The notes below the pieces were generated by a model. That model did not search any database, was not told the DNA's origin, and saw only the letters and a list, made by a program, of their open reading frames with translations. A stretch of 64,000 nucleotides of DNA from Planctomycetaceae bacterium (GTDB lineage Bacteria > Planctomycetota > Planctomycetia > Planctomycetales > Planctomycetaceae), in the NCBI GenBank assembly GCA_021732415.1, contig JAKFVC010000031.1:1-64000 (forward strand), read 5' to 3'. Every line of letters starts with the position of its first letter. Positions within the stretch are counted from its first letter, which is position 1. Both the position numbers and the translations under genes were made by a program. Below, piece by piece: positions 1 through 64,000 of the stretch.

Positions 1-105
1 TGGAAGACTCACGAAACTTATTCAGAGCAACGCTACATCCAGGCACTGATCAAGGCCAACAGCCCGCTTGCTGAAAAACTCAAAAATACTCAAATTGGAG
101 CTTGA
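1..105 (+). CDS. C-terminal end of an unidentified protein (cut by window start)
   Basis: Frame 1 is open from the first base to a TGA at 103-105, giving 34 residues that end in NTQIGA. The peptide is hydrophilic with a short amphipathic stretch (RYIQALIKAN) that resembles the second half of a LysM repeat, but this is too short to assign. The stop is followed by hairpins rather than another plus-strand gene, so this is probably the last gene of its transcription unit. Nothing can be said about the missing N-terminal part. Confidence 0.5.
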   Translation, partial: WKTHETYSEQRYIQALIKANSPLAEKLKNTQIGA

Positions 106-152
106 AAAAACCTCAGATGTCTTCAGGGTCGGAATTCTTTGTTTCACCCGTT

Positions 153-185
153 CCGGTGGTGTCGCTGCGCTCAACCACCGGCTAC
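153..185 (-). repeat. REP-like hairpin with GTAG foot
   Basis: An 8-bp stem (153-160 with 174-181) is closed around a 13-nt loop and is followed on the minus strand by a GTAG foot (ctac at 182-185). A second small hairpin, gacccctccggggtc, sits at about 193-207. Confidence 0.6.
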
Positions 186-237
186 TCTCTGTGACCCCTC
201 CGGGGTCAATGAAGACATCTCCACCGCCGAAAAAAAC

Positions 238-272
238 AGCCCGGCATCACCTTAAGAAGGTCATGCCGGGCT
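238..272 (-). terminator. Rho-independent terminator of the 331-894 gene
   Basis: A perfect 10-bp stem (agcccggcat at 238-247 and atgccgggct at 263-272) with a 15-nt loop. Read on the minus strand it is followed at once by gctgttttttcgg, a run of six T. It lies 59 bp after the stop of the minus-strand gene, the expected place. Confidence 0.8.
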
Positions 273-293
273 GATTGATATCTGACATTACAC

Positions 294-316
294 GGCCGAC
301 GCTGCCAGCGTCGGTG
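294..316. repeat. Family-1 palindrome (ccgacgctgccagcgtcgg core)
   Basis: A 19-bp perfect palindrome around one central base at 296-314. It is the consensus form of the most frequent repeat family here; other copies lie at 2315, 4575, 4599, 8888, 13703, 16813, 17152, 20071, 20094, 20972, 34522 and 41593. Confidence 0.85.
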
Positions 317-330
317 TCAAAAACCACCGA

Positions 331-894
331 CTACTTCTTGACCGGAGCAGTGGCTTTGGCAGGCTTCTCTGTCTTGGCGGTCAATTCTTTCTTCTTCTCA
401 ACAGGAGCCTTGTCGGTCGAATCCTTATCGGAAGTCTCCTTCTCGCCCGATTCAGGATCTTCCTTGTCGGCGTCGGCCTTTTCTGACTTGGCATCGCCAG
501 GCTTGGCCTTATCAGCCTGATCCTTCTCGAATTTCTCGCCGTCACCCGTCTTACCTGACGTACGAGTCTTCTTCGGACTGGCAGCCACTTCGGCGTTATG
601 CTGCTTGTTCTTTTCGATTCGCGCCTGGCGTTCGACTTCGGCTTCGCCCTTCTTGCGTTGCAGGTCGGCAATATGAGCTGCCTTCTTCGCCGCGGCTTCT
701 GCTTGTGCTTTCTGCAGCCATTCCATGTAGGCCTTCTGAGCTTCCTGCTGCTGCTTGGCCTGTTGCTGCATCACTTGTTGATAGCGACGCATCACGCCGC
801 TGATGTTGCCGCGACGTTGTGCCTGAGCAGCCGGAACGTTAATCAGACTCGCAACCGCGATCAGTCCACACACCCACAATTTCGAAGATCTCAT
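331..894 (-). CDS. Secreted Lys/Glu/Ala-rich protein of unknown function
   Basis: 187 residues. Residues 1-25 form a signal peptide (hydrophobic LIAVASLI followed by AQAQ), so the product is probably exported. The mature part begins with a Gln-rich, probably coiled-coil segment (about 33-100) and continues as a highly charged, disordered Lys/Glu/Asp/Ser tail with repeated ADK and SEK words. No catalytic domain is recognised. The ATG at 894 is preceded by AAGGGTG at good spacing. It is a single-gene unit: a minus-strand terminator lies just beyond the stop and about 200 bp of non-coding sequence lies upstream. The low complexity limits any homology claim. Confidence 0.75.
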   Translation of the reverse strand: MRSSKLWVCGLIAVASLINVPAAQAQRRGNISGVMRRYQQVMQQQAKQQQEAQKAYMEWLQKAQAEAAAKKAAHIADLQRKKGEAEVERQARIEKNKQHNAEVAASPKKTRTSGKTGDGEKFEKDQADKAKPGDAKSEKADADKEDPESGEKETSDKDSTDKAPVEKKKELTAKTEKPAKATAPVKK

Positions 895-1101
895 ATTTGC
901 ACCCTTGAGAAATCAGCCCGACCGGCCTCAAACGGAAACCGGTCAAACAAATCCATAAGCTCTACTATATCCATCAAGATGCGCAGCTCTCACTCACTTG
1001 TCGGTTAAATAACCGTAAGAAACCAATACCCAGGCGCAAGGTATTAAGCTGTAGTCTCTTACGGTGCTTGAAAAGGATCAGGTAACACTCGGCCAATCCG
1101 C

Positions 1102-2157
1102 TTATTTAGCAGCGGGCAACCGAAAACCCTCCGCCTTCAGACCAATTCGATATAGGCTCTTATCCACGGTGATATACAGTGTTTTACTCTCGTCACCAAT
1201 TCCAAACGTGACATTGCTGGGCACGCCAACGGGCTCGGCGGTGTCGTCAGGCTGGGTTTCGCCAGTGGGAATGAAAGCGACTTCTTTCCCTTCCGGATTG
1301 ATCACCAGCACTCCGGGCCGCTTCAAGCCGCGCGATGTCAGGTAAATATTCCCTTGAGAATCGATCGTCATGCCATCGCAGCCGTTCTGCGTTCCGAAAT
1401 CGTACAACGTCTTCCGTGGGCCACTGACCTTGCCGTCGGCTCCCAACGGGAACGCATAGACCTTCATCGCCCCCTTCTTGGTGACCGGTTCGATACCAAT
1501 CCGGTCGGTCCCGTTGTTGTGATCCGCCATGTACAGCGTCTTGCCATCGGGACTCAGGGCCACGCCGTTGGGCTTCTCGACTTCGTGCGTGATTTCGATC
1601 ACTTTGCCATCCGGATCAACCCGATAAACGGCCCGATGTTCCAGTTCCCGCTTCTCCGTACCCAGGTATTTGGGATCGGAAAAATAAATGCGGCCTTCGC
1701 GATCGATGACCAGATCGTTCGGAGCATTGAACTTCTTCCCCTCGAACTTGTCGGCGAGCACCGTTCGCACACCCGTCTTGATGTCATAGCGAACCACAGC
1801 CTGACCACCGAAGTCCGATCCTTCGCACGCGCACAAACGGCCCTGTGCGTCGAACTTCAGGCCATTCGACTTCATGCTGTCTTCTTTGAAGACGGTCGTC
1901 TTCTTCGTCTTCGGATCAAAACGCAGGATCATCCCTTTGTCTTCGCCGAACGGAATATCGGAGAAGTAGATCGATCCATCCGGTGCGACGGTGGGGCCTT
2001 CAGTCAGGCCGCCCTTAATCTTTGCCGAACGCGTAAACAGCAATTCCAACTTCGCGTCCGGAGACACAATGGCTTCGCCAGTCGGTTTCGGCGGGGCAGC
2101 GAACACGGACAGATTCGCAGACAGTACAACAGCCAGACAGCAGACCCAATGGCGCAT
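1102..2157 (-). CDS. SMP-30/gluconolactonase/LRE family secreted protein
   Basis: 351 residues, exported through an N-terminal signal peptide (about 1-21, ending VFAA). The body is a six-bladed beta-propeller of the SMP-30/gluconolactonase family, which usually hydrolyses sugar lactones with one bound divalent metal. Motifs seen are LTEGPTVAPDG (metal Glu near 53), FNAPNDLVIDREG (metal Asn near 146), KPNGVALSPDG, and NGCDGMTIDSQG (metal Asp near 260), spaced as in the family. The reading frame stays open upstream to 2235, but the ATG at 2157 has a GGGAG ribosome site and precedes the signal peptide, so it is chosen. Substrate cannot be read from sequence. It is followed on the same strand by the charged secreted protein, more than 200 bp away. 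Confidence 0.85.
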   Translation of the reverse strand: MRHWVCCLAVVLSANLSVFAAPPKPTGEAIVSPDAKLELLFTRSAKIKGGLTEGPTVAPDGSIYFSDIPFGEDKGMILRFDPKTKKTTVFKEDSMKSNGLKFDAQGRLCACEGSDFGGQAVVRYDIKTGVRTVLADKFEGKKFNAPNDLVIDREGRIYFSDPKYLGTEKRELEHRAVYRVDPDGKVIEITHEVEKPNGVALSPDGKTLYMADHNNGTDRIGIEPVTKKGAMKVYAFPLGADGKVSGPRKTLYDFGTQNGCDGMTIDSQGNIYLTSRGLKRPGVLVINPEGKEVAFIPTGETQPDDTAEPVGVPSNVTFGIGDESKTLYITVDKSLYRIGLKAEGFRLPAAK

Positions 2158-2243
2158 TTTGTTCTCCCGGTTGTGTGACGTAAGGTGAGACATCCAACGG
2201 ATCAAATCGTACACAAAACAAGAGCATTGAGCCAACGCACCGC

Positions 2244-2402
2244 ATCGTGGGACGGGTCTCCAGGCCCGTCCGTCGGTTCTGTTTTCGCCGGCGTTAGCAA
2301 CGTCGGCCCCGTGGCGGACGCTGCTAGCGTCCGTATCTCAAACAAACTGACGGGCCTGGAGACCCGTCCCACGATTCGCCCGACTCTGGAGAGTCAGGCT
2401 AC
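2244..2402. repeat. Composite inverted repeat (families 2, 1 and 3)
   Basis: An arm at 2244-2274 (gtgggacgggtctccaggcc...) and its inverted copy at 2349-2375 enclose a family-1 variant (cggacgctgctagcgtccg, 2315-2333). A family-3 unit with an inverted GTAG foot (cgactctggagagtcagg) follows at 2377-2402. It fills the gap between the SMP-30 and PPC-domain genes. Confidence 0.85.
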
Positions 2403-2405
2403 AGG

Positions 2406-4538
2406 CTACGGCTTCACCACAGTCACCGTCAGCGGTTCCGCAGAATACGTCAGCTTCATCACAAAATTCAGCGACACATTGGCCATTACCGAAACCAACT
2501 GCTTCTCAACCGGCGGCGCATCCTTCGCGGCAACCAGCACGATACTTCCAGTACTTTGACCACCGGTCAACAGGGTCTGGCTGTTCTTCTCATCGAGCGT
2601 CACCCCCTTGGGCAAGCTGTCGCCGAAGATCGAACCCAGGTGCCGATAAATGACATCGAGAGTGATGTTCTGGGTGAAACCTTCCGCACGCACAATCGTC
2701 ACATCGATCTTCTGCGATTCTCCAGGTTTCAAACTGATGTCAGTCGTACTGAGCTTCACTGAAACGATGTCGAGAGGCTCACCGACCGACACCGTGTGCG
2801 TTGTCACCGGATAGTGTCCGCGACCACCGCCGGGGAAATAAATCTCCTGCAGGGGATTGGCAACTTGCGTGATCGTCAACGGCGGCTGGCCTTCGGCTTG
2901 AGGATGTGTCGCCGTACCAATCACCCGAATGTTGCTGGCGGCCATCGCGGCATTCGCGGCGGCCTGCAACACAATGCAGCCATCATTTCCCGTCGCCAGA
3001 ATCCGCCCACACGTGGCAGTCACACCCGGCGGCAACCCTTCGACGCTCAGTTGAACTTCGCCGACAAATCCATGCTTCCGTTCAACCCGCGTATAAATCG
3101 TTCCATTGGTTCCGGGCATCAGGATCGTCTTATCACTGTCCAGCAACAGTTCAAACGTCGGCTGAGTCCGCGTCACCTTCAAGAAATAGACATACTCGGG
3201 ACCACCTCGCAAATGGAGATCGCGGATTTCGATATAGAACTTGCCATCCGCATGGGCCGTCCACGTTTCAATCCACGAATCGGAAATCGTCAGGCGACCG
3301 ACGCGGGCATCATCGTTCTCGGCATGAGAGACCGATTTCTCATTCGTAATTCGCACCAGCGAGTCCATCGTCGACTGCAAGCGCCGGGCCAGGACTTCGA
3401 CCGCAAACGTTTCGCCCTTCTTGGCTTCAAAGCTGTAGTAGTCGATATCCGCTTCGATCTCGATGCGCCCGGAGATCCCCGCGGGAACGGTAATCGGCTG
3501 AGCTTTCTCCGGCGTGTTATTTTCGCCAGCAGCCTCGCTGACAGGTGGTAACGTACTGGCAAACAACGACACGGGATTGCTGAGCTGATCGCCCATCGGC
3601 ACGCCAACCGACATCGGTCCCTCTGGCGTTTCCATCGGGACTTTAAACTGAGTGACCGGCTGAGCGGGGAGTTGGAAACCAATCAGATCGAGTTTGCTCT
3701 CAGTGCCTGGGGTTAATGCCAACGGGAAGACCTGGGTCACGAGGGGCCGCGAATTGATTTCGATGCTGTAACGCCAGTCCGCGTTACCGTGGTATCGAAC
3801 GTCGCGGACTTCCAGAAAATACTCGCCAGCCTGTTCAAATCGGTATCGCAGACAGGGATCGGCGTAGTATTCATTATCCGCCTGAGCCAGCGTGGTGCCC
3901 GACGCGTTGCGCACGGTGATGATCGGGTCCGAGTGGGCTTGCAGGTCGTGAATCTTGTTCTGGATCCGCGACGACTGTACCAGGAAAGACAGCGACGTCC
4001 CCGCCTCCACTTTGAACTTGTACCAGTCAACATCTTCCGCTTTTTCAATGGTCCCACACACCGTAGCTGGCAGAGCCACTTCCAGGGCCGTCATCCGCGA
4101 ATCATTGGCGTCCTTCTCGACGACCACCGGATCTTTGACGACGACCAGTTGGCCGATCGTACTGGCCCCTTGCGGGGTCGCAATGCGAAATTCACGCACC
4201 CCCGGCAAGGCGTCCGGCGCCACCGTAAACTTCACCTTCAACTTGGCCGCTGGCGGTCGTTTTTTCCCCGGCTTTTTCTCAGCCTCTGGCTTGGCAGGTT
4301 GCTCACCCGGCTTCATTTCGGGCGGGACAACTTCACCAGTAACACCCTGACCGGTAACGAAGATCTGGTAGGCCCCCGACATATCGTAGCGAGCGGTGAC
4401 TTCATGCTCGGAAGTCTGCCCCGTCTGCGCGGCGACCGGGTGCAGACTCATGACCATCGGGTACGACTTTTGAGCCAAGGCAGCCGAGCCGCAACACAGC
4501 ATCAGGCTGACACTCAAAACGATCTTCAATCGGGTCAT
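2406..4538 (-). CDS. Secreted protein with two PPC (pre-peptidase C-terminal) domains
   Basis: 710 residues with a signal peptide (1-22, ending AALAQ). Two bacterial pre-peptidase C-terminal type beta-sandwich domains can be placed: one near 140-250 (DANDSRMTALEV through DVDWYKFKVEAG) and one near 337-440 (GENNTPEKAQ through DIDYYSFEAKKG). The remainder looks like Ig-like sheets (for example around LSVEGLPPGVTATCG) with a Pro/Lys-rich insert at about 80-95. No protease domain is present, so this is likely a structural or binding protein at the cell surface or periplasm. GAGGGAG precedes the ATG. It lies about 100 bp downstream of the DUF1549/1553 gene on the same strand, a pairing common in planctomycetes and suggestive of a shared complex. 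Function is inferred only. Confidence 0.75.
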   Translation of the reverse strand: MTRLKIVLSVSLMLCCGSAALAQKSYPMVMSLHPVAAQTGQTSEHEVTARYDMSGAYQIFVTGQGVTGEVVPPEMKPGEQPAKPEAEKKPGKKRPPAAKLKVKFTVAPDALPGVREFRIATPQGASTIGQLVVVKDPVVVEKDANDSRMTALEVALPATVCGTIEKAEDVDWYKFKVEAGTSLSFLVQSSRIQNKIHDLQAHSDPIITVRNASGTTLAQADNEYYADPCLRYRFEQAGEYFLEVRDVRYHGNADWRYSIEINSRPLVTQVFPLALTPGTESKLDLIGFQLPAQPVTQFKVPMETPEGPMSVGVPMGDQLSNPVSLFASTLPPVSEAAGENNTPEKAQPITVPAGISGRIEIEADIDYYSFEAKKGETFAVEVLARRLQSTMDSLVRITNEKSVSHAENDDARVGRLTISDSWIETWTAHADGKFYIEIRDLHLRGGPEYVYFLKVTRTQPTFELLLDSDKTILMPGTNGTIYTRVERKHGFVGEVQLSVEGLPPGVTATCGRILATGNDGCIVLQAAANAAMAASNIRVIGTATHPQAEGQPPLTITQVANPLQEIYFPGGGRGHYPVTTHTVSVGEPLDIVSVKLSTTDISLKPGESQKIDVTIVRAEGFTQNITLDVIYRHLGSIFGDSLPKGVTLDEKNSQTLLTGGQSTGSIVLVAAKDAPPVEKQLVSVMANVSLNFVMKLTYSAEPLTVTVVKP

Positions 4539-4566
4539 CGATGTCTCTCCCTCAACGGCTTACGAC

Positions 4567-4625
4567 CCCCGTGGCAGACGCTGCCAGCGTCTGTGCCTCC
4601 GACGCTAGCAGCGTCGGCCACGGGG
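4567..4625. repeat. BIME-like pair of family-1 palindromes
   Basis: Two self-palindromes, cagacgctgccagcgtctg (4575-4593) and ccgacgctagcagcgtcgg (4599-4617), lie between inverted ends ccccgtgg (4567-4574) and ccacgggg (4618-4625). The whole 59 bp is itself an inverted repeat. Confidence 0.9.
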
Positions 4626-4637
4626 CATCTCCAAAAA

Positions 4638-7124
4638 CTAGTTCACGAACAAAAACTGCTTGGAATTAATCAGAGCCCACAGCAGGTCCTCATAGAACTC
4701 TTTGGGACTCGGGCTGCTAGCCAGGAACGTCTTAGTAGATTCCAGCTCTGCCGCCGACGGCCTCCGCGACAACGTCGCCAGGTAGATATCCGCAACGATC
4801 AATTCGTGCGATTTCTTCTCTTCCAGTAACTTCGCGATGCGGCCTTTGCCGTCGGCAATCTTGGTCGCAATGATGTCGCCATTCAGCGTATGCAGGGCCT
4901 GGGCGAGGTTCTCATCGGGAGTCCGTTCGCATTCGCAAACGCTGGCTCGCTTCGGCTTGGCAAACGTCGTCAGGAAATAGTCGGGATACTCGGCATCGGG
5001 CAGTTCAATCGCCCGTGTTCCCAATGGCAGATCCTTGAACTTGGTCTGCGTTCCGGCCACTGCGTCGATCGCATCCAACAGCGGTTCGGCCGTCAGTCGC
5101 TTGACGCGGTAGTGACTATAGAAGCGACGATCCGAGGCATTCGAAGGCGTCGGCTGCGACTCCAACTGATACAGCCGCGAGGTCATGATCGTCCGCATCA
5201 GATGCTTCAGATTGTAGCCGTTCTTCACAAAATCATCGGCCAGTGCATCCAGCAGTGCGGGGTTGCTCGGGGGATTGGTAGCCCGCATATCATCAATGGG
5301 TTCCACCAGACCGCGGCCCAGCAGATATCCCATATAACGATTGACGATGCTCTTCGAAAACATCTTATTGTCACCTGTCGTCAGCCACTTGGCCAAGGCC
5401 AGCCGACGGTCCAGCGGATCAGTCACCGATGGCCCGTCCAGAGGTGTCGGAGGAACGACCTTACCCGTACGAGGATTGCTGACCTCACCCCCATTGCGGA
5501 CGACCACAACGGCCTCGCCGCCAAACAGACCGAATTCCTGGCTCCCCTTATTCCCGATCTGCGAGAAGAACGCCGCGAAGCCGTAGTAATCTTCCTGGCC
5601 GTATTTCTCGAAGGGATGATGATGGCACTTCGCGCACTGCAATCTCACGCCGAGAAACAACTGCGCGGTCGTTTCCGCGAGATCCGCCGGATTATTCGCC
5701 AGCCGGAAATAGTTAGCCGGACCATTGGAGAAAATGGACCCCTTGGCTGTGACTAACTCCCGAGTGAACTGGTCCATCGGCTTATTCGTCTGGAACGAAC
5801 TCTTGATCCAGTTGTGCATCGCCCACATGCCTTGGGCACCCAAGTCAGCGCTATTCGATCGAATCAGATCCGACCACTTCAGCGACCAGAGTGCAGCATA
5901 CTGATCGTTGTAGATGTCCTGGGCCGGATCACCCGTCAGGCCCAGCAACCGGTCAACCAACTTCTTCCGCTTGTCGGGATCAGTGGAATCGATGAACGCT
6001 GTCGCTTCGGCCGCAGTCGGCAAAGTCCCGATCGCATCCAGGTAAGCACGCCGCAAGAACGTCGCATCGTCGCACAGTCCCGAGGGCGTAATCCCCAGCT
6101 CACGGAACTTCTCCGCAGCAAACTTGTCGATAAAACTGTATTCAGCGAACTGCGACAGGTCGGCCGAATTCGCATACGGCACGACGACCATCGAGATCGC
6201 ACCCTGGCCCTCAAAGCGAACCATCGCCGGAGCCTGCCCGCGCCCCTTGGCCGTCACCATTCCAGTGGACGTCACCGCCACCACACCGTCATCCAGCGAG
6301 TCAAACTTCGCCCAGTGAGTCACATCGCGCACCACGCCGTTGCTGTAAGTCGCTTCGGCCCGCAGTTGCTGTTGGAAACCGGCCTCACCGACGCGATGAG
6401 CCGGATAGACGGCCAGACTGACAACTTTGGGAGCGTCCTTATCTGGCCCCGGGGCACCGGTCGCAATCCACTTCGCCAGGTACTGATAGTCGACGCCCCC
6501 TTTTTCCAAGCGACGGCTACCACCATGCGGCACGATCATCGTGGGCTTCAGCAACAACAGACTTTGCTCAGGCTCGACAAAATTTACTCGTCGCTGCTGG
6601 CGATCGCGAACGATGGCTTCTCGATCCTGATCAGGGGCATATCCAAATACCGACAGAATGAAGCCACCCTTACCATGCTGGCTGGCGTGACAGGCCCCCG
6701 CATTACAGCCACTCTTACTGAGAATCGGCTGGACATGTTCGGTAAAGCTGACCTTGCTGGTCGGTTCGATTCCCGACACAACAACCTCAATGGGCCGGAT
6801 CGTCTCACCGATCGCGACAGAAACTTGAGTCTGCCCATTCTTCATCGCCAATAGCGAACCTGTCGGGCTGACGGTCACGATACTGGGATCGGCGGAGACA
6901 AACTTGGCTTGCGGGGTCAGGTCAGGCGATTTGTTCGTCACCGCACCTTGCGGATCCGACTGCGTGACGACCAGTTGAGCGCGGGCGAACTCTTCCTTCA
7001 ACTCCACCTTGGGCGGCACGACGACGAAATCGGCAGCCGACAACGCGACGGGGCAAAAGCCGATCGCAGCACACCATGACAAAAGCAACCAACGGGACAT
7101 CAGCATCCAACGGCATGTCACCAT
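4638..7124 (-). CDS. DUF1549/DUF1553 protein with Ig-like domain and cytochrome-type motifs
   Basis: 828 residues. A signal peptide or anchor (about 5-31) is followed by a BIG2/Ig-like region (about 35-125), a CxxxCH-type segment (SGCNAGACHAS near 133-143), DUF1549 (about 350-560, with CAKCHHHPFEKYGQ near 494) and DUF1553 (about 595-790, NRYMGYLLGRGLVEP onward). These domains are a planctomycete hallmark of exported proteins; haem binding is plausible from the CxxCH motif but unproven. The frame extends upstream to 7229, but the ATG at 7124 has GAGGGAG and leads into the hydrophobic segment. The PPC-domain gene follows on the same strand. Biochemical role is unknown. Confidence 0.85.
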   Translation of the reverse strand: MVTCRWMLMSRWLLLSWCAAIGFCPVALSAADFVVVPPKVELKEEFARAQLVVTQSDPQGAVTNKSPDLTPQAKFVSADPSIVTVSPTGSLLAMKNGQTQVSVAIGETIRPIEVVVSGIEPTSKVSFTEHVQPILSKSGCNAGACHASQHGKGGFILSVFGYAPDQDREAIVRDRQQRRVNFVEPEQSLLLLKPTMIVPHGGSRRLEKGGVDYQYLAKWIATGAPGPDKDAPKVVSLAVYPAHRVGEAGFQQQLRAEATYSNGVVRDVTHWAKFDSLDDGVVAVTSTGMVTAKGRGQAPAMVRFEGQGAISMVVVPYANSADLSQFAEYSFIDKFAAEKFRELGITPSGLCDDATFLRRAYLDAIGTLPTAAEATAFIDSTDPDKRKKLVDRLLGLTGDPAQDIYNDQYAALWSLKWSDLIRSNSADLGAQGMWAMHNWIKSSFQTNKPMDQFTRELVTAKGSIFSNGPANYFRLANNPADLAETTAQLFLGVRLQCAKCHHHPFEKYGQEDYYGFAAFFSQIGNKGSQEFGLFGGEAVVVVRNGGEVSNPRTGKVVPPTPLDGPSVTDPLDRRLALAKWLTTGDNKMFSKSIVNRYMGYLLGRGLVEPIDDMRATNPPSNPALLDALADDFVKNGYNLKHLMRTIMTSRLYQLESQPTPSNASDRRFYSHYRVKRLTAEPLLDAIDAVAGTQTKFKDLPLGTRAIELPDAEYPDYFLTTFAKPKRASVCECERTPDENLAQALHTLNGDIIATKIADGKGRIAKLLEEKKSHELIVADIYLATLSRRPSAAELESTKTFLASSPSPKEFYEDLLWALINSKQFLFVN

Positions 7125-7530
7125 CGCAGTGAACTCCCTCAATGAATCAAGATCGGCAGGAATGATGTCGCGGGCAGGCAGGCAATTTTTGAAGGCAATT
7201 CTTCGCGGCAAATTCGAACACGCAGCCACAATGTCGCAGACACCGTGATCGGTTTCTCGTTACAACTCATCTATTTTGACAGATGCCAAATGCAATTGCC
7301 ATACATAAATAGAGATAGATGCTTCCGAAAGAGGATTTCTATCCCGGAGAACGCGTAGCAGCAATCGCAGAGCGAATGGTGGCGAAAAATCCGAATGTCT
7401 AATGACTAGTGTCTAAAAGGATCATCCTTGTCAGCGCAAAACATGGCGATGTTCAACTTTAAGTTTGGCTGAATCCCTTCCCCCCACGCTTGCGTCCTTT
7501 TAGTCATTAGGATTTAGTCATTAGTCATTT
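7125..7530. other. Gene-free interval with an inverted repeat
   Basis: No credible gene in 406 bp. It holds the upstream region of the 4638-7124 gene and an inverted repeat with arms at about 7394-7421 and 7495-7529, built from the words aatgtctaatgactag and ctaaaagga. The same words recur at 59134-59269. The missing FlhB C-terminal domain is not encoded here in any frame. Confidence 0.7.
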
Positions 7531-8277
7531 CTAAGGCTTCGCCCGACTTTGGAGAGTCAGGCTACGACGACTCCCGCCTTCGTTTCGTGATTCCTCACGC
7601 AACTCGGCAAGCGACATCTTCAACGATTGCTCGAACTTCCAGAATTGATATCCGTAGTCACACAGACCGAACATCAAAAACGCCGCAGCCAGCAGCCAGG
7701 CGAGCATCACGAAACTATTGCCGATAATCTGAGCCCCGGTCGCCAGGTCATATTCGGGTAAAGCTGACAGACGTCCCAAATTCGACCAGAGGTACCAGCC
7801 CCCCAGGCCAACCATCGCGACGTATTTGACAAATCCCCATACCGCCTGGCTGACGTTTTCGATCCGCCACAGTTTGGAAAATCCGTGCGTCAAACTCAGT
7901 CTCGACAGGTCAGGCAACACATCATCCATTTGAAATCGAAAACCAACCTGCAGAAAGTGCCCCGCGAGACAGCACCCCCACAAGCAACCACAGCCCCCCA
8001 AACACGCGAAACCCAACCGAGTCACGGCATCCCACGTCATCGATACCACAGAGTTAGATGTCAATTCGGTCAGCCACGGTCTCTGCAATGAATCGGTGAG
8101 ATATTGAGTCAGCTCCAGAACCAGGCTGCCGCCGAAAAACTGCAACGCCAACGCGACTCCCAGCAAGCGGCACGCGGTACTCAAATCAGCACTGCGCGGG
8201 CCGAGGCCGTCCTCGCGCGCTTGACGGCGGCGACGTTCGGTGGGTTGCTCGGTCTTGTCGTCGACTTCGAGTGCCAT
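7531..8277 (-). CDS. flhB: FlhB-like flagellar export protein, truncated before the switch domain
   Basis: 248 residues, against about 350-380 for FlhB. It starts with the typical DDKTEQPTERRRRQAREDG and has the four-segment membrane domain (to about residue 215). The linker is still recognisable (YQFWKFEQSLKMSLAELREE) up to residue 236, where family members continue EGDP and then the NPTH autocleavage domain. Here the sequence becomes GGSRRSLTLQSRAKP and stops, so NPTH is absent. FlhB normally switches export substrate from rod/hook to filament through that domain. The last codons are a family-3 repeat (7540-7566), so repeat-associated loss of the 3' end is inferred. It is the final gene of the fliN-O-P-Q-R-flhB operon, with 9 bp between it and fliR. 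A natural short paralogue is the alternative. Confidence 0.8.
   Translation of the reverse strand: MALEVDDKTEQPTERRRRQAREDGLGPRSADLSTACRLLGVALALQFFGGSLVLELTQYLTDSLQRPWLTELTSNSVVSMTWDAVTRLGFACLGGCGCLWGCCLAGHFLQVGFRFQMDDVLPDLSRLSLTHGFSKLWRIENVSQAVWGFVKYVAMVGLGGWYLWSNLGRLSALPEYDLATGAQIIGNSFVMLAWLLAAAFLMFGLCDYGYQFWKFEQSLKMSLAELREESRNEGGSRRSLTLQSRAKP
7540..7566 (-). repeat. Family-3 REP-like element forming the flhB 3' end
   Basis: Minus-strand GTAG foot followed by the stem cctgactctccaaagtcggg. It matches the copies at 2377-2402 and, more distantly, 27023-27051 and 27128-27155. It encodes residues SLTLQSRA of the truncated FlhB. Confidence 0.8.
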
Positions 8278-8286
8278 AACAAAAAT

Positions 8287-9165
8287 CTAACGATGAATGG
8301 CTTGGAGAACGGACTGCTGGGTCACAGGAATCAGTTCCATCAAACGCTCGGTGGCGCCGGTCAGTGCCAACGTCAGCACCCCCAGAGCCACCGCGATCTT
8401 AAGAACATTTCCTGTCGCAACACCCTGAAACTGCGGAGCCACGCTGCTCGCATGAGCCACGATCAAACCTACCAGGATTTGCACGGCGATCACCGGGGCC
8501 GATAACTGTAGTGCCAGACTCAGCGATTGCTGAATCATCTGCATGGCGATGGGCATCATCTCCAACGGAGCGCTCCCGCAACCTGGCGGAAATGCGCGAA
8601 AAGTTTCCAGCAAAGTCGACATGAGAAGCAGATGCCCACCGAGCAAAACGAGTAGCAAATTCCCCATCCAGAAGAGCAATTCCCCCATCACCGAGCCGCC
8701 GTCTTCGCCATCCAGCCCGGACGATGATGCCAGCTCCAAGCCCGTCTGTTGATCAATCAATTGCCCCGCCATCCGGAACCCCTGCAGGATCAGGTTGGCG
8801 CCAATTCCGAGTAAGAATCCCAGACCGAGTTCACCGACCGCAAGCCCCAAGAAAACGCCGACGTTTCTTGGTGTGTCGCCCCCGTGGCGAACGCTGCCAG
8901 CGTCCGCGTTCCCGTCTTCAAACTGAGTCATCACAAATTGCCGTCCATCAGGCTGCAAAGCCTTCCGCGCCGACAACGAAACATTCGGAGTGATGATCCC
9001 CGCCAACACAACCAACAACAGCGCCCGCAGTTGCCAGGGAATGGTCGAGGGATTACAGCCCGGCACCGTCACCAGCAATCCCAGCAGCCGGCAACCCACT
9101 AGCAGATGGTCCGCCAGGAGTGCAATCAACGTCAGTCCATAGGCCACCAGGGATGCATCCGCCAT
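8287..9165 (-). CDS. fliR: Flagellar export gate protein FliR
   Basis: 292 residues from ATG 9165 (300 if an ATG at 9189 is used). FliR is an integral membrane component of the type III flagellar export gate together with FliP and FliQ. The sequence shows several hydrophobic helices, including ALLLVVLAGIITPNVSL, LGLGFLLGIGANLILQGFRMAGQLIDQQTG (the family signature) and PVIAVQILVGLIVAHASSVAPQF. At about residues 86-96 a family-1 palindrome (8881-8910) is read in frame as NADAGSVRHGG in the loop before the central helices. The start at 9165 has GGAAATTTCG before it and is mildly preferred. It lies 66 bp after fliQ and 9 bp before flhB. Confidence 0.9.
   Translation of the reverse strand: MADASLVAYGLTLIALLADHLLVGCRLLGLLVTVPGCNPSTIPWQLRALLLVVLAGIITPNVSLSARKALQPDGRQFVMTQFEDGNADAGSVRHGGDTPRNVGVFLGLAVGELGLGFLLGIGANLILQGFRMAGQLIDQQTGLELASSSGLDGEDGGSVMGELLFWMGNLLLVLLGGHLLLMSTLLETFRAFPPGCGSAPLEMMPIAMQMIQQSLSLALQLSAPVIAVQILVGLIVAHASSVAPQFQGVATGNVLKIAVALGVLTLALTGATERLMELIPVTQQSVLQAIHR
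8881..8910. repeat. Family-1 palindrome inside fliR
   Basis: Core cgaacgctgccagcgtccg at 8888-8906 with the cccgtgg flank, one mismatch from a perfect palindrome. It is translated within FliR as ADAGSVRHG. Confidence 0.85.
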
Positions 9166-9231
9166 CGAAATTTCCAAAGCGGACGGCATGAGTCACTCGC
9201 AACGGACCGGGCACGGTTTGATCGTCAACAA

Positions 9232-9498
9232 TTAGAGATTGGAGGGGATACTGCGAAACAGTTCCGAGGAATAATCCACGAGCATCTCCAGCCCCCAAGG
9301 CAATGTCAGCAACGCAATCAGCATCACAATCACCAGCCGCGGCACGAAGCTGAGGGTCTGATCATGCATCTGAGTCGCAGTCTGCAGAGCACTCGTCACC
9401 AACCCGATCACCAACGCCACAACCAACACCGGCGCCGCCAGGATCAAGGCGATCAGCAACGCGTGTCGAGCGAGTTCAATGGCCTGATCGGCAGTCAT
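9232..9498 (-). CDS. fliQ: Flagellar export gate protein FliQ
   Basis: 88 residues, the normal FliQ length. It has two long transmembrane helices: ALLIALILAAPVLVVALVIG (about 13-32) and LVIVMLIALLTLPWGLEML (about 55-73). Between them is the conserved segment SALQTATQMHDQTLSFVPR. FliQ packs around FliP in the export gate of the basal body. It lies 78 bp after fliP and 66 bp before fliR on the same strand, in the usual P-Q-R order. No anomaly seen. Confidence 0.95.
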   Translation of the reverse strand: MTADQAIELARHALLIALILAAPVLVVALVIGLVTSALQTATQMHDQTLSFVPRLVIVMLIALLTLPWGLEMLVDYSSELFRSIPSNL

Positions 9499-9576
9499 GT
9501 TTCGGTAATTTCAATGACAAGGAAAGGTCGATGGGAGGGTGAGGCTTATGTCGAATTGCGTGGTCGATCGCCTGCA

Positions 9577-10590
9577 TCACGTCACCGCACGCACGCTTTC
9601 TATCAACATCCCAACGGTCAACGTCCAACCGTCAATCAACACGAACAACAACAACTTAAACGGCAACGAAATCTGCGTCGGTGGCAACATCGACAGCCCC
9701 ATGCTCATCAACACGGCTGCCACCACGAGGTCGATAATCAGAAACGGCAAATAAATCTGAAAGCCGATCAAGAACGCAGTCTTCAATTCGCTCAGCAAAT
9801 ACGCCGGCAGTAGCACCGTTAGCGAGACATCATCGTAGGTCTCCGGTTCCTGCCAGTTTTCGGCATCGATCGAACCCTTGGCTGGTCGCTGGTATTCGAC
9901 GAACATCCACACGGCATCCGGGTTATGAGCCTTCTCAATCTGCTGGCTCATAAAGCGACGCAACGGCCGAACCGTGTTTTCAAACACCACCGGGAAAGAC
10001 GGACGCGACGCACCAGACGGAGGATCGGTATACGGTCGAATTCCCTGTTGATAGCTCTCATTCCAAACGGGTGCCATGACGAGCAACGTCAGAAACAAAC
10101 TCAATCCCATCAACACCTGATTCGGCGGCAGGTTGGGAGTCCCCAGTGCCTGTCGCAACAGGCTGAGCACCACAATAAACCGCACAAAACAAGTCGACAT
10201 CATCAAGATCGCCGGCGCCAGACTCAGCACGGTCACAGCCAGCCAGACATTGATGCTTGAGGACAACCCCTGGGGTGATACAAACTGGTCGACATTGAGG
10301 TTCGGCATCCCCTGGATCAACTGCCCAGGCAGTCCGCCGCCACCCGCGGGCGCGCGCTGTGGAGCCGCCTCGTCTTCACGACCTGCGGGGGGATTGCGAC
10401 GCGGTTCGATATTGAAATCAGGCCGCAAATCACTGGCATTGGCTTTGTTGGGACTATTCTGAAATCGCGTCTTTTGAGTCCGCGGGGCGCCCGAGGGACC
10501 TTGCGCCGTTGCAGACCGAGGCCACCAAAGTTGACCGCAGACGACGATCAGCATGACCGCCACCGTGAGAGCACGCCATCGGTGAGTCAT
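9577..10590 (-). CDS. fliP: Flagellar export gate protein FliP
   Basis: 337 residues from ATG 10590. A signal peptide ([20 protein letters not shown] then SATAQ) is followed by a low-complexity segment (about 36-105). The FliP domain follows: [40 protein letters not shown] and [19 protein letters not shown] are family signatures. FliP forms the core of the export gate. The frame is open upstream to 10872, overlapping the fliO stop. That extension is entirely translated hairpin repeat (10647-10844) and precedes the signal peptide, so the shorter start is preferred. An extended protein translated from the overlap with fliO cannot be excluded. Confidence 0.92.
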
Positions 10591-10646
10591 CACCGCTACG
10601 ATTTGAGCGAACCGAGCGAAAACGAGAGAGGCCGATCGCGAAATTA

Positions 10647-10844
10647 GCCCCGGACGGGGCGACCGCATAGAGCCTGGGGCGTTAGCCCCAGGTGTCAGTC
10701 GCCTAAAGAAAGCAAAGCCCCGGAGGGGCGACCGAAGTTCGTCGCTTCCCAATTGGGGTCGCCCCTCTGGGGCTAGTTGGTCCGTTTTTGGACGAATACC
10801 TAGGGCTATCGCCCCAGGCTTTATGCGGTCGCCCCTCCCGGGGC
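10647..10844. repeat. Nested inverted repeat of six GC hairpins between fliO and fliP
   Basis: Small palindromes lie at 10647-10660, 10673-10692, 10717-10729, 10761-10773, 10799-10818 and 10831-10844. The block 10647-10692 is matched in inverted form by 10799-10844 with few mismatches, so the whole region can fold as one large structure. Confidence 0.85.
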
Positions 10845-10864
10845 TAACATTCTGGTTACCTTTT

Positions 10865-11437
10865 TTAGACACGATTCGCTCCTCCTACGTTTGAGTTCGT
10901 AGAAGGTCGCAACATCTTCCCGATATGGGGTCCACTCAACGGCGTACCAGAGGCCGTCGAGGGCAGGCATTGCCCGGTGATTTGTTCGACCTCATGAGGA
11001 TCCGTGATTTCAGCCAGGGTCGTCAGGCCGTGCTGAGCCGAATTGGCAACCACGAGGATTTTCGAGCCACAGCGGATCAACTGCAGGCTATTTCGCGAAT
11101 CCAGATAGCGTTTGCCGAGCACTTGAACGACATCCGCCGGCAGCATGCCTGGCAGTCGCGCTCCGTGTCGGGAAAACAAATACCCTGCGACAACAATGAT
11201 TCCCAGCACCAGAAACAGACTGCCGGTCGTCGTCATCCAGCCCGACGAGGCTTTTGACGGATTGCCTGCCGAACTGCGGGAAGCATTTGTGGAGCGACCT
11301 AGTTTGAGCGGAGTATCGGCAGAAGCAATCGGAGCGGCATCCTGGGCGCGGGGAATCAGCAACGGCTCCTGCCCCCAGGCCAATCCCGGCAGCAACAACC
11401 AAGCCCACACCAGCCAGCTTCCCTGCCAGCGCGACAC
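10865..11437 (-). CDS. fliO: Flagellar biosynthesis protein FliO
   Basis: 190 residues. It has an N-terminal signal-like segment ([16 protein letters not shown]), a Ser/Ala-rich linker, one transmembrane helix near 71-88 ([18 protein letters not shown]), and a small cytoplasmic domain with [24 protein letters not shown], typical of FliO. FliO assists assembly of the FliP ring. It lies between fliN (30 bp upstream) and fliP in the canonical order. FliO is poorly conserved, so the call depends partly on synteny. Confidence 0.85.
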
Positions 11438-11466
11438 GAGGCGATTCCTTTCGCTGAGGTGCGACC

Positions 11467-11745
11467 TTACGCTTGCTGCGTTGCCGAACCATAGAGCTCG
11501 GTAATGCGCACCCCTAATTGACCATCGATCAACAACACTTCTCCCCGGCCAACCAATTTCGAACCGCTATAAATCGCGACAGGATCGTCCGAGAATTCTT
11601 CGAGAGCAATCAACGCACCCGGCTGGAGTTGCTCAGCGACCGCCCGGTCCAGAGCAGTCTGGCCCAGTTCGATCGTCAGCTGCGCGGCTGCCGAATCCGT
11701 AGTGTGCTCCACATCGTCGTGAACCGGAGTCTCTGAACTCGACAT
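11467..11745 (-). CDS. fliN: Flagellar motor switch protein FliN (SpoA domain)
   Basis: 92 residues. The C-terminal about 70 residues form a SpoA/FliN domain: LTIELGQTALDRAVAEQLQPG, VAIYSGSKLVGRGEVLLIDGQ and the final GVRITELYG are the conserved core. FliN forms part of the cytoplasmic C-ring that sets rotation and docks export substrates. It is the first gene of the minus-strand fliN-O-P-Q-R-flhB operon; upstream is about 350 bp of non-coding repeat sequence that must contain the promoter. Only a short acidic leader precedes the domain, as in minimal FliN proteins. Confidence 0.92.
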   Translation of the reverse strand: MSSSETPVHDDVEHTTDSAAAQLTIELGQTALDRAVAEQLQPGALIALEEFSDDPVAIYSGSKLVGRGEVLLIDGQLGVRITELYGSATQQA

Positions 11746-11845
11746 GACTGGCCTCCCCGACCGTCCTCATCAACCACCGGCGCTATATAAACCGGCAGCC
11801 GGATTCCGTCAATCCGAGGAAGTTCAGGGAAGATGGGGTGTTCTA

Positions 11846-12072
11846 CGTGGGATGGGACTCCAGTCCCGTCTGAGCCTGTAACATTCGGCGCGATACACTC
11901 TCATCTCTCGCGAGCTTCGCGCAGCGCACGAGTTGGTTTGTAATGGAACGTGGGGAAATTCGTGACGTTAGTCGTGAAACTCGACTCGTGCGCTGCGCGA
12001 AGCTCGCGAGGGACGAATCTATGCCAAGGCAAATGTTACGGGCTCGGACGGGACTGGAGTCCCATCCCACGA
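11846..12072. repeat. Long imperfect inverted repeat (family 2 variant)
   Basis: Outer arms gatgggactccagtcccgtc (11851-11870) and its inverted copy (12047-12066) are themselves palindromic. Inner arms around ctcgcgagcttcgcgcagcg (about 11917-11936) and an inverted copy (about 11990-12012) extend the symmetry. It fills the 350-bp gap between fliN and the next gene; no gene is seen there. Confidence 0.85.
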
Positions 12073-12095
12073 ACATTCCCATCCCACGATCATCA

Positions 12096-13238
12096 TCACA
12101 CCTTGAACACGGTCCGACTCTCCACGGGGCTGTACTTCGCCAGCTTGACCGGATCCAAAGTCACTCCCAAACCCGGCCGGGTGGGGATCTCCAGAAAACC
12201 TTCTTTATCGATGATGAAGGGTTCCTTGGTCAGATCTTCAATGTAAACACACGGAGTCAAATGCTCGACGTAACGTGCGACCGGGATCGCCGCCGCCAAC
12301 TGCAAGTCAGCCGCCAAACCAATAGCAGTATTCCAGCCGTGCGAGACCATTTGCACGTTGTGATCGTGGGCCATCCAGGCGATGCGGCGAGACTCGGTGA
12401 GGCCGCCATTCTTGGTGACATCGGGCTGAATGATGTCGACCGCGCGGCGTTCCAGCCACGGCATGAAGGACTGCCGGCGAGTCAAGACTTCGCAGCTCGC
12501 GATGGGGACGGGAGAACTCCGAGTCAGCTCGATATAGCCCTCGATGTCATCCGGCGGGAGTGCTTCTTCGAACCAGACAATGTCGTACTTGGCGAGCATA
12601 TCAGCCGTGTTGCGAGCCCAATTGACGCCGTGCGGCCAGAATTGTTCGCTGCCACCGGCGTCGACCATCAGTTCCACGCCATCACCGACGGTTTCGCGGG
12701 CCGTTCGTACCAGCAATTCGTCGAACTTGCGATTACGCCGGCCAAACGGACGCCAGCCGAGCTTGATCGCCTTGAAGCCACGCGCTACGGTCGCTTTCAA
12801 TTCGCGAGCAAGAGGTTCTGGTTCATCGAACAGCATGGAACCGTACGGCTTAATTCGCTGCCGGTAATTCCCACCCAGCAATCGGGAAACGGGTTGACCA
12901 CAAGCTTGTCCGAAAATATCCCACAGGGCGATATCGATACCGCTGATGGCATGTTCGACCGCGCCACCTCGCCCCTGCCAGAAGGACGACTGGCGGAGCT
13001 TTTCGCTGACACGTTCGGGTTCGACTGCCGATTCATTCTTCAATAACGGCCACAGCAGTTGAACCGAACCGGCCACCAGTTGCCCCGAGGTAAACACGCT
13101 TCCGGCCCCGGTCAGCCCCTGATCGGTGGTGACTTGCACCAGCGTGTGCAGATTCTCCTGCGGCTCATGCCCCTGCGGCCAGCCACCATCAACGGTACCA
13201 CCCGTGAGAGGACAAACTGTGACACCCGTGATTTTCAT
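12096..13238 (-). CDS. Mandelate racemase/muconate-lactonizing enzyme family protein
   Basis: 380 residues, the normal length for the enolase superfamily. The N-terminal capping domain (about 1-125) is followed by a TIM barrel. Visible active-site elements are FKAIKLGW (catalytic Lys after strand 2), LMVDAGG (first metal Asp), WFEEALPPDD (second metal ligand), ASCEVLTRR (third), IIQPDVTKNGG (Asp of the His-Asp dyad) and MVSHGWNTAIG (catalytic His). The Lys plus His-Asp pattern fits the mandelate racemase subgroup, which abstracts an alpha proton from a carboxylate such as a sugar acid. The substrate is not deducible. It stands alone on the minus strand, separated from fliN by a long inverted repeat. 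Confidence 0.88.
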   Translation of the reverse strand: MKITGVTVCPLTGGTVDGGWPQGHEPQENLHTLVQVTTDQGLTGAGSVFTSGQLVAGSVQLLWPLLKNESAVEPERVSEKLRQSSFWQGRGGAVEHAISGIDIALWDIFGQACGQPVSRLLGGNYRQRIKPYGSMLFDEPEPLARELKATVARGFKAIKLGWRPFGRRNRKFDELLVRTARETVGDGVELMVDAGGSEQFWPHGVNWARNTADMLAKYDIVWFEEALPPDDIEGYIELTRSSPVPIASCEVLTRRQSFMPWLERRAVDIIQPDVTKNGGLTESRRIAWMAHDHNVQMVSHGWNTAIGLAADLQLAAAIPVARYVEHLTPCVYIEDLTKEPFIIDKEGFLEIPTRPGLGVTLDPVKLAKYSPVESRTVFKV

Positions 13239-13311
13239 GCGTGTAGCTCGTTAATGAGAATTCGAAGTGATGACAGCGAGCGCGTCGGGAGAACATCTGG
13301 TGGGAAAGATC

Positions 13312-13378
13312 GTAGGTCAGGCTGTGCCTGACGCATTGAGACGTTGATAGCGACATCGTCAGGCACAGCCTGACCTAC
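13312..13378. repeat. BIME-like pair with GTAG feet
   Basis: Unit gtaggtcaggctgtgcctga (13312-13331, stem gtcaggc/gcctgac) and its exact inverted copy (13358-13378, ending cctac) are separated by 25 bp. It lies just beyond the stop of the 13375-13662 gene. Confidence 0.9.
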
Positions 13379-13662
13379 TTGGCAGGCTTCTTCACAATCT
13401 TACCGGTTTGAATATCCTTCACGACTTCCGCCAACAGTGCAGGATCGTCACTGTTGACGATGTGATCAATCCGGCTCTGCGGGACTTCCATGCGTTCCAT
13501 GGCCTCGCGAGCGGTAATCCAGAAATTGGCCCGCTTCTTCCCGGTCGCCAGAAACAGATTGGTCACCAATTCGGCGAGCCGTTGCTCGTCCATTTGTTCG
13601 CGATTGTCATAGAACCGCGAAATGACCTTTTTTTGATACTTGGAATAGTCGCGGTCAGCCAT
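13375..13662 (-). CDS. Small conserved protein of unknown function
   Basis: 95 residues from ATG 13662 (MADRDYSKYQKKVISRFYDN). It is mostly helical and charged, with no signal peptide or membrane segment, and ends in a Lys-rich tail (KIVKKPAK). The open frame continues upstream to 13746, but those codons are translated family-1 repeat, so the shorter start is used although its ribosome site is weak. It sits between the MR/MLE gene and the PpiD-like gene on the same strand. No family is recognised; the regular coding pattern and lack of repeats inside the body support a real gene. Confidence 0.65.
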   Translation of the reverse strand: MADRDYSKYQKKVISRFYDNREQMDEQRLAELVTNLFLATGKKRANFWITAREAMERMEVPQSRIDHIVNSDDPALLAEVVKDIQTGKIVKKPAK

Positions 13663-13698
13663 AGTTTTTCGTGTTACGAAGGGATTCTTAAATGTCCC

Positions 13699-13780
13699 GT
13701 GGCCGACGCTGCCAGCGTCGGTATTGATACTGGCAGGATCGACCACGCAAGAAGAATCCGGGGGCTTACGCCGCCCGGCT
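13699..13780. repeat. Family-1 palindrome plus ccggggg/cccgg hairpin
   Basis: Family-1 core at 13703-13721, then an element aatccgggggcttacgccgc at 13755-13774 with stem halves at 13758 and 13779. The second element recurs at 20118-20143. Confidence 0.8.
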
Positions 13781-13810
13781 CACCTGGATTAATTGTTTTT
13801 CGTGTCGACT

Positions 13811-16507
13811 CTAGAAATTCTTCTCTTCGTCGGTGAACGACACGTGATACTTCTGTTTCAGACCTTCCATCCAGTCATAGGCCAGCTTCACATCATCTTG
13901 TGAGGCAATATGGCTGTAGGCACTGGGAATGACCCCCGGAATGATTCCGAAGAGGCGTTCTTTCATGAAGGTCTCGCGCATCCGATCCGTTTCTTCGCCG
14001 GGCTTGGGATCACGGTTAATGACCCGGATCACATAGACGATGCTGTGGTCGCGGTTCGGAGCAAATCCCGATTCACCGATTCCCAGTTCGTCACATGCGA
14101 CCTGCATGAACTCTTCATCAGCCTGAGTGACGAAGGCACCCAGATCCGACAATACCGGCGGCTGAGTTTCCCACGGATTGGGCGACGGGGTGCTCGACTG
14201 CATCCAACTGAAATCGGCTGTCTCGTGGACCAGCACCGGCAAACTCGATTTGTCACCGGTCACGTTCTGGTCCTTGAGGGCCACTTCCAGCTTCTGCTTG
14301 CCGGCCGACTTGGCCAGTTCACCGGCACGCTTGGTGGCGGCGGGGTAAGCTTCCTTCAGTTTCCAGGCAGTCAGCACCAACTCTTTGATTCCCGGGTCGG
14401 TGAACTTGGGGATGTGAGACTTCACTTGCTCAGATTTCCAATACACATAGACATCCTGGGTTTCAGAATCTTTGCCCATTTCGGCACTAAACAATTGCTC
14501 TTTGCCGAACAGCACATTCAGGATGCGGCCCGCACCACCCGGCTGGAACGGATTGTCACCTTCATCGATGACCTTGCCCAATCCCGGCATATCGTCGACT
14601 TCCTGGGCAGAAATGAGGTCAGTCGCTGAGAATTTCATCCCCAGCTTCTTGCCGATGTTCTTCATATCAGCGGCGGCAATGCTGATCACCTTCTGCTTCA
14701 GTTCAGTCGTAATAGCGGCCGGAATCTTATCAGTCGCTTCCGGATCCAGCTTGTCCTTCGATTCCACGAAGGGCTCGTCGGCATCGAGTTCTCCATCTTC
14801 GTCGAAATCAATGTAGGCCTTCTGCCCGATCACCGAAACCGGCATGTTGTAGCGGAGTTTGCGGTCATCCAGAACCTGGATCGCTTCCGTACTGAGTTTT
14901 TTCAAGGCTTCCTGAGTCCGCTGACGCAGCAGTTCGTCGCGGATGTTTTCTTTCAGATCATCGTTCAAAGGCTGATATTTGACGACCGTTTTTTCGAGCA
15001 GCGGAGCATCGGCCGCAGGCTTGTCTCCAGCGGGCTTATCCGTCGCAGCCTTATCCCCGGCGGGCTTCTCGGTCGCCGGTTTTTCAGCGTCAGGCTTGGC
15101 ATCTGCAGCAGGCTTTTCTGCGGCGGGTTTATCGGCCGCCGGCTTGGCATCGGCGGGCTTCTCTGCTGCAGGATTCGGGTCAGCCGGCTTCGCATCGGCC
15201 GGTTTGGCGTCAGCGGGCTTGTCCTTCGCAGGCTGTTCCTCAGCGGAAGCTTCTTTAGCAGCAGCCGGCTGATCTTCGCAGGACTTTTCCGGCTTGCTTT
15301 CCGCCGCCGGCTTGTCTTCGGCCTGCTTCTCTTCCGGCTTCTTTTCCTCAGGCTTCGCTTCCTCAGGCTTTTTCTCTTCGGGTTTCTTCTCTTCAGCAGC
15401 GGGCTTCTTGTCCGCAGGCTTGTCAGTCGCCGGCTTCTCTTCCGTGGGTTTGTCGGCTGGCTTGTCAGTCGCTGGCTTGGCCGGAGCACTCGCTTTCGGC
15501 GCGTCGTTTTCCGGGAGAGCTGGCGCCGCGGGAATTTCGGGAGCCAATTCTGGGTTCAAAGGATCATTCTCACTGCCTGGCGCTTCCGGCTTTTCAATCG
15601 CTTTGTAGAGCGAATCCTTGTTCTTCTCGTAGAACTCGGTCACTTCCTTCTCGGTGATTGCCGGAATCGTCTTCTCGACATCGTCATAGTTGGCAGTCAA
15701 GTATTGGACACGAACCTTGTAAGGCTGACGGAAGCCCGGTTTCGCATAGTCGGGATTTTGTCCGGCAAATCGTGTTTTGTGTTCTTCGAAGAACGGTTGC
15801 AATACGGCGTCTGTCGGGTCCTTGACGGACTTCGCGAATTCGCTGACCGGCAGTGCGGCAACTTCCAGGTTCTGCCGCACCTTCATCCGGCGATAGTATT
15901 CCCAGTATTGCTCCGGCGTATGGTCGATCATCGGCCGGGTGATCATCCAGGCATTGCGTGCGAGCAACTCGTCGCGGAACAGGTCGTAGAGTTGCTTCTC
16001 ACGCATATTCGACGACTTGAGAATATCCTGAAATTGCTCAGGGGTCAGCTTATTGTCGGTCATTCGCGTCATGTGCGAGGTCACCATTGGATCGGTCACC
16101 ACCAAGCCGAGACGCTTGGCCTCCAGCCGCATGAGGTGTCCCCAGACCAGATTGTGGTCGCTTTCCGGTTCGCCGGGCCATTCGATCCCGAACTGATTCA
16201 TCCGGACTCGTTGATTGAGCTGCTGGTCGTTGGGTTTGTCTTTTTCGTCAGCCGTATAGACCATGACCAGCGTGCGGGCGATGAACTCATTGAGAGTACT
16301 GCGTTTGATTCGCAGCTCCGACAACTGCATGCCGGTCAGATTACCACCGGAAACTTTGACGGCGATCTGGTCGGCCTGAACATTTCCGCCACCACCACCT
16401 TTCGTCAAATTGTCCATGAAGACAAACGAAAACATTGCCATCACGGTCAACGCGACCATTCCGACCCGTTGATACTTGCGGAAAAATGCAAAGGGGGAGT
16501 GCTTCAT
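13811..16507 (-). CDS. PpiD/SurA-like membrane-anchored chaperone with low-complexity linker
   Basis: 898 residues from ATG 16507 (a GTG at 16510 is equally possible; AGGA lies upstream). One N-terminal transmembrane segment (about 15-33, GMVALTVMAMFSFVFM) is followed by a SurA-N/PpiD-type helical region (about 60-215, with QFQDILKSSNMREKQLYDLF). A Pro/Ala/Lys/Glu-rich low-complexity stretch runs from about 327 to 508 with repeated KPA and DKPA words. The C-terminal about 390 residues are less clear; a catalytic parvulin domain is not evident. Such proteins help exported proteins fold at the membrane. The arrangement suggests a periplasmic chaperone, but peptidyl-prolyl isomerase activity is not supported by what is seen. 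Confidence 0.7.
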   Translation of the reverse strand: MKHSPFAFFRKYQRVGMVALTVMAMFSFVFMDNLTKGGGGGNVQADQIAVKVSGGNLTGMQLSELRIKRSTLNEFIARTLVMVYTADEKDKPNDQQLNQRVRMNQFGIEWPGEPESDHNLVWGHLMRLEAKRLGLVVTDPMVTSHMTRMTDNKLTPEQFQDILKSSNMREKQLYDLFRDELLARNAWMITRPMIDHTPEQYWEYYRRMKVRQNLEVAALPVSEFAKSVKDPTDAVLQPFFEEHKTRFAGQNPDYAKPGFRQPYKVRVQYLTANYDDVEKTIPAITEKEVTEFYEKNKDSLYKAIEKPEAPGSENDPLNPELAPEIPAAPALPENDAPKASAPAKPATDKPADKPTEEKPATDKPADKKPAAEEKKPEEKKPEEAKPEEKKPEEKQAEDKPAAESKPEKSCEDQPAAAKEASAEEQPAKDKPADAKPADAKPADPNPAAEKPADAKPAADKPAAEKPAADAKPDAEKPATEKPAGDKAATDKPAGDKPAADAPLLEKTVVKYQPLNDDLKENIRDELLRQRTQEALKKLSTEAIQVLDDRKLRYNMPVSVIGQKAYIDFDEDGELDADEPFVESKDKLDPEATDKIPAAITTELKQKVISIAAADMKNIGKKLGMKFSATDLISAQEVDDMPGLGKVIDEGDNPFQPGGAGRILNVLFGKEQLFSAEMGKDSETQDVYVYWKSEQVKSHIPKFTDPGIKELVLTAWKLKEAYPAATKRAGELAKSAGKQKLEVALKDQNVTGDKSSLPVLVHETADFSWMQSSTPSPNPWETQPPVLSDLGAFVTQADEEFMQVACDELGIGESGFAPNRDHSIVYVIRVINRDPKPGEETDRMRETFMKERLFGIIPGVIPSAYSHIASQDDVKLAYDWMEGLKQKYHVSFTDEEKNF

Positions 16508-17285
16508 CACCGAAATCCTGAGTCGAAGGTTCTCTGCTGCAAATGTGGGTGAGGCTGTTCAGCCTGACACTGACCGAACCAGGCAGCCATGCCTGACCAT
16601 TTGCCGTACATGTTCTCCAAAGTCTTCAATTGACGCAAGTTGCGCCGACAATTTTGATCGTTTGGAGGCTGTGATCTCTGGGAGCCGACTTGACAGAGCG
16701 CCGAAACATCCGGTATCCCTAGCTGGATCTTTCGCGTCCGAAGTCGCGGCGCCGATTGTAACTGGGATGATTTCTCTCGCAAGACTAACAGGCAGACTGG
16801 TGATTCCCGTAGCCGACGCTGCCAGCGTCGGTGGACCATGTATTTGGGGTGAAGCTAGAGCATTTGCGAGGGACCGACGTCATTAGTTGCGATTGAGCAA
16901 TTACGATTACTGTCAGAAAAATATGCGACCTTTCGTTCCCCTCGCCCTGGTACTCCGGGGAGAGGGGCTGGGGGTGAGGGGCACGATCAACCAATAACGC
17001 TGATTCCTGATTGTCCGAGGAAGAGGGGACCTGAAAATGCCAGTCGAACGACGCTCGGGAGGCCCCTCACCCCCGACCCCTCTCCCCGGAGTACCAGGGC
17101 GAGGGGAGATGTTTCCTCGGCGCGCCGCATAATATATATAGAGTGAAAACGCCGACGCTGGCAGCGTCGGCCAAGGTAAAACACCCCTGGCACCAATCGG
17201 TGACAGGCAATGGATTTTAATAACACGGATGCGGTTGCGACTTGGGTCAGTTCCAGGGATGTAATTCGCGAGGGGAGCTTCGCTA
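16508..17285. other. Divergent intergenic region with repeats
   Basis: 778 bp between the PpiD-like gene and topA, which diverge, so it should hold both promoters. Family-1 palindromes occur at 16813-16831 and 17152-17170. A 44-bp arm at 16938-16981 has an inverted copy at 17063-17106. No gene or known RNA family was recognised. Confidence 0.6.
16938..17106. repeat. 44-bp inverted repeat (cccctcgccctggtactccg type)
   Basis: Arms of 44 bp at 16938-16981 and about 17063-17106 differ at about two positions and enclose about 80 bp. Each arm also contains a short stem (ctccggggag). Confidence 0.85.
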
Positions 17286-19997
17286 GTGGCGAACAAGAAA
17301 AAGGGTCTGGTGATCGTGGAATCACCGGCCAAAGCCAAGAAAATCGGCAGCTATTTGGGTTCGGACTACACCGTCCTGGCCAGCATTGGGCACGTTTGTG
17401 ACCTGCCTCAAGGGGCCGATCAGATTCCTGACGATGTCAAGAAAGCCCAGCCGTGGACCAAACTGGGGGTCAACGTCGACAACGACTTTGAACCGTACTA
17501 TGTCGTCCCGAAGGAAAAGGAAAAAACGGTTCGCGAACTGAAGGCCGCCCTGAAAGATGCCGACGACCTCATCATCGCAACCGACGAAGACCGCGAGGGC
17601 GAAAGTATCGGCTGGCACCTCAAGCGGTTGTTGGACCCCAAGTCCAAATTGCCAGTCAAGCGGATGGTGTTCTCGGAAATCACGAAAGAAGCCATTCTCG
17701 AAGCGCTCGCCCACCCGCGGACCATTGACGAAAATCTCGTCGCCGCCCAGGAAACACGGCGGGTCGTCGACCGTTTGTACGGCTATACCCTCAGCCCGCT
17801 GCTGTGGAAAAAGATCGCCCCGAAACTGTCTGCAGGCCGCGTCCAGTCAGTCGCGGTCCGGCTGCTGGTGCGGCGAGAACTCGAGCGACTCGCGTTCAAA
17901 AAGGGCACCTACTGGGATCTGAAAGCCCAGTTGGAAACCGCCGAGCAGGCCAAATTCACCGCCGAGCTCGCAGCAGTGGGTGGACGCAAGGTCGCAGCCG
18001 GTAAAGATTTTGATGAGCATACCGGACGACTAAAGCCAGATGCCGATGTCCTCTTATTGGATGAAGCCACCGCCCGTAATCTGCAAGATCGGCTGCAAAG
18101 TGGGCCGTGGCAGGTGGCGTCGCTCGAACAGCGTCAACAGGTTCGCCGCCCCTATCCGCCGTTCACCACCAGTACGCTGCAACAGGAAGCCAACCGCAAG
18201 CTGGGCATGTCGGCCCGCGAGACCATGCAGACGGCTCAGCGGCTGTACGAAGACGGCTATATTACCTACATGCGTACCGATTCAGTCCACCTGTCCGACG
18301 AGGCGATCAAAGCTTCGCGAGGTTGTGTGAAAGATCGTTACGGTGACGCGTACCTCAGTCCCGAACCGCGTCAGTACACGACGAAATCCAAGGGGGCGCA
18401 AGAGGCACACGAAGCCATTCGTCCCGCCGGTACGGAAATGAAAACGGCCGACGAGCTGGGGCTCGGTGCCCGCGAAGCCAGGCTCTATTCGCTGATCTGG
18501 ATGCGAACGGTCGCGTCGCAGATGGCCGAGGCCCGCTTGCAATTCGTCACGGCCGTCATCGCGGTCGGTGATGCCGAATTCCGGGCAACGGGACGGCATG
18601 TCGAATTCCCCGGCTTCTTCCGAGCCTATGTCGAAGGTGTCGACGATCCCGAAGCCGCCTTGGACGATCAGGAAGCGGCTCTGCCCCCCTTGAAGGAGCA
18701 GGAGCAGCTAGGCTGCAAACAACTGGATTCGGTCGGCCACGAAACCAAGCCGCCAGCACGCTACACGGAAGCCACACTGGTGCGCATGCTCGAAGCGGAA
18801 GGCATCGGCCGTCCGAGTACGTATGCGAGCATCATCAGCACCATCCAGGACCGGAATTACGCGGTTAAGACAGGAAATCAGCTCGTTCCGACGTTTACCG
18901 CGATGGCCGTAACAAAGCTGTTGGAAACCCACTTCCCGCAGCTTGTCGACCTCGCATTCACGGCCAAGATGGAACAAACGCTGGACGATATTGCGCTGGG
19001 TGAAGCGGAGCGTCTGCCCTACTTGAAAGCGTTTTACTCCGATCCCAACGGCCTGGAAAACCTTGTCAAGCAGCACGAAGAAGAGATCGATCCACGAACG
19101 GCGTGTACCCTCGAATTCGAAGGGTTGACGTCCAAGATCCGCATCGGTCGCTTCGGTGCGTATGCCGAGCGCCAATCGGAAACGAACTCGGAAGAAACGG
19201 TGAAGGCTTCGCTGCCCGCCGACTTGACTCCCGCCGATATCACGAATGAGATCGTCGAAGATCTGATCCTTCGCAAGCAACAGGGCCCGCAGGCCCTCGG
19301 CGAAGATCCCGAAACTGGCAAGCCGGTCTATGTGATGACCGGCCCATACGGGGTCTACCTGCAGCTGGGCCAGGTCGTCGAGGGCGAAGCCAAGCCGAAG
19401 CGCGTGTCGGTTCCCAAGAACATCCCCATCAATGATTTGACCTTCGACACGGCCGTCGCGTTGATCAATTTGCCGCGCAGCCTGGGAAAACATCCCGAAA
19501 CGGGCAAGGTCGTCAACGCCGGCGTCGGTATGTACGGGCCGTACGTATTGCACGACAAGAAGTACAAGGCGATCCCCAAGGAACAAAGCGTCCTGACGAT
19601 CAGCATGGACCAGGCGGTCGAATTGCTGAAGCAAGTCAAAGGGCGAGCGGTCGTGGCCCCTTTGAAGGAACTTGGCAACCACCCGACCGACGGCCAGCCG
19701 GTTTCGATCTTCGAAGGTCGCTATGGTCCGTACGTGAAGCACGGTGACAATAACGCGACGATTCCCAAAGAGAAGGAAATCGAGCAAGTCACAATGGACG
19801 AAGCCCTTGCCTGGCTGGCAGAGCGTCTGGCGAAGGGGCCGGCCAAAAAAAAGGGCCGGGGAGCGAAGAAGTCGGTGACGACCGTGGCGAAGAAGACGAC
19901 AGCTCCGAAGAAGAAGGCGGCGACGAAGAAGGCCGCGAAGAAGAAGGCGGAAGACGATGATGACGGACTTGAAGGCTTAGGGAATCAGAGTGCCTGA
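17286..19997 (+). CDS. topA: DNA topoisomerase I (type IA)
   Basis: 903 residues. The enzyme relaxes negative supercoils by a transient 5'-phosphotyrosyl break. The Toprim domain (about 5-145) contains IVESPAKAKKIGSYLG and the metal-binding TDEDREGE near 97. The catalytic Tyr is in GYITYMRTDS (Tyr328). After the core (to about 590) come repeated GPYGVYLQLG, GMYGPYVLHD and GRYGPYVKHG units, a C-terminal repeat form that replaces the Cys4 zinc fingers of enterobacterial TopA, and then a Lys/Ala-rich tail (about 845-895). The start is a GTG with GAGGGGAG 8 bases upstream. It is followed by addB after 187 bp of repeats. Confidence 0.97.
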   Translation: MANKKKGLVIVESPAKAKKIGSYLGSDYTVLASIGHVCDLPQGADQIPDDVKKAQPWTKLGVNVDNDFEPYYVVPKEKEKTVRELKAALKDADDLIIATDEDREGESIGWHLKRLLDPKSKLPVKRMVFSEITKEAILEALAHPRTIDENLVAAQETRRVVDRLYGYTLSPLLWKKIAPKLSAGRVQSVAVRLLVRRELERLAFKKGTYWDLKAQLETAEQAKFTAELAAVGGRKVAAGKDFDEHTGRLKPDADVLLLDEATARNLQDRLQSGPWQVASLEQRQQVRRPYPPFTTSTLQQEANRKLGMSARETMQTAQRLYEDGYITYMRTDSVHLSDEAIKASRGCVKDRYGDAYLSPEPRQYTTKSKGAQEAHEAIRPAGTEMKTADELGLGAREARLYSLIWMRTVASQMAEARLQFVTAVIAVGDAEFRATGRHVEFPGFFRAYVEGVDDPEAALDDQEAALPPLKEQEQLGCKQLDSVGHETKPPARYTEATLVRMLEAEGIGRPSTYASIISTIQDRNYAVKTGNQLVPTFTAMAVTKLLETHFPQLVDLAFTAKMEQTLDDIALGEAERLPYLKAFYSDPNGLENLVKQHEEEIDPRTACTLEFEGLTSKIRIGRFGAYAERQSETNSEETVKASLPADLTPADITNEIVEDLILRKQQGPQALGEDPETGKPVYVMTGPYGVYLQLGQVVEGEAKPKRVSVPKNIPINDLTFDTAVALINLPRSLGKHPETGKVVNAGVGMYGPYVLHDKKYKAIPKEQSVLTISMDQAVELLKQVKGRAVVAPLKELGNHPTDGQPVSIFEGRYGPYVKHGDNNATIPKEKEIEQVTMDEALAWLAERLAKGPAKKKGRGAKKSVTTVAKKTTAPKKKAATKKAAKKKAEDDDDGLEGLGNQSA

Positions 19998-20033
19998 CAA
20001 TCGGTAACTTTGCAAAACACGATTTGCAGGCGA

Positions 20034-20145
20034 GCCGGGTGCCGTAAGGCCCCGGGATTCTGCACCGTGGCCGATGCTGCCAGCTTCGGCACACAGACGC
20101 TGGCAGCGTCTGCCACGGAATCCGGGGGCTTACGCCGCCCGGCTT
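20034..20145. repeat. Composite repeat between topA and addB
   Basis: Outer elements around 20034-20060 and 20118-20145 are inverted copies containing ccggg...cccgg stems. Inside lie family-1 palindromes at 20071-20089 (two changes from consensus) and 20094-20112 (cagacgctggcagcgtctg), bounded by ccgtgg and ccacgg. Confidence 0.85.
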
Positions 20146-20184
20146 GCCTTGTCTGAAGAGTGGGGCCGTCACGGAGGGCCACAG

Positions 20185-23100
20185 ATGGAGATCCTCACCG
20201 GTCCGGCGTGTTCCGGTAAGACCTCGACATTGCTGCAGTGGTATCGTGCGGCGATCTTGAAGGCACAGGCCGAACAGCGCCCGGGGCACACCCTGTGGCT
20301 GAGTCCGACCCATCGCGTCTGTGAGCAAGTCAAGCAGCAACTGTGGTCTAAATCCGCGACCGTCATTCTTGCTCCGCAAGTCATGACCTTCGATGGATTC
20401 GCGGACCGCATTCTGCAGTTCTCCGACAAGGTCACCAGGCCTCTGCCACCCGTCATGCAACGCGTGCTCGTGCGGCATCTGATCGACGATCAAGTGGCGA
20501 CGGGCCGGTTGAAATACTTTGGCGGGATCGCGAACACGTCGGGTTTTCTGGATGTTGTGCTTGGTCTAATCGCCGAATTGAAGCGGGAAGAAGCGTGGCC
20601 GCAGCATTTCCAGGACGCCTGTGCGCGCCGCGGTGCCAGTCACTCGGACATCGAATTGGGTTCAATCTACGCCGCCTATCAGAAACAGTTAGAGACTCAG
20701 AACCGCTATGACGCCGAAGGGCGATTCTGGTCTGCCCGCGATCGCCTGGACGCGGGCTTCTGGCAACCGTTTCCCGAATTTGAGCTGGTGATTGTCGATG
20801 GCTTTTCCGACTTCACTCATACGCAGTACGAGATCCTCGGATTACTGACGAAACGCTCCTCTCGCGTCGTAGTTGCGTTACCACACGAAGAGACCACTCT
20901 GCGCCCAGACCTCTTCGCCAAGCCCAAAATCGCCATCGAACGTCTCTGCAAGGTGGCAAGATGCACCGTGGCCGACGCTGCCAGCGTCGGACCCAATGCG
21001 AGCAGCATCAGTCACGTCCCGGCCGGCATTCAACACCTGGCACGCCACCTGTTTTCCAATCCGCGAGAGATCAAACCGGCGGACCGCGGTGACGGCGTAG
21101 AAATCCTGGCCGCCACTGGCATGCAGGGGGAAGTTCGAGCAGTCGCCGAACGGGTCAAGCGGCTGTTAGTGGGTGAGGTCGCGGCCCGAGACATCACGGT
21201 CGCATTCCGTCCCCTCGCCGACTACGCGCCGCTCGTCCGTGAGGTCTTTTCTAACGCTGGTATTCCCTTCCAATGCGTGGCCCCCGAACCCTTGATTCAG
21301 CAGCCGCTCATCAAGACGCTGCTGTCGGTCCTGCAATTGGAGCTGGAAGATTGGCCGTTTGAGCGACTCTATGGATTGCTCAACTCGGGCTGGTTCCGAC
21401 CACGGTGGAAAGAATGGTTTCCGCAACGAACGCCCCGGGCAATCGCCAGACTCCTGCGGCAATCAAAGATACCGAATGGTCGAACTGCTATTCTTGCGGC
21501 GTTTGATACAGCCAGCGTGATTGCCGAGACGGCCAACGTCGCGGACGAACGTGCGGCGGCACTGAGGGCGGCAATCATCCAATCGACGGTTTGCCTGCAA
21601 AGACTGAGCGAACTGTTGGCGCCATTGCGTCAAGCTCTCGACGCCCGCAGTTGGGCCGAGTCCGTTACGCGTATCGCTCGAGAACTCGGGATCGAACCGG
21701 TCTCGGAAGAGTCGGATGGCATGGAGGCTCTGGAGGCCTGGACGTCGTTCCAGGATCTCTTGTTCGTCGCGGCGGGAACCGAAGAGATGCTGGGATCCGG
21801 CCGCCGGCGATTGGGTTTGTCCGAGATATTTGCCGAACTCACCGACCTGTTGCAACATCAGGCCATGCCGACTCCAACGCGACAGGCTGGTGTGGTCGAG
21901 GTCCTGGATGCGGCCCAAGTGCGTGGACTGGATGTGCCGTACCTGTTTCTCGGCGGCCTGACTGAATCGAGCTTCCCCCAACGCGGCGGCGACAGCTTTT
22001 TATATACCGAGGCCGATCGTCGCGAGCTAAACGAGCACGGTCTCACACTGGGGCACCGGACCGCCCAGACGCAAGCCGAGATGTTGTTGTTTTACAGCAT
22101 CGTGACACGGGCTCGACAGCATTTGACGCTCAGCTATCCCGCCGTCAGCCTCGATGGCCAGCCCCTTTCGGCCAGTCCCTACCTGACCGCATTGCGAGAT
22201 CTCTTCGCCCCCGGAGCCATTAAATACACGCGCATCGAGCAGTTAGATCCGGTCCCTGAAGTCAGCGACATGCTCAGCCTGTCGGACTTGCGGGTGGTCG
22301 CGACTTCAGAAGCCCTACAGCGACGGCCGCGGTGGTTTCAAACGCTCGCCGCGGCACAAAACTACCAACACTGGAACGCGGCTTACAGCATCCTGGCGGC
22401 AGTCGATATGTCGGTTGCGCGTTTCCAGACGCGAGGCTTCACGGGATACGAAGGGATCATTACTCACCCCGCCAACTTGAAGCATCTGCAGGAACGGTTC
22501 TCGCCGCAGCAGGAATTCAGTGCGACTCAACTGGAAGGGTACGCCACCTGCCCGTTTCGGTTCTGGGTTTCAGAGGTTCTTAAGCTCAAAGAAGTCGATG
22601 CTCCTGATCAATTCACCGATTTTGGGCGACGCGGCGACATCGTGCATGAAGTCCTGCTGCAACTGCATACCCAGTTGGAACCAACACCTGACGCGATTCC
22701 CGAGTCCGCGGTCGAGGCCTTCCGCAGACTCTTGAAAGAGCGGTTGAGCAAGGAGCTCGCGGGTTCTGATCTGCTCGCGGCGCTGCTGCGGATCGAACAG
22801 CGTCTGCTTGACGAGTGGGGTCACGAATATGCCGACCAATGGGCCCACTATCACGAGTCGATCCGCGAGACTTCTGGAGCATTTTTAAAACCTTCGCTGT
22901 TCGAAGTCTCCTTCGGCACGCCGCACAATCCGGAAGCAGAAACCGTAATACGTCCCCACTTGACGCTGGGTTCCGCAAAGAATGAAACGCGGATTCGCGG
23001 CCGCATTGATCGCATTGATGTCGGCGAAGTCAGCGGGCAGCCAGTCTTCAACATCATCGACTACAAGACAGGTCGCAAGCCCTCGACGACGGCCTCTCAG

Positions 23101-23466
23101 ATGACCAGCGGACGCTCACTGCAACTGGTGTTGTATGCACTGGCAACCCAGCGGTTGAATCTTGTCGGCCAGAACTCGATTCCCATGCAAGCCGGTTATT
23201 GGTGCCTGCGTGAGACCGGTTGGGCTCCGGTCAACAAGCCTCCCAAAGATGGGCCGGATGGTCTCGAACCGCACGCCGACTGGTTGGCCTTGGTGGACGT
23301 GCTGGATGAACTGGTTCCCAAGCTGGCGGCCGGGATCCGGGCCGGCCACTTCCCGGTGTATAACTCGGATTCAGCCTGCATGAGCTTCTGCCCCTACCGA
23401 ACCACGTGCCGCGTGACGCAGATCCGGCCGCTGGAAGAATCGCTGGACAAACACTGGGAACCGTAA
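20185..23466 (+). CDS. addB: AddB-type helicase/nuclease subunit
   Basis: 1093 residues from ATG 20185, which has GGAGGG upstream; the longer open frame to 20074 is translated repeat. AddB partners AddA in recombinational repair of double-strand breaks. Seen: Walker A GPACSGKTST at about 6-15; FLDVVLGLIAELKREEAWP; LEVVDAAQVRGL-like motif near 575 (VVEVLDAAQVRGLDVPYLFL); and a C-terminal RecB-family nuclease with IDRIDV, IDYKTGRKPS and cysteines for an iron-sulphur cluster (TCPFRFW Cys near 789; CMSFCPYRTTC near 1065-1075). A family-1 palindrome (20964-20992) is read in frame as CTVADAASVG near residues 260-270. The stop overlaps the addA start by one base. Confidence 0.9.
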   Translation: MEILTGPACSGKTSTLLQWYRAAILKAQAEQRPGHTLWLSPTHRVCEQVKQQLWSKSATVILAPQVMTFDGFADRILQFSDKVTRPLPPVMQRVLVRHLIDDQVATGRLKYFGGIANTSGFLDVVLGLIAELKREEAWPQHFQDACARRGASHSDIELGSIYAAYQKQLETQNRYDAEGRFWSARDRLDAGFWQPFPEFELVIVDGFSDFTHTQYEILGLLTKRSSRVVVALPHEETTLRPDLFAKPKIAIERLCKVARCTVADAASVGPNASSISHVPAGIQHLARHLFSNPREIKPADRGDGVEILAATGMQGEVRAVAERVKRLLVGEVAARDITVAFRPLADYAPLVREVFSNAGIPFQCVAPEPLIQQPLIKTLLSVLQLELEDWPFERLYGLLNSGWFRPRWKEWFPQRTPRAIARLLRQSKIPNGRTAILAAFDTASVIAETANVADERAAALRAAIIQSTVCLQRLSELLAPLRQALDARSWAESVTRIARELGIEPVSEESDGMEALEAWTSFQDLLFVAAGTEEMLGSGRRRLGLSEIFAELTDLLQHQAMPTPTRQAGVVEVLDAAQVRGLDVPYLFLGGLTESSFPQRGGDSFLYTEADRRELNEHGLTLGHRTAQTQAEMLLFYSIVTRARQHLTLSYPAVSLDGQPLSASPYLTALRDLFAPGAIKYTRIEQLDPVPEVSDMLSLSDLRVVATSEALQRRPRWFQTLAAAQNYQHWNAAYSILAAVDMSVARFQTRGFTGYEGIITHPANLKHLQERFSPQQEFSATQLEGYATCPFRFWVSEVLKLKEVDAPDQFTDFGRRGDIVHEVLLQLHTQLEPTPDAIPESAVEAFRRLLKERLSKELAGSDLLAALLRIEQRLLDEWGHEYADQWAHYHESIRETSGAFLKPSLFEVSFGTPHNPEAETVIRPHLTLGSAKNETRIRGRIDRIDVGEVSGQPVFNIIDYKTGRKPSTTASQMTSGRSLQLVLYALATQRLNLVGQNSIPMQAGYWCLRETGWAPVNKPPKDGPDGLEPHADWLALVDVLDELVPKLAAGIRAGHFPVYNSDSACMSFCPYRTTCRVTQIRPLEESLDKHWEP
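20964..20992. repeat. Family-1 palindrome inside addB
   Basis: Perfect core ccgacgctgccagcgtcgg at 20972-20990 with the caccgtgg flank. It is translated as TVADAASVG within AddB and has no stop codon in that frame. Confidence 0.9.
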
Positions 23467-26400
23467 TGAGCGCCAAGCCAGCAAAACTGACCGAACAGCA
23501 GGCCGCGGCCATCACGACGCGCAAGGTATCGGTGTCGCTGTCAGCCGGGGCCGGCTGCGGAAAGACGTTCGTCCTGACGCGGCGATTCCTGTCGCACCTG
23601 GAACCCGGTCCCGACGTCAACCTCAGCGGGCTGGTGGCGATTACCTTCACCGAACGGGCCGCTCGCGAAATGCGAGAACGGATCCGCGCGGCTTGCTTTG
23701 ATCGCCTGCGCGAATGCTCAACCGCGGACGTTCCCCACTGGTTGAGCATCACAAGGGAAATTGATTCCGCGCGCGTCAGCACCATCCACTCGTTCTGCGC
23801 GAGCATCCTCCGCAGCTCGGCCGTGGAAGCGAAACTCGATCCGCAATTCGGGTTGCTGGAGCCGCAAATCGGGACAGCGTTTCTGAGTAATGCGGTCACG
23901 GAAGCCGTGCATGCGGCTGTGGCGAAAGAACTGCCGGCTGCGGTCGATGTCGTGCAAGTGTTTGGCCTCGAACGAACCATCGTCCATTGCGAAACACTGG
24001 TGCGGAAACGCTTCGAGTTGCAGCGCGACCACTGGAGCCAGCAGTCCGCCGAACAACTGGCAACCCTCTGGAAGGAACGCTTTCTCGCACGGGCTCCGTC
24101 ACTGGCCATCAGCAAATTGCGAGACAGCGGCGAAGTGAGCGAAACGTGTTCGTTGCTCAAGCGGCATACCACAACGAATGGCGTGATGCTGGCGCGGTGT
24201 GGTGTTCTGACCGCAGAATTGCAGCGTCTACTGGACGATCCGCTATCAATCACCAAGCCGGTCGACTGGCTGCGACAGGTTCGTGAAAACGCCCAGGTAC
24301 AAGGGGGCGGCGGCAAGAAAGTCTGGGAAAGCGAAGAGGTCTACGATGCCGTCAAGGACCGATTGGCGGACCTGCGAAAGGTCATCGACAAGGTCGCCCC
24401 GCAGTTGGAGTTCGTGGAAGACGATGTCCTGCCAGCGGCACAACTAAGCCTGCAAATGCTCGAACTCGTCGCGCTGGCGATCGATCAATATGAGCTGCGT
24501 AAGCGTGAAGCCGCGGTGCTGGATTTTGATGATCTCGTACTGCGCAGTCGCGACCTCTTGAAGCAGAACGCGGCAGTCCGGCAGCGTGTCGCTGCGGGCA
24601 TTGATTTTCTACTGGTCGATGAATTTCAGGACACCGATCCCGTTCAAGCCGACATCGTCCGCTTTCTCTGCGGCGCAAAATTGACACAGGGAAAACTGTT
24701 CCTGGTGGGAGATGCCCAGCAGTCGATCTATCGCTTTCGACGGGCCGATCCGAATGTCTTCCGACAGTTGCGGATGGAGATTCCCGAAACGGGTCGCCTG
24801 CCACTGAACCGCAATTTCCGCAGTCAGCCAGCGATTCTGGATTTCGTCAACGCACTCTTCGCCGGCACGCTGGGCGATATCTTTCAACCGCTCGTACCAG
24901 CCGTTGCTCAACTCACTCCATCACCGAGTATTGAGTTTCTCTTCGCCGTGTCGAATGCTCCGGACACCACGAGTACTGCGGAAAGCCGGCGGCAGGAGGA
25001 AGCCGCGTGGATGTCTCGCCGTATCCGGGAATTGCTGGACGATCCGACTCCCCGCATCCGCGACAAACACCCCGAAACCGGCGCAACAGTACTACGCCCG
25101 ATCAAATCCAAAGACATTGTGATACTCTTCCGGGCACTCAGCGACGTGCGGCACTACGAACAAGCCTTGCGTGATTGCCGATTGGAATACTATCTCGTCG
25201 GCGGCCGCGCGTTCTACGCCCAACAGGAAGTCTTCGACCTGTTGAATCTGCTGCGCTCCTTGAACGAACCGGACGACGAAATCAGCCTGCTGGGAGTCCT
25301 GCGGTCCCCGTTCTTCGGCCTCACCGACGATACGTTGATGACGCTGATTCGCCACGCCCGCAGCTTGGAAGTGGGGCTCGCGGAACCACCGCTTGCAGAG
25401 CTGACGGAACCGCAACGGCCGCTGGTCGTTCACGCGCAGCAGGCTCTCAGTGAATTGCGGGCAGTAAAAGATCGCCTGTCGCTCGCCGGCTTGATCACGC
25501 GGGCGCTCGACTTGACGGCCTATGATGCGTCATTGGTCCCGGAATTCCTCGGGCGACGCAAATTGGCCAACCTGCGAAAACTGATCGAGATGGCTCGGCA
25601 GTTTGATCGCGCCGGGGGCTTCACACTCTCTGACTTCGTCGAACGGCTGAAGGGAGCTGTCGCCGAGGAAACCGATGAGGAACTTGCGGCCACGCAGGCG
25701 GAGTCGAACAACGTCATCCGCCTGATGACCATCCACCAATCGAAAGGCTTGGAGTTCCCTGTCGTCATCGTGGCCGACATGGACCGCAACAGCCAACCGC
25801 CCCCCAGCCCGGTCGAATTCAGTGCGGAACTGGGCCCGCTGATTGCTCCACCGGAAAAGTTCGGCCGCCAGCAAGAGAACCTGGGGCTGCGACTACATCG
25901 ACTCCTCGAAAGCGAAGCCGATGCCGCCGAACACCTACGATTGCTCTACGTGGCCCTCACCCGCGCTGCCGACTACCTCATTCTGTCCTCTAGCCTGAAG
26001 TCCCTCGACAAGGTCAGTTCCGGGTGGATGACATTGCTGGCCTCACGCTTTGATCTGCGGACGGGCTTGCCAGTCATTGATCCCGCGACGGAACTCCCGG
26101 TGATTCCGGAACCGTTTGCCGCCAGTTGTCCGGAGGTACAAGTCCATCTGGTTCCGCCTCGCTCTCCGCTATTGCCACCGGCAATTCACGAGACGTTATC
26201 ACTCGCAAACTTCCGCGATTCGGTCGAACAAGCCGAGCCCTTGCCGCTGCCGGAACTGTTACAGCCTGTGAAGGTCGACATGGCCGCGATCCGCAGTTTC
26301 AGCGTTTCGAAGCTGGAAGAACTCGATCAGGCTCTACGTACGGGAAGCGAGCCCCAGGCCGTTCGCAGCGAGGAACAGGTTGCTCAGGCGGAACGAACGC

Positions 26401-26981
26401 CCGGCGGCTCGGCGGAAGATCTGGGGACATTGGTGCATGGAATTCTCGAGCGTCTGGATCCGCACGGGGCCGACACGCAGATTCCCAAACTGATCGATGC
26501 TTGCTGGACCACGACCTTCTCCCCCATGCCTGCTGACGTGCGTCAAACGGCGACCGAAATGCTCAATGCGTTCTGGACGTCGCCGGTCAATCAGGAGTTA
26601 CGGCAGGCTCGTCAGTGTTACCGCGAACTGGAATTCAACCTGGTTATCCCCGCCGATCTGCTGCCCGGTCATCCCCGCAGCATTGCCGGAAAGATTGACT
26701 GTTTGTTTCAGACGGCCAGCGGCGAATGGGTCATCTACGATTACAAAACAGGTGATCGATTCGCCGACGGGAAGTCCGCCGAGCTGCTGCGGCATTACGA
26801 ATTTCAGCTCGGCGTCTATGCCTGGGCGGTCCAAGTAGGAATGGGTATCCTGCCAGCCAAGGTGGCACTTGTGACTTTCAAACCTACTGTTGCGGTAACG
26901 TCATGGCCGGTGACCGAACAAGCGATCCGCGCGGTCCAGGAACGAGCCGCGGCGGCAGTCGCAAATGTGATTTATTGGTGA
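23466..26981 (+). CDS. addA: AddA-type UvrD/RecB helicase-nuclease subunit
   Basis: 1171 residues. The ATG at 23466 shares its A with the addB stop codon (TAATG), so translation is coupled. Superfamily 1A helicase motifs are complete: Walker A SAGAGCGKTF (about 26-35), ITFTERAAREM, VDEFQDTDPVQ (Walker B, about 383), VGDAQQSIYRFRRAD, HQSKGLEFPVVIV and LLYVALTRAADYL. The C-terminal RecB-like nuclease has GKIDCLFQ and YDYKTG (about 1090). Together with AddB it would resect double-strand breaks for RecA loading. Length matches the AddA family. No irregularities were seen. Confidence 0.93.
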   Translation: MSAKPAKLTEQQAAAITTRKVSVSLSAGAGCGKTFVLTRRFLSHLEPGPDVNLSGLVAITFTERAAREMRERIRAACFDRLRECSTADVPHWLSITREIDSARVSTIHSFCASILRSSAVEAKLDPQFGLLEPQIGTAFLSNAVTEAVHAAVAKELPAAVDVVQVFGLERTIVHCETLVRKRFELQRDHWSQQSAEQLATLWKERFLARAPSLAISKLRDSGEVSETCSLLKRHTTTNGVMLARCGVLTAELQRLLDDPLSITKPVDWLRQVRENAQVQGGGGKKVWESEEVYDAVKDRLADLRKVIDKVAPQLEFVEDDVLPAAQLSLQMLELVALAIDQYELRKREAAVLDFDDLVLRSRDLLKQNAAVRQRVAAGIDFLLVDEFQDTDPVQADIVRFLCGAKLTQGKLFLVGDAQQSIYRFRRADPNVFRQLRMEIPETGRLPLNRNFRSQPAILDFVNALFAGTLGDIFQPLVPAVAQLTPSPSIEFLFAVSNAPDTTSTAESRRQEEAAWMSRRIRELLDDPTPRIRDKHPETGATVLRPIKSKDIVILFRALSDVRHYEQALRDCRLEYYLVGGRAFYAQQEVFDLLNLLRSLNEPDDEISLLGVLRSPFFGLTDDTLMTLIRHARSLEVGLAEPPLAELTEPQRPLVVHAQQALSELRAVKDRLSLAGLITRALDLTAYDASLVPEFLGRRKLANLRKLIEMARQFDRAGGFTLSDFVERLKGAVAEETDEELAATQAESNNVIRLMTIHQSKGLEFPVVIVADMDRNSQPPPSPVEFSAELGPLIAPPEKFGRQQENLGLRLHRLLESEADAAEHLRLLYVALTRAADYLILSSSLKSLDKVSSGWMTLLASRFDLRTGLPVIDPATELPVIPEPFAASCPEVQVHLVPPRSPLLPPAIHETLSLANFRDSVEQAEPLPLPELLQPVKVDMAAIRSFSVSKLEELDQALRTGSEPQAVRSEEQVAQAERTPGGSAEDLGTLVHGILERLDPHGADTQIPKLIDACWTTTFSPMPADVRQTATEMLNAFWTSPVNQELRQARQCYRELEFNLVIPADLLPGHPRSIAGKIDCLFQTASGEWVIYDYKTGDRFADGKSAELLRHYEFQLGVYAWAVQVGMGILPAKVALVTFKPTVAVTSWPVTEQAIRAVQERAAAAVANVIYW

Positions 26982-26985
26982 CTGT

Positions 26986-27187
26986 ATCGTGGGACGGGTC
27001 TCCAGGCCCGTCCGTCCCCCTTCGTAGTCTGACTCTCCCGAGTCGGGCGAACCTCGTGGAACATCGACTCACAGATATGTGTTAGCTAGCGCAGGACAGT
27101 GTTCTGCGCTCCTCGAGGCGTAAGGAATTCGCTCGACTCGGGAGAGTCAAGCTACGGGACGGACGGGCCTGGAGACCCGTCCCACGA
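26986..27187. repeat. BIME-like composite (families 2 and 3) after addA
   Basis: Outer family-2 arms at 26986-27017 and 27158-27187 are inverted copies. Nested inside are family-3 arms at 27023-27051 and 27128-27155 with GTAG feet. The remaining 27188-27416 has a small cagca/tgctg hairpin near 27300 but no gene. Confidence 0.88.
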
Positions 27188-27416
27188 TACCTTGATTCCT
27201 CCGTTTGAAATTTTGTCGGTGAACCGGCAGAAATTGCCATTGTCGCTCTGGAAGGGTGTCATTAGAATCCCCGACGCTGAGGAGTAAAAAAACCTCGGCC
27301 AGCAGTGTTTTTGCTGAAAAAAGTTCGCCGTACCTTCGGCACCGTGGCATGACCCAAACCCAAAATTTGCCGTGGTGATTGCGAAGAGTCGGTATGACAC
27401 AGGGAGGTGTCCTGCC

Positions 27417-28685
27417 ATGCGTTCCACAGGAAGTGGGCCGATGGGTGCGTTGCTGATGCTCGCGCCCCTGGTGGCTGTGCCAATATTAGCCGTCGTTGGT
27501 ATTCCTCAGTTTGCTCCTGGCAATCTGATTGATCTCAATGGTTCCAAATCAACAGCCTCCAGCCGCGATAACCGGAACTATTCCGAGCCACGGTTGGGAG
27601 ATGCCGCACGGCACGATGCTGACGATTTATTCGCTCCGCTCGAAGAATCGGGCTCCGATGGCGATGGCTTCGATGATCCGTTGGCCTCGCGCAAATCGAA
27701 GTCACGTGGCCGCAGCGCGCATCGTGACGCGGACGAACAATTCGACGAGGAACCCACGCGCCCACGCGGTAAGCGGGCCTCTCCATTCGAAGAGAATCAG
27801 GACGAAGAGTTCATCGAGAATTCTGCTGGCGACCTAAGCAACAGCGAAGAAGAGGAGACGGATTCGCGACCTGGCGGACGTCTACGCCCCCGGGGTCAGA
27901 ACTCGGCCGACGAATTCGAAGAGATCGCGAAGGACGCGGAACCGTTCAACGAATTCGAGGACGCACCGAAAGCGAAGTCACAACCTCGCGGTGAGCGTTA
28001 CGCCGACGCGGGCTCCAGCTTTAGTGGCAAATCGAGCGGGAATTTGCGTACAAATCCTTCTCGCAGCCGCGATTCCGAGCCGCAAGAGGATCAGGAAAGT
28101 GCTCCTGAAGGGACCGGGGAAGCGAATCCATTCGAAGCCCCGCCGGTGACGAACAACACTCGCCCAGCCCAGCCCAAAAAGCCCGCAGCCCAGTCACGGC
28201 CACGTGGACCGCATGACGCGCCGTTATTCCAGCCAGCTGAGTCCGCACCGGAAGCAGAAACGGAAGAGGCGGAGAACTTTGCACCTCCCCCGGTTGCGAA
28301 GAGTCCCAACACCGGCCGTCGTAATCCTCAAGCGGTCATCCCTCCGCCCGAGCCGCCGGAAGTCCCTGCCGAACCCGCAACGCCACCGGCCGAGACTGAC
28401 GAAGAACAAGTTCCGGGAGTCGATGAGCTGACCTGGCAAGCCGCCACCAAGCAATTGCGAGCTCTGGGTGTGGGCAAGAGCAAGCAGTACTTCACGTATC
28501 TGGAGGACAGCAATTCCTTCCTCTTTACGTGCTCGGCCATCCATGCCAAGGATCCCAAGAAAACTCTGCGATTCGAAGCCGAAGCGGAAGAACCGTTGCT
28601 GGCGGTGAGTCAAGTTTTGGAGAAACTGGAAGCTTGGCAGTCATCATCTCCGCAACGCAAGATTGTGGCTCGCGGACAGGAATAA
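27417..28685 (+). CDS. Membrane-anchored disordered protein of unknown function
   Basis: 422 residues from ATG 27417, which has AGGGAGG 8 bases upstream (an upstream in-frame start at 27372 is less likely). A hydrophobic segment at about 9-32 (GALLMLAPLVAVPILAVVGI) is a signal anchor. It is followed by about 300 residues of disordered, Asp/Glu/Arg/Pro-rich sequence with recurring RGR, PRG and EEFEE-like words. The last about 75 residues look folded (WQAATKQLRALGVGKSKQYF to LLAVSQVLEKLEAW), perhaps a small alpha/beta domain. No known family is recognised. It lies between addA and scpB, with repeats on both sides. Confidence 0.7.
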   Translation: MRSTGSGPMGALLMLAPLVAVPILAVVGIPQFAPGNLIDLNGSKSTASSRDNRNYSEPRLGDAARHDADDLFAPLEESGSDGDGFDDPLASRKSKSRGRSAHRDADEQFDEEPTRPRGKRASPFEENQDEEFIENSAGDLSNSEEEETDSRPGGRLRPRGQNSADEFEEIAKDAEPFNEFEDAPKAKSQPRGERYADAGSSFSGKSSGNLRTNPSRSRDSEPQEDQESAPEGTGEANPFEAPPVTNNTRPAQPKKPAAQSRPRGPHDAPLFQPAESAPEAETEEAENFAPPPVAKSPNTGRRNPQAVIPPPEPPEVPAEPATPPAETDEEQVPGVDELTWQAATKQLRALGVGKSKQYFTYLEDSNSFLFTCSAIHAKDPKKTLRFEAEAEEPLLAVSQVLEKLEAWQSSSPQRKIVARGQE

Positions 28686-28697
28686 GGACGAGCACGA

Positions 28698-28875
28698 ATC
28701 GTGGGACGGGTCTCCAGGCCCGTCCGTCCCCGCTCTTCCAATTTGAGACGGGTTCGATGCTGCCGACAGGTCCATTCGTTGATTCCATGTTCTGAGCTCA
28801 GCGTAAGCGACCAAGGACATGATCTCCGAAAGAAGTTTACGGGGGACGGACGGGCCTGGAGACCCGTCCCACGAA
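28698..28875. repeat. BIME-like family-2 inverted pair
   Basis: Arms at 28698-28730 and 28843-28875 are inverted copies of the gtgggacgggtctccaggcc element, enclosing about 112 bp without a gene. Confidence 0.88.
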
Positions 28876-28896
28876 TCCGCTTGAAGAACTATCACC

Positions 28897-29619
28897 ATGT
28901 CTGCCTGGCACACTCCGTCTTCTCGAATGTGGTCCGTGGGCAGCACTGCCAAGGCTGGTTCTCCAAAACCGGCCATCGAATGGTTGTGGAGAGTCGCCGG
29001 CCCCGAGTCGGTTGAGACGCTCGCGTTTCCCTCAGCCAGCCGCGCCGCGGGCATTCGAACGCCGAAGATGGCCCGCGTTGAGGCTGTGTTGTTTGTCGCC
29101 GACGGAGCGTTGTCCTCTCGCAAGCTGGCCCAATTTGCCTTGCTGGCTGACCCCACCGAGGCGCGGACGATCGCGCGGCAACTCAACGAATTGTACGAGC
29201 GGCACGGTTCGTCATTTCGTATCGAGCAAGTCGCGGCCGGTTATCAATTGTTGACACGTCCTGCGTTTGCTCATTGGCTGGGAAAACTGCATCAACGACA
29301 GGCGGAGTTGAAGCTGACCGCTCCCGCACTGGAAACGCTGGCCATCGTGGCCTACCGCCAGCCCATCATTCGTGCCGACATTGAAGCCATCCGCGGCGTC
29401 AGTTGCATTGAAATGTTGAAGCAATTGATGGAACGGGGCCTCGTCAAAATTGGCGGAGCTGATGATTCGCTGGGGCGACCGCATTTGTACGAAACCAGCC
29501 GCACATTTCTGGAAGTCTTTGGGCTGAAAAACCTGGATGATCTGCCGCTGGCGCAGCGTCTCCGAAAACGGCTGCCTAATCAGACTGCCGCGCCGCTTGA
29601 GCAAAATGAAGCCGCATAA
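28897..29619 (+). CDS. scpB: Segregation and condensation protein B
   Basis: 240 residues. ScpB binds ScpA and SMC in the chromosome-condensing complex. The winged-helix pair is visible: VEAVLFVADGALSSRKLAQF (about 62-81), FRIEQVAAGYQLLTRPAFAHWL, LTAPALETLAIVAYRQPIIR and IRGVSCIEMLKQLMERGLVKI followed by GRPHLYETSRTFLEVFGL, all typical. The first about 58 residues have no counterpart in most ScpB proteins and may be poorly conserved or untranslated; the ribosome site before 28897 is weak. No scpA or smc is in the window. It is preceded by a family-2 repeat and followed by an inverted repeat. Confidence 0.9.
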   Translation: MSAWHTPSSRMWSVGSTAKAGSPKPAIEWLWRVAGPESVETLAFPSASRAAGIRTPKMARVEAVLFVADGALSSRKLAQFALLADPTEARTIARQLNELYERHGSSFRIEQVAAGYQLLTRPAFAHWLGKLHQRQAELKLTAPALETLAIVAYRQPIIRADIEAIRGVSCIEMLKQLMERGLVKIGGADDSLGRPHLYETSRTFLEVFGLKNLDDLPLAQRLRKRLPNQTAAPLEQNEAA

Positions 29620-29632
29620 GTCCGATGAATTT

Positions 29633-29825
29633 GATGGGACTTATGAGACACATGGGACGGATGGGACTTATGGGATCAGACGATTTAATGGCCGCGTAGA
29701 GTATTATCCGGCATCAATTCGATTGCCCATGCAGCGTTCAATGAGTCTGGCAATCAATTCGTGGCCAGCCCCAATTGGCCTTATTCCCATAAGTCCCATG
29801 TGTCCCATCCGTCCCATAAGACCCA
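29633..29825. repeat. Inverted repeat of gggactta/taagtccc words
   Basis: A 42-bp arm at 29633-29674 made of atgggacttatg-type words has an inverted copy at 29784-29825, with another partial copy near 29841. It fills most of the 322-bp gap between scpB and pyk. Confidence 0.8.
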
Positions 29826-29941
29826 TTAATTCAGGCGAGGGATGGGACTTATGAACTGCATTATGCCACTTGCCGTTCTTTCTCTTAGCGGTCACAATCC
29901 CGGTCATGTGTTGCACCTCAAATCCACTGTAGGGAGCCGCA

Positions 29942-31426
29942 ATGTCGGGAGCGACGATTCACAAGGGCGGAGCCGGTGAACGGCTGATGCAGGTCAAAAC
30001 GAAAATCATCGCCACAGTCGGACCGGCCTGTGCCAAGCCGGAAAAACTGGAAGAGCTGGTGAAGGCCGGGGTCGATGTCTTTCGGCTCAATTTTGCTCAC
30101 GGCAGCCATGAATGGCTGACCCAGATTGTCGGCTACATTCGTGAGATCTCGTCCCGGCTGGGACGGCCGCTGGGTATTCTGGGTGACCTCTCGGGGCCGA
30201 AAATCCGGCTGAATGAACTTCCATCTGGAATGCTCGAATGTTTCGCCGGCATGAAGGTGGAGTTCGTCCGAAAAGCCGATCCGCTGCAGCCCATGCATCT
30301 GACCTGCACCTACGCAGCCTTGATCGACGATCTGCAGGAAGGCGATCTGATCCTGCTGGCTGACGGAGCAGTCTCGATGCGCGTGGTCAGCAAGCCACTC
30401 GCTGCTGATCGAGTCGTCTGCGAAGTCATCCAGCCCGGAATCATCCGGAATCGACAGGGGATCAATCTGCCCGGTGCGATCCTGAGTACTCCCAGCCTGA
30501 CTCCCAAAGATCGCGAAGATCTGGTCTGGGCCCTTGATCATCAAATCGACTTCATCGGTTTGAGCTTTGTCCGTCGAGCGGAGGATATCGAAGAATTACA
30601 ACAAGCGATCGCGGACCTCAAACCATCGCACGTCCCGCAGATCGTCGCGAAGATCGAGAAGATGGAAGCGGTTAATGATCTGGAGCGAATCATCGTAGCC
30701 ACCGACATGGTAATGGTGGCGCGTGGCGATCTGGGTGTGGAAGTCGATATCGCGCGAGTCCCCGGCTTGCAGAAGCGGATCATCCGGATGTGCAATCAGC
30801 ACCGAATCCCGGTGATTACCGCCACACAGATGCTCGACAGCATGCAGAAGAACAGCCGGCCGACCCGCGCCGAAGCCAGCGACGTGGCCAACGCGGTTCT
30901 GGACGGCAGCGACGCCATTATGCTGTCCGGTGAATCCGCGGCGGGTGACTATCCCGTCGAAGCAGTCAGCATGATGAACCGCCTGGCCCATGAAGCCGAG
31001 CGGCTGCGGGTCCATCAGACGCCCCCGGATATCAGCCTGGCACAAGTTCGAACCCGCGCACTGGAAGTGACCGAAGCCGTGACGCACGGTGCGGGGATCG
31101 TCGCCGAGATGCTTGGTGCGAATCTGATTGTCGTCGCCACTCGTTCGGGGAAAACGGCGTTGTCCGTTTCCAATCAGAGGCTGCAAGTTCCCATCCTGGG
31201 GCTGACTCCCTATCCACACGTGGCCACCAAGATGGCACTGTTTTGGGGCGTGACGCCATTGATCGCCAATCTGACCGAGAGCACTCCGCAGCAAATCCTG
31301 GACTTTGTGGTCCAATGGGGGCTAACCGACGGTGTTTTGCGGTCGGGCAGCAAGGTTGTGCTAATTGCGGCGTCAAATTGGTCAGCCGCGGGGCATGATC
31401 AGTTGCTGGTCCATGCGATTCCGTAA
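29942..31426 (+). CDS. pyk: Pyruvate kinase
   Basis: 494 residues. It converts phosphoenolpyruvate and ADP to pyruvate and ATP, the last step of glycolysis. Family signatures in order: TKIIATVGPACAKPEKLEEL (about 20-39), FRLNFAHGSHEW, LGDLSGPKIRL (substrate/K+ site), VAKIEKMEAVNDL (catalytic Lys, about 232), MVARGDLGVEV, and TQMLDSMQKNSRPTRAEASD before GSDAIMLSGESAAGDYP. The C-terminal allosteric domain (about 360-490) is present. AGGGAG precedes the ATG. A leader of about 15 residues precedes the conserved core. A BIME-like repeat begins at its stop codon. Confidence 0.96.
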   Translation: MSGATIHKGGAGERLMQVKTKIIATVGPACAKPEKLEELVKAGVDVFRLNFAHGSHEWLTQIVGYIREISSRLGRPLGILGDLSGPKIRLNELPSGMLECFAGMKVEFVRKADPLQPMHLTCTYAALIDDLQEGDLILLADGAVSMRVVSKPLAADRVVCEVIQPGIIRNRQGINLPGAILSTPSLTPKDREDLVWALDHQIDFIGLSFVRRAEDIEELQQAIADLKPSHVPQIVAKIEKMEAVNDLERIIVATDMVMVARGDLGVEVDIARVPGLQKRIIRMCNQHRIPVITATQMLDSMQKNSRPTRAEASDVANAVLDGSDAIMLSGESAAGDYPVEAVSMMNRLAHEAERLRVHQTPPDISLAQVRTRALEVTEAVTHGAGIVAEMLGANLIVVATRSGKTALSVSNQRLQVPILGLTPYPHVATKMALFWGVTPLIANLTESTPQQILDFVVQWGLTDGVLRSGSKVVLIAASNWSAAGHDQLLVHAIP

Positions 31427-31427
31427 A

Positions 31428-31527
31428 TTAGGCGAGCGGTGGGCGTGAGCCCACTGGTTTGGATCAACGTCAATGGTTCATTGGGACTCGCCCCAAACCA
31501 GTAGGCTTACGCCTACCGCTCGCCTAA
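31428..31527. repeat. BIME-like pair with compensatory stem change
   Basis: 33-bp arms at 31428-31460 and 31495-31527 are inverted copies with three differences. Each arm carries its own hairpin: gtgggcgtgagcccac in one, gtaggcgtaagcctac (minus strand) in the other. The G-C to A-T change keeps the stem. Confidence 0.92.
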
Positions 31528-31755
31528 TCGGTAGATTCCGCGAGACAAGTCGCCCCCGAGATGATCAACTAACGTTTATGTCACACCAAACCGTGCTGTC
31601 CGATGTGAATTCCGGATTGGTTTCTGGATAGCAGGACGTTAAGATCTGTCGTAGCGGAAGGGCTCGCTGATCCACCCCCCAGACGTGCTGCAGCCCATGG
31701 ACTGCGTTGAGTGCGGCACCCATCTTCCCCCAGCACCGAAACGAGACGATTCTGT

Positions 31756-33366
31756 ATGGGCGAACTGCATCACGAATGTGGCGTCGCTGCTATTTATCAT
31801 CTCCCGAATATGGGAACCAGTCCCCTGTGCCCGTCCCAGGGACCGGCTCAGGCGTCGCGATTGATTCCGCGGCTGTTGTTGGAAATCCAGAACCGGGGAC
31901 AACTTGCGGCGGGAATGACGTCGTACAACCCCGATCGCAAGCAATTGATCGACACCCACAAGGAAGTCGGGTCGGTCACTGAAGTCTTTCAGCTCAATAA
32001 AGCGGCTCCCTTCGAGCAGCTCATGAAGGAATACGCCGGTTGTGCCGCCATCGGGCATGTGCGGTATGCGACCTGTGGTCCCGAAGACCGCAGCTACGCT
32101 CAGCCGTTCGAACGGCATCACATCGAAAAATCCAAATGGTTCAGCTTTGCCTTCAATGGGCAATTGGCGAACTATCCGCAATTGCGGAAAGAGATTCTCG
32201 ACCAGGCGGATTTCCATCTGGCTCGCGAAACCGACACCGAAATCTTGATGCACCATATCTGCCAGGAGCTCGCCGGTGACAAGAAGCCAACGCCAGTCGA
32301 GATGTTGGCGAACCTCGCGAAGCGCTTCGACGGGGCCTACAACATTGTCTATTTGAATGCGCTGGGCGATATGATCGTGGCCCGTGACCCTCTGGGCATC
32401 CGTCCTCTGTGCTATGCGGTTCAGGGTTCGATGTTTGCCGCCGCCAGCGAAAGTGTCGCGCTCGATAACATGGGTTTTGAGCGGTCCAATATCAAAAACC
32501 TGCCCCCCGGCCATGCGATCATCATTCAGGATGGCCGACTCCGGTTGGAGCAGTTTGCTCCCTCACCGCGGAAGGCCCATTGCTTCTTCGAATGGATCTA
32601 TTTCGCCAACGTGGCGAGTACCCTCGACGACCGCAGCGTGTATCTCAGCCGGAAACGACTCGGCGAGGAACTGGCCCGCCAGGAAACGCTGCAAATTGAC
32701 GATGATCGGGACAACACCATCGTCGTCCCCGTCCCCGATACCGCCAAGGCCGCGGCGGACAGCATGGCCTTCGAATTGGGGATCCCGTCGCTCGAAGGTT
32801 TGATTCGGAATCGCTATGTCGGCCGGACCTTCATTGAAGGCAAGGACCGGGCCGACAAGGTTCGCATGAAGTACACGCCGCTCCGCGAAGTCCTCGACGG
32901 CAAACGCGTCCTCCTGGTCGAGGACACCATTGTCCGCTCGACGACGATGCGGGCGTTAATCTCGCAACTGCGGAAGCGCGGGCATGCCAAGGAGGTCCAT
33001 GTGCGAGTGGCTTGTCCGCCGATTCTCGCCCCGTGCTTCTATGGCATCGACATGTCACGCGTCGATGAATTGTTTGCGACCAAGTTCCTGAAGCCGGGTG
33101 AGCCGCTCACACCGGAAATCGAAGCCGCGATGGCCAAGGAACTGGGAGCCGACAGCCTGCGGTACCTGCCACTGGAATCCATCGCGAGCTGCGTCGATAA
33201 AGACCGCAATTCGATCTGCCAGGCGTGCCTGGATACGAACTATCCGACTCCGGCTGGCCAGGAACTGTATCAACTGGCGCTCTTACAGGCAGCGGACATC
33301 ACGGGAAACAAATCGTCGCGAACCTACGACGCGGCCCCGCCGTTGGCGACGGTTGCCAGAACATAG
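31756..33366 (+). CDS. purF: Amidophosphoribosyltransferase
   Basis: 536 residues from ATG 31756. It performs the first committed step of purine synthesis, PRPP plus glutamine to phosphoribosylamine. The N-terminal Ntn glutaminase domain has the nucleophile Cys after a short leader ([14 protein letters not shown], Cys8), then [34 protein letters not shown] and [10 protein letters not shown]. The phosphoribosyltransferase domain has the PRPP loop [17 protein letters not shown] (about 383-399) and [18 protein letters not shown]. The open frame extends to 31711, but the chosen start gives the usual short propeptide. The long insert [20 protein letters not shown] after the Cys is unusual compared with most PurF proteins. 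Confidence 0.92.
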
Positions 33367-33520
33367 GAAGGGTGAAATGTGAAGGGTGAGAGTTGCAAGT
33401 GGTACCGTTCCTTGCCTTAGTTCTGCTCTCCCCTACTCTCCATCCCTCACACCCTCATACAATTGGCAGAGCACGCTACAGTCTCTGAAACCGCCTCACG
33501 CAACCCACCAGCCACCTGCC

Positions 33521-33916
33521 ATGTTGACCGAACACGAGATTCAATTTCGCGTCCGCTACAAAGAGACCGACGCGATGGGCTATGTGCACCACGCGAACTA
33601 CGCCACGTTTTTTGAGATGGGGCGGACGGAACTCCTGCGGGCAGATGGCGGCAATTACCGCATCATGGAAGAAGCGGGCCTCTTGCTGGTCGTCGTGCGG
33701 CTAAATACCCACTTCCGTGCTCCGGCCCGGTATGACGACTGGCTGACGCTGAAGACCCGCATCAAACGGGTCGGCGCCGCTAAGCTTGAGCACGAATACT
33801 TCCTTTATCGCGACGGGCAATTGCTGTCACAGGCCGAATCAGTGCTGGCGTGTGTGGATCGTTCGGGCAAGGTGCAGCCCATTCCGGATGCGCTCCGTAT
33901 CGATACGGGGAATTAA
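33521..33916 (+). CDS. Acyl-CoA thioesterase, YbgC/4-hydroxybenzoyl-CoA type
   Basis: 131 residues from ATG 33521. A single hotdog domain begins FRVRYKETDAMGYVHHANY, the YbgC signature; Asp17 is the expected catalytic residue and the following His contacts substrate. The rest (LNTHFRAPARYDDWLTLKTR, AKLEHEYFLYRDGQLLSQAE) matches the fold. These enzymes hydrolyse acyl-CoA thioesters; the acyl group is unknown. The frame is open upstream to 33386 but lacks domain sequence. It is 154 bp after purF and 24 bp before the OsmC gene, so the two small genes probably share a transcript. Confidence 0.88.
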   Translation: MLTEHEIQFRVRYKETDAMGYVHHANYATFFEMGRTELLRADGGNYRIMEEAGLLLVVVRLNTHFRAPARYDDWLTLKTRIKRVGAAKLEHEYFLYRDGQLLSQAESVLACVDRSGKVQPIPDALRIDTGN

Positions 33917-33940
33917 CTCCGCGGACAAGAGATCAAAATC

Positions 33941-34366
33941 ATGGCCGTCGAAATCGATGTCGTCTATCAGGGCGGCTTGCGTTGCCAAGCCACTCATGGC
34001 CCCTCGCAAAGCACACTGATCACCGACGCCCCGCTCGACAATCACGGCAAGGGCGAAGCGTTCTCGCCAACCGACCTTGTAGCGACGGGGCTGGGGGCCT
34101 GCATGATGACCATCATGGGCATCGTCGCGGAACGCAATGGCTGGGACCTGACCGGCATGACGACCCACGTCACCAAGGAGATGGCCGCCGCCCCGACCCG
34201 CCGCATTGGCAAGCTAATCGTTACCATCACGATCCCCACCGCCATCGCGGCCGTGTTGACTGCTACCGATCGTACGAAGCTGGAAAACGCCGCTCACACC
34301 TGCCCGGTCCATCACAGCCTGCATCCGGATATCGAAGTGCCGATTACCTTTGTGTGGGGTAACTGA
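33941..34366 (+). CDS. OsmC/Ohr family peroxiredoxin-like protein
   Basis: 141 residues, the normal size. The two redox cysteines are Cys54 in ATGLGACMMTIMG and Cys121 in AAHTCPVHHSLHPD; both motifs are conserved in OsmC-type proteins that reduce organic hydroperoxides. The N-terminal strand region (IDVVYQGGLRCQATHG) also fits. It belongs to the YhfA/OsmC-like branch rather than Ohr by its C-terminal PVHHSL motif (inference). It follows the thioesterase gene at 24 bp. A large palindromic repeat follows the stop. Confidence 0.9.
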   Translation: MAVEIDVVYQGGLRCQATHGPSQSTLITDAPLDNHGKGEAFSPTDLVATGLGACMMTIMGIVAERNGWDLTGMTTHVTKEMAAAPTRRIGKLIVTITIPTAIAAVLTATDRTKLENAAHTCPVHHSLHPDIEVPITFVWGN

Positions 34367-34389
34367 TTGACCTTAATGCGTGTTTGAGA

Positions 34390-34540
34390 CGGGAGGGCGA
34401 GGCTCCCGCCGAGCCTAGGACGAGCTTTAGCTCGGCGTCCGCCGGAGGCATGAACGGGCCTCCGGCGGACGCCGACCTGCGGTCGTGTTAGGCTCGGCAG
34501 GAGCCTCGCCCTCCCGAAACGCAGACGCTAGCAGCGTCTG
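34390..34540. repeat. Tree-like palindrome plus family-1 copy
   Basis: Outer arms 34390-34417 and 34489-34516 pair; within them are cgagctttagctcg, a long gtccgccggaggc/gcctccggcggac stem and cgacctgcggtcg. A family-1 variant cagacgctagcagcgtctg follows at 34522-34540. No gene lies in 34367-34712. Confidence 0.88.
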
Positions 34541-34712
34541 CCACGGGGGCCGCTATCTGTACGATTGCAATCTGATGTCTTTCTAGACACAATCACAAAT
34601 GTCTCGATCGAGATCTCTCTCGGTCGCACCCTTCAATCGATCGAGTCTACCCGCGCCAAATGTGTTCACCGCGAGCACGTGGTTTGACGAGCCCTTTTAC
34701 GACGAGGCCACG

Positions 34713-35174
34713 ATGGACCAGGATGAAGAACTCGCCAAATTCAAGTGGATTCTGATCGTGGGCATCGCACTGATTATGACCGGCTGCTATTCGCTGAATG
34801 AATTGCGGTACGCGGTCTGGGGCAAATCGGTGGAAGCCAAGCTGACTGGGGCGAAGGAAGTGACCAAGCAGGGGCGGCGCGGACGGACCTCCACCGTGCT
34901 TCGCGTCGAATATCAATTCAGTGAAGCGGGGGGCGCCAGCCGCAGCGAAAATGACGAAGTCTCGACGGACTGGACCTTACCATCAAACGGAAGTGTGCCG
35001 GTCCAATACATACCCAGCGTCGAGCATGCCTCACGACTGCAGGGTCATTCCAACATGCTTGCCGTCTACCTCTTTCTGGCATGTATTGTCGGCGCCGTAT
35101 ATGCGATCTACAAAGTGTCACTGTATGTGAATGATGACGGAAGCAGCTCGAAGAAAAAACGGCGACGCAATTGA
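34713..35174 (+). CDS. Membrane protein of DUF3592 type
   Basis: 153 residues from ATG 34713, which has GAGG upstream (the frame opens at 34599). Two transmembrane helices, near 12-30 (WILIVGIALIMTGCYSLN) and 112-130 (LAVYLFLACIVGAVYAIYK), flank a soluble middle region. That region has VLRVEYQFSEAGGASRSE and VPVQYIPSVEHASRL, the pattern of DUF3592-like proteins. The C-terminus is a Lys/Arg-rich tail (KKKRRRN), probably cytoplasmic. Function is unknown. Its stop codon lies inside a possible upstream TTG start of the next gene, so the two may be cotranscribed. Confidence 0.72.
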   Translation: MDQDEELAKFKWILIVGIALIMTGCYSLNELRYAVWGKSVEAKLTGAKEVTKQGRRGRTSTVLRVEYQFSEAGGASRSENDEVSTDWTLPSNGSVPVQYIPSVEHASRLQGHSNMLAVYLFLACIVGAVYAIYKVSLYVNDDGSSSKKKRRRN

Positions 35175-35239
35175 GCGGAGATGTTGCACATTCCTCGTCA
35201 ATTGACACTCTCCTTAGCCGAAGAAACGCACCGCACACG

Positions 35240-35896
35240 ATGGCACCGACCTCGTTACTCCTGCTGCCGGGAATGGGCGCAGATGCGAGAATGTTTCGGC
35301 CTCAACAACAGGCGTTTCCTGAACTTCAGGTCGCCAAGTGGATTCCCCCTGAGCCTCGAGAAACGCTTGCTCACTACGCCGAACGCTTGGCCGAGCGTGT
35401 CATCCTATCGCCTGACGCCTATCTCGGCGGGGCCTCGTTTGGCGGAGTCGTCGCTCTCGAGATGGCCGCGCTGTTACCAGTTAAGAAGTGCATTCTGATC
35501 GGCAGCCTGCGTTCTCCGGCGGGATTGCGTTGGATCTACCCAAAGCTGCGGCACCTGAGTGGCCTGTCAGCGTTCGGCCCACGCAGCGCGCAAGCGAGTC
35601 TCTGGATGGCAGGCGCACTCTGCGGCCCCGCATTCCGTGGCATCCTGCGGCAACTCGCCGCTGCCGATGGTCGATTCTTAAGTTGGGCGTCGCGAGCCTT
35701 GTTGGAATGGACTCCGTCAGCGAGCGTCGCCAACGTCTCGATCAGCCAGATTCATGGACAGCGAGATTGGCTGTTACCTGCCCGGTTCAGTCAAGCGGAT
35801 CTGATCGTGCCGGGTGCCGGTCACCTGCTCTCGCTCACTCATGGGCGAGAAGTCAATCAGTTTATCGAAACTCAGGTGATCGCCTCCGCGGAGTAG
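35240..35896 (+). CDS. Alpha/beta hydrolase family protein
   Basis: 218 residues from ATG 35240; a TTG start at 35171 that overlaps the previous stop would add 23 residues without domain content. Features of the fold: the oxyanion region LLLLPGMGADARMF, the nucleophile elbow GGASFGG (Ser66), a likely acid residue in HGQRDWLL and the His in PGAGHLLSLTHG near the end. It is short for the family and has a small cap region. The substrate is unknown. It follows the DUF3592-like gene directly. The downstream 370 bp contain no gene. Confidence 0.8.
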   Translation: MAPTSLLLLPGMGADARMFRPQQQAFPELQVAKWIPPEPRETLAHYAERLAERVILSPDAYLGGASFGGVVALEMAALLPVKKCILIGSLRSPAGLRWIYPKLRHLSGLSAFGPRSAQASLWMAGALCGPAFRGILRQLAAADGRFLSWASRALLEWTPSASVANVSISQIHGQRDWLLPARFSQADLIVPGAGHLLSLTHGREVNQFIETQVIASAE

Positions 35897-36266
35897 CGAT
35901 GTGAGTTTATTAATCTTAATCACACGCCAATCTAATACCTCCTCCACATTTTATACACACATCACACGACTCCCACACAGTCTCCTCACACTCACCTCTA
36001 AGGCCACTCCGGCATTCATCATATCTTCGTTCGTGATTCATTAAACGTTTCAACTTAGTTCTTAGAGTGTCCCCACAGAGGTCGGAGGCGGGGCTCCATT
36101 TGCGTACGTAATTGCCATGGGCGCTCTTCGCCTGGCGACAGCACGATGTCTCTGAAATGACAGGGACTCGCTGACCAACATGACAGGGATACTCTGCGCG
36201 GACGATGTGTGTGTGATGAATTGCGTCGCGTTTTCTACTAATTACGTGTGATACAAAGGCTTCCTA
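35897..36266. other. Gene-free leader region upstream of a DUF1559 gene
   Basis: 370 bp without a gene and without the GC-rich palindromes that fill most other gaps. It is AT-richer than its surroundings. Near the end, two short direct repeats of atgacaggga (about 36157 and 36180) are present. It presumably carries the promoter of the DUF1559 gene, but no clear -35/-10 pair was found. Confidence 0.4.
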
Positions 36267-37388
36267 ATGATGAAAACTCGCATTAAATTGGCTCCATCCA
36301 CGGCACGAAGCCGGATGTCTCGCTCGCGAGTCTCTCATCCATGCCGTGATTCACGAGGAGCCTTCACTCTCATTGAGTTGCTAGTCGTGATCGCCATCAT
36401 CGCAGTACTCATTTCGTTACTACTGCCGGCAGTACAGCAAGCACGTGAAGCAGCACGCCGCAGTCAGTGCAAGAACAATCTCAAACAGTACGGATTGGCT
36501 CTGCACAACTATCACGAAACGTATGGCTGCTTCGCGCCATCGGGCCTGAACAACGCACATCCCAATACGCAGCTGCCGTGCGTCGGCTGGCAGGTTCGCA
36601 TCCTGCCGTTCATCGATCAAGCCGCCCTGTACGGTCAGCTCAATTTCGGCAACCCTGCATCGAGCACATGGGAGGCCGGAGCCAGCCCCGCCACTGGTGA
36701 CGTTACGCACCAGATCCTCAGCGATGGTCAAGCGGCGCGGACACATCAGATTCCGATCGCCCGGTGCCCCACAGACACGAGTCCCGAAATGTTTCGCGGT
36801 TGGGCCCAGGCCAGTTATGGTGGCTCGATCGGTTCGCAGCGCACCGACAGCTCTTCGACCCCGTGCCAACCCTATAACGTTTTCGCAGAATTGGGCAGTT
36901 CATCCACCGATGCTCAGGTAAATGCGATCGTGTTTGGTCGCTCCAGCAACTCCGCCTTGGTTTCGGGAATGTTCTCTTACTACGGAGTCGTGTTAACCAC
37001 GGACGACGTAACCGACGGAACATCAAATACCATCTTTGTCGGAGAGACTTTGGCGAACTGCAGCTGGAACCCAGCGGGTAGTGACGTGTCAACGAACCAT
37101 CACCGCCGCGGCTGGTGGCATGGCAATTCGAACGGTGCCGCTCAGTGCTCCACCGTGACTCCAATTAATGATTTCACGACCTGCGACAATTCGACGAGAA
37201 TCGTCAACGCCGCTTGTACAGACCCTGTCAACTACAACTACTCGTGGGGCTTCAAGTCGATGCATGTGGGTGGCGCACAATTTCTGATGGTGGACGGCGG
37301 AGTCAGGTTCGTTAGTGAAAACATCGACCAGACGACCTATCAACGTCTGGGTGGGCGCGCCGATGGCAAGACTCTCGCAGAGTTTTAA
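36267..37388 (+). CDS. DUF1559 pseudopilin-like protein (1)
   Basis: 373 residues. The N-terminus has a type IV pilin-like prepilin signal: a basic leader (about 1-31) then [20 protein letters not shown], the methylation/cleavage motif with Glu5. The region [20 protein letters not shown] and the C-terminal HVGGAQFLMVDGGVRFV (the H-x9-DG motif) are diagnostic of DUF1559. The long basic leader is unusual; the other two paralogues here have short ones. AAAGG lies upstream. A lipoprotein gene follows 170 bp later. Planctomycetes carry many paralogues; their role is not known, though export and pseudopilin assembly are inferred. Confidence 0.93.
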   Translation: MMKTRIKLAPSTARSRMSRSRVSHPCRDSRGAFTLIELLVVIAIIAVLISLLLPAVQQAREAARRSQCKNNLKQYGLALHNYHETYGCFAPSGLNNAHPNTQLPCVGWQVRILPFIDQAALYGQLNFGNPASSTWEAGASPATGDVTHQILSDGQAARTHQIPIARCPTDTSPEMFRGWAQASYGGSIGSQRTDSSSTPCQPYNVFAELGSSSTDAQVNAIVFGRSSNSALVSGMFSYYGVVLTTDDVTDGTSNTIFVGETLANCSWNPAGSDVSTNHHRRGWWHGNSNGAAQCSTVTPINDFTTCDNSTRIVNAACTDPVNYNYSWGFKSMHVGGAQFLMVDGGVRFVSENIDQTTYQRLGGRADGKTLAEF

Positions 37389-37558
37389 TCAGCGGACAGT
37401 TCCTGTGCCCCATGAGTCCAATCCCGTAGAGACTGGGGTGGATTGGTACCGACAACATATTTGCCGTACGAAGAACCCCCGCACTTATGGTACGGGGCTC
37501 ACCGACAACAATTATTGTGAGTCTCTGCAGATTACTCGAACATCGCTCAGGAGTTGAA

Positions 37559-38023
37559 ATGAGACCTTGGTTTGGACTGGCTGTGATCGCGCTGAGCCTG
37601 GTGTCAATGGTCGGCTGCGGAAGTGAAATATCGACTGCCCCAGCATCGGGTGTCGTGCTGTATAACGGCCAGCCGCTCCGCGAGGCCAATGTCGTATTCG
37701 CGCCGGAACAAGGAGGGCCGACATCCGTCGCCCTGACAGGCCCCGATGGGAAATTTACCTTGTCCATGAATAGCGGTCGCGGAGCTCTGATCGGCAAGCA
37801 TGGCGTGGCGATCCAGGCGAGCGAACGCTACCGCATTGACGGCAAACCGATGACGGATGCAGACCGTCAAGCTTCACAGACCGAAAGTGAAGTGAAGAGC
37901 CCCTTCCGAGTTCGCTCCAAGATTCCCGAGACCTATGGCAATCCGGAATCCAGCGGATTATCGGCCGAAGTGGAATCAGGGGGCGAGAACAACTTCAAAT
38001 TTGAGTTGTCAGGAAAATCGTAA
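37559..38023 (+). CDS. Small lipoprotein with carboxypeptidase-regulatory-like fold (1)
   Basis: 154 residues from ATG 37559, which has CAGGAG upstream. A lipoprotein signal (LVSMVGCGS, lipobox Cys about 20) is followed by a beta-rich domain: SGVVLYNGQPLREANVVFAP, then GPDGKFTLSM, the pattern of carboxypeptidase regulatory-like/transthyretin-like domains. It is likely anchored to the cell envelope facing the periplasm. It sits between two DUF1559 genes and repeats the gene pair seen at 38109-39799 and 42901-41656. Binding partner and role are unknown. Confidence 0.8.
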   Translation: MRPWFGLAVIALSLVSMVGCGSEISTAPASGVVLYNGQPLREANVVFAPEQGGPTSVALTGPDGKFTLSMNSGRGALIGKHGVAIQASERYRIDGKPMTDADRQASQTESEVKSPFRVRSKIPETYGNPESSGLSAEVESGGENNFKFELSGKS

Positions 38024-38048
38024 CAGTGATCACACTCACGCAAGACGC

Positions 38049-38076
38049 TTGAGACTTTTAATCAACTGTTTATTAC
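38049..38076 (+). promoter_or_regulatory. Candidate sigma-70-like promoter of the second DUF1559 gene
   Basis: TTGAGA at 38049-38054 and TATTAC at 38071-38076 are 16 bp apart, 32 bp before the ATG at 38109. The sequence is AT-rich compared with its surroundings. Confidence 0.4.
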
Positions 38077-38108
38077 GACTCAAATTCTCTCGTTAAAGGA
38101 CTACAGAC

Positions 38109-39149
38109 ATGCAAAACTTTCGGCCGATTCGACGCGCGTTTACGCTGATCGAACTGCTGGTGGTCGTGGCCATTATCGCCGTGTTAATCTCGCTCTTGCT
38201 GCCTGCGGTCCAGCAAGCGCGGGAGGCCGCCCGCCGTTCGCAGTGCAAGAATAATCTTAAGCAACTGGCTTTGGCGCTCCACAACTACCACGAAGCCTAC
38301 AATGCCTTCCCATTGGGAACCGTCAATGGCCGCACAGGCCCCACTTCACCGACTGACACCAGTGCCGATAATCCGAACGGGGCCAACGGTGGTGGTCCTG
38401 TGGCTATTGGCGGGCCATGGATTGCGATGCTACTGCCGTATATCGACCAGACTGCGCACTACAATGGCTTCATGACCATCGTAACCGAGCGACCGGAAGT
38501 CGTCGATTGGTTCGGCAACGGCACTTATACAAGCCGCGGCATTACGGTTGGAAAAGATCGTTTGCGACTGATGGAATGTCCCAGCCATCCCTGGCGTAAG
38601 GAATTGTTCGGGAATGGGACGGGAATGGAAGACCTGACCCGCGGAAACTACGCTGCGTCGTATGGCAAGGGAAAGTACGGTCGGAACTATACCGGAGATC
38701 CAGCCATCGGAGGCGTGTTTGGTACGAATCAGAAAGTTAACCTGCGAGATATGCTCGACGGTTCGTCGAATACGATTGCTTTAAGCGAATTGAAGTTTCG
38801 TGCTTTCCGCAAACAGGGTGGTACCGCGGACCTTCCGACACTCGACACTCGCGGCACCGCATTCTACGGAGTTATGGGAGCCGACATTTTCTGCACGTTG
38901 AATGGGCCGAATAGTGCGGTTTCGGATGCGATTTGGGGATGTCGCACGGCCCCCGAAGAAGGGATGCCCTGTGTGCAGGTCAGCAATCCTTACGGAGAGT
39001 TGCAGAGCGCAGCACGCAGCTATCATGTTGGCGGTGTTCAAGGAGCCATGGCGGACGGCAGCGTCCGGTTCTTTTCCAACAATATTAATCTGACGGTCTG
39101 GCAGGCACTCGGCTCGCGAGGCGGTAATGAGGTTCCTGGCGAGCTTTAA
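38109..39149 (+). CDS. DUF1559 pseudopilin-like protein (2)
   Basis: 346 residues with a short prepilin leader ([20 protein letters not shown]) and hydrophobic helix, followed by [20 protein letters not shown] and [20 protein letters not shown]. The C-terminal motif is [19 protein letters not shown] (H-x9-DG). AAAGGA precedes the ATG. It is the middle of three DUF1559 genes and is followed by a lipoprotein gene after 194 bp. The three paralogues are nearly identical over the first 60 residues after the cleavage site and diverge in the body, consistent with a conserved assembly helix and variable exposed domains. Confidence 0.94.
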
Positions 39150-39343
39150 GGGCGATAATCGTACAAATGGTGAGTCGATATGCCACAACGCCCGGAGCTG
39201 TTGATCTACCAGAGCTCAAAGCATCCGCAGCATCCGGCTCGCCAGTCTTCCTCGCTCGTATCGGTCTATTTGGAACCGGCGACATGGACCTCCCGCTCAC
39301 TCCATCACCACTGTCATTCCTTTTGCCGAGTCACAAGAACGCT

Positions 39344-39799
39344 ATGTCCAAGAATCTCGCCATCACGTTCTCGCTGCTCATGACTATCGCTGGATGTGGA
39401 AGTGGCTCGAACGTGCCTCCCGTCTATCCCGTTTCTGGACTCGTGACATTCGACGGCAAACCGATGGCCGGTGGCGGATCGATTGCCTTCATTCCATTGG
39501 GCGGTCAGACGGGTAAGACCGCCGGCGGGACCATCGACAAGGAAGGCAGATACACGCTGTCGACACATGGCGAAGACGACGGGTCGATGGCGGGCGAATT
39601 TCGCGTCGTCATTACGCAGGAGGTCGTCGGGGAACCCGAATCGGTTCCTGATGGCTCGGGTTTGACACCCAAACCCGTGGAGTCTGTGCCTGCAGCCGAG
39701 CGTATCGGCAAAGTCTATTCCGACTACGATAAGTCGCCGCTGACCGCCAACGTGGAAGCGAAAAGCTTCAATGAAATTGACTTTGCGATCCCGCGGTAG
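39344..39799 (+). CDS. Small lipoprotein with carboxypeptidase-regulatory-like fold (2)
   Basis: 151 residues from ATG 39344. The signal ends in a lipobox (LLMTIAGCGSGS). The mature part starts PVYPVSGLVTFDGKPMAGGG and continues SIAFIPLGG...GGTIDKEGRYTLS, the same regulatory-like beta domain as the paralogue at 37559. A conserved GEFRVVIT strand and a C-terminal SPLTANVEAKSFNEIDF follow. The frame is open from 39167, but the upstream part has no signal. It is the partner of the DUF1559 gene just before it. Confidence 0.8.
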   Translation: MSKNLAITFSLLMTIAGCGSGSNVPPVYPVSGLVTFDGKPMAGGGSIAFIPLGGQTGKTAGGTIDKEGRYTLSTHGEDDGSMAGEFRVVITQEVVGEPESVPDGSGLTPKPVESVPAAERIGKVYSDYDKSPLTANVEAKSFNEIDFAIPR

Positions 39800-39843
39800 T
39801 TAAGCCGGAGAGACCGCCTCGATTTCTCAAGCAAAAAAAGTCA

Positions 39844-39872
39844 TTGCATCCATCAACATTAATCGATATGAT
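39844..39872 (+). promoter_or_regulatory. Candidate sigma-70-like promoter of the DUF1501 gene
   Basis: TTGCAT (39844-39849) and TATGAT (39867-39872) with exact 17-bp spacing, 53 bp before the ATG at 39925. Confidence 0.55.
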
Positions 39873-39924
39873 TTAGCCTCGTATCAACAGGGACTCAAGT
39901 CAGTACATTAATGGAGACTTCCTG

Positions 39925-41376
39925 ATGGCCGGCATTCGCCCACATTCGGCGGTTCATCAGCAGCATGCCTTCAGGAATTACTATGGGGACGAACGCGAAG
40001 GCGTGACCTGCGGCAGTCGTCGTGGACTGCTGAAGGCGGGACTGGCGGGTGTCGCTGGATTGAGTTTGCCTGAGCTGTTGCGCTGCCGTGCCCAAGCGGC
40101 CGAGACGGCCGGTGCAGGGAAAGGGCCGAAGAGTGTCATCCTGGTGTGGATGTCGGGTGGGCCGAGTCAATTAGAAACCTGGGACGTCAAGCCGCTGCGG
40201 CCGCTGCAGAACCGCGGTCCCTTTGGCGCCATTTCGACCAAGCTGCCCGGTGTGCAGATTTGTGAGCATCTCCCCAAGCAGGCGGCGCTCCTCGACAAGT
40301 TTACGCTGATCCGTTCTGTTGATGCCCGGTTGAGCAGCCACAACCCGAACCGCGTGTTTCAAACGGGCCACCTGGGTTCGAATACGGCCGACTCGAAGTA
40401 CCCCGCCATCGGGTCGGTCGTGGCGAAGCTGCATGGACCAAACCATCCTTCCATGCCCCCTTATGTTGCGGCGGTGGCGTCGCCGCGTAAGCATCTGGCG
40501 TTTGCCGGATATCTTGGCAAACGGTTCGACCCGTTCATCGCCGAGCAAGCGACCAAGCTGCCCATCTATGACATCGACGGCAACGATACCGGCAAGACCA
40601 CCGGGGCCAATCTGTTTCAGTTGCCAGAGGAGCTTTCCGCCGATCGACTCGGTGAGCGCCGGACACTCATGCGTGATCTGGATCGATTGCGAAGTGGTGT
40701 CGATCAGGCAGGATCGATGCTCGCGATGGACGCCTATCTCAGCCAGGCCGTGGAGATGGTGTTAGGGGGCCGTGCCCAAAAGGCATTCGATTTGTCGCGG
40801 GAACCGGCGGCCAACCGCGAGCGGTATGGCAAACACCTCTGGTTCCAGCAGGCGCTCCTGGCGCGGAGACTCGTCGAAGCGGGGGTCAGCTTCGTCACGA
40901 TTGGTATGAATCACTCGGGAGGAGCCAGTTGGGACACGCACGGCGACAACATTCCTCCCTATGGCGGAATCTCAAAAGGAATGGGTAAGTTACTCCCCTT
41001 GTTTGATCATGCCATCAGCACGCTCGTCAGCGATCTGGACGAACGAGGTCTGTTGGATGATGTCCTGGTGATTGCGATGGGAGAATTCGGCCGCACTCCG
41101 ATGATGGGAACCCAAGGCAGCAGCGATGGACGCGATCATTGGCCCGAGGTGATGTCGATCTCGCTGGCTGGAGGTGGCCTGCGACACGGTCAGGTCGTGG
41201 GAGCGACCGAAGCCGATGGCGGCACCATCAAAGATCGACTGGTGACGCCTGCAGACATTGCAGCGACCATCTATCGCTATATGGATGTGCCTCTGGATGC
41301 CACCTATCTCGACAATCAGGGGCGTCCTCATTACATCGTCCAAAACAACGGACAGCCAATCCGCGAGTTGTTTTAA
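39925..41376 (+). CDS. DUF1501 protein with twin-arginine signal (1)
   Basis: 483 residues. A twin-arginine motif (CGSRRGLLKAGLAGVAGLSL, about 29-48) indicates folded export through Tat. The DUF1501 body belongs to the alkaline-phosphatase/sulfatase-like superfamily: SVILVWMSGGPSQLETWDVK near the N-terminus, the central NHSGGASWDTHGDN, and IAMGEFGRTPMM and GRDHWP near the C-terminus. Hydrolytic activity is not demonstrated for the family. GGAG lies 9 bases before the ATG and a good promoter lies upstream. In many planctomycetes DUF1501 genes accompany DUF1549/1553 genes, but here it follows DUF1559/lipoprotein pairs. Confidence 0.92.
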   Translation: MAGIRPHSAVHQQHAFRNYYGDEREGVTCGSRRGLLKAGLAGVAGLSLPELLRCRAQAAETAGAGKGPKSVILVWMSGGPSQLETWDVKPLRPLQNRGPFGAISTKLPGVQICEHLPKQAALLDKFTLIRSVDARLSSHNPNRVFQTGHLGSNTADSKYPAIGSVVAKLHGPNHPSMPPYVAAVASPRKHLAFAGYLGKRFDPFIAEQATKLPIYDIDGNDTGKTTGANLFQLPEELSADRLGERRTLMRDLDRLRSGVDQAGSMLAMDAYLSQAVEMVLGGRAQKAFDLSREPAANRERYGKHLWFQQALLARRLVEAGVSFVTIGMNHSGGASWDTHGDNIPPYGGISKGMGKLLPLFDHAISTLVSDLDERGLLDDVLVIAMGEFGRTPMMGTQGSSDGRDHWPEVMSISLAGGGLRHGQVVGATEADGGTIKDRLVTPADIAATIYRYMDVPLDATYLDNQGRPHYIVQNNGQPIRELF

Positions 41377-41479
41377 TTCTTGTTAAGTCCGCAGGAGAAA
41401 TCCACTTTCGCAAGTACGCGTTTGTCTTGCGCTACGCCCGCAAATCCCGCGCAACGTCCAGAATCCCGAAATACAAGAT

Positions 41480-41541
41480 CTCACGCAAAGGCGCCAAGGC
41501 GCAAAGAATTCCTATCTTCGATCTTGGCGCCTTTGCGTGAG
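41480..41541. terminator. Candidate bidirectional terminator between convergent genes
   Basis: Perfect 19-bp arms (ctcacgcaaaggcgccaag at 41480-41498 and its inverse at 41523-41541) lie between the stop codons of the convergent DUF1501 and lipoprotein genes. The plus strand then reads attattctt. A family-1 variant (ctgacgctggcagcgtcag) follows at 41593-41611. Confidence 0.55.
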
Positions 41542-41655
41542 ATTATTCTTCTACTAACCACCGACGGTCACTTACGAAGAAGCGTCTGTATTCTGACGCT
41601 GGCAGCGTCAGCCACGGAGCCGCAGACCTTAAGTTACTCTCCGAACTTCAGATGC

Positions 41656-42078
41656 TCACTTCAGATCGAAATCGAAGCTGGTATCTTCCGCAGAGACCGT
41701 CGCGGACAGCGGTTGGCCGCCACTGCTTAGTGTTGGAGTTCCAGTAGACTTGTCAGGCGCGGGCGCCCCGGCAGCGGGCAGTTTTCGTCCCCCTTTGCTT
41801 TCTGCACCGGGGACGATGACCACTTTGTATTTCCCGGCGATGGGACCGTTGGTCGCGTCGAAATGATAAGCGCCCTTCGAGATCGAGGTCGTCACCGCGG
41901 GGCCAGTGTTGCCCCCTTCGGGAAGAAAGCTGATGGCCCCGTTGATCGCCTTGTCTGCCCCTGCCGTGACTTGGCCCGATACGGCTAACCGTGACAATTC
42001 TGGTTCGCTTGAACCACAGCCACACAGGAGCAAGCAGACTGCCAACACAGTACCGGCATGCACATGATTAGAATTCAC
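41656..42078 (-). CDS. Small lipoprotein with carboxypeptidase-regulatory-like fold (3)
   Basis: 140 residues from GTG 42078 (a TTG three bases upstream is also possible), with GAGGTGATT before it. Signal and lipobox [14 protein letters not shown]; the mature part shows [32 protein letters not shown] and [14 protein letters not shown], the same layout as the other two lipoproteins. The start lies inside the end of the DUF1559 gene (about 11-bp overlap), so translation is coupled. This overlap is the strongest evidence that the DUF1559 and lipoprotein products act together. Confidence 0.8.
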
Positions 42079-42901
42079 CAATCACCTCACCGCCCGCTTT
42101 GGTCGAGACTGCTTGGAACGTGGTGAAGCTCATGTTGACGCTGAGAAACCGCACGGAACCGTCCCCCAGTGCGAAATGGGCGCCGCCGGTGTGGTAGCTC
42201 CAGTAATGATTGTTGTGAGCCCCGCTGGCATCGCCTTTAGCCAGCCCCGTTGCGGTGGTCAGCAGATTGTCCGCTTCGCCGTCGTTGTTGTTGCCGTAGC
42301 CGCACAAGACCCAGCCAAACTGCCCGTCGGTCGGCATACCACGCTCACCGAAGAGCAGCGTGTTGGAGGTGCCGTCGGTGACATCTCGCATCTTCACGGT
42401 AGGCCCCGCGCTGGACGAATAGAACATACCCGTCTTAGTGGCCGGAGCCGTCCCCATGGTCCCGAAATAGGAGCCCACCAGGAAATTTCCGAGACCCGGG
42501 TAGGCACCCGGTGTGGTCGCCAGTGGGTCTGTGGGACAAACATACGACGGGACCCTGCTGGCGTAGATGTCGCTCGTATTGATGTTGAAGCAATTGCCGT
42601 TGTAATTGAAATTCATCCGATTGTAGACATTCGCCTGATCAATGTAGGGCAGGATGTAGTCTTGCATCGTAAAGTTGATGTTGGCCAGGTTGCCAATCGG
42701 AAAAGCCCCATGAGTGTCATGGTAATTGTGCAGGGCGATCGCCATCTGCTTCTGATTGTTCTTGCACTGCGACCGCCGAGCTGCCTCACGTGCCTGTTGC
42801 ACAGCCGGCAGCAGCAGGGCAATCAGTACCGCGATAATGGCAATGACAACCAGCAACTCGATCAGCGTAAATCCGTGACGACGTACTTGGGAAATCGACA
42901 T
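42068..42901 (-). CDS. DUF1559 pseudopilin-like protein (3)
   Basis: 277 residues from ATG 42901 (open frame to 43069, but the prepilin leader starts here and AAGGG lies upstream). The short leader [20 protein letters not shown] is followed by the conserved helix and [20 protein letters not shown]. The C-terminal motif is [19 protein letters not shown]. It is the shortest of the three paralogues. It is on the opposite strand from the first two and overlaps its lipoprotein partner. The leader has two Arg and one His before GFTLIE, a normal prepilin pattern. Confidence 0.93.
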
Positions 42902-43719
42902 ACTTGGCCCTTTGAGCGGTAAGAGACCGTCGGTGCGATAACATCGTCCCTCAAGACGCTTTGAGGAATCGGAGTTATCGAATGCGGAGGGGCCAATGGC
43001 CTCAACCACACATGAACCAACCAACATATCGGTCAAGCTGACGCTTAGCAATGACAGTGAACGCGCCAAGACCGACCGCCTTCCCGTCGTCGACAGATCA
43101 TCACCGGAGCACTAAAAGAGACTCTCCGTCGAAGGACAATTCCCATTGCTGCATATGGAGTTGTGTCGGATGCGAATCCATTAAGACACAGAGCCTTAAC
43201 TACATTCGAATGGGTGTCTTGCTGACGTGAGTCCGGGCCGAAGTGTTAATAATTAAGGAAACTGTAGAACAGCAGTGTTCCACAATCACGATGTGATCCT
43301 ATGAAACCGTATAACCCCTTGATCAGAAAGCATTACGGAATTGCAGGCAATCCATCATGCCCCTTGCCATCACGATGGCCGTGATGGACGGTTTTTCAGG
43401 CGGAAGATAGCCGGGCAAAAGGGCATCGGGCCAGAGCGATCTCTCGTTGGGGATGACTTCCCGGTAGCAGCCGATGAGTGTCGCGGAATCTCGCCAGAGC
43501 TTTACCCTGAAGCCTGGGGACGACCGGAGAACTCCTTCGAGCCAAGGGCTCAATCTGCGACGACCTTAGAGAAGAATCGCGATTGCGGCTCTGGGTTGTA
43601 GCCGCGTTTCGCCAGAACGCGGGCGAGTGACTGGCTAGGCCCGCACCCTGGCGAGATGCGGCTACGGCGAATTGCTACTCACGAGTTGAACTCGTCAGGC
43701 ACAGCTTGGCCAGCGTTGC
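42902..43719. other. 818-bp gene-poor interval
   Basis: Contains the upstream region of the third DUF1559 gene and a BIME-like element at 43598-43665. A 76-codon minus-strand frame at 43323-43553 is open but has no signal, no clear ribosome site and no recognised family, so it is not called as a gene. Confidence 0.5.
43598..43665. repeat. BIME-like pair with GTAG feet
   Basis: Unit gtagccgcgtttcgccagaa (43598-43617, stem ccgcgtt/aacgcgg) and an inverted partner ending cggctac at 43665 (stem ccgca/tgcgg). Both units share the centre tcgccag. Confidence 0.88.
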
Positions 43720-44727
43720 TTATTTGGGTGCGGCGACTGGCTCCCAGCCGTCCTTGCCCAACGGCGCGTGCGTCGTGAAGTTGATCGGTTTGAGTTTGAG
43801 GTCTTCGTCCTCGGGAATCGAAACGTCGATCGGGGTGACCGTCGCCTTGGGCTCGGTCGTCCGGGCACTCACCCGCGTTGTCGTCCTGGCCGATGTCGAA
43901 TTGGCGGGGGCAGATTTTGGAGCAGTTCTGCGCGTTGTGCGGGCCGTCTCCGAAGTCACCGGTTCAGCAGGGGGAGCGACGGGCTCAGCGGCAGGAGGAA
44001 CGGGTGGCGGCTCTGCAGGTGCCGCCGGGGGAGTTGCTGGAGGAGTCGCTGGTGGATTCACCGGCGGAGTCACTGGCGCGGGTGGTGGATTTGCAGGAGC
44101 TGCGGAGGGTGGATTCTGGAAGATCGGAGTCGGCCCCGGGGTGGGAACTGGGGTCACCGGCTGTGGCTGGTACGGGACGGCGTTTTCCGGAGGTGGCGTG
44201 TAGTACTGATCCGGGTACTGTTCCTGATAGACCTCGGTGTTCGCAGGTGCGTTCGGATCAGCCTCTTCAAAACCGTCACAGCCTTCACAGTGACCACAGC
44301 GACACGGAGACTGTTTGCAGCGCTGGCAGGTACGGTGTTTCTTCTCTTTGGGAGCAGATTGAGGGGGGACCTTGGCGGACGCCGGCATCTGCTTGTAATT
44401 GTTCTCGCCGGCGTAGTTATCTTCCGGGGTCAGGTTGGCCGCCAACTGCTTCATGGAAGACGACAGGCTCTGCTGCATGTGGCACCCATGATGATGCACG
44501 CAGTCAGACAGGTCCCAATACGCGTCTTCGAATTTCTCCGTCCAACTCGGCTGCGGACAGCAGGGTTGAGCATAGCAGCAGGGCGTGCATGAGAACGGAG
44601 CACACGTCATGGGGGCACACGTCATCGGGGCACACGACATCATGGGTGAGCACGTCATGGGACAGCAGCATCCCGAGACAGTCAACATGACCGCAAGGAC
44701 GAATCCCAATCCATATTGCATCCGCAT
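43720..44727 (-). CDS. Cys-rich and Pro-rich lipoprotein-like protein
   Basis: 335 residues from ATG 44727. A signal ending in a lipobox-like LTVSGC is followed by a run of cysteines with repeated SCAPMTCAPMTC words (about 20-60). A second Cys cluster at about 135-155 (CQRCKQSPCRCGHCEGCDG) could bind metal. The centre (about 175-265) is a Pro/Ala-rich spacer with repeated PPA units, and the C-terminus is Thr/Arg-rich. This points to an envelope protein with disulphides or bound metal and a wall-spanning spacer. No family is recognised. AGGG precedes the ATG at 9-10 bases. Confidence 0.72.
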   Translation of the reverse strand: MRMQYGLGFVLAVMLTVSGCCCPMTCSPMMSCAPMTCAPMTCAPFSCTPCCYAQPCCPQPSWTEKFEDAYWDLSDCVHHHGCHMQQSLSSSMKQLAANLTPEDNYAGENNYKQMPASAKVPPQSAPKEKKHRTCQRCKQSPCRCGHCEGCDGFEEADPNAPANTEVYQEQYPDQYYTPPPENAVPYQPQPVTPVPTPGPTPIFQNPPSAAPANPPPAPVTPPVNPPATPPATPPAAPAEPPPVPPAAEPVAPPAEPVTSETARTTRRTAPKSAPANSTSARTTTRVSARTTEPKATVTPIDVSIPEDEDLKLKPINFTTHAPLGKDGWEPVAAPK

Positions 44728-45032
44728 GGCTTGAACCCTATTTGACGAGCACTCAATTCGCAGCCCGCAGGCGAGATCCAAACTCTCTCCGAGGGCTATC
44801 TACTTTTATCGTCGTCAAAACAGGCAAGCTTTAACGGTTATACCGGTTGTCGTAGCGATTGAGAGCGACTCGGTGCCATTTCAAGCGGACCGCGGATTTT
44901 TTCTGCAGTGGGCGGTCGCTGCGAACCGATCAACCCAAATTGGTGTCTGGATCAAGTGTGACGGTTCGCCGAGTTTGCCCAGATAACCAGCCCAAAAGGG
45001 GCTCAGAATGGTCAGAGAGACGATCCAGAGGG

Positions 45033-45060
45033 TTGCAAACCGATTTTGGTTGTGTACTAT
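45033..45060 (+). promoter_or_regulatory. Candidate tRNA-Val promoter
   Basis: TTGCAA (45033-45038) and TACTAT (45055-45060) separated by 16 bp, about 38 bp before the tRNA. Confidence 0.5.
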
Positions 45061-45097
45061 TACATCACAGTGACGGCAACCCGCCGAACACTCCCTC

Positions 45098-45171
45098 GGA
45101 CGCATGGCTCAGTTGGTTAGAGTACTACCTTGACATGGTAGGGGTCGCAGGTTCGAATCCTGCTGCGTCCA
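45098..45171 (+). tRNA. tRNA-Val (anticodon GAC)
   Basis: 74 nt. The cloverleaf is complete: acceptor GGACGCA/TGCGTCC, D-arm GCTC...GAGT (one G-T pair), anticodon arm CTACC-TTGACAT-GGTAG with anticodon GAC, T-arm GCAGG-TTCGAAT-CCTGC, discriminator A. CCA is not encoded. The 3' half is duplicated at 47853-47898, showing that this gene served as an integration site. Confidence 0.96.
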
Positions 45172-45174
45172 CTG
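45129..45174 (+). repeat. Left attachment site (tRNA-Val 3' end)
   Basis: 46 bp from the anticodon loop through three bases beyond the tRNA. It matches 47853-47898 at 45 of 46 positions. Confidence 0.88.
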
Positions 45175-45285
45175 ATATAACACCAAGCCCGGTCACACTT
45201 TGTGGCCACCTGCGAGACCGCAGAGCGGCGTAAAACCTTGGTTGATTACCACGGTTCTACCATGATCCTTTCGAAAGGATGCCGC

Positions 45286-45744
45286 ATGTCGAGGCCTCGC
45301 ACTGAGCCGACCTACCAACTTCACAAAGGTAGCGGCCAAGCCCGAACGATCATCGACGGAAAGTCGATTTATCTCGGGAAATACAACTCTCCTCAGTCTC
45401 AGGAGCGTTTTGAAGAACTCAAATCAGAGTGGCGACTCCGCAACAACATCGATCAATTCACCCTCACGGTGACCAAGTTGGCCGGGCTACTGGAGGAGCG
45501 AATCGAAGTTGAAGGGCTCGCAGAACTCCAGGCGCCACAAGCGAGATCGAGCGGCAAAAAGGGGAAAGGCGGGCGACTGTCTGGTGGGCCGGAGATTCAT
45601 CCAGACTGGTACATTCACCGCGAGCAGTTCAAAGAAGGGAAAACAGAATTCCACATCACCGACAACATCACAGGCCGTACGCTGATTCGCGGGCTCAAGC
45701 ATCCAGGATGCGGTGCATTACTTGCGCGGGGTTGGCGGTGTTGA
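45286..45744 (+). pseudogene. Truncated tyrosine-recombinase-like integrase (N-terminal part)
   Basis: 152 residues from ATG 45286 (AAAGGA upstream). Residues about 4-50 (PTYQLHKGSGQARTIIDGKS, then LGKYNSPQSQERFEELKSEW) match the N-terminal DNA-binding part of planctomycete phage-type integrases. The catalytic R-H-R-Y domain is absent. The frame ends shortly after TGRTLIRG. An overlapping frame from about 45686 to 45838 encodes a protein-like tail (GVGGVDESIGLAAVTPMFYR), suggesting a frameshift near 45690 or fusion with another remnant. The gene starts about 115 bp after the tRNA, the usual integrase position. It is probably inactive. Confidence 0.65.
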
Positions 45745-45920
45745 TGAATCGATCGGACTGGCAGCAGTGACGCCGATGTTTTATCGCCAGCTTGGATTGC
45801 AGCCACGGCCAGTGGTTGACTGGGAAGCTGTGACGTAGTCTCAACCCCCTCACCCCCAAGCCCTGGCCGGATCCATCTCTGGCCGGGGCTTGTTTCGTTT
45901 CTGCCATCACGGCTTCAAGC

Positions 45921-46376
45921 TCAATGATTTGGCAAGACCTGCCAGTACGCGACCCAGCCCTCATGCTGATCTTTGTACACAAATACATCCAGGTGTTCCA
46001 CGGCCGGATTGATCTCATTCCCGAGAGTCGGATTGTCTGGCAGCGAATTAAAGTTCACATAGAGCGCCGCCACATCGACACCATCCACCTCGATCGTAAA
46101 CGCGACATTCGGCACCGTGGCTGTATTATAGTAGATCGCATCGCGGCTCCTCACGACGCCCTCTGGCTTGACTGATGCCAAAGTTGTGGTGTGTGCATTT
46201 AATCCATTCTTTTTGCAAGAAAAGACACGCAGCTTCATGTGTTCTTCAGAGCTGTTGTCGACCGTATAGCTGAGATTGGCGTACAGGTTGACGCTCTTTT
46301 TTTTCTCATCGGCGAATACGGAGGCACACAGAATCAAGGCGAGCGTGAAACAAAGAACGCGTGGGTACATTGGCAA
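45921..46376 (-). CDS. Secreted protein of unknown function (island cargo)
   Basis: 151 residues with a signal peptide (LCFTLALILCASVFAD, about 8-23). The mature part (about 128 residues) is predicted beta-rich: VNLYANLSYTVDNSSEEHMK, AFTIEVDGVDVAALYVNFN and HLDVFVYKDQHEGWVAYW. A single Cys occurs in FSCKKNG. No family is recognised. It lies inside the tRNA-bounded element, on the strand opposite the integrase remnant. The frame is clean and a signal is present, so it may still be functional. Confidence 0.6.
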   Translation of the reverse strand: MPMYPRVLCFTLALILCASVFADEKKKSVNLYANLSYTVDNSSEEHMKLRVFSCKKNGLNAHTTTLASVKPEGVVRSRDAIYYNTATVPNVAFTIEVDGVDVAALYVNFNSLPDNPTLGNEINPAVEHLDVFVYKDQHEGWVAYWQVLPNH

Positions 46377-46580
46377 TCCCTCATTGAGTTCCGTGTGGTG
46401 TCGACAATCGTCAAGAAATCGTGGTTACATGATTTGAGGACAAAGTCGCACCACTGTCAATGGAAACACTTTCGCATGCCACCGGCTGTGGGGTGGATCT
46501 GCACGATCGATCGTGTTCCGGGCCGGTGGGGGAATAGTCGCGGCGTGAGGGGCGGACATGAAGCCGGTGGTAAAGAACCC

Positions 46581-46817
46581 TCACGCTCCACCCGTATAGC
46601 GGTAGGTCCACATCAGCACGGCTTGCACTGGCTGGGGGCAGTGGTTGATGAACTGCATCAGCGGCCAATATGTGGTGAGATACACTGTGTGGCTGATGTA
46701 CCCGTTCCTGCCGAGCCAGTTAGCCGGGCCAAAGCTCAACGGATACGCCATGAGCAACATCAACCCGGCGAACGTCCACCAGAGCCACGGGATTGATTTT
46801 CGTTGTTCGTCGGGCAT
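46581..46817 (-). CDS. Small membrane protein of unknown function (island cargo)
   Basis: 78 residues. Charged N-terminus (MPDEQRKS), then a transmembrane helix at about 10-30 (WLWWTFAGLMLLMAYPLSFG) and a second hydrophobic region at about 42-58. Trp and Tyr are unusually frequent, as in several short planctomycete membrane proteins. It lies 33 bp after the 276-codon coiled-coil-like gene on the same strand, so the two may be cotranscribed. The call as a real gene rests on composition and position only. Confidence 0.5.
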   Translation of the reverse strand: MPDEQRKSIPWLWWTFAGLMLLMAYPLSFGPANWLGRNGYISHTVYLTTYWPLMQFINHCPQPVQAVLMWTYRYTGGA

Positions 46818-46850
46818 GATGGCGATTGATTCCAGCGGCGATCTGTTAGT

Positions 46851-47654
46851 TCACTCCGATGGTGGCTGTATCGTTTCCGCTTTAACTTCAATCCTCAGTG
46901 GCACCTTGGTGCGGAATTCTGCTGGCGGGATCGCGGACAATGCTTTCTGTTGTACCTTGCTGTCGATTTGAGACTTCATCTGGTCAACTTTGGCGCTAAT
47001 CTGCTCCCGAGTTCTGCGAACTGCTTTCGCGAATGGAGCAATAATCGGAACTGACTCAAGACACTCCCACCCGAAGTTCTCGGCGAACAGATTGATATAG
47101 TCCTTAGTCGCAACTGTGGATGAGTAGTCGTGCGTAGCATTTTGTTTGATTGTTGCGATGAGTTTTTCCAGGCTCTCTTGAGCTGTGACAGAATCGATCT
47201 TTTTGCTTTTGACGATCAACTCTAACTGAGACACCATTTCGTCGAAAAGCGCTGGTAGCTGGGACGCTTCTAAACACTCACGATAAATTGCATCGAAATC
47301 AATCCCCACCCCCGATGCTTCTACCGCCTTCTGCCACTTGTTCGCTTTTACGTCTCGCTGAATGAGCGTGACGGTCTTTATCACATTTCGCGTTTGTTCA
47401 AGATCATTTTGGGAAAATGAAATGTACCACTGCATTTTGTTACGCAAGTCGTTCAGCCAAACCGGATGATGGTCGACGGCCAACCCACTCCTCAACGCGT
47501 CAACCGCTAAAATTATCTTTTCGGCCGTCTCGTTTTTTTGCTTCTGGTCGGCCCCCAGAATACTTTGCAAGAATCGATCAATTGAATTAACGATCTCCTG
47601 TGATCGCTCATTCAAATGATCATAGTAGAATTGCAACTGCTGCTCAGGTGTCAT
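46851..47654 (-). CDS. Helical protein of unknown function (island cargo)
   Basis: 267 residues from ATG 47654 with GGATAGG upstream (a GTG at 47681 would add nine residues). It is predicted almost entirely helical with coiled-coil-like stretches, for example FYYDHLNERSQEIVNSIDRF and REQISAKVDQMKSQIDSKVQ. No transmembrane segment or known catalytic motif is seen. Lys and Ile/Asn codons are richer and GC lower than in the host genes, supporting recent acquisition. It lies just inside the right attachment repeat. An anti-phage or regulatory role is conceivable for island cargo, but there is no sequence evidence for either. Confidence 0.6.
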   Translation of the reverse strand: MTPEQQLQFYYDHLNERSQEIVNSIDRFLQSILGADQKQKNETAEKIILAVDALRSGLAVDHHPVWLNDLRNKMQWYISFSQNDLEQTRNVIKTVTLIQRDVKANKWQKAVEASGVGIDFDAIYRECLEASQLPALFDEMVSQLELIVKSKKIDSVTAQESLEKLIATIKQNATHDYSSTVATKDYINLFAENFGWECLESVPIIAPFAKAVRRTREQISAKVDQMKSQIDSKVQQKALSAIPPAEFRTKVPLRIEVKAETIQPPSE

Positions 47655-47852
47655 TCGCCTATCCGCTATTTTGTGCTTCACTGTTCATTAAGATCACGCG
47701 TTCATTCCACATACTACCATCGTTCTACCATCAATGCACGAAAACAGCCAAGAAATCCTGTATTTTCGCGAATGGTGTTGAAATGGTACCAACACGCGTT
47801 ACACTTGGAAAAATCCAGTGTTTTGCGTTGTTTCGGCGATGCTTTAGGGCGG

Positions 47853-47898
47853 CTTGACATGGTAGTGGTCGCAGGTTCGAATCCTGCTGCGTCCACTG
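47853..47898 (+). repeat. Right attachment site (tRNA-Val remnant)
   Basis: 46-bp copy of the tRNA 3' half with one mismatch (T for G in the variable loop). The acceptor 5' half and D-arm are missing, so it is not a functional tRNA. Confidence 0.88.
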
Positions 47899-47915
47899 CG
47901 GCAAAGCCGCAGAGA

Positions 47916-47984
47916 GCAGTAGAGGGGAGAAAGTAGTGAGTAGAGCTTAAGAGCTCGACTTGATACTTTCTCCCCTTCTACTGC
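47916..47984. repeat. Inverted repeat with AT-rich arms
   Basis: About 20-bp arms (gcagtagaggggagaaagta at 47916-47935 and an inverted copy ending at 47984, one indel) beside the right attachment site. The rest of 47899-48198 holds no gene. Confidence 0.7.
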
Positions 47985-48198
47985 GGTCTACTCTCCACTT
48001 TCTACTCTCTGAACCCGCCTGCCGCTGCATTGACGGCGATTCTTGGGTTTTCCGCGTCGCACAAATTGCCTTGACATCAAGCGGGAATTGGGTCGTAGCT
48101 GAACTCGCTCTAGAGTTCTGGCCGCACAGGTAAGGGCTCCCGAAGTTTTGGCAACTTCGGCCTCGTTGGATCTCACCGCACGACAATCGCAGGCTCTG

Positions 48199-50781
48199 TC
48201 ACTTCGACGCCTGGGCCGCCTTGGGCTTTTCCTCGTCGGTCTTAGCAGGGGCCGGCTGGGCGCGTTGCCAGGCGGTGTAGCCCTCAAGCATTCCCAGGTA
48301 GGCTGAAACTCTTTCGAGCGGGGCCTGCTTCTGGTTTTGGACGGCGTCTTTGACTTTGACGAAATCGCCCTGGCGACTGGCATAGGCCGCCACCATTCGC
48401 ACTGCTTCCAGTTTGACGAACTGGTTGATGTGATTTGACCGGATATCCATCGTGGTCACCGCGGCCAGCGTGGGCAACGCTTGACCCGGTTGTTTGGCCG
48501 CGTGAGAAATTGTGTGCAGCGCGAATTCTTCGGCTGCTCCCACCAGGCGGTGCTGGGTGAAGATGGTCACGACTTCGTTCAGTTTCTTGTTGGCGAGCGA
48601 CTCGGCGATCAAGTGCTTCAATTCCAGGACGGGATCAGTCGGCAATTCGGTTCCTTCAATCCTGGTCGTGACTTCGGCAGATTCCTTCTGCAAGCCGTCC
48701 GTATTGAACTGCTGGATCAAGTACAGCGGCAACGTTCCGGAGAGGTACGGTTCCAGTTCATTGGAATCGTTCCGCTGGGACAAGCTGAGGGCCTCGTGCC
48801 AGACTTGAACGCCCAGGCCGGCCTCGACGGCAGATTTCAGCACGGCATCCTGCAATTGATAACGGGCGAGGGCGAGCTGTTCGGTGCTATCGAGCTTATT
48901 CTTGAGTTCGCGCGCTTTGCGAGACGCTTCATCGCGATTGTTGAGTTTCAATTCCATGCGCAATTTTTCTTGCAATCCCTGGCTCCCGAGACGCTCAACA
49001 TCCGACTTCATGCTGGCGACGGACGCGGGACTCGGGGCGATCGCTCGCGCGTACTTCAGCGCTTCGATGGTGGAATTCCAGCCATCGTCCGTTTTCTTCA
49101 GTCCCGCCTGAGCCCGTCCCAGTGCGGCAGCTCCCAGGATGGCCTGCCGCAGCGGAGCCGCCTCGGGAGCCTTCCAGTCCAGAGCCGCCTTGAATCCTTC
49201 GTAACGAGCAGCCGGTGGGACGGAAATCGCTTTCAATGCCTGGCCGGCCGCTCCAACCAATCGCTCGGCGTCGGCCGTTTTTCCGAACGCCGCCTGCGTC
49301 AATGCCAGACGAGACAGCAATTGCACTTTGCCACCCGGTGTCAGCTTGGCCGCGATGGCCTCGACGGCTGGATCGGCAGCTTGTTTTTTCCCCAATGCAT
49401 CCCGCAAGCGCGCATCGGCCAAGGCGATCAGGCAGTCGGTCCGGCCTTCCACATCGGGATTCCCTTCCGCCCAGAGCTGAGCTTCATTCCACAGCCCTTC
49501 GGCGGCCAGCACGAGCGTCACGCCCACGTCGCCCCAGTCACACTGCGGATTGGCAGTTTTTCCAGGAGTCTCTTGATCGAAATCATAGTCGTGACGATGG
49601 CGGGTATACGCGAGGTGGACCACCAGCGGAGTGCTGGCGTCTTGCACGAAGTGCTCGGCCAGCAGCTTTTTGGCCGCCTCCAATTTGGCGTTCGCGACCA
49701 GGAAGGCCGCGAGATCTATCATGGCCTCTTGAGTGTCGCGGCTGCCCTTGCCAACCTTCGTGGCAGCCTGCAGCGCTTCATCAGCCGTCTTAGCGGCTTC
49801 GGCCTTGTTGCCCAAGGCGAGTTGCTGCCAGCCGAGCGTCAACAGCGCAGGGATCTTGAAGTGCGGCAATTGTGGCTCGAATTGATCGAGCCTGTGCAGT
49901 TGCTCCCGCAACTTCGCAACATTGTTGACAGTGGCATCACCGACAGCAGTCCGCAGACGAGCAAACTTCTTGTTGACCTGCGATTCCTCGGACGTGTAGT
50001 CCTCCATCAATTCGAGGATGTTCGCCACATCCAACGGGGGAGGGACAACCTTGGCGACCACCGGCTCGACCTTTGGCGGCTTGGGATTCGTTCCAGGAGG
50101 ATCAACCGGCCCGACGACAACTGGAGGACCATCTATCGGAAATACCGAGTCTTTCGGCCCGGCCGGCTCTGGCCAGAAGAGGACGGCCAGTCCGACAATG
50201 GCGACCAATGCCACGCCACCGATAATCGCAAAAATCAATGGCTTTTTCGAAGGTCCAGTACTCTTGGCTTTGGGCGGCGCAACCACGGGTGCTGGAGCCC
50301 CGAACTTCTTGGGAGCCATGAAGACCGGCACCGGGCACTTCGGGTTACTACACTTCACATCCTTGCCGCCGACGTTTTCAGGGACGAAACCCACGGTGTC
50401 GCACATGGGGCATTTGAGCTCCTCGACGTGCGTCTTCGTCTTCTTCGGGCTGACGGCAATGGCCTTCGACTTGCTGGCGGCATCCTGCTTCATCGCCGCA
50501 GCGAACGGATCGTCATCGTCGCCGGCGGAAAACGGATCATCATCGTCATCGTCCAGTGACGACTTGCGACTGGCCGGTTTGCTGGCAGGCTTACTGGCCG
50601 GCGCTTTCGAAGCGGGCGGCGGTGTGGCGGATGACTTGGCTGAGGGCGCGGCGGGCTTCGTGGAGGGAGGCTTGGCTGAGCCGCCCCCTTTGCCCGTTTT
50701 CATATTGGCGCCGCAGAACGGGCATTCCGTCGCATCGTCATCAAGCACCGATTGCTTGCAAGCGGGACAAGTGGGAAGCAC
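48199..50781 (-). CDS. Zinc-ribbon membrane protein with TPR-like periplasmic region
   Basis: 860 residues from a GTG at 50781 with AGGATCGACTC before it. Two zinc ribbons are seen: CPACKQSVLDDDATECPFCG (about 5-24) and CPMCDTVGFVPENVG followed by KCSNPKCPV (about 124-152). An acidic, Lys/Pro-rich linker separates them. A transmembrane helix (PLIFAIIGGVALVAIVGLAV, about 182-202) is followed by a Pro-rich stretch and about 600 residues of helical, Ala/Leu-rich repeats of TPR type. The arrangement suggests a cytoplasmic sensor or binding head and an exported scaffold. It is downstream of the WD40 gene on the same strand, 356 bp apart. Confidence 0.75.
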   Translation of the reverse strand: MLPTCPACKQSVLDDDATECPFCGANMKTGKGGGSAKPPSTKPAAPSAKSSATPPPASKAPASKPASKPASRKSSLDDDDDDPFSAGDDDDPFAAAMKQDAASKSKAIAVSPKKTKTHVEELKCPMCDTVGFVPENVGGKDVKCSNPKCPVPVFMAPKKFGAPAPVVAPPKAKSTGPSKKPLIFAIIGGVALVAIVGLAVLFWPEPAGPKDSVFPIDGPPVVVGPVDPPGTNPKPPKVEPVVAKVVPPPLDVANILELMEDYTSEESQVNKKFARLRTAVGDATVNNVAKLREQLHRLDQFEPQLPHFKIPALLTLGWQQLALGNKAEAAKTADEALQAATKVGKGSRDTQEAMIDLAAFLVANAKLEAAKKLLAEHFVQDASTPLVVHLAYTRHRHDYDFDQETPGKTANPQCDWGDVGVTLVLAAEGLWNEAQLWAEGNPDVEGRTDCLIALADARLRDALGKKQAADPAVEAIAAKLTPGGKVQLLSRLALTQAAFGKTADAERLVGAAGQALKAISVPPAARYEGFKAALDWKAPEAAPLRQAILGAAALGRAQAGLKKTDDGWNSTIEALKYARAIAPSPASVASMKSDVERLGSQGLQEKLRMELKLNNRDEASRKARELKNKLDSTEQLALARYQLQDAVLKSAVEAGLGVQVWHEALSLSQRNDSNELEPYLSGTLPLYLIQQFNTDGLQKESAEVTTRIEGTELPTDPVLELKHLIAESLANKKLNEVVTIFTQHRLVGAAEEFALHTISHAAKQPGQALPTLAAVTTMDIRSNHINQFVKLEAVRMVAAYASRQGDFVKVKDAVQNQKQAPLERVSAYLGMLEGYTAWQRAQPAPAKTDEEKPKAAQASK

Positions 50782-51137
50782 GAGTCGATCCTGTCCTAAA
50801 ATTGACGTATCTTGAGGGGGATTTTTTGTCGCAGATCACGCAGCGTTGAGAAACACCGCAGAGCTCTATTCTACACCGGGACCAGTGCGGAAGACAAACG
50901 GTTATTCGTCTGTAGGATAGGCATCCCGCCTGTCAGTCGTCGTTTCGACAAATTTCACTCGATGAAGAAGGTGCGAGAGTATGAGTGTGTGAGAGTCACG
51001 GAGTGGAAGAGCAACACGCCAAACGGGATTGTCTTCACCCTCATACGCCCCAACTCTGGTACCCTCACACAAGTAATATGTGCAGTTAAAGCGGAGTGCG
51101 AGGACTGAAGGCAAGATGCCTATCCTACGGGCGGAGC
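50782..51137. other. 356-bp interval with GTAG-foot inverted pair
   Basis: Arms at 50912-50938 (gtaggataggcatcccgcct...) and 51103-51128 (inverted, ending tatcctac) each form a short hairpin. A degenerate gagagtgtgag-type inverted word lies between. No gene is seen. Confidence 0.75.
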
Positions 51138-52781
51138 CTACTTCGCCGGCGCGGCGTCGGGCGTTTTCGGCCCCAGATCAAAAATCTTGATCGAATTGTC
51201 GAAGCTCGCTACGGCCATTCGCAGCCCGTCGGGGTGGAATGACAGATCGAAGGCCACTTGCGGCAGCGCAACATCCAGCAGCGCGGTCCCGGTCTCGACA
51301 TCCCAGAACCACATGCCGCCGCTACCGCCGCCGCCGACTCCCAGCAGGAACGAACCGCTCGGATGGAACTGCAATCCCCAGACGGTGCCTTGGAAAGCGC
51401 CCTTGGGACTCAGCACATGGATGCGCTGGCCGGTCACCCAGTCGAAAATCAGCACCATCGGCTTGCCGATTCCCGCAAACGCATTCGAGACTTCGCCAAT
51501 GCCACCCACGGCCAAATACCGACCGTCGGGGCTGAAGTCGATGCCGCGAATACCGCCGCAATCAGCTTTGAACGTGGGATCGTAGCCCGTCAGCAGCTTG
51601 GCATCGTAGTCGCGGACCAATTGCCAGCTCTCGACCTCCCATTGCTTCAGGATGCCCATCAAGTCGCCCGAGATGAGATGCTTACCGTTGGGATGAAACG
51701 CCACGTTGTAGACGTGTCGAGTATGCCCCTCGAGTTCCTTCAACAACGCTCCATCGGCAGCTCGCCAGATGCGCACCATTTTGTCGTTGCCCGCCGTGGC
51801 AATGTACTGGCCGTCGCGGCTGAATGAGAGGGCCCGCACCTGTCCCTTGTGAGCCGCCACGTTTCGAATCGAGGTCGGGACGGTTAAGGCATCATTCCAC
51901 CAATGCACACGCCCCTCGTAGGCGGCGCTGATCAGCAGGTTGGAGCCCGGCTGAAAATCGAAATCCGCAATCCAGCTCTTGTGGCCCACCATCGGAACCT
52001 TGGTCCCGAGTACCAAATCCCAGCGCTGGATGGAATTATCCTGGCAGCCGCCAAATACGAAGTCACCCGTCGGATCAATCCGGCACGACTGAAACGGACG
52101 GGTATGCGTCAGAGTTTGAATCAAGCGGGGAGCCTCAACCTTCGCGACAGGCAACGCGGTCGCGTAGAAGGTCGCCTTATCCTGAGTCGCCTTCGCAATG
52201 GCAGCAATCGCGACCGTCTGCTTCTCGACTGCCGCCTTGGCCTCTTGAGCCGGCTTCAGAGCAGCTTGAGCCACTTCCAGTTGCTTGTCAGCGAGAGGCT
52301 TATTCGTGTCGGCAGTCACCTTTTCGGCTTGCTTTGCCTTCACCAGTTCCGCGGCAGTGGTGGCTGCAGTTTGAGCGGTCGTCGCGGTCTGCTGAGCCAA
52401 GTCCTTCGCTGCCTGATCGGCAGCGGCATCGTCCTTGACCTTTTGAGCATTCGCGGCCGCTTCCTGGGCCGTCTTGTCCGCGGCAACGCGAGCCGTCTCC
52501 GCCGCAACGACGGCCGCAGTGGTGTCAACGACAGCCTTATCGGCCGCTACTTTTGCGGCCTGACTATCCGCAACGAGCTTTTCCGCCGCTTGCAGCTTGG
52601 CAACTTCCGCCGCCAAACGGGCGGCCGCTGCTTGTGAGGCTTCTACGGCACGCTGGGCGTCGCGTTGAGCGTACTTGAGTCCCTGGTTGATGGGTGCGGG
52701 ATCGGCCGATTTTGCCTGGCCGGCAACAATGGCGACCGCGAAACTCACGGCGGCAATCAGGGCGAAATGAAACCGTATCAT
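51138..52781 (-). CDS. Secreted WD40-repeat protein with coiled-coil N-terminus
   Basis: 547 residues from ATG 52781, which starts the signal peptide (MIRFHFALIAAVSFAVAIVA). Residues about 30-205 are an Ala/Lys/Thr-rich, probably coiled-coil rod with heptad-like AADKA and TAAEL words. From about 215 a WD40 beta-propeller follows with GH...WD-type repeats (HTRPFQSCRIDPTGDFVFGG, VRALSFSRDGQYIATAGNDK, HTRHVYNVAFHPNGKHLISG and others, about seven). Such proteins are exported in planctomycetes and are probably scaffolds. The gene belongs to the minus-strand run with DUF1501 and DUF1549/1553 genes, a frequent neighbourhood. Confidence 0.85.
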   Translation of the reverse strand: MIRFHFALIAAVSFAVAIVAGQAKSADPAPINQGLKYAQRDAQRAVEASQAAAARLAAEVAKLQAAEKLVADSQAAKVAADKAVVDTTAAVVAAETARVAADKTAQEAAANAQKVKDDAAADQAAKDLAQQTATTAQTAATTAAELVKAKQAEKVTADTNKPLADKQLEVAQAALKPAQEAKAAVEKQTVAIAAIAKATQDKATFYATALPVAKVEAPRLIQTLTHTRPFQSCRIDPTGDFVFGGCQDNSIQRWDLVLGTKVPMVGHKSWIADFDFQPGSNLLISAAYEGRVHWWNDALTVPTSIRNVAAHKGQVRALSFSRDGQYIATAGNDKMVRIWRAADGALLKELEGHTRHVYNVAFHPNGKHLISGDLMGILKQWEVESWQLVRDYDAKLLTGYDPTFKADCGGIRGIDFSPDGRYLAVGGIGEVSNAFAGIGKPMVLIFDWVTGQRIHVLSPKGAFQGTVWGLQFHPSGSFLLGVGGGGSGGMWFWDVETGTALLDVALPQVAFDLSFHPDGLRMAVASFDNSIKIFDLGPKTPDAAPAK

Positions 52782-52810
52782 GGGTGAGTTGCCTATCGTC
52801 GGCATCTTAA

Positions 52811-52951
52811 TTTGGACTGCGGTGATTCATCACCGCTTTCGCTTCCAGGCTCATTTGCCGGACGCATTGGCGAGTCCACAGGACGATTCAACTCGCTGGT
52901 ATTTTCGATCTCAAACAATTTGAAAGCGGTGATGAATCACCGCAGTCCAAA
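52811..52951. repeat. Perfect 30-bp inverted repeat
   Basis: Arms at 52811-52840 and 52922-52951 match at all 30 positions. Each arm contains the self-palindrome gcggtgattcatcaccgc, giving four-fold symmetry. It lies between the DUF1501 and WD40 genes. Confidence 0.95.
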
Positions 52952-52970
52952 TGGAATCCGCGCACTCGCC

Positions 52971-54248
52971 TTACGCCAGAATCTCGGTGATCGCTGAGGT
53001 CTTGGGATCGGCCTTCGCCACCGGGCGGCCTTCGTCGAAGAAACTCTTGGTCGAATCGAGTCCCACGGCGCTGTAGTAGGTGTGGAACAGGTGGCCGCCA
53101 TCGACTTCGCGGTCAATGACAGCAGTCCCCTTGTCATTCGTCTTGCCGACTGCAACGCCCTTCTTGATGCCGGCACCACCCAGGCAAATCGACCAGGCGG
53201 TACCCCAGTGATCGCGGCCCACGCGAGCATTGATGTTCGGGGTCCGGCCGAACTCGCTCATGACGATAATCAACACATTGTCGAGCATGCTGCGGGCTGC
53301 CATGTCGGCCACAAACGCCGAAAACGGGCGATCGAACTCACCGAGTTGCTCGATGTGGAAATTGAAGTTTTCCGAGTGCGAATCGTAGTTGGAATGGCTC
53401 ACCTTGACGAAGGTCACGCCACTTTCGATCAAGTTACGAGCCATCAGGCAGTGCCGGCCAAAGTCGTGCTTGCCGTAGCGTTCCAGGTCGATGTCGGTCA
53501 TGCGATTGAAGTCGAAGATCTCTTTCTTGGACATCAACTTCATCGCCTGATCGTACGACTGATTGTAGACCTCGGTCTCCGCCTGCCGGCGTCCCTGCAC
53601 GAAGCGCTGGCTGAGCTTATTGCGGAACTCCCGACGCTTGGCGTCGGATTGTTCCGTCAGCGTGGCATAGCGGCTGAGGTTGGCCGGCGGATTGCCATCG
53701 TTCAATGACAGCGGAGCATACTTGGGACCGAGGAACGCGGCTTCCGCCTTGCTGCCGCCGCCACCCACATGGATATATCCAGGCAACGGACTATCGGGCG
53801 GACTCAGTTGTTTGGCCATCGCCGAACCGAGGTAGGGATACTCGAAACCGGGAGCTTGCTTCATCCCGGTTTGCATAATGTAATCGCCCTTGCCGTGATC
53901 CCCTTCTTTGTGGTTGATACTGCGGATCAGAGCAAGATGGTGCATTTGCTGAGCAGTCAGCGGCAACAATTCCGAGATCTCGATCCCAGGCACCGACGTC
54001 TGAATCTTGTCGAAGGGCCCACCGGTCTCAACGCCGGGCTTCGGATCCCACGACTCCAACTGGCTGACACCACCGGCGAGATAGAACACGACGACATGCT
54101 TCTGAGTCGTCGCCAGGGCCTGAGCACCTGCCGAACCCACCATTCCACCAAATCCCGCGGCACCGGCAGCGCCCGCGGTAACTCCCTTCAAGAACGAACG
54201 CCGACTGATGGCGTGTTCGCTGGAATTACAGGCGTATGAACAATACAT
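52971..54248 (-). CDS. DUF1501 protein with twin-arginine signal (2)
   Basis: 425 residues from ATG 54248 (AAGGGGG upstream). A Tat motif (AISRRSFLKGVTAGAAGAAG, about 14-33) is followed by the DUF1501 domain: HVVVFYLAGGVSQLESWDPK, SINHKEGDHGKGDY, KVSHSNYDSHSENFNFH, IVMSEFGRTPNI and GRDHWGTAWSICLGG. It is shorter than the copy at 39925 and differs in the Ser/His-rich core (SHSNYDSHSEN against NHSGGASWDTHGDN). It lies 222 bp after the DUF1549/1553 gene and before the WD40 gene, consistent with an operon of exported planctomycete proteins. Confidence 0.92.
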   Translation of the reverse strand: MYCSYACNSSEHAISRRSFLKGVTAGAAGAAGFGGMVGSAGAQALATTQKHVVVFYLAGGVSQLESWDPKPGVETGGPFDKIQTSVPGIEISELLPLTAQQMHHLALIRSINHKEGDHGKGDYIMQTGMKQAPGFEYPYLGSAMAKQLSPPDSPLPGYIHVGGGGSKAEAAFLGPKYAPLSLNDGNPPANLSRYATLTEQSDAKRREFRNKLSQRFVQGRRQAETEVYNQSYDQAMKLMSKKEIFDFNRMTDIDLERYGKHDFGRHCLMARNLIESGVTFVKVSHSNYDSHSENFNFHIEQLGEFDRPFSAFVADMAARSMLDNVLIIVMSEFGRTPNINARVGRDHWGTAWSICLGGAGIKKGVAVGKTNDKGTAVIDREVDGGHLFHTYYSAVGLDSTKSFFDEGRPVAKADPKTSAITEILA

Positions 54249-54340
54249 GGCAGGCCCCCTTGTGGGATAAGTCAAGTGCCGAATGTCAGTCGTTTATTTC
54301 GTTTTTTCAGGCGCGCTGTGTCGTTATCTATGATTTTTTA

Positions 54341-54413
54341 GCCACAGAATGACACAGAAGTTAGGATGACTTCGTTTTCTGACTTCTGTGTTTCTTCTGT
54401 GTCATTCTGTGGC
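54341..54413. repeat. 20-bp inverted repeat between DUF1549/1553 and DUF1501 genes
   Basis: Perfect arms gccacagaatgacacagaag (54341-54360) and the inverse (54394-54413). The region is AT-rich and could act as a processing or attenuation hairpin. Confidence 0.85.
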
Positions 54414-54470
54414 CAACAATCTTCTTAAAATCTATCTCGTCGTCGAACAGTTCAATTCGCCGATTCTCAC

Positions 54471-56174
54471 TCAGTGGTTGAATCGAAACTCTGCCGAAGT
54501 CACCAAAGCCCAGATCAATTCCTGGTAGGCGACTGACCGAGTCTCGGCACGGTCTGCCATATACACTGTTAATTCCTGCACCTCTTCTGGTGTTGGCAAT
54601 CGTGTCAGGCAACTAAGGTAGAGATCCTCGGCCATCGCCTGGAAGTCGGTCGGGGGTAAATCGAGCAGTCGCTGACACAGGTTTTTTCCGGCTGGGGGCA
54701 GCCATTTCAAAACAGCTTCGTTGTTGGAGAGATACAGGGTCTGCTCCACAGTCGCTTCGAAATCTTTGGCCGGCTTTCCGGGTTCGCCGCCAAACAAGTT
54801 CACATAGGTCTGCTCGACCCCTCCCAACTGGGCGTACATTTTGGCTTCGGAGCGGTCTTTACCTTGATTCACACGGTAGATTTCAGCAATTCCGGTGGCT
54901 TCCATCAGCGACCATGCCAGTTGCTCGGCTGACATCGGCCGCATGATGGCAACGGCGAATGTCGCATCAGCCGGGGCGGGAGTCGCTTGTTGCTCAGGAG
55001 TTCGCAGGCTGGATCGCTGATAGGTTTTCGTCAGCAGCAGATCTTTCAAGAAGGCTCGCATGTCGTATTTTCGGGCCGCAATGTTGTCAGCCAGAATGTC
55101 GAGCAATTCCGGGTGCGACGCCAGATTCTCACTGTGGTCGCTTTCGAGGGGATGAACCAGGCCGCGTCCCATCACGGTGGCCCACAGGCGGTTCGCAATG
55201 TTCCGTCGGAATTGCTTATTCGTGGGAGCAATTACGGCGTCGGCCAACTGAGCCCGGCGGCTGAAATTGGGGATCGGCCGGACATCCTTGGCGGGAGCTC
55301 GTGCGTACTCTTGACCGAAGTCAAATTTCGGTTCGAAATCCAGCATGCCATCGAAGACTCGCGGCAATGTCGATTGAGGTCCCTTGGAGATCTTGTCGCG
55401 GATATCGAAGACCGACTCGAACTTCACTTCGCCGACAGCCAGTTCCTGAAAAACCTGCTTGCCCTTGTCATTGAAGAGCGAACTGCGAACCAGATAGGCG
55501 GAGATTCCGTAATAGTGCGACTGCTTCCATTCCTCAACGTGCGGATGATTGTGGCACTGGGCACATTCCAGATTCACCCCCATGAAGATACGACCAATGT
55601 CGGCCGTGATCAGGTTCACTTCGCCGCCACGATCGAGATAGAACCGTGACGCCGCGCGAGTCTCTGGATCAATGCCATCCGCCGACAGAATCTCTGCGAC
55701 GAGCTGATCCCATGGACGATTCTCGAGACAGGCCTGGTAGAGGAAGGCCTTCCAGTCAGCAATCGGAACATTCTGCTGCGGGCGGCGCTGCATCAACATC
55801 ACGTCAAGAACGCGAGCCAATTGTCGGGCGAATTCGGGACTCGCCAACATCTGATCAATCAGTTTCGCTCGTTTGTCAGGGGCCGGATCGGCCAGGAACT
55901 CGCGAGACTGTTTCGCAGTCGGGATACTGCCGGTGAGATCGAGCGAGATTCGCCGGAAGAATTCCAAGTCAGTGGAAACAGGAGCCGCTACTTTATCGTA
56001 GTCAGGCAACTTGGCAGCGATCAGGCGATCGATTTGAGCGGCGAGCGGCTCAACCGGGGCCGGAACAACAGCCGCAACGGGAGCGTCGTCGGCACGGACT
56101 GCGACACTGAAGCTGAGGGTCACCAGCAAACTGGCGACTCCCCAAACGCGCAAGTTCAATCGGCATCGAAACAT
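54471..56174 (-). CDS. DUF1549/DUF1553 protein
   Basis: 567 residues with a signal peptide (GVASLLVTLSFSVAVRADD, about 12-30). DUF1549 spans about 45-245 (FFRRISLDLTGSIPT, then LECAQCHNHPHVEEWKQSHY with a CxxCH near 202-206), and DUF1553 spans about 310-560 (FRRNIANRLWATVMGRGLVH, LLTKTYQRSS). It lacks the Ig-like and extra cytochrome segments of the other copy at 4638. It is the first gene of the minus-strand cluster that continues with DUF1501, WD40 and zinc-ribbon genes. Whether the CxxCH binds haem is not shown. Confidence 0.9.
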   Translation of the reverse strand: MFRCRLNLRVWGVASLLVTLSFSVAVRADDAPVAAVVPAPVEPLAAQIDRLIAAKLPDYDKVAAPVSTDLEFFRRISLDLTGSIPTAKQSREFLADPAPDKRAKLIDQMLASPEFARQLARVLDVMLMQRRPQQNVPIADWKAFLYQACLENRPWDQLVAEILSADGIDPETRAASRFYLDRGGEVNLITADIGRIFMGVNLECAQCHNHPHVEEWKQSHYYGISAYLVRSSLFNDKGKQVFQELAVGEVKFESVFDIRDKISKGPQSTLPRVFDGMLDFEPKFDFGQEYARAPAKDVRPIPNFSRRAQLADAVIAPTNKQFRRNIANRLWATVMGRGLVHPLESDHSENLASHPELLDILADNIAARKYDMRAFLKDLLLTKTYQRSSLRTPEQQATPAPADATFAVAIMRPMSAEQLAWSLMEATGIAEIYRVNQGKDRSEAKMYAQLGGVEQTYVNLFGGEPGKPAKDFEATVEQTLYLSNNEAVLKWLPPAGKNLCQRLLDLPPTDFQAMAEDLYLSCLTRLPTPEEVQELTVYMADRAETRSVAYQELIWALVTSAEFRFNH

Positions 56175-56595
56175 GGCTGTACCTCATCGGCCAGGGCCAA
56201 GGCGTCAATTGACGCGTGCAGGCAGGACAAAAATGGGCGGCGAGCGTTTCGGTAGGACGGCTTTGGAGCTGTTGCGATGGTGTAATCGGTGCGAGCCCTA
56301 TGGGGTTATCTCGGAACGATTAACACCGTCGATCAACTACAAATCAAAACATCTTGTTGCGTAAAGTAGGACGGATTCACGTGCTGTAACGATCATTTAA
56401 GCGAACGTTGACGCGACCGTCAATAACTGAGACGCAAAAACATCCATTTATCCGTCGCAAAGACAGCCCAGATTGCCAATTCCGCCGATTGTGGGAGCAT
56501 CTGCGACAGTTCGGGAATCTCATTTCCGTCCCTTAGCTCCTTTATGTCCCTTTTTTTCATTCAAGGGACGGAAAGACCGAAGGGACGGAAAGGAC
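56175..56595. other. Gene-free interval with an inverted repeat
   Basis: 421 bp between two minus-strand genes. Inverted words ccgtccctt (56526-56552) and aagggacgg (56563-56588) pair. The rest, upstream of the DUF1549/1553 gene, is AT-richer and should carry its promoter; no gene is seen. Confidence 0.6.
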
Positions 56596-57123
56596 CTAAA
56601 TCTTGCAGCCCGCGACTTCGGAATAGTCCGGCCGCTCGGACGACCGTGTCGCACGAAAGGCGTTCACGATCTGCCCGTCGCGAATCAGGAATGCCCCCGG
56701 CAATTGGAAGATGTCCGAATTGGGGATCGCAGAACCATGGCCCCTGAAAATCGACGCGATCGCCGGCAGAATGTTGGCGGGGCCCATGACTTGCCAGACC
56801 GTACCACGTTGCAGTTCAAACGCTTGGTATAACTGCTGGTCGGGATCGCTGATGCGGGGTAGATCTCCCAATTTATAGCGAGTGAACAGCGTCTGCGCGT
56901 CGGCATCAGTCTGCATATGAACGAGCACAATCGCTGTCCCAGAAGCGGCAATGGCCGCCCGCTGTCGAGCGACGTCGTCCAAAGCCTCACGGGCAAATGT
57001 GCAGCCGCAGTGCCGCAAAAAAACCACCAGAACCGGCGACTTGCGGGACATTTCGCCCAGCGATTCGCCCGTCTGGGTCTTGGTGGAATCCAACAGTTCA
57101 ACTGGCAATGTCGCGGTCGTCAT
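56596..57123 (-). CDS. Thioredoxin-fold peroxiredoxin-like protein (AhpC/TSA-2 type)
   Basis: 175 residues without a signal peptide. The thioredoxin fold is recognisable (PVLVVFLRHCGCTFAREALD, about 30-49; then IVLVHMQTDADAQTLFTRYK and the cis-Pro region QLPGAFLIRDGQIVNAF). In place of the usual CxxC there is Cys39-Gly-Cys41, a CxC arrangement resembling selenoprotein-L-related/peroxiredoxin-like-2 proteins. It could reduce peroxides or disulphides in the cytoplasm. It lies 134 bp downstream of the aspartate kinase gene on the same strand, so cotranscription is possible. The exact substrate is unknown. Confidence 0.78.
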   Translation of the reverse strand: MTTATLPVELLDSTKTQTGESLGEMSRKSPVLVVFLRHCGCTFAREALDDVARQRAAIAASGTAIVLVHMQTDADAQTLFTRYKLGDLPRISDPDQQLYQAFELQRGTVWQVMGPANILPAIASIFRGHGSAIPNSDIFQLPGAFLIRDGQIVNAFRATRSSERPDYSEVAGCKI

Positions 57124-57257
57124 GGCGGTTAGCCTTCTCTGTGAGGGAGTACGGACAATCCTGTCCGCCCCTTGAGATGCCGGACAAGATCATCCCGCAT
57201 CCCAATTCCGGCAACGAACTCTGAAACCGTTGAATTAACCGCGAATTCACCTGATAA

Positions 57258-59042
57258 TTAACGGAACGCCTCCAGCAAGCACGCCTCGGCATCCGGCCCG
57301 CTGGCGTGATCGATCAGCACGCTGATTCGAATCTCACTGGTGCTGATCATCTGCACGTTGATGTTGGCTTCAGCCAGAGCCCGGAACATCTTGTCGCCAA
57401 CCCCCGTATGGCTTCGCAGACCAATGCCCATGACCGAAATCTTGGCGATTTGCGAGTCCGATGAGACTGACGTATCGGGCCAATCGGCGAGGATTTTCTC
57501 AAGCAATTCCAGGCATTTTTCGAGCTGCCCGCGCGGCACGGTGAACGACAAGCTGGCGATGCCATCGTGGCCGGCATTCTGCACGATGATGTCGACCATC
57601 ACGCCACCTTGAGCAATCGCCGTGAAGATTCGCCCCGAGACACCCGGCTGATCGGGAATGTTTCGCAGAGTGACGCGTGCCTGATCGGGTTCCAGCACCA
57701 CTTCGCTGACAACGATGTCTTCCATGCTGCTGAGCTTGGCGACAACGGACCGTTCCAGTTCCTCGTGCGGGAGCGAATCTTCGCCGCGGTGTTCGCGAGC
57801 CACACTGCCCACGCTGGGCACGGTGGATGTCGATTGTTCGAGCTTGAATCCTTGGTGGACGGCTTCCACGGCGGCGAGCGCTTGATCGCGATCGACCAGC
57901 ACCGAAATTTTGATGTCGCCGGTCGTGATCAGGCTGATATTGACCCCGGCGGCGGCGAGCGACTGGAACATCTGAGCGGCCACTCCCGAGTGCGTTTTCA
58001 TACCGCTGCCGACGACCGAAATCTTCGACACGTTCGTCCCGTGCCGGACCGTTCCCGCATTCAGTTCTTTCGACGCTTCTTCTGCGGCAGTCAGGGTTTC
58101 CGCCAGATCGTCCTGCGGTACGGTGAAGGTCACTTCCGCCAAACCTTCTGCTCCGACGTCCTGGACGACCATATCGATGGGAATCTTGCGTTGCGCCAGT
58201 TTTCCGAAGATCAACCGCATCACACCGGGGCGATCGGGAATGCCGTGCAATGTGACGCGGGCTTCGTTCTTGACGAGCGCCACGCCCGTCACCACCGCCG
58301 AGGGATCGTCCGACTCGGGGGCGATCAGCGTGCCGGCACCGTCCGAGAACGACGGCTTCACCCACAGCGGAACGCGGTATTTCTTGGCGAATTCGATCGA
58401 CCGCGAGTGCATCACACCCGCCCCGAGACTCGCCATTTCCAGCATTTCGTCGTAGGAAATGCGGCCGATCTTGCGCGCCTCCTTCACAATTCGCGGGTCG
58501 GTCGAAAACACCCCTTCGACGTCGGTATAAATCTCACAGAAATCGGCCTCCAACACAGCCGCCAGGGCCACCGCAGTCGTATCGCTGCCGCCGCGGCCGA
58601 GCGTCGTAATGTTGAAATCGTCGTCCACACCCTGAAATCCGGCGGCGATGACGATCTTGCCCTGCTCGAGAGCCCGGTGCATGCGGTCGGTCGAAATACT
58701 GCGGATGCGGGCCTTGCCGTGGGTCGAATCGGTGACGATGCCGATCTGAGCGCCCGTCATACTGATCGACTGATGTCCCAATTCCTGCACGGCCATCGCC
58801 AGCAGGGCGACCGATTCCTGCTCACCGGTGGAGAGGAGCATGTCCATCTCGCGAGCGGGAGGGTTTTCGCTGATTTCTTTGGCCAGCGCGATCAATTCGT
58901 CCGTTTTGTCTCCCCGGGCACTCACCACGACGACAACCTGGTGTCCGCCCCGCTGGGCCTGGATGGCTCGCCGCGCGGCAGCCAGAATCTTCTGAGCGGT
59001 GGCAACACTCGAGCCACCGAATTTCTGAACGATTAACGACAC
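57258..59042 (-). CDS. lysC: Aspartate kinase with four ACT domains
   Basis: 594 residues. It phosphorylates aspartate, the entry to lysine, threonine, methionine and diaminopimelate synthesis. The catalytic domain (about 1-250) has [17 protein letters not shown], the ATP-site [18 protein letters not shown] and [15 protein letters not shown]. Four ACT domains follow instead of two: pairs at about 255-405 ([30 protein letters not shown]) and about 445-590 ([35 protein letters not shown]). The second pair repeats the pattern of the first, so duplication is likely; similar four-ACT enzymes exist in cyanobacteria. ACT domains bind amino-acid inhibitors. It is divergently placed from parA. Confidence 0.95.
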
Positions 59043-59133
59043 GTCTCGGTCCTATTCCTGCAAAGCGATCATGTGACGAAGGGCCGGTATTTTCGGGGCT
59101 GGGAAGGCAATCTGCAAGCGACAGAGGGAGGAG

Positions 59134-59269
59134 AATGACTAATGTCTAATGACTAATGTCTAAAAGGATCGAAGACGACGGAAACATCGAGGGAGGGTTC
59201 GTAAATCTCTCAGGACCGGACAGTAACCGCAGTTCCTCCAACCCATTTAGACATTAGTCATTAGACATT
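59134..59269. repeat. Inverted repeat of taatgac/gtctaa words between divergent genes
   Basis: A tandem array aatgactaatgtctaatgac (59134-59153) continues to 59165, and an inverted copy is at 59246-59269. The same words occur at 7394-7529. Here it lies between the divergent lysC and parA genes, so it is not a terminator. Confidence 0.8.
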
Positions 59270-59391
59270 CCCCCCACTTCATCTTCCCGCAATCTCCCCT
59301 CTCACATATACTCCCGCGCCTCAGCCCAAATGCTCTCCAGGACGGACACCAGCGGCGTAACTATTGACTCGGAGCGGGAAAGGAATCCCCC

Positions 59392-60216
59392 ATGCGCATC
59401 ATTGCAGTCATGAATCAGAAGGGTGGCGTCGGCAAGACGACCACCAGCGTGAACCTTGCGGCGGGCCTGTCGAAGATGGGCAAGCGAGTCTGCGTCGTGG
59501 ATCTCGATCCACAAGCCCACGCTTCGTTGCACCTGGGGGTGGAGATTCTCGGCAACGAAACCACGATTTACAACGTTTTCACCGGCGAAAAGAAGATGGC
59601 CGACGCCCGGCGGCTGGTGGCCCCCAATTTGTGGCTCACCCCTTCCAGTCTGGATCTGGCCGGTACGGAATTGGAACTGGTTGATACCGTGGGACGCGAA
59701 TTGATCCTGCGTGACGCCATCAACGAAATGGTGGCGACTCACCCGTTCGACTACATGATCATGGATTGCCCGCCGTCACTGGGTGTCCTGACGATCAACG
59801 CCTTGTCGGCAGCCGGAGAAGTCTTCATCCCCTTGCAGCCGCACTTCCTGGCTTTGCACGGTTTGTCGAAGCTGTTTGAAACAACCGCCCTGGTCACTCG
59901 CCGGCTGAACCGCAACTTGCGAGTCAGCGGCATTGTGCTGTGCCTGTATGAAACAGGGACGCGGCTGGCCGAAGACGTGGCTCAGGATTTGTCGCTGTTC
60001 CTCAAGCAAAGCGACCCCGAAGCTCCGTGGTACAACGCCCGCATTTTCCAGAGCCGCATTCGCCGTAACATCAAGCTGGCAGAGGCCCCCAGCTTCGGTC
60101 AGTCGATCTTCGACTATGCTTCCAAGTGCCCCGGTGCCCAGGATTACGGCATGCTGGCGGAAGAAGTCGAAGGACTGGCTGCGACGCGGCAGGCACCGTT
60201 GTCCAAAGCCGGCTAA
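59392..60216 (+). CDS. parA: ParA/Soj/MinD-type ATPase
   Basis: 274 residues. The deviant Walker A ([20 protein letters not shown], about 6-25) with the signature Lys, the Walker A' [13 protein letters not shown] and Walker [15 protein letters not shown] identify ParA. The C-terminal region [20 protein letters not shown] is typical of chromosomal Soj. ParA usually works with ParB in chromosome or cargo positioning; no parB is adjacent, so this is an orphan copy. GGAAAGGA precedes the ATG. A strong terminator follows the stop, so it is monocistronic. Confidence 0.93.
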
Positions 60217-60237
60217 GATTTCGATCACAACCAACTG

Positions 60238-60281
60238 AAAATACCCCCGTCAGCATGTGATGATGGGGGTATTTCGTTTTT
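60238..60281 (+). terminator. Rho-independent terminator of parA
   Basis: Perfect 10-bp stem (aaataccccc at 60238-60247 and gggggtattt at 60265-60274), then cgttttt. It begins about 22 bp after the stop. Confidence 0.9.
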
Positions 60282-60290
60282 AAAGAGGAT

Positions 60291-60407
60291 TTTGGAACAC
60301 TGATCTACGCTAATCTACACTAATAGGAAACCAAGTCATCGCAGTGCATAACCCATTTTATACAATGGACTTATCTGTATTGATTAGCGTAGATTAGTGT
60401 TCCAAAA
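60291..60407. repeat. Inverted repeat of ggaacactgatctacgctaa type
   Basis: About 26-bp arms at 60291-60316 and 60382-60407 match except for one or two positions. It follows the parA terminator. The remaining 60408-60844 shows no gene; tataaa at 60730-60735 is a possible -10 for the next gene, but without a good -35. Confidence 0.75.
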
Positions 60408-60844
60408 AGGGTATTTCTCTTCTCAGATTCCCAGAGATTCCTCAGGCGTGTGGATTTCTCTCGTTTGGCTCAAGTTTGAACTCCACTTCGGCCCCGCTCC
60501 CTGAGCATGCTTTCAGATCGAATCTGGAAATCTGCGATGCGTTCTCTAACGATCGCGCAAACCTTAAGGGGATGAATTTCGTAGGACTCTCTAAGAACGT
60601 CTCTCGTCCCACGTTGAAGCATTGGCGATTCGCTGCAAATGCTTCATTCTGCTCAGGTTCGATCTGTCGCGATCTCCAGTGATTGTCTTAAACTGAAACG
60701 GTTGCATTTTCGCAATTCGACCAACTTGCTATAAACTGCGCAGTCAACATAATCGGATTTGGCAACCGGACTTACGTGATCGGTGCCGAATCCGTACCAA
60801 AGATGTCATTCATTTCTCACAGGCCCGACCGCGCCCGAGGACCC

Positions 60845-63800
60845 ATGAGGATCAGGGATCACATGCATTTCGAAACGCTTCGACACGCCGCTCTTCGCTG
60901 GTCGTGGGGAGTCTGCCTGATTTGGGCGCTCCTCTGTTGCGGCCCAGTGAATGCTCAGGAAGCTCCTAAAAAAGAGGAGAAGCCGACTGAGTGGGAACGC
61001 CTGATCTACCTGCCCTACAAGAACTTTGCGTCGGTTCTCGAGCAGGAGAAGTCGACGGTGTTCATGCCCTACAGCCAGTTCTTGAAGCTGTGGCGGAATT
61101 CTAAGCCTGAAGTCGTCGATCCGAATGCCCTTCCAGTCCATTCGGTGATCACCCAGGCCACCTATGCCGGACGCATCGAAAACAATCTGGTGCGACTCGA
61201 CGCCACCTTTAAGGTCAAGGTCCTCGACAAGCCGTGGGCCCGAGTCCCCCTGAAGTTCGGTGACGCGGCAGTGGGCAAGCTGACGGCGGAGAACGAACAG
61301 ATTCTACTGATCGGTACCGGGGAAGGAACGTATGACCTTCTGCTGCCAACCGTGGGCGAGCACACCGTCAAGATCGAGCTGATCACCCGCGTGCATACCT
61401 CGACCGAGGGGAAGAGCTTTGATCTGGAGATTCCGCTGGTTGGCATCAGCAACTTGGAATTGACGATTCCCGCCGCCGATCAGACCGTCGACGTGATTCC
61501 CCATCTGGTATCGGCGCCGCTGGAATCCGACGCCAAGACGACAAAAATCTCGGCCAATGTGGGTTCGACGAATAAGGTGACCGCCCGCTGGTTCCCGCGC
61601 GTGAGCAAGACGCCCGAAATGGAACTCCTGACGAGCGTCACCAACCAGACACATGTGCGAGTGGCCGATGGCTTGGTGCAGACGGAAGCCGCGCTGACCT
61701 ATCAAGTGCTGCGGGGTGAGCTCAATCAAATTGTCGTGGCCATTCCGTTGGGGCACCGCATTCTGGATGTTGCGACTCCCAATCTGAAAGGCTGGAAGGC
61801 CGCCGACGAAGCCAACCGGCAACTGGTCACCATCGATTTGCTGGATGGCAACGTCAAAACGATTCCGGTTGAAATTCGTACCGAACGCCCGGCTGTGGGT
61901 GATGTGCTGGAACTCGGCGGCATTGGCGAAGACGGCAAAGTGGATGGGATTCATGCGGTGGGTGCGGTCCGCGAAAGCGGAATCATTGTGGCCGGACATG
62001 GTCCGGAACTGTCGCTCGCTGTGGAGCACCAACGCGGGCTGATTCGGATCGAAGCGGGTGAAGTTCCCGAAGCCTTTCGCCGGCCCGAGAATCTCTACTT
62101 CAAGTTCTACAATTCCAAGTTCCGGCTGGGTGTCTCGGCCAAGCCAGTCGAACCGCGAGTGACCGTCACTCACGCCAGCGTGCTCGAATTCCACGACGAT
62201 CAATTGAAACTGTTTGCGAACCTGGACTACACAGTCGAACGGGCCGGCGTCTTCGAACTCCGCTACACAATCCCCGACGGCGTGAAGATCGACAGCGTCG
62301 ATTGCGAGCACAAGCAGGAGTTCACGGTCACTCCCGACGGCAAAACGCTCACCCTGACGCTGACTCAAAAGACTTTGGGAAACATCAAGGTCGCCATCCG
62401 CGGACAGGTCAGTTTTCCTGAAGGGCTGCCCAAAGAACCGATCAAGCTGCCGTTGCTGGAGCCGCTGACCGTGGCTCGGGAACAAGGGACATTACAGGTC
62501 TATGCTCCTGAAGCAATCGAAGTCGTGACAGACGAAAAGGCATTAGTCTCGATTCAACCCGATCGCACCGCCGAACACCAGAACCGCGGTAATCTGCGAT
62601 TGGCCTCGGCCTGGACATTCAATCGTCGGCCGGTCGAAATCGCGGTCACGACGGTCCGTAAGCCAACGCGACTCACCGCCCAGATGGCGACTACGCTCAA
62701 CGTGAATCGCGAGATCGTTGAGGTCGTCAGCAACGTCAACTTCTACGTGCAGTACGCCGGCATCGACACGTTCCGCCTGGCCGTGCCGGCTGCGATTTCA
62801 GAGCAAGTTCAGATTGAACCTGTCACAGCCTCCGGTGCGATACCCGTCAAACAAAAGAGTCAGGCCGAAGCGAAGGATGGCTGGGTCACCTGGACCATCA
62901 TTACGCAGCGTGAAGTCGTCGGCCGGCAAGAATTCCGGGTGAAGTATGATCTCAAGCTGGTCAAGCAGGATCAGACGGCCAAGATCACGATTCAGCCGGT
63001 GCGGCCGATGGGTGTGCCCGGCACCGGTGATGAACCGGAACGGGTTCCCGTCACCAGTCTGTTGGCCGAAATGGCCATTCAGAAAGATCGGATCTGGTCT
63101 CTGGCCGCCACCCCCAAGGAACTGCAAGCCATTGATGTCCGCGAGCTGACCTTATTGCCGCAGGATGGGGCTCTAGCCTATCGCTATTCACGGCCGGAAG
63201 TCGAAATCCAATTGACGGCCACCGAACACGAGATTCAAGAAGTCGTGCAGACGGTCATCTCCCGAGCTTTGGTGGAAGCGGTCCTCACGCAAGACGAGAC
63301 TGTCACGTTCCGCTGCCGGTATCGCTTAAAAACCAGCGAACGGCAACGCCTGCAACTTGAGCTACCTGCCAGGGTGCAGCCGTTGGGAGTGATGGTCGCG
63401 GGCAAGCAAGTGAGTCTCGAACGGAGCCCAAACGCGGGTGCGACTGGGGGGCCCGAGATGTGCTTTGTGAACGTCGCGCGGCCGGGTCGCTCGGATGAGC
63501 AATTTGGGCTGACGCTGGTGTATCGCATCCCGGCTGCCGCGCTTCCCGAGACGGGATTCGGCGGAACGATCAAGGTGCAGATCCCGCAACTGGGTGCGAC
63601 GACCAATCAACAGGCGGTCGCCGTCCAGCAATTGCGAGTCGCCGTGTGGGTCCCCGAAAAACTCTCCCTGGTTGGAGTGCCCCAGCACTTTACCCCCGAG
63701 CATCGGCTCCGTTTCCTGGAAGCCTTGGGTGGCCGGACGACCGCGGTGAAATCGACCGAGGAACTGGAATCGTGGATCGGTGATACCGGGAGCGGACTGT

Positions 63801-64000
63801 TTGAATTCCCCACCGCCGGACACGCCTACGTCTATAACAATCTGGGAGGCGCTCACACCTTGGAAGTCCGCTGGTGGCGCACCAGTTGGACCACCTGGAT
63901 CTGGAGCCTGGCGTTTCTGCTGGCGGCCTTCCTGTTGCGAGGAACCAGTTGGGAAAACAAGCTGGGGATGATCCTGATCGGCGGATTTGCGGCAGCCTTG
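60845..64000 (+). CDS. Large exported protein of unknown function (cut by window end)
   Basis: 1052 codons are visible from ATG 60845 (CGAGGA upstream) to the window end with no stop. A signal-like segment (ALRWSWGVCLIWALLCCGPVNAQEA, then KKEEKPTEWERL) starts the protein. The rest is a very large beta-rich protein with repeated Ig-like strands, for example VVTDEKALVSIQPDRTAEHQ and WPVEIAVTTVRKPTR-like segments. Near the end a hydrophobic helix (WIWSLAFLLAAFLLRGTSW, about 1018-1036) suggests membrane anchoring, and sequence continues past it. No catalytic motif is seen. Such long, planctomycete-specific proteins are common; the function is unknown. Confidence 0.8.
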   Translation, partial: MRIRDHMHFETLRHAALRWSWGVCLIWALLCCGPVNAQEAPKKEEKPTEWERLIYLPYKNFASVLEQEKSTVFMPYSQFLKLWRNSKPEVVDPNALPVHSVITQATYAGRIENNLVRLDATFKVKVLDKPWARVPLKFGDAAVGKLTAENEQILLIGTGEGTYDLLLPTVGEHTVKIELITRVHTSTEGKSFDLEIPLVGISNLELTIPAADQTVDVIPHLVSAPLESDAKTTKISANVGSTNKVTARWFPRVSKTPEMELLTSVTNQTHVRVADGLVQTEAALTYQVLRGELNQIVVAIPLGHRILDVATPNLKGWKAADEANRQLVTIDLLDGNVKTIPVEIRTERPAVGDVLELGGIGEDGKVDGIHAVGAVRESGIIVAGHGPELSLAVEHQRGLIRIEAGEVPEAFRRPENLYFKFYNSKFRLGVSAKPVEPRVTVTHASVLEFHDDQLKLFANLDYTVERAGVFELRYTIPDGVKIDSVDCEHKQEFTVTPDGKTLTLTLTQKTLGNIKVAIRGQVSFPEGLPKEPIKLPLLEPLTVAREQGTLQVYAPEAIEVVTDEKALVSIQPDRTAEHQNRGNLRLASAWTFNRRPVEIAVTTVRKPTRLTAQMATTLNVNREIVEVVSNVNFYVQYAGIDTFRLAVPAAISEQVQIEPVTASGAIPVKQKSQAEAKDGWVTWTIITQREVVGRQEFRVKYDLKLVKQDQTAKITIQPVRPMGVPGTGDEPERVPVTSLLAEMAIQKDRIWSLAATPKELQAIDVRELTLLPQDGALAYRYSRPEVEIQLTATEHEIQEVVQTVISRALVEAVLTQDETVTFRCRYRLKTSERQRLQLELPARVQPLGVMVAGKQVSLERSPNAGATGGPEMCFVNVARPGRSDEQFGLTLVYRIPAAALPETGFGGTIKVQIPQLGATTNQQAVAVQQLRVAVWVPEKLSLVGVPQHFTPEHRLRFLEALGGRTTAVKSTEELESWIGDTGSGLFEFPTAGHAYVYNNLGGAHTLEVRWWRTSWTTWIWSLAFLLAAFLLRGTSWENKLGMILIGGFAAAL

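Follow-up and report, generated by a model that had tools for sequence, protein, structure and literature searches.

A planctomycete FlhB without the C-terminal autocleavage domain is shared across genera and probably belongs to a reduced, flagellum-derived exporter

Introduction

The C-terminal domain of FlhB is the dock for early substrates, the site of NPTH autocleavage and the target of FliK, and it is counted among the core components of type III export gates. In the Planctomycetaceae genome considered here, the flhB gene stops before this domain and takes its last codons from a repeat. Is this a gene broken by the repeat, is the missing domain provided from elsewhere, or is the short protein a gate subunit in its own right? 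An earlier note on the window (the whole 64,000-nucleotide stretch of DNA that was analysed, contig C26:1-64000) had proposed either that a repeat-associated truncation created a minimal FlhB or that the C-terminal domain is supplied separately. We find that the truncation is real, shared across genera, under selection and not made by the repeat.

Results

The flhB gene and the repeats at its 3′ end are laid out as follows.

7531-8277, minus strand: flhB without the C-terminal autocleavage domain, 248 aa (open reading frame list, Pfam, AlphaFold model)
7538-7565, plus strand: 28-nt interspersed repeat, into which flhB reads for its last codons; also present at this site in the sister species G072
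7394-7530, no strand assigned: palindromic repeat directly behind the flhB stop, with a second copy at 59141-59269

The Pfam profile Bac_export_2 aligns to FlhB residues 6-236 only, corresponding to positions 1-225 of its 335, and the TIGR00328 flhB score of 120.7 bits lies under the equivalog cut-off of 349. The four-helix membrane domain that wraps FliPQR, a feature of flagellar FlhB, is present according to both Pfam and the AlphaFold model; the model has a pLDDT of 85.5 and resembles the FlhB chain of the FliPQR-FlhB complex (6s3l_K) with a TM-score of 0.80 by target. The cytoplasmic C-terminal domain with the NPTH site is absent, and comparison with the FlhB of G033 places the stop ~20 residues ahead of the autocleavage Asn. 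No NPTH-type domain lies 3′ of flhB, where the palindromic repeat is followed by a convergent unrelated ORF. The earlier note was thus right that the protein is normal to about residue 236 and that the NPTH domain is missing and not encoded nearby. Its statement that FlhB ends exactly at the linker holds for a truncation near the linker but not for the word exactly, as ~27 residues persist past the conserved linker Met221. Asp207 of FlhB is invariant in 20 truncated FlhBs. Because the gene lies 7.5 kb in from the contig end, the truncation is not a contig-end effect.

As the note had also said, the last residues of FlhB are encoded by a repeat: the final 11 (RSLTLQSRAKP) are read from the 28-nt element and its flanking bases. 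The element occurs in 4 copies in the window at ≤3 mismatches, compared with 0 expected in shuffles, and a further copy lies between fliH and fliI on contig C301 of the same genome (G000). In G072, whose FlhB is 89% identical to the window FlhB over 110 codons, the element occupies the same flhB site and supplies a TAG stop after a longer tail. The window flhB has a 40-nt deletion relative to G072, and it is because this deletion shifts the frame into the element that 11 codons are read from it. Judged from these sequences, the repeat and the deletion altered only the non-conserved last residues of FlhB, and the repeat is a bystander. The repeat-derived codons are what speaks for the element as the cause of C-domain loss in this strain, but G030, of the same genus, has no element at the flhB end and a different tail and likewise lacks the domain, and in G072 the element merely gives the stop. 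Every same-genus relative and ~30 family genomes are without the C-domain and carry unrelated tails. Since relatives without the domain end differently, the repeat is not the cause of the truncation; the sister-species alignment rules it out, and we leave this explanation next to no probability.

The palindromic repeat at 7394-7530 has no counterpart in the alignment of G072 and G030. Both of its copies, at 7394-7530 and 59141-59269, have TGTCTAATGACTA-type ends. Elsewhere in the window, the 3′ end of a tRNA-Val gene (45098-45172) is repeated, with 45 of 46 bases, 2.7 kb downstream at 47853-47898; the two are likely an attachment-site pair bounding a small inserted element.

We then considered whether the C-domain could come from a second gene. 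Genome-wide statements here rest on profile searches. The genome (a 350-contig draft, 98.3% complete) contains one flhB; the second copy that the note had suggested looking for was not found, nor was the combination of a full-length flhB at this locus in related strains and a second intact copy in this genome. A profile built from the FlhB C-domain alone hits all of the searched genomes that have an intact full-length flhB (E ≤ 6e-31) as well as two genomes of genus g4, in which the domain is degenerate (E ≤ 2e-16). One row of the underlying alignment (A1) reads VVDADV for QVQDADV; the profile still recovers all positive controls. In the present genome its best match has an E of 0.31 and falls inside pyruvate kinase, so that the C-domain was not found here by this profile; the same holds for most other C-domain-less genomes searched. 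The proposal of a separately supplied domain is therefore not borne out, and FhlB, the stand-alone FlhB C-domain that would supply the missing part, was not found in this genome.

The search for stand-alone or embedded C-domains did return matches that look genuine in two members of the same genus, G030 and G093, where an FlhB-C-like domain with a conserved Asn-Pro sits in unrelated frames of ~953-954 and 936 aa (L034 3794-6655, plus strand; L035 5776-8586, minus strand). By eye, these large frames show a membrane segment and a coiled coil, and L035 also a GYF domain. They favour provision of the C-domain in trans by another protein; this type of domain was, however, not found in the window genome or in G072, and the large frames are distant from flagellar and export genes. 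We regard supply in trans as extremely unlikely.

The genes beside flhB in the window encode further parts of an export apparatus.

8287-9189, minus strand: fliR, export gate (PF01311)
9232-9498, minus strand: fliQ, export gate (PF01313; TIGR01402 above the flagellar cut-off)
9577-10872, minus strand: fliP, export gate (PF00813; TIGR01103 above the flagellar cut-off)
10865-11437, minus strand: fliO (PF04347)
11467-11745, minus strand: fliN-like C-ring protein, 92 aa (PF01052)

The N-terminal part of the fliP ORF overlaps an inverted repeat (10644-10847), and the true fliP start is probably downstream of the listed GTG. Other contigs of the genome encode FliF fused to the middle and C-terminal domains of FliG, FliH and FliI (C301), FlhA, FlhF, an FlhG-like MinD-type ATPase and a FliA/WhiG sigma factor (sigma-28) (C57), and a FliM-like protein (C6). 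The genes for FlhF and the FlhG-like ATPase directly follow flhA and are conserved alongside it. FlhA, FliP and FliQ score above the flagellar equivalog cut-offs. They do not score as parts of an injectisome (Sct-type) gate: FlhA reaches 570.6 bits against an SctV cut-off of 692, and FliP and FliQ fall under the SctR and SctS cut-offs. All 19 reduced and all 8 flagellar FlhAs compared have the equivalent of FlhA Asp208, the proton residue. Within the genus, dN/dS is 0.03-0.22 for flhB, fliR, fliP, fliFG, flhA and fliI, and these genes are under purifying selection. The term minimal FlhB from the note is apt: the membrane part is intact, purifying selection acts on the protein, and it belongs to a conserved system. 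The truncated flhB looks like an intact membrane-gate subunit of that system rather than a gene broken by a repeat.

Loss of the FlhB C-domain goes together with loss of the axial genes and the motor. Rod and hook proteins (Flg_bb_rod) gave 0 matches in this genome versus 4-5 in each of three flagellated controls, and flagellin and MotB, the profile used as the stator test, gave 0 matches here and were positive in the controls. Rod matches are absent in 21 of 22 genomes where only a truncated FlhB was found and present in all seven genomes with dual FlhBs and all three flagellated controls. The exception is a draft genome, G083, which has rod genes and in which only a truncated FlhB was found. 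No MotB passes the cut-off in any of the 14 genomes tested that have a truncated FlhB only, and flagellin passes it in one (G010, which has flagellins and no rods and is a draft, 79% complete). Genus g4, in which no rods were found in two genomes, keeps the C-domain, but its NPTH reads NGMA (G003).

How widespread is this arrangement? An FlhB that ends before the C-domain occurs in about 31 of 120 sampled genomes of the family, 7 of which also carry a full copy; these dual-FlhB genomes possess two FlhAs. Truncated FlhBs are also present in families f5, f12, f14, f15 and f20 of the class. In family f2 (16 genomes sampled), most FlhBs have a C-domain region in which the NP site is missing (L141-L145, L148-L155), and some are truncated. 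States in the sampled genomes thus run from a full domain through one that lacks the NP site to complete absence, and in some genomes a reduced system stands beside an intact one. Every reduced genome searched has FliF; FlhA was found in all of them except G093 and FliM/N domains in all except G037, and most have a FliI that exceeds its cut-off. Within the gene-neighbourhood set, 13 to 26 genomes have FliO, FliP, FliQ, FliR, FliH, FlhF, the FlhG-like ATPase and sigma-28. Conserved neighbours were also screened as substrate candidates, and none was found beyond known flagellar base genes and a few unrelated genes. In G030, fliF has a sigma-54 activator nearby. The extent of FliG retained varies by lineage, with FliF and FliG separate, fused or partly lost. 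FliF-FliG fusions are seen in many reduced systems (L086 4304-6622, minus strand; L042, L092, L093, L104).

In Salmonella, late chaperones bind FlhA at a dimple that includes D456, F459 and T490 (PMC8166844). This dock is kept in the genus of the window, as D452, F455 and T486. The Phe459 equivalent is lost in 16 of 16 other reduced FlhAs examined, and the Thr is lost in 14 (L057 8904-11021, plus strand; L060-L076), and these 16 systems keep the FlhA proton residue despite whole or partial loss of the dock. When Salmonella lacks its rod-hook proteins, Fluke and the FlhB C-terminal cytoplasmic domain (FlhB-CCD), export is locked late and excludes early substrates, and FliK becomes dispensable; the late-mode effect there also required loss of Fluke and raised expression (PMC13344023). 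Because the Phe459 equivalent is gone in 16 reduced systems, a simple model of export locked in late mode fails across the group. With the dock kept in the present genus, a late-mode exporter is by this analogy a fair inference here, and elsewhere the choice of cargo must differ.

To ask how often the reduction occurred, we compared trees of the two gate proteins; these took in no Myxococcales sequences. A single reduced clade is compatible with the tree of FlhB membrane domains (p-AU 0.892). The tree of FlhA leans against one clade (3 changes, p-AU 0.064): it places the reduced proteins among those of native flagellated planctomycetes, and the FlhA of this genome groups with native planctomycete flagellar FlhA. 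From the FlhA tree and the differing FliF and FliG states of the lineages, we lean towards repeated reduction rather than a single origin. The flagellar FlhAs of the dual genomes form a separate, fully supported clade (L166-L170 vs L061-L064, L068). Their position apart from native planctomycete FlhA suggests that the working flagellum of these genomes comes from another lineage, as if acquired.

Discussion

We consider it probable that the window system is a reduced, flagellum-derived, proton-driven type III exporter without an axial structure, in which FlhB serves as an intact membrane-gate subunit. Rod, hook, filament and motor would have been lost and the export core and C-ring retained, and export would be proton-driven and have one substrate mode. 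The switch domain of FlhB would be dispensable because without rod, hook and filament there is nothing to switch between. By analogy with the Salmonella flhB-deltaCCD mutant, early (rod/hook-type) substrates would not be accepted; the cargo would be whatever docks on FlhA, probably exported into the periplasm. In the other genera examined, where the FlhA dock is wholly or partly lost, cargo would be recognised in another way. More tentatively, as a possibility that we would not yet bet on, the Planctomycetia may have repeatedly made their native flagellum into a proton-driven exporter, stripping it of the known flagellar substrate docks, namely the C-domain of FlhB and, for most lineages, also the dimple of FlhA, while keeping the gate and the proton residue.

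Other readings of the retained genes can be set against this one. The base could be a polar scaffold or landmark: positioned at a pole by FlhF and the FlhG-like ATPase, FliF-FliG and the gate would organise budding, a stalk or surface structures without moving any protein. The position of the two genes directly after flhA, conserved with it, is consistent with such a role, as is the loss of both substrate docks in most reduced systems. An invariant FlhA proton residue, together with FliI, FliH, all gate subunits and purifying selection on those tested, exceeds what a scaffold needs, and we consider this reading unlikely. A working flagellum that has diverged, with rod, hook and filament proteins that the profiles miss and an FlhB that functions without its C-domain, would account for the retention of C-ring proteins, FlhF and sigma-28, and related genera have been reported to be motile (PMC10923784). 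However, when applied to those native flagellated planctomycetes that were tested, which have FlhAs placed among the reduced ones, the same profiles pick up rods, flagellin and MotB, which they do not in the present genome, and Salmonella FlhB without its C-domain cannot export hook protein; a hidden flagellum therefore seems quite improbable. That the system is a decaying, non-functional remnant is in our judgement less probable still: the axial half is gone and many lineages are losing the docks on FlhB and FlhA, but the dN/dS range is that of constrained genes (0.03-0.22), the same core recurs across many genera, and truncated FlhBs are found in several families of the class.

The reduced exporter that we favour has partial counterparts among known systems. 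With the flagellar type III export apparatus (FlhA/FlhB/FliPQR plus FliHI) it shares all gate subunits, the FlhB membrane fold and FlhA Asp208; it differs in that no FlhB C-domain, rod, flagellin or MotB was found and in that FliF is fused to the middle and C-terminal domains of FliG. The NF-T3SS of the Myxococcales, which lacks axial genes and MotAB and is thought to be neither flagellum nor injectisome, likewise has a T3SS core without flagellar axial genes (PMC3459982), MotB alone of the motor having been tested here. Unlike that system, the present one keeps parts of FliG fused to FliF, has components of flagellar type and has an FlhB without its C-domain. The flagellum basal bodies of Buchnera also retain parts without flagellin and motor and are presumed to be repurposed, although Buchnera keeps the rod and part of the hook and is host-bound (PMC8109811). 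Flagellar FliI, FlhA and FliF are kept in Chlamydia, again without flagellin and motor and presumed repurposed, but there the parts are few and the organism is host-bound (PMC2830194). The rodless flk flhB-deltaCCD mutant of Salmonella resembles the window system: in both, FlhB does not reach beyond the autocleavage site, and rod and hook are missing. Late substrates pass in this mutant and early ones do not, as would by analogy hold for the window system; the mutant is a laboratory construct, while the window system lacks these parts through natural loss and is a long-standing state.

In the literature, most subscription journals aside, we found no description of a reduced planctomycete T3SS or of any naturally occurring group of C-domain-less FlhBs. 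Natural machines appear to have been without this domain for a long time, in step with the loss of rod, hook and filament, which is allowed by the removal-of-inhibitor model of the specificity switch. The planctomycete series is a natural test of what a minimal gate needs and possibly holds repeated, independent instances of a flagellum turning into a secretion machine. If the reading of repeated reduction is true, the planctomycete exporter would be a type III-derived machine that selects its cargo by a new means.
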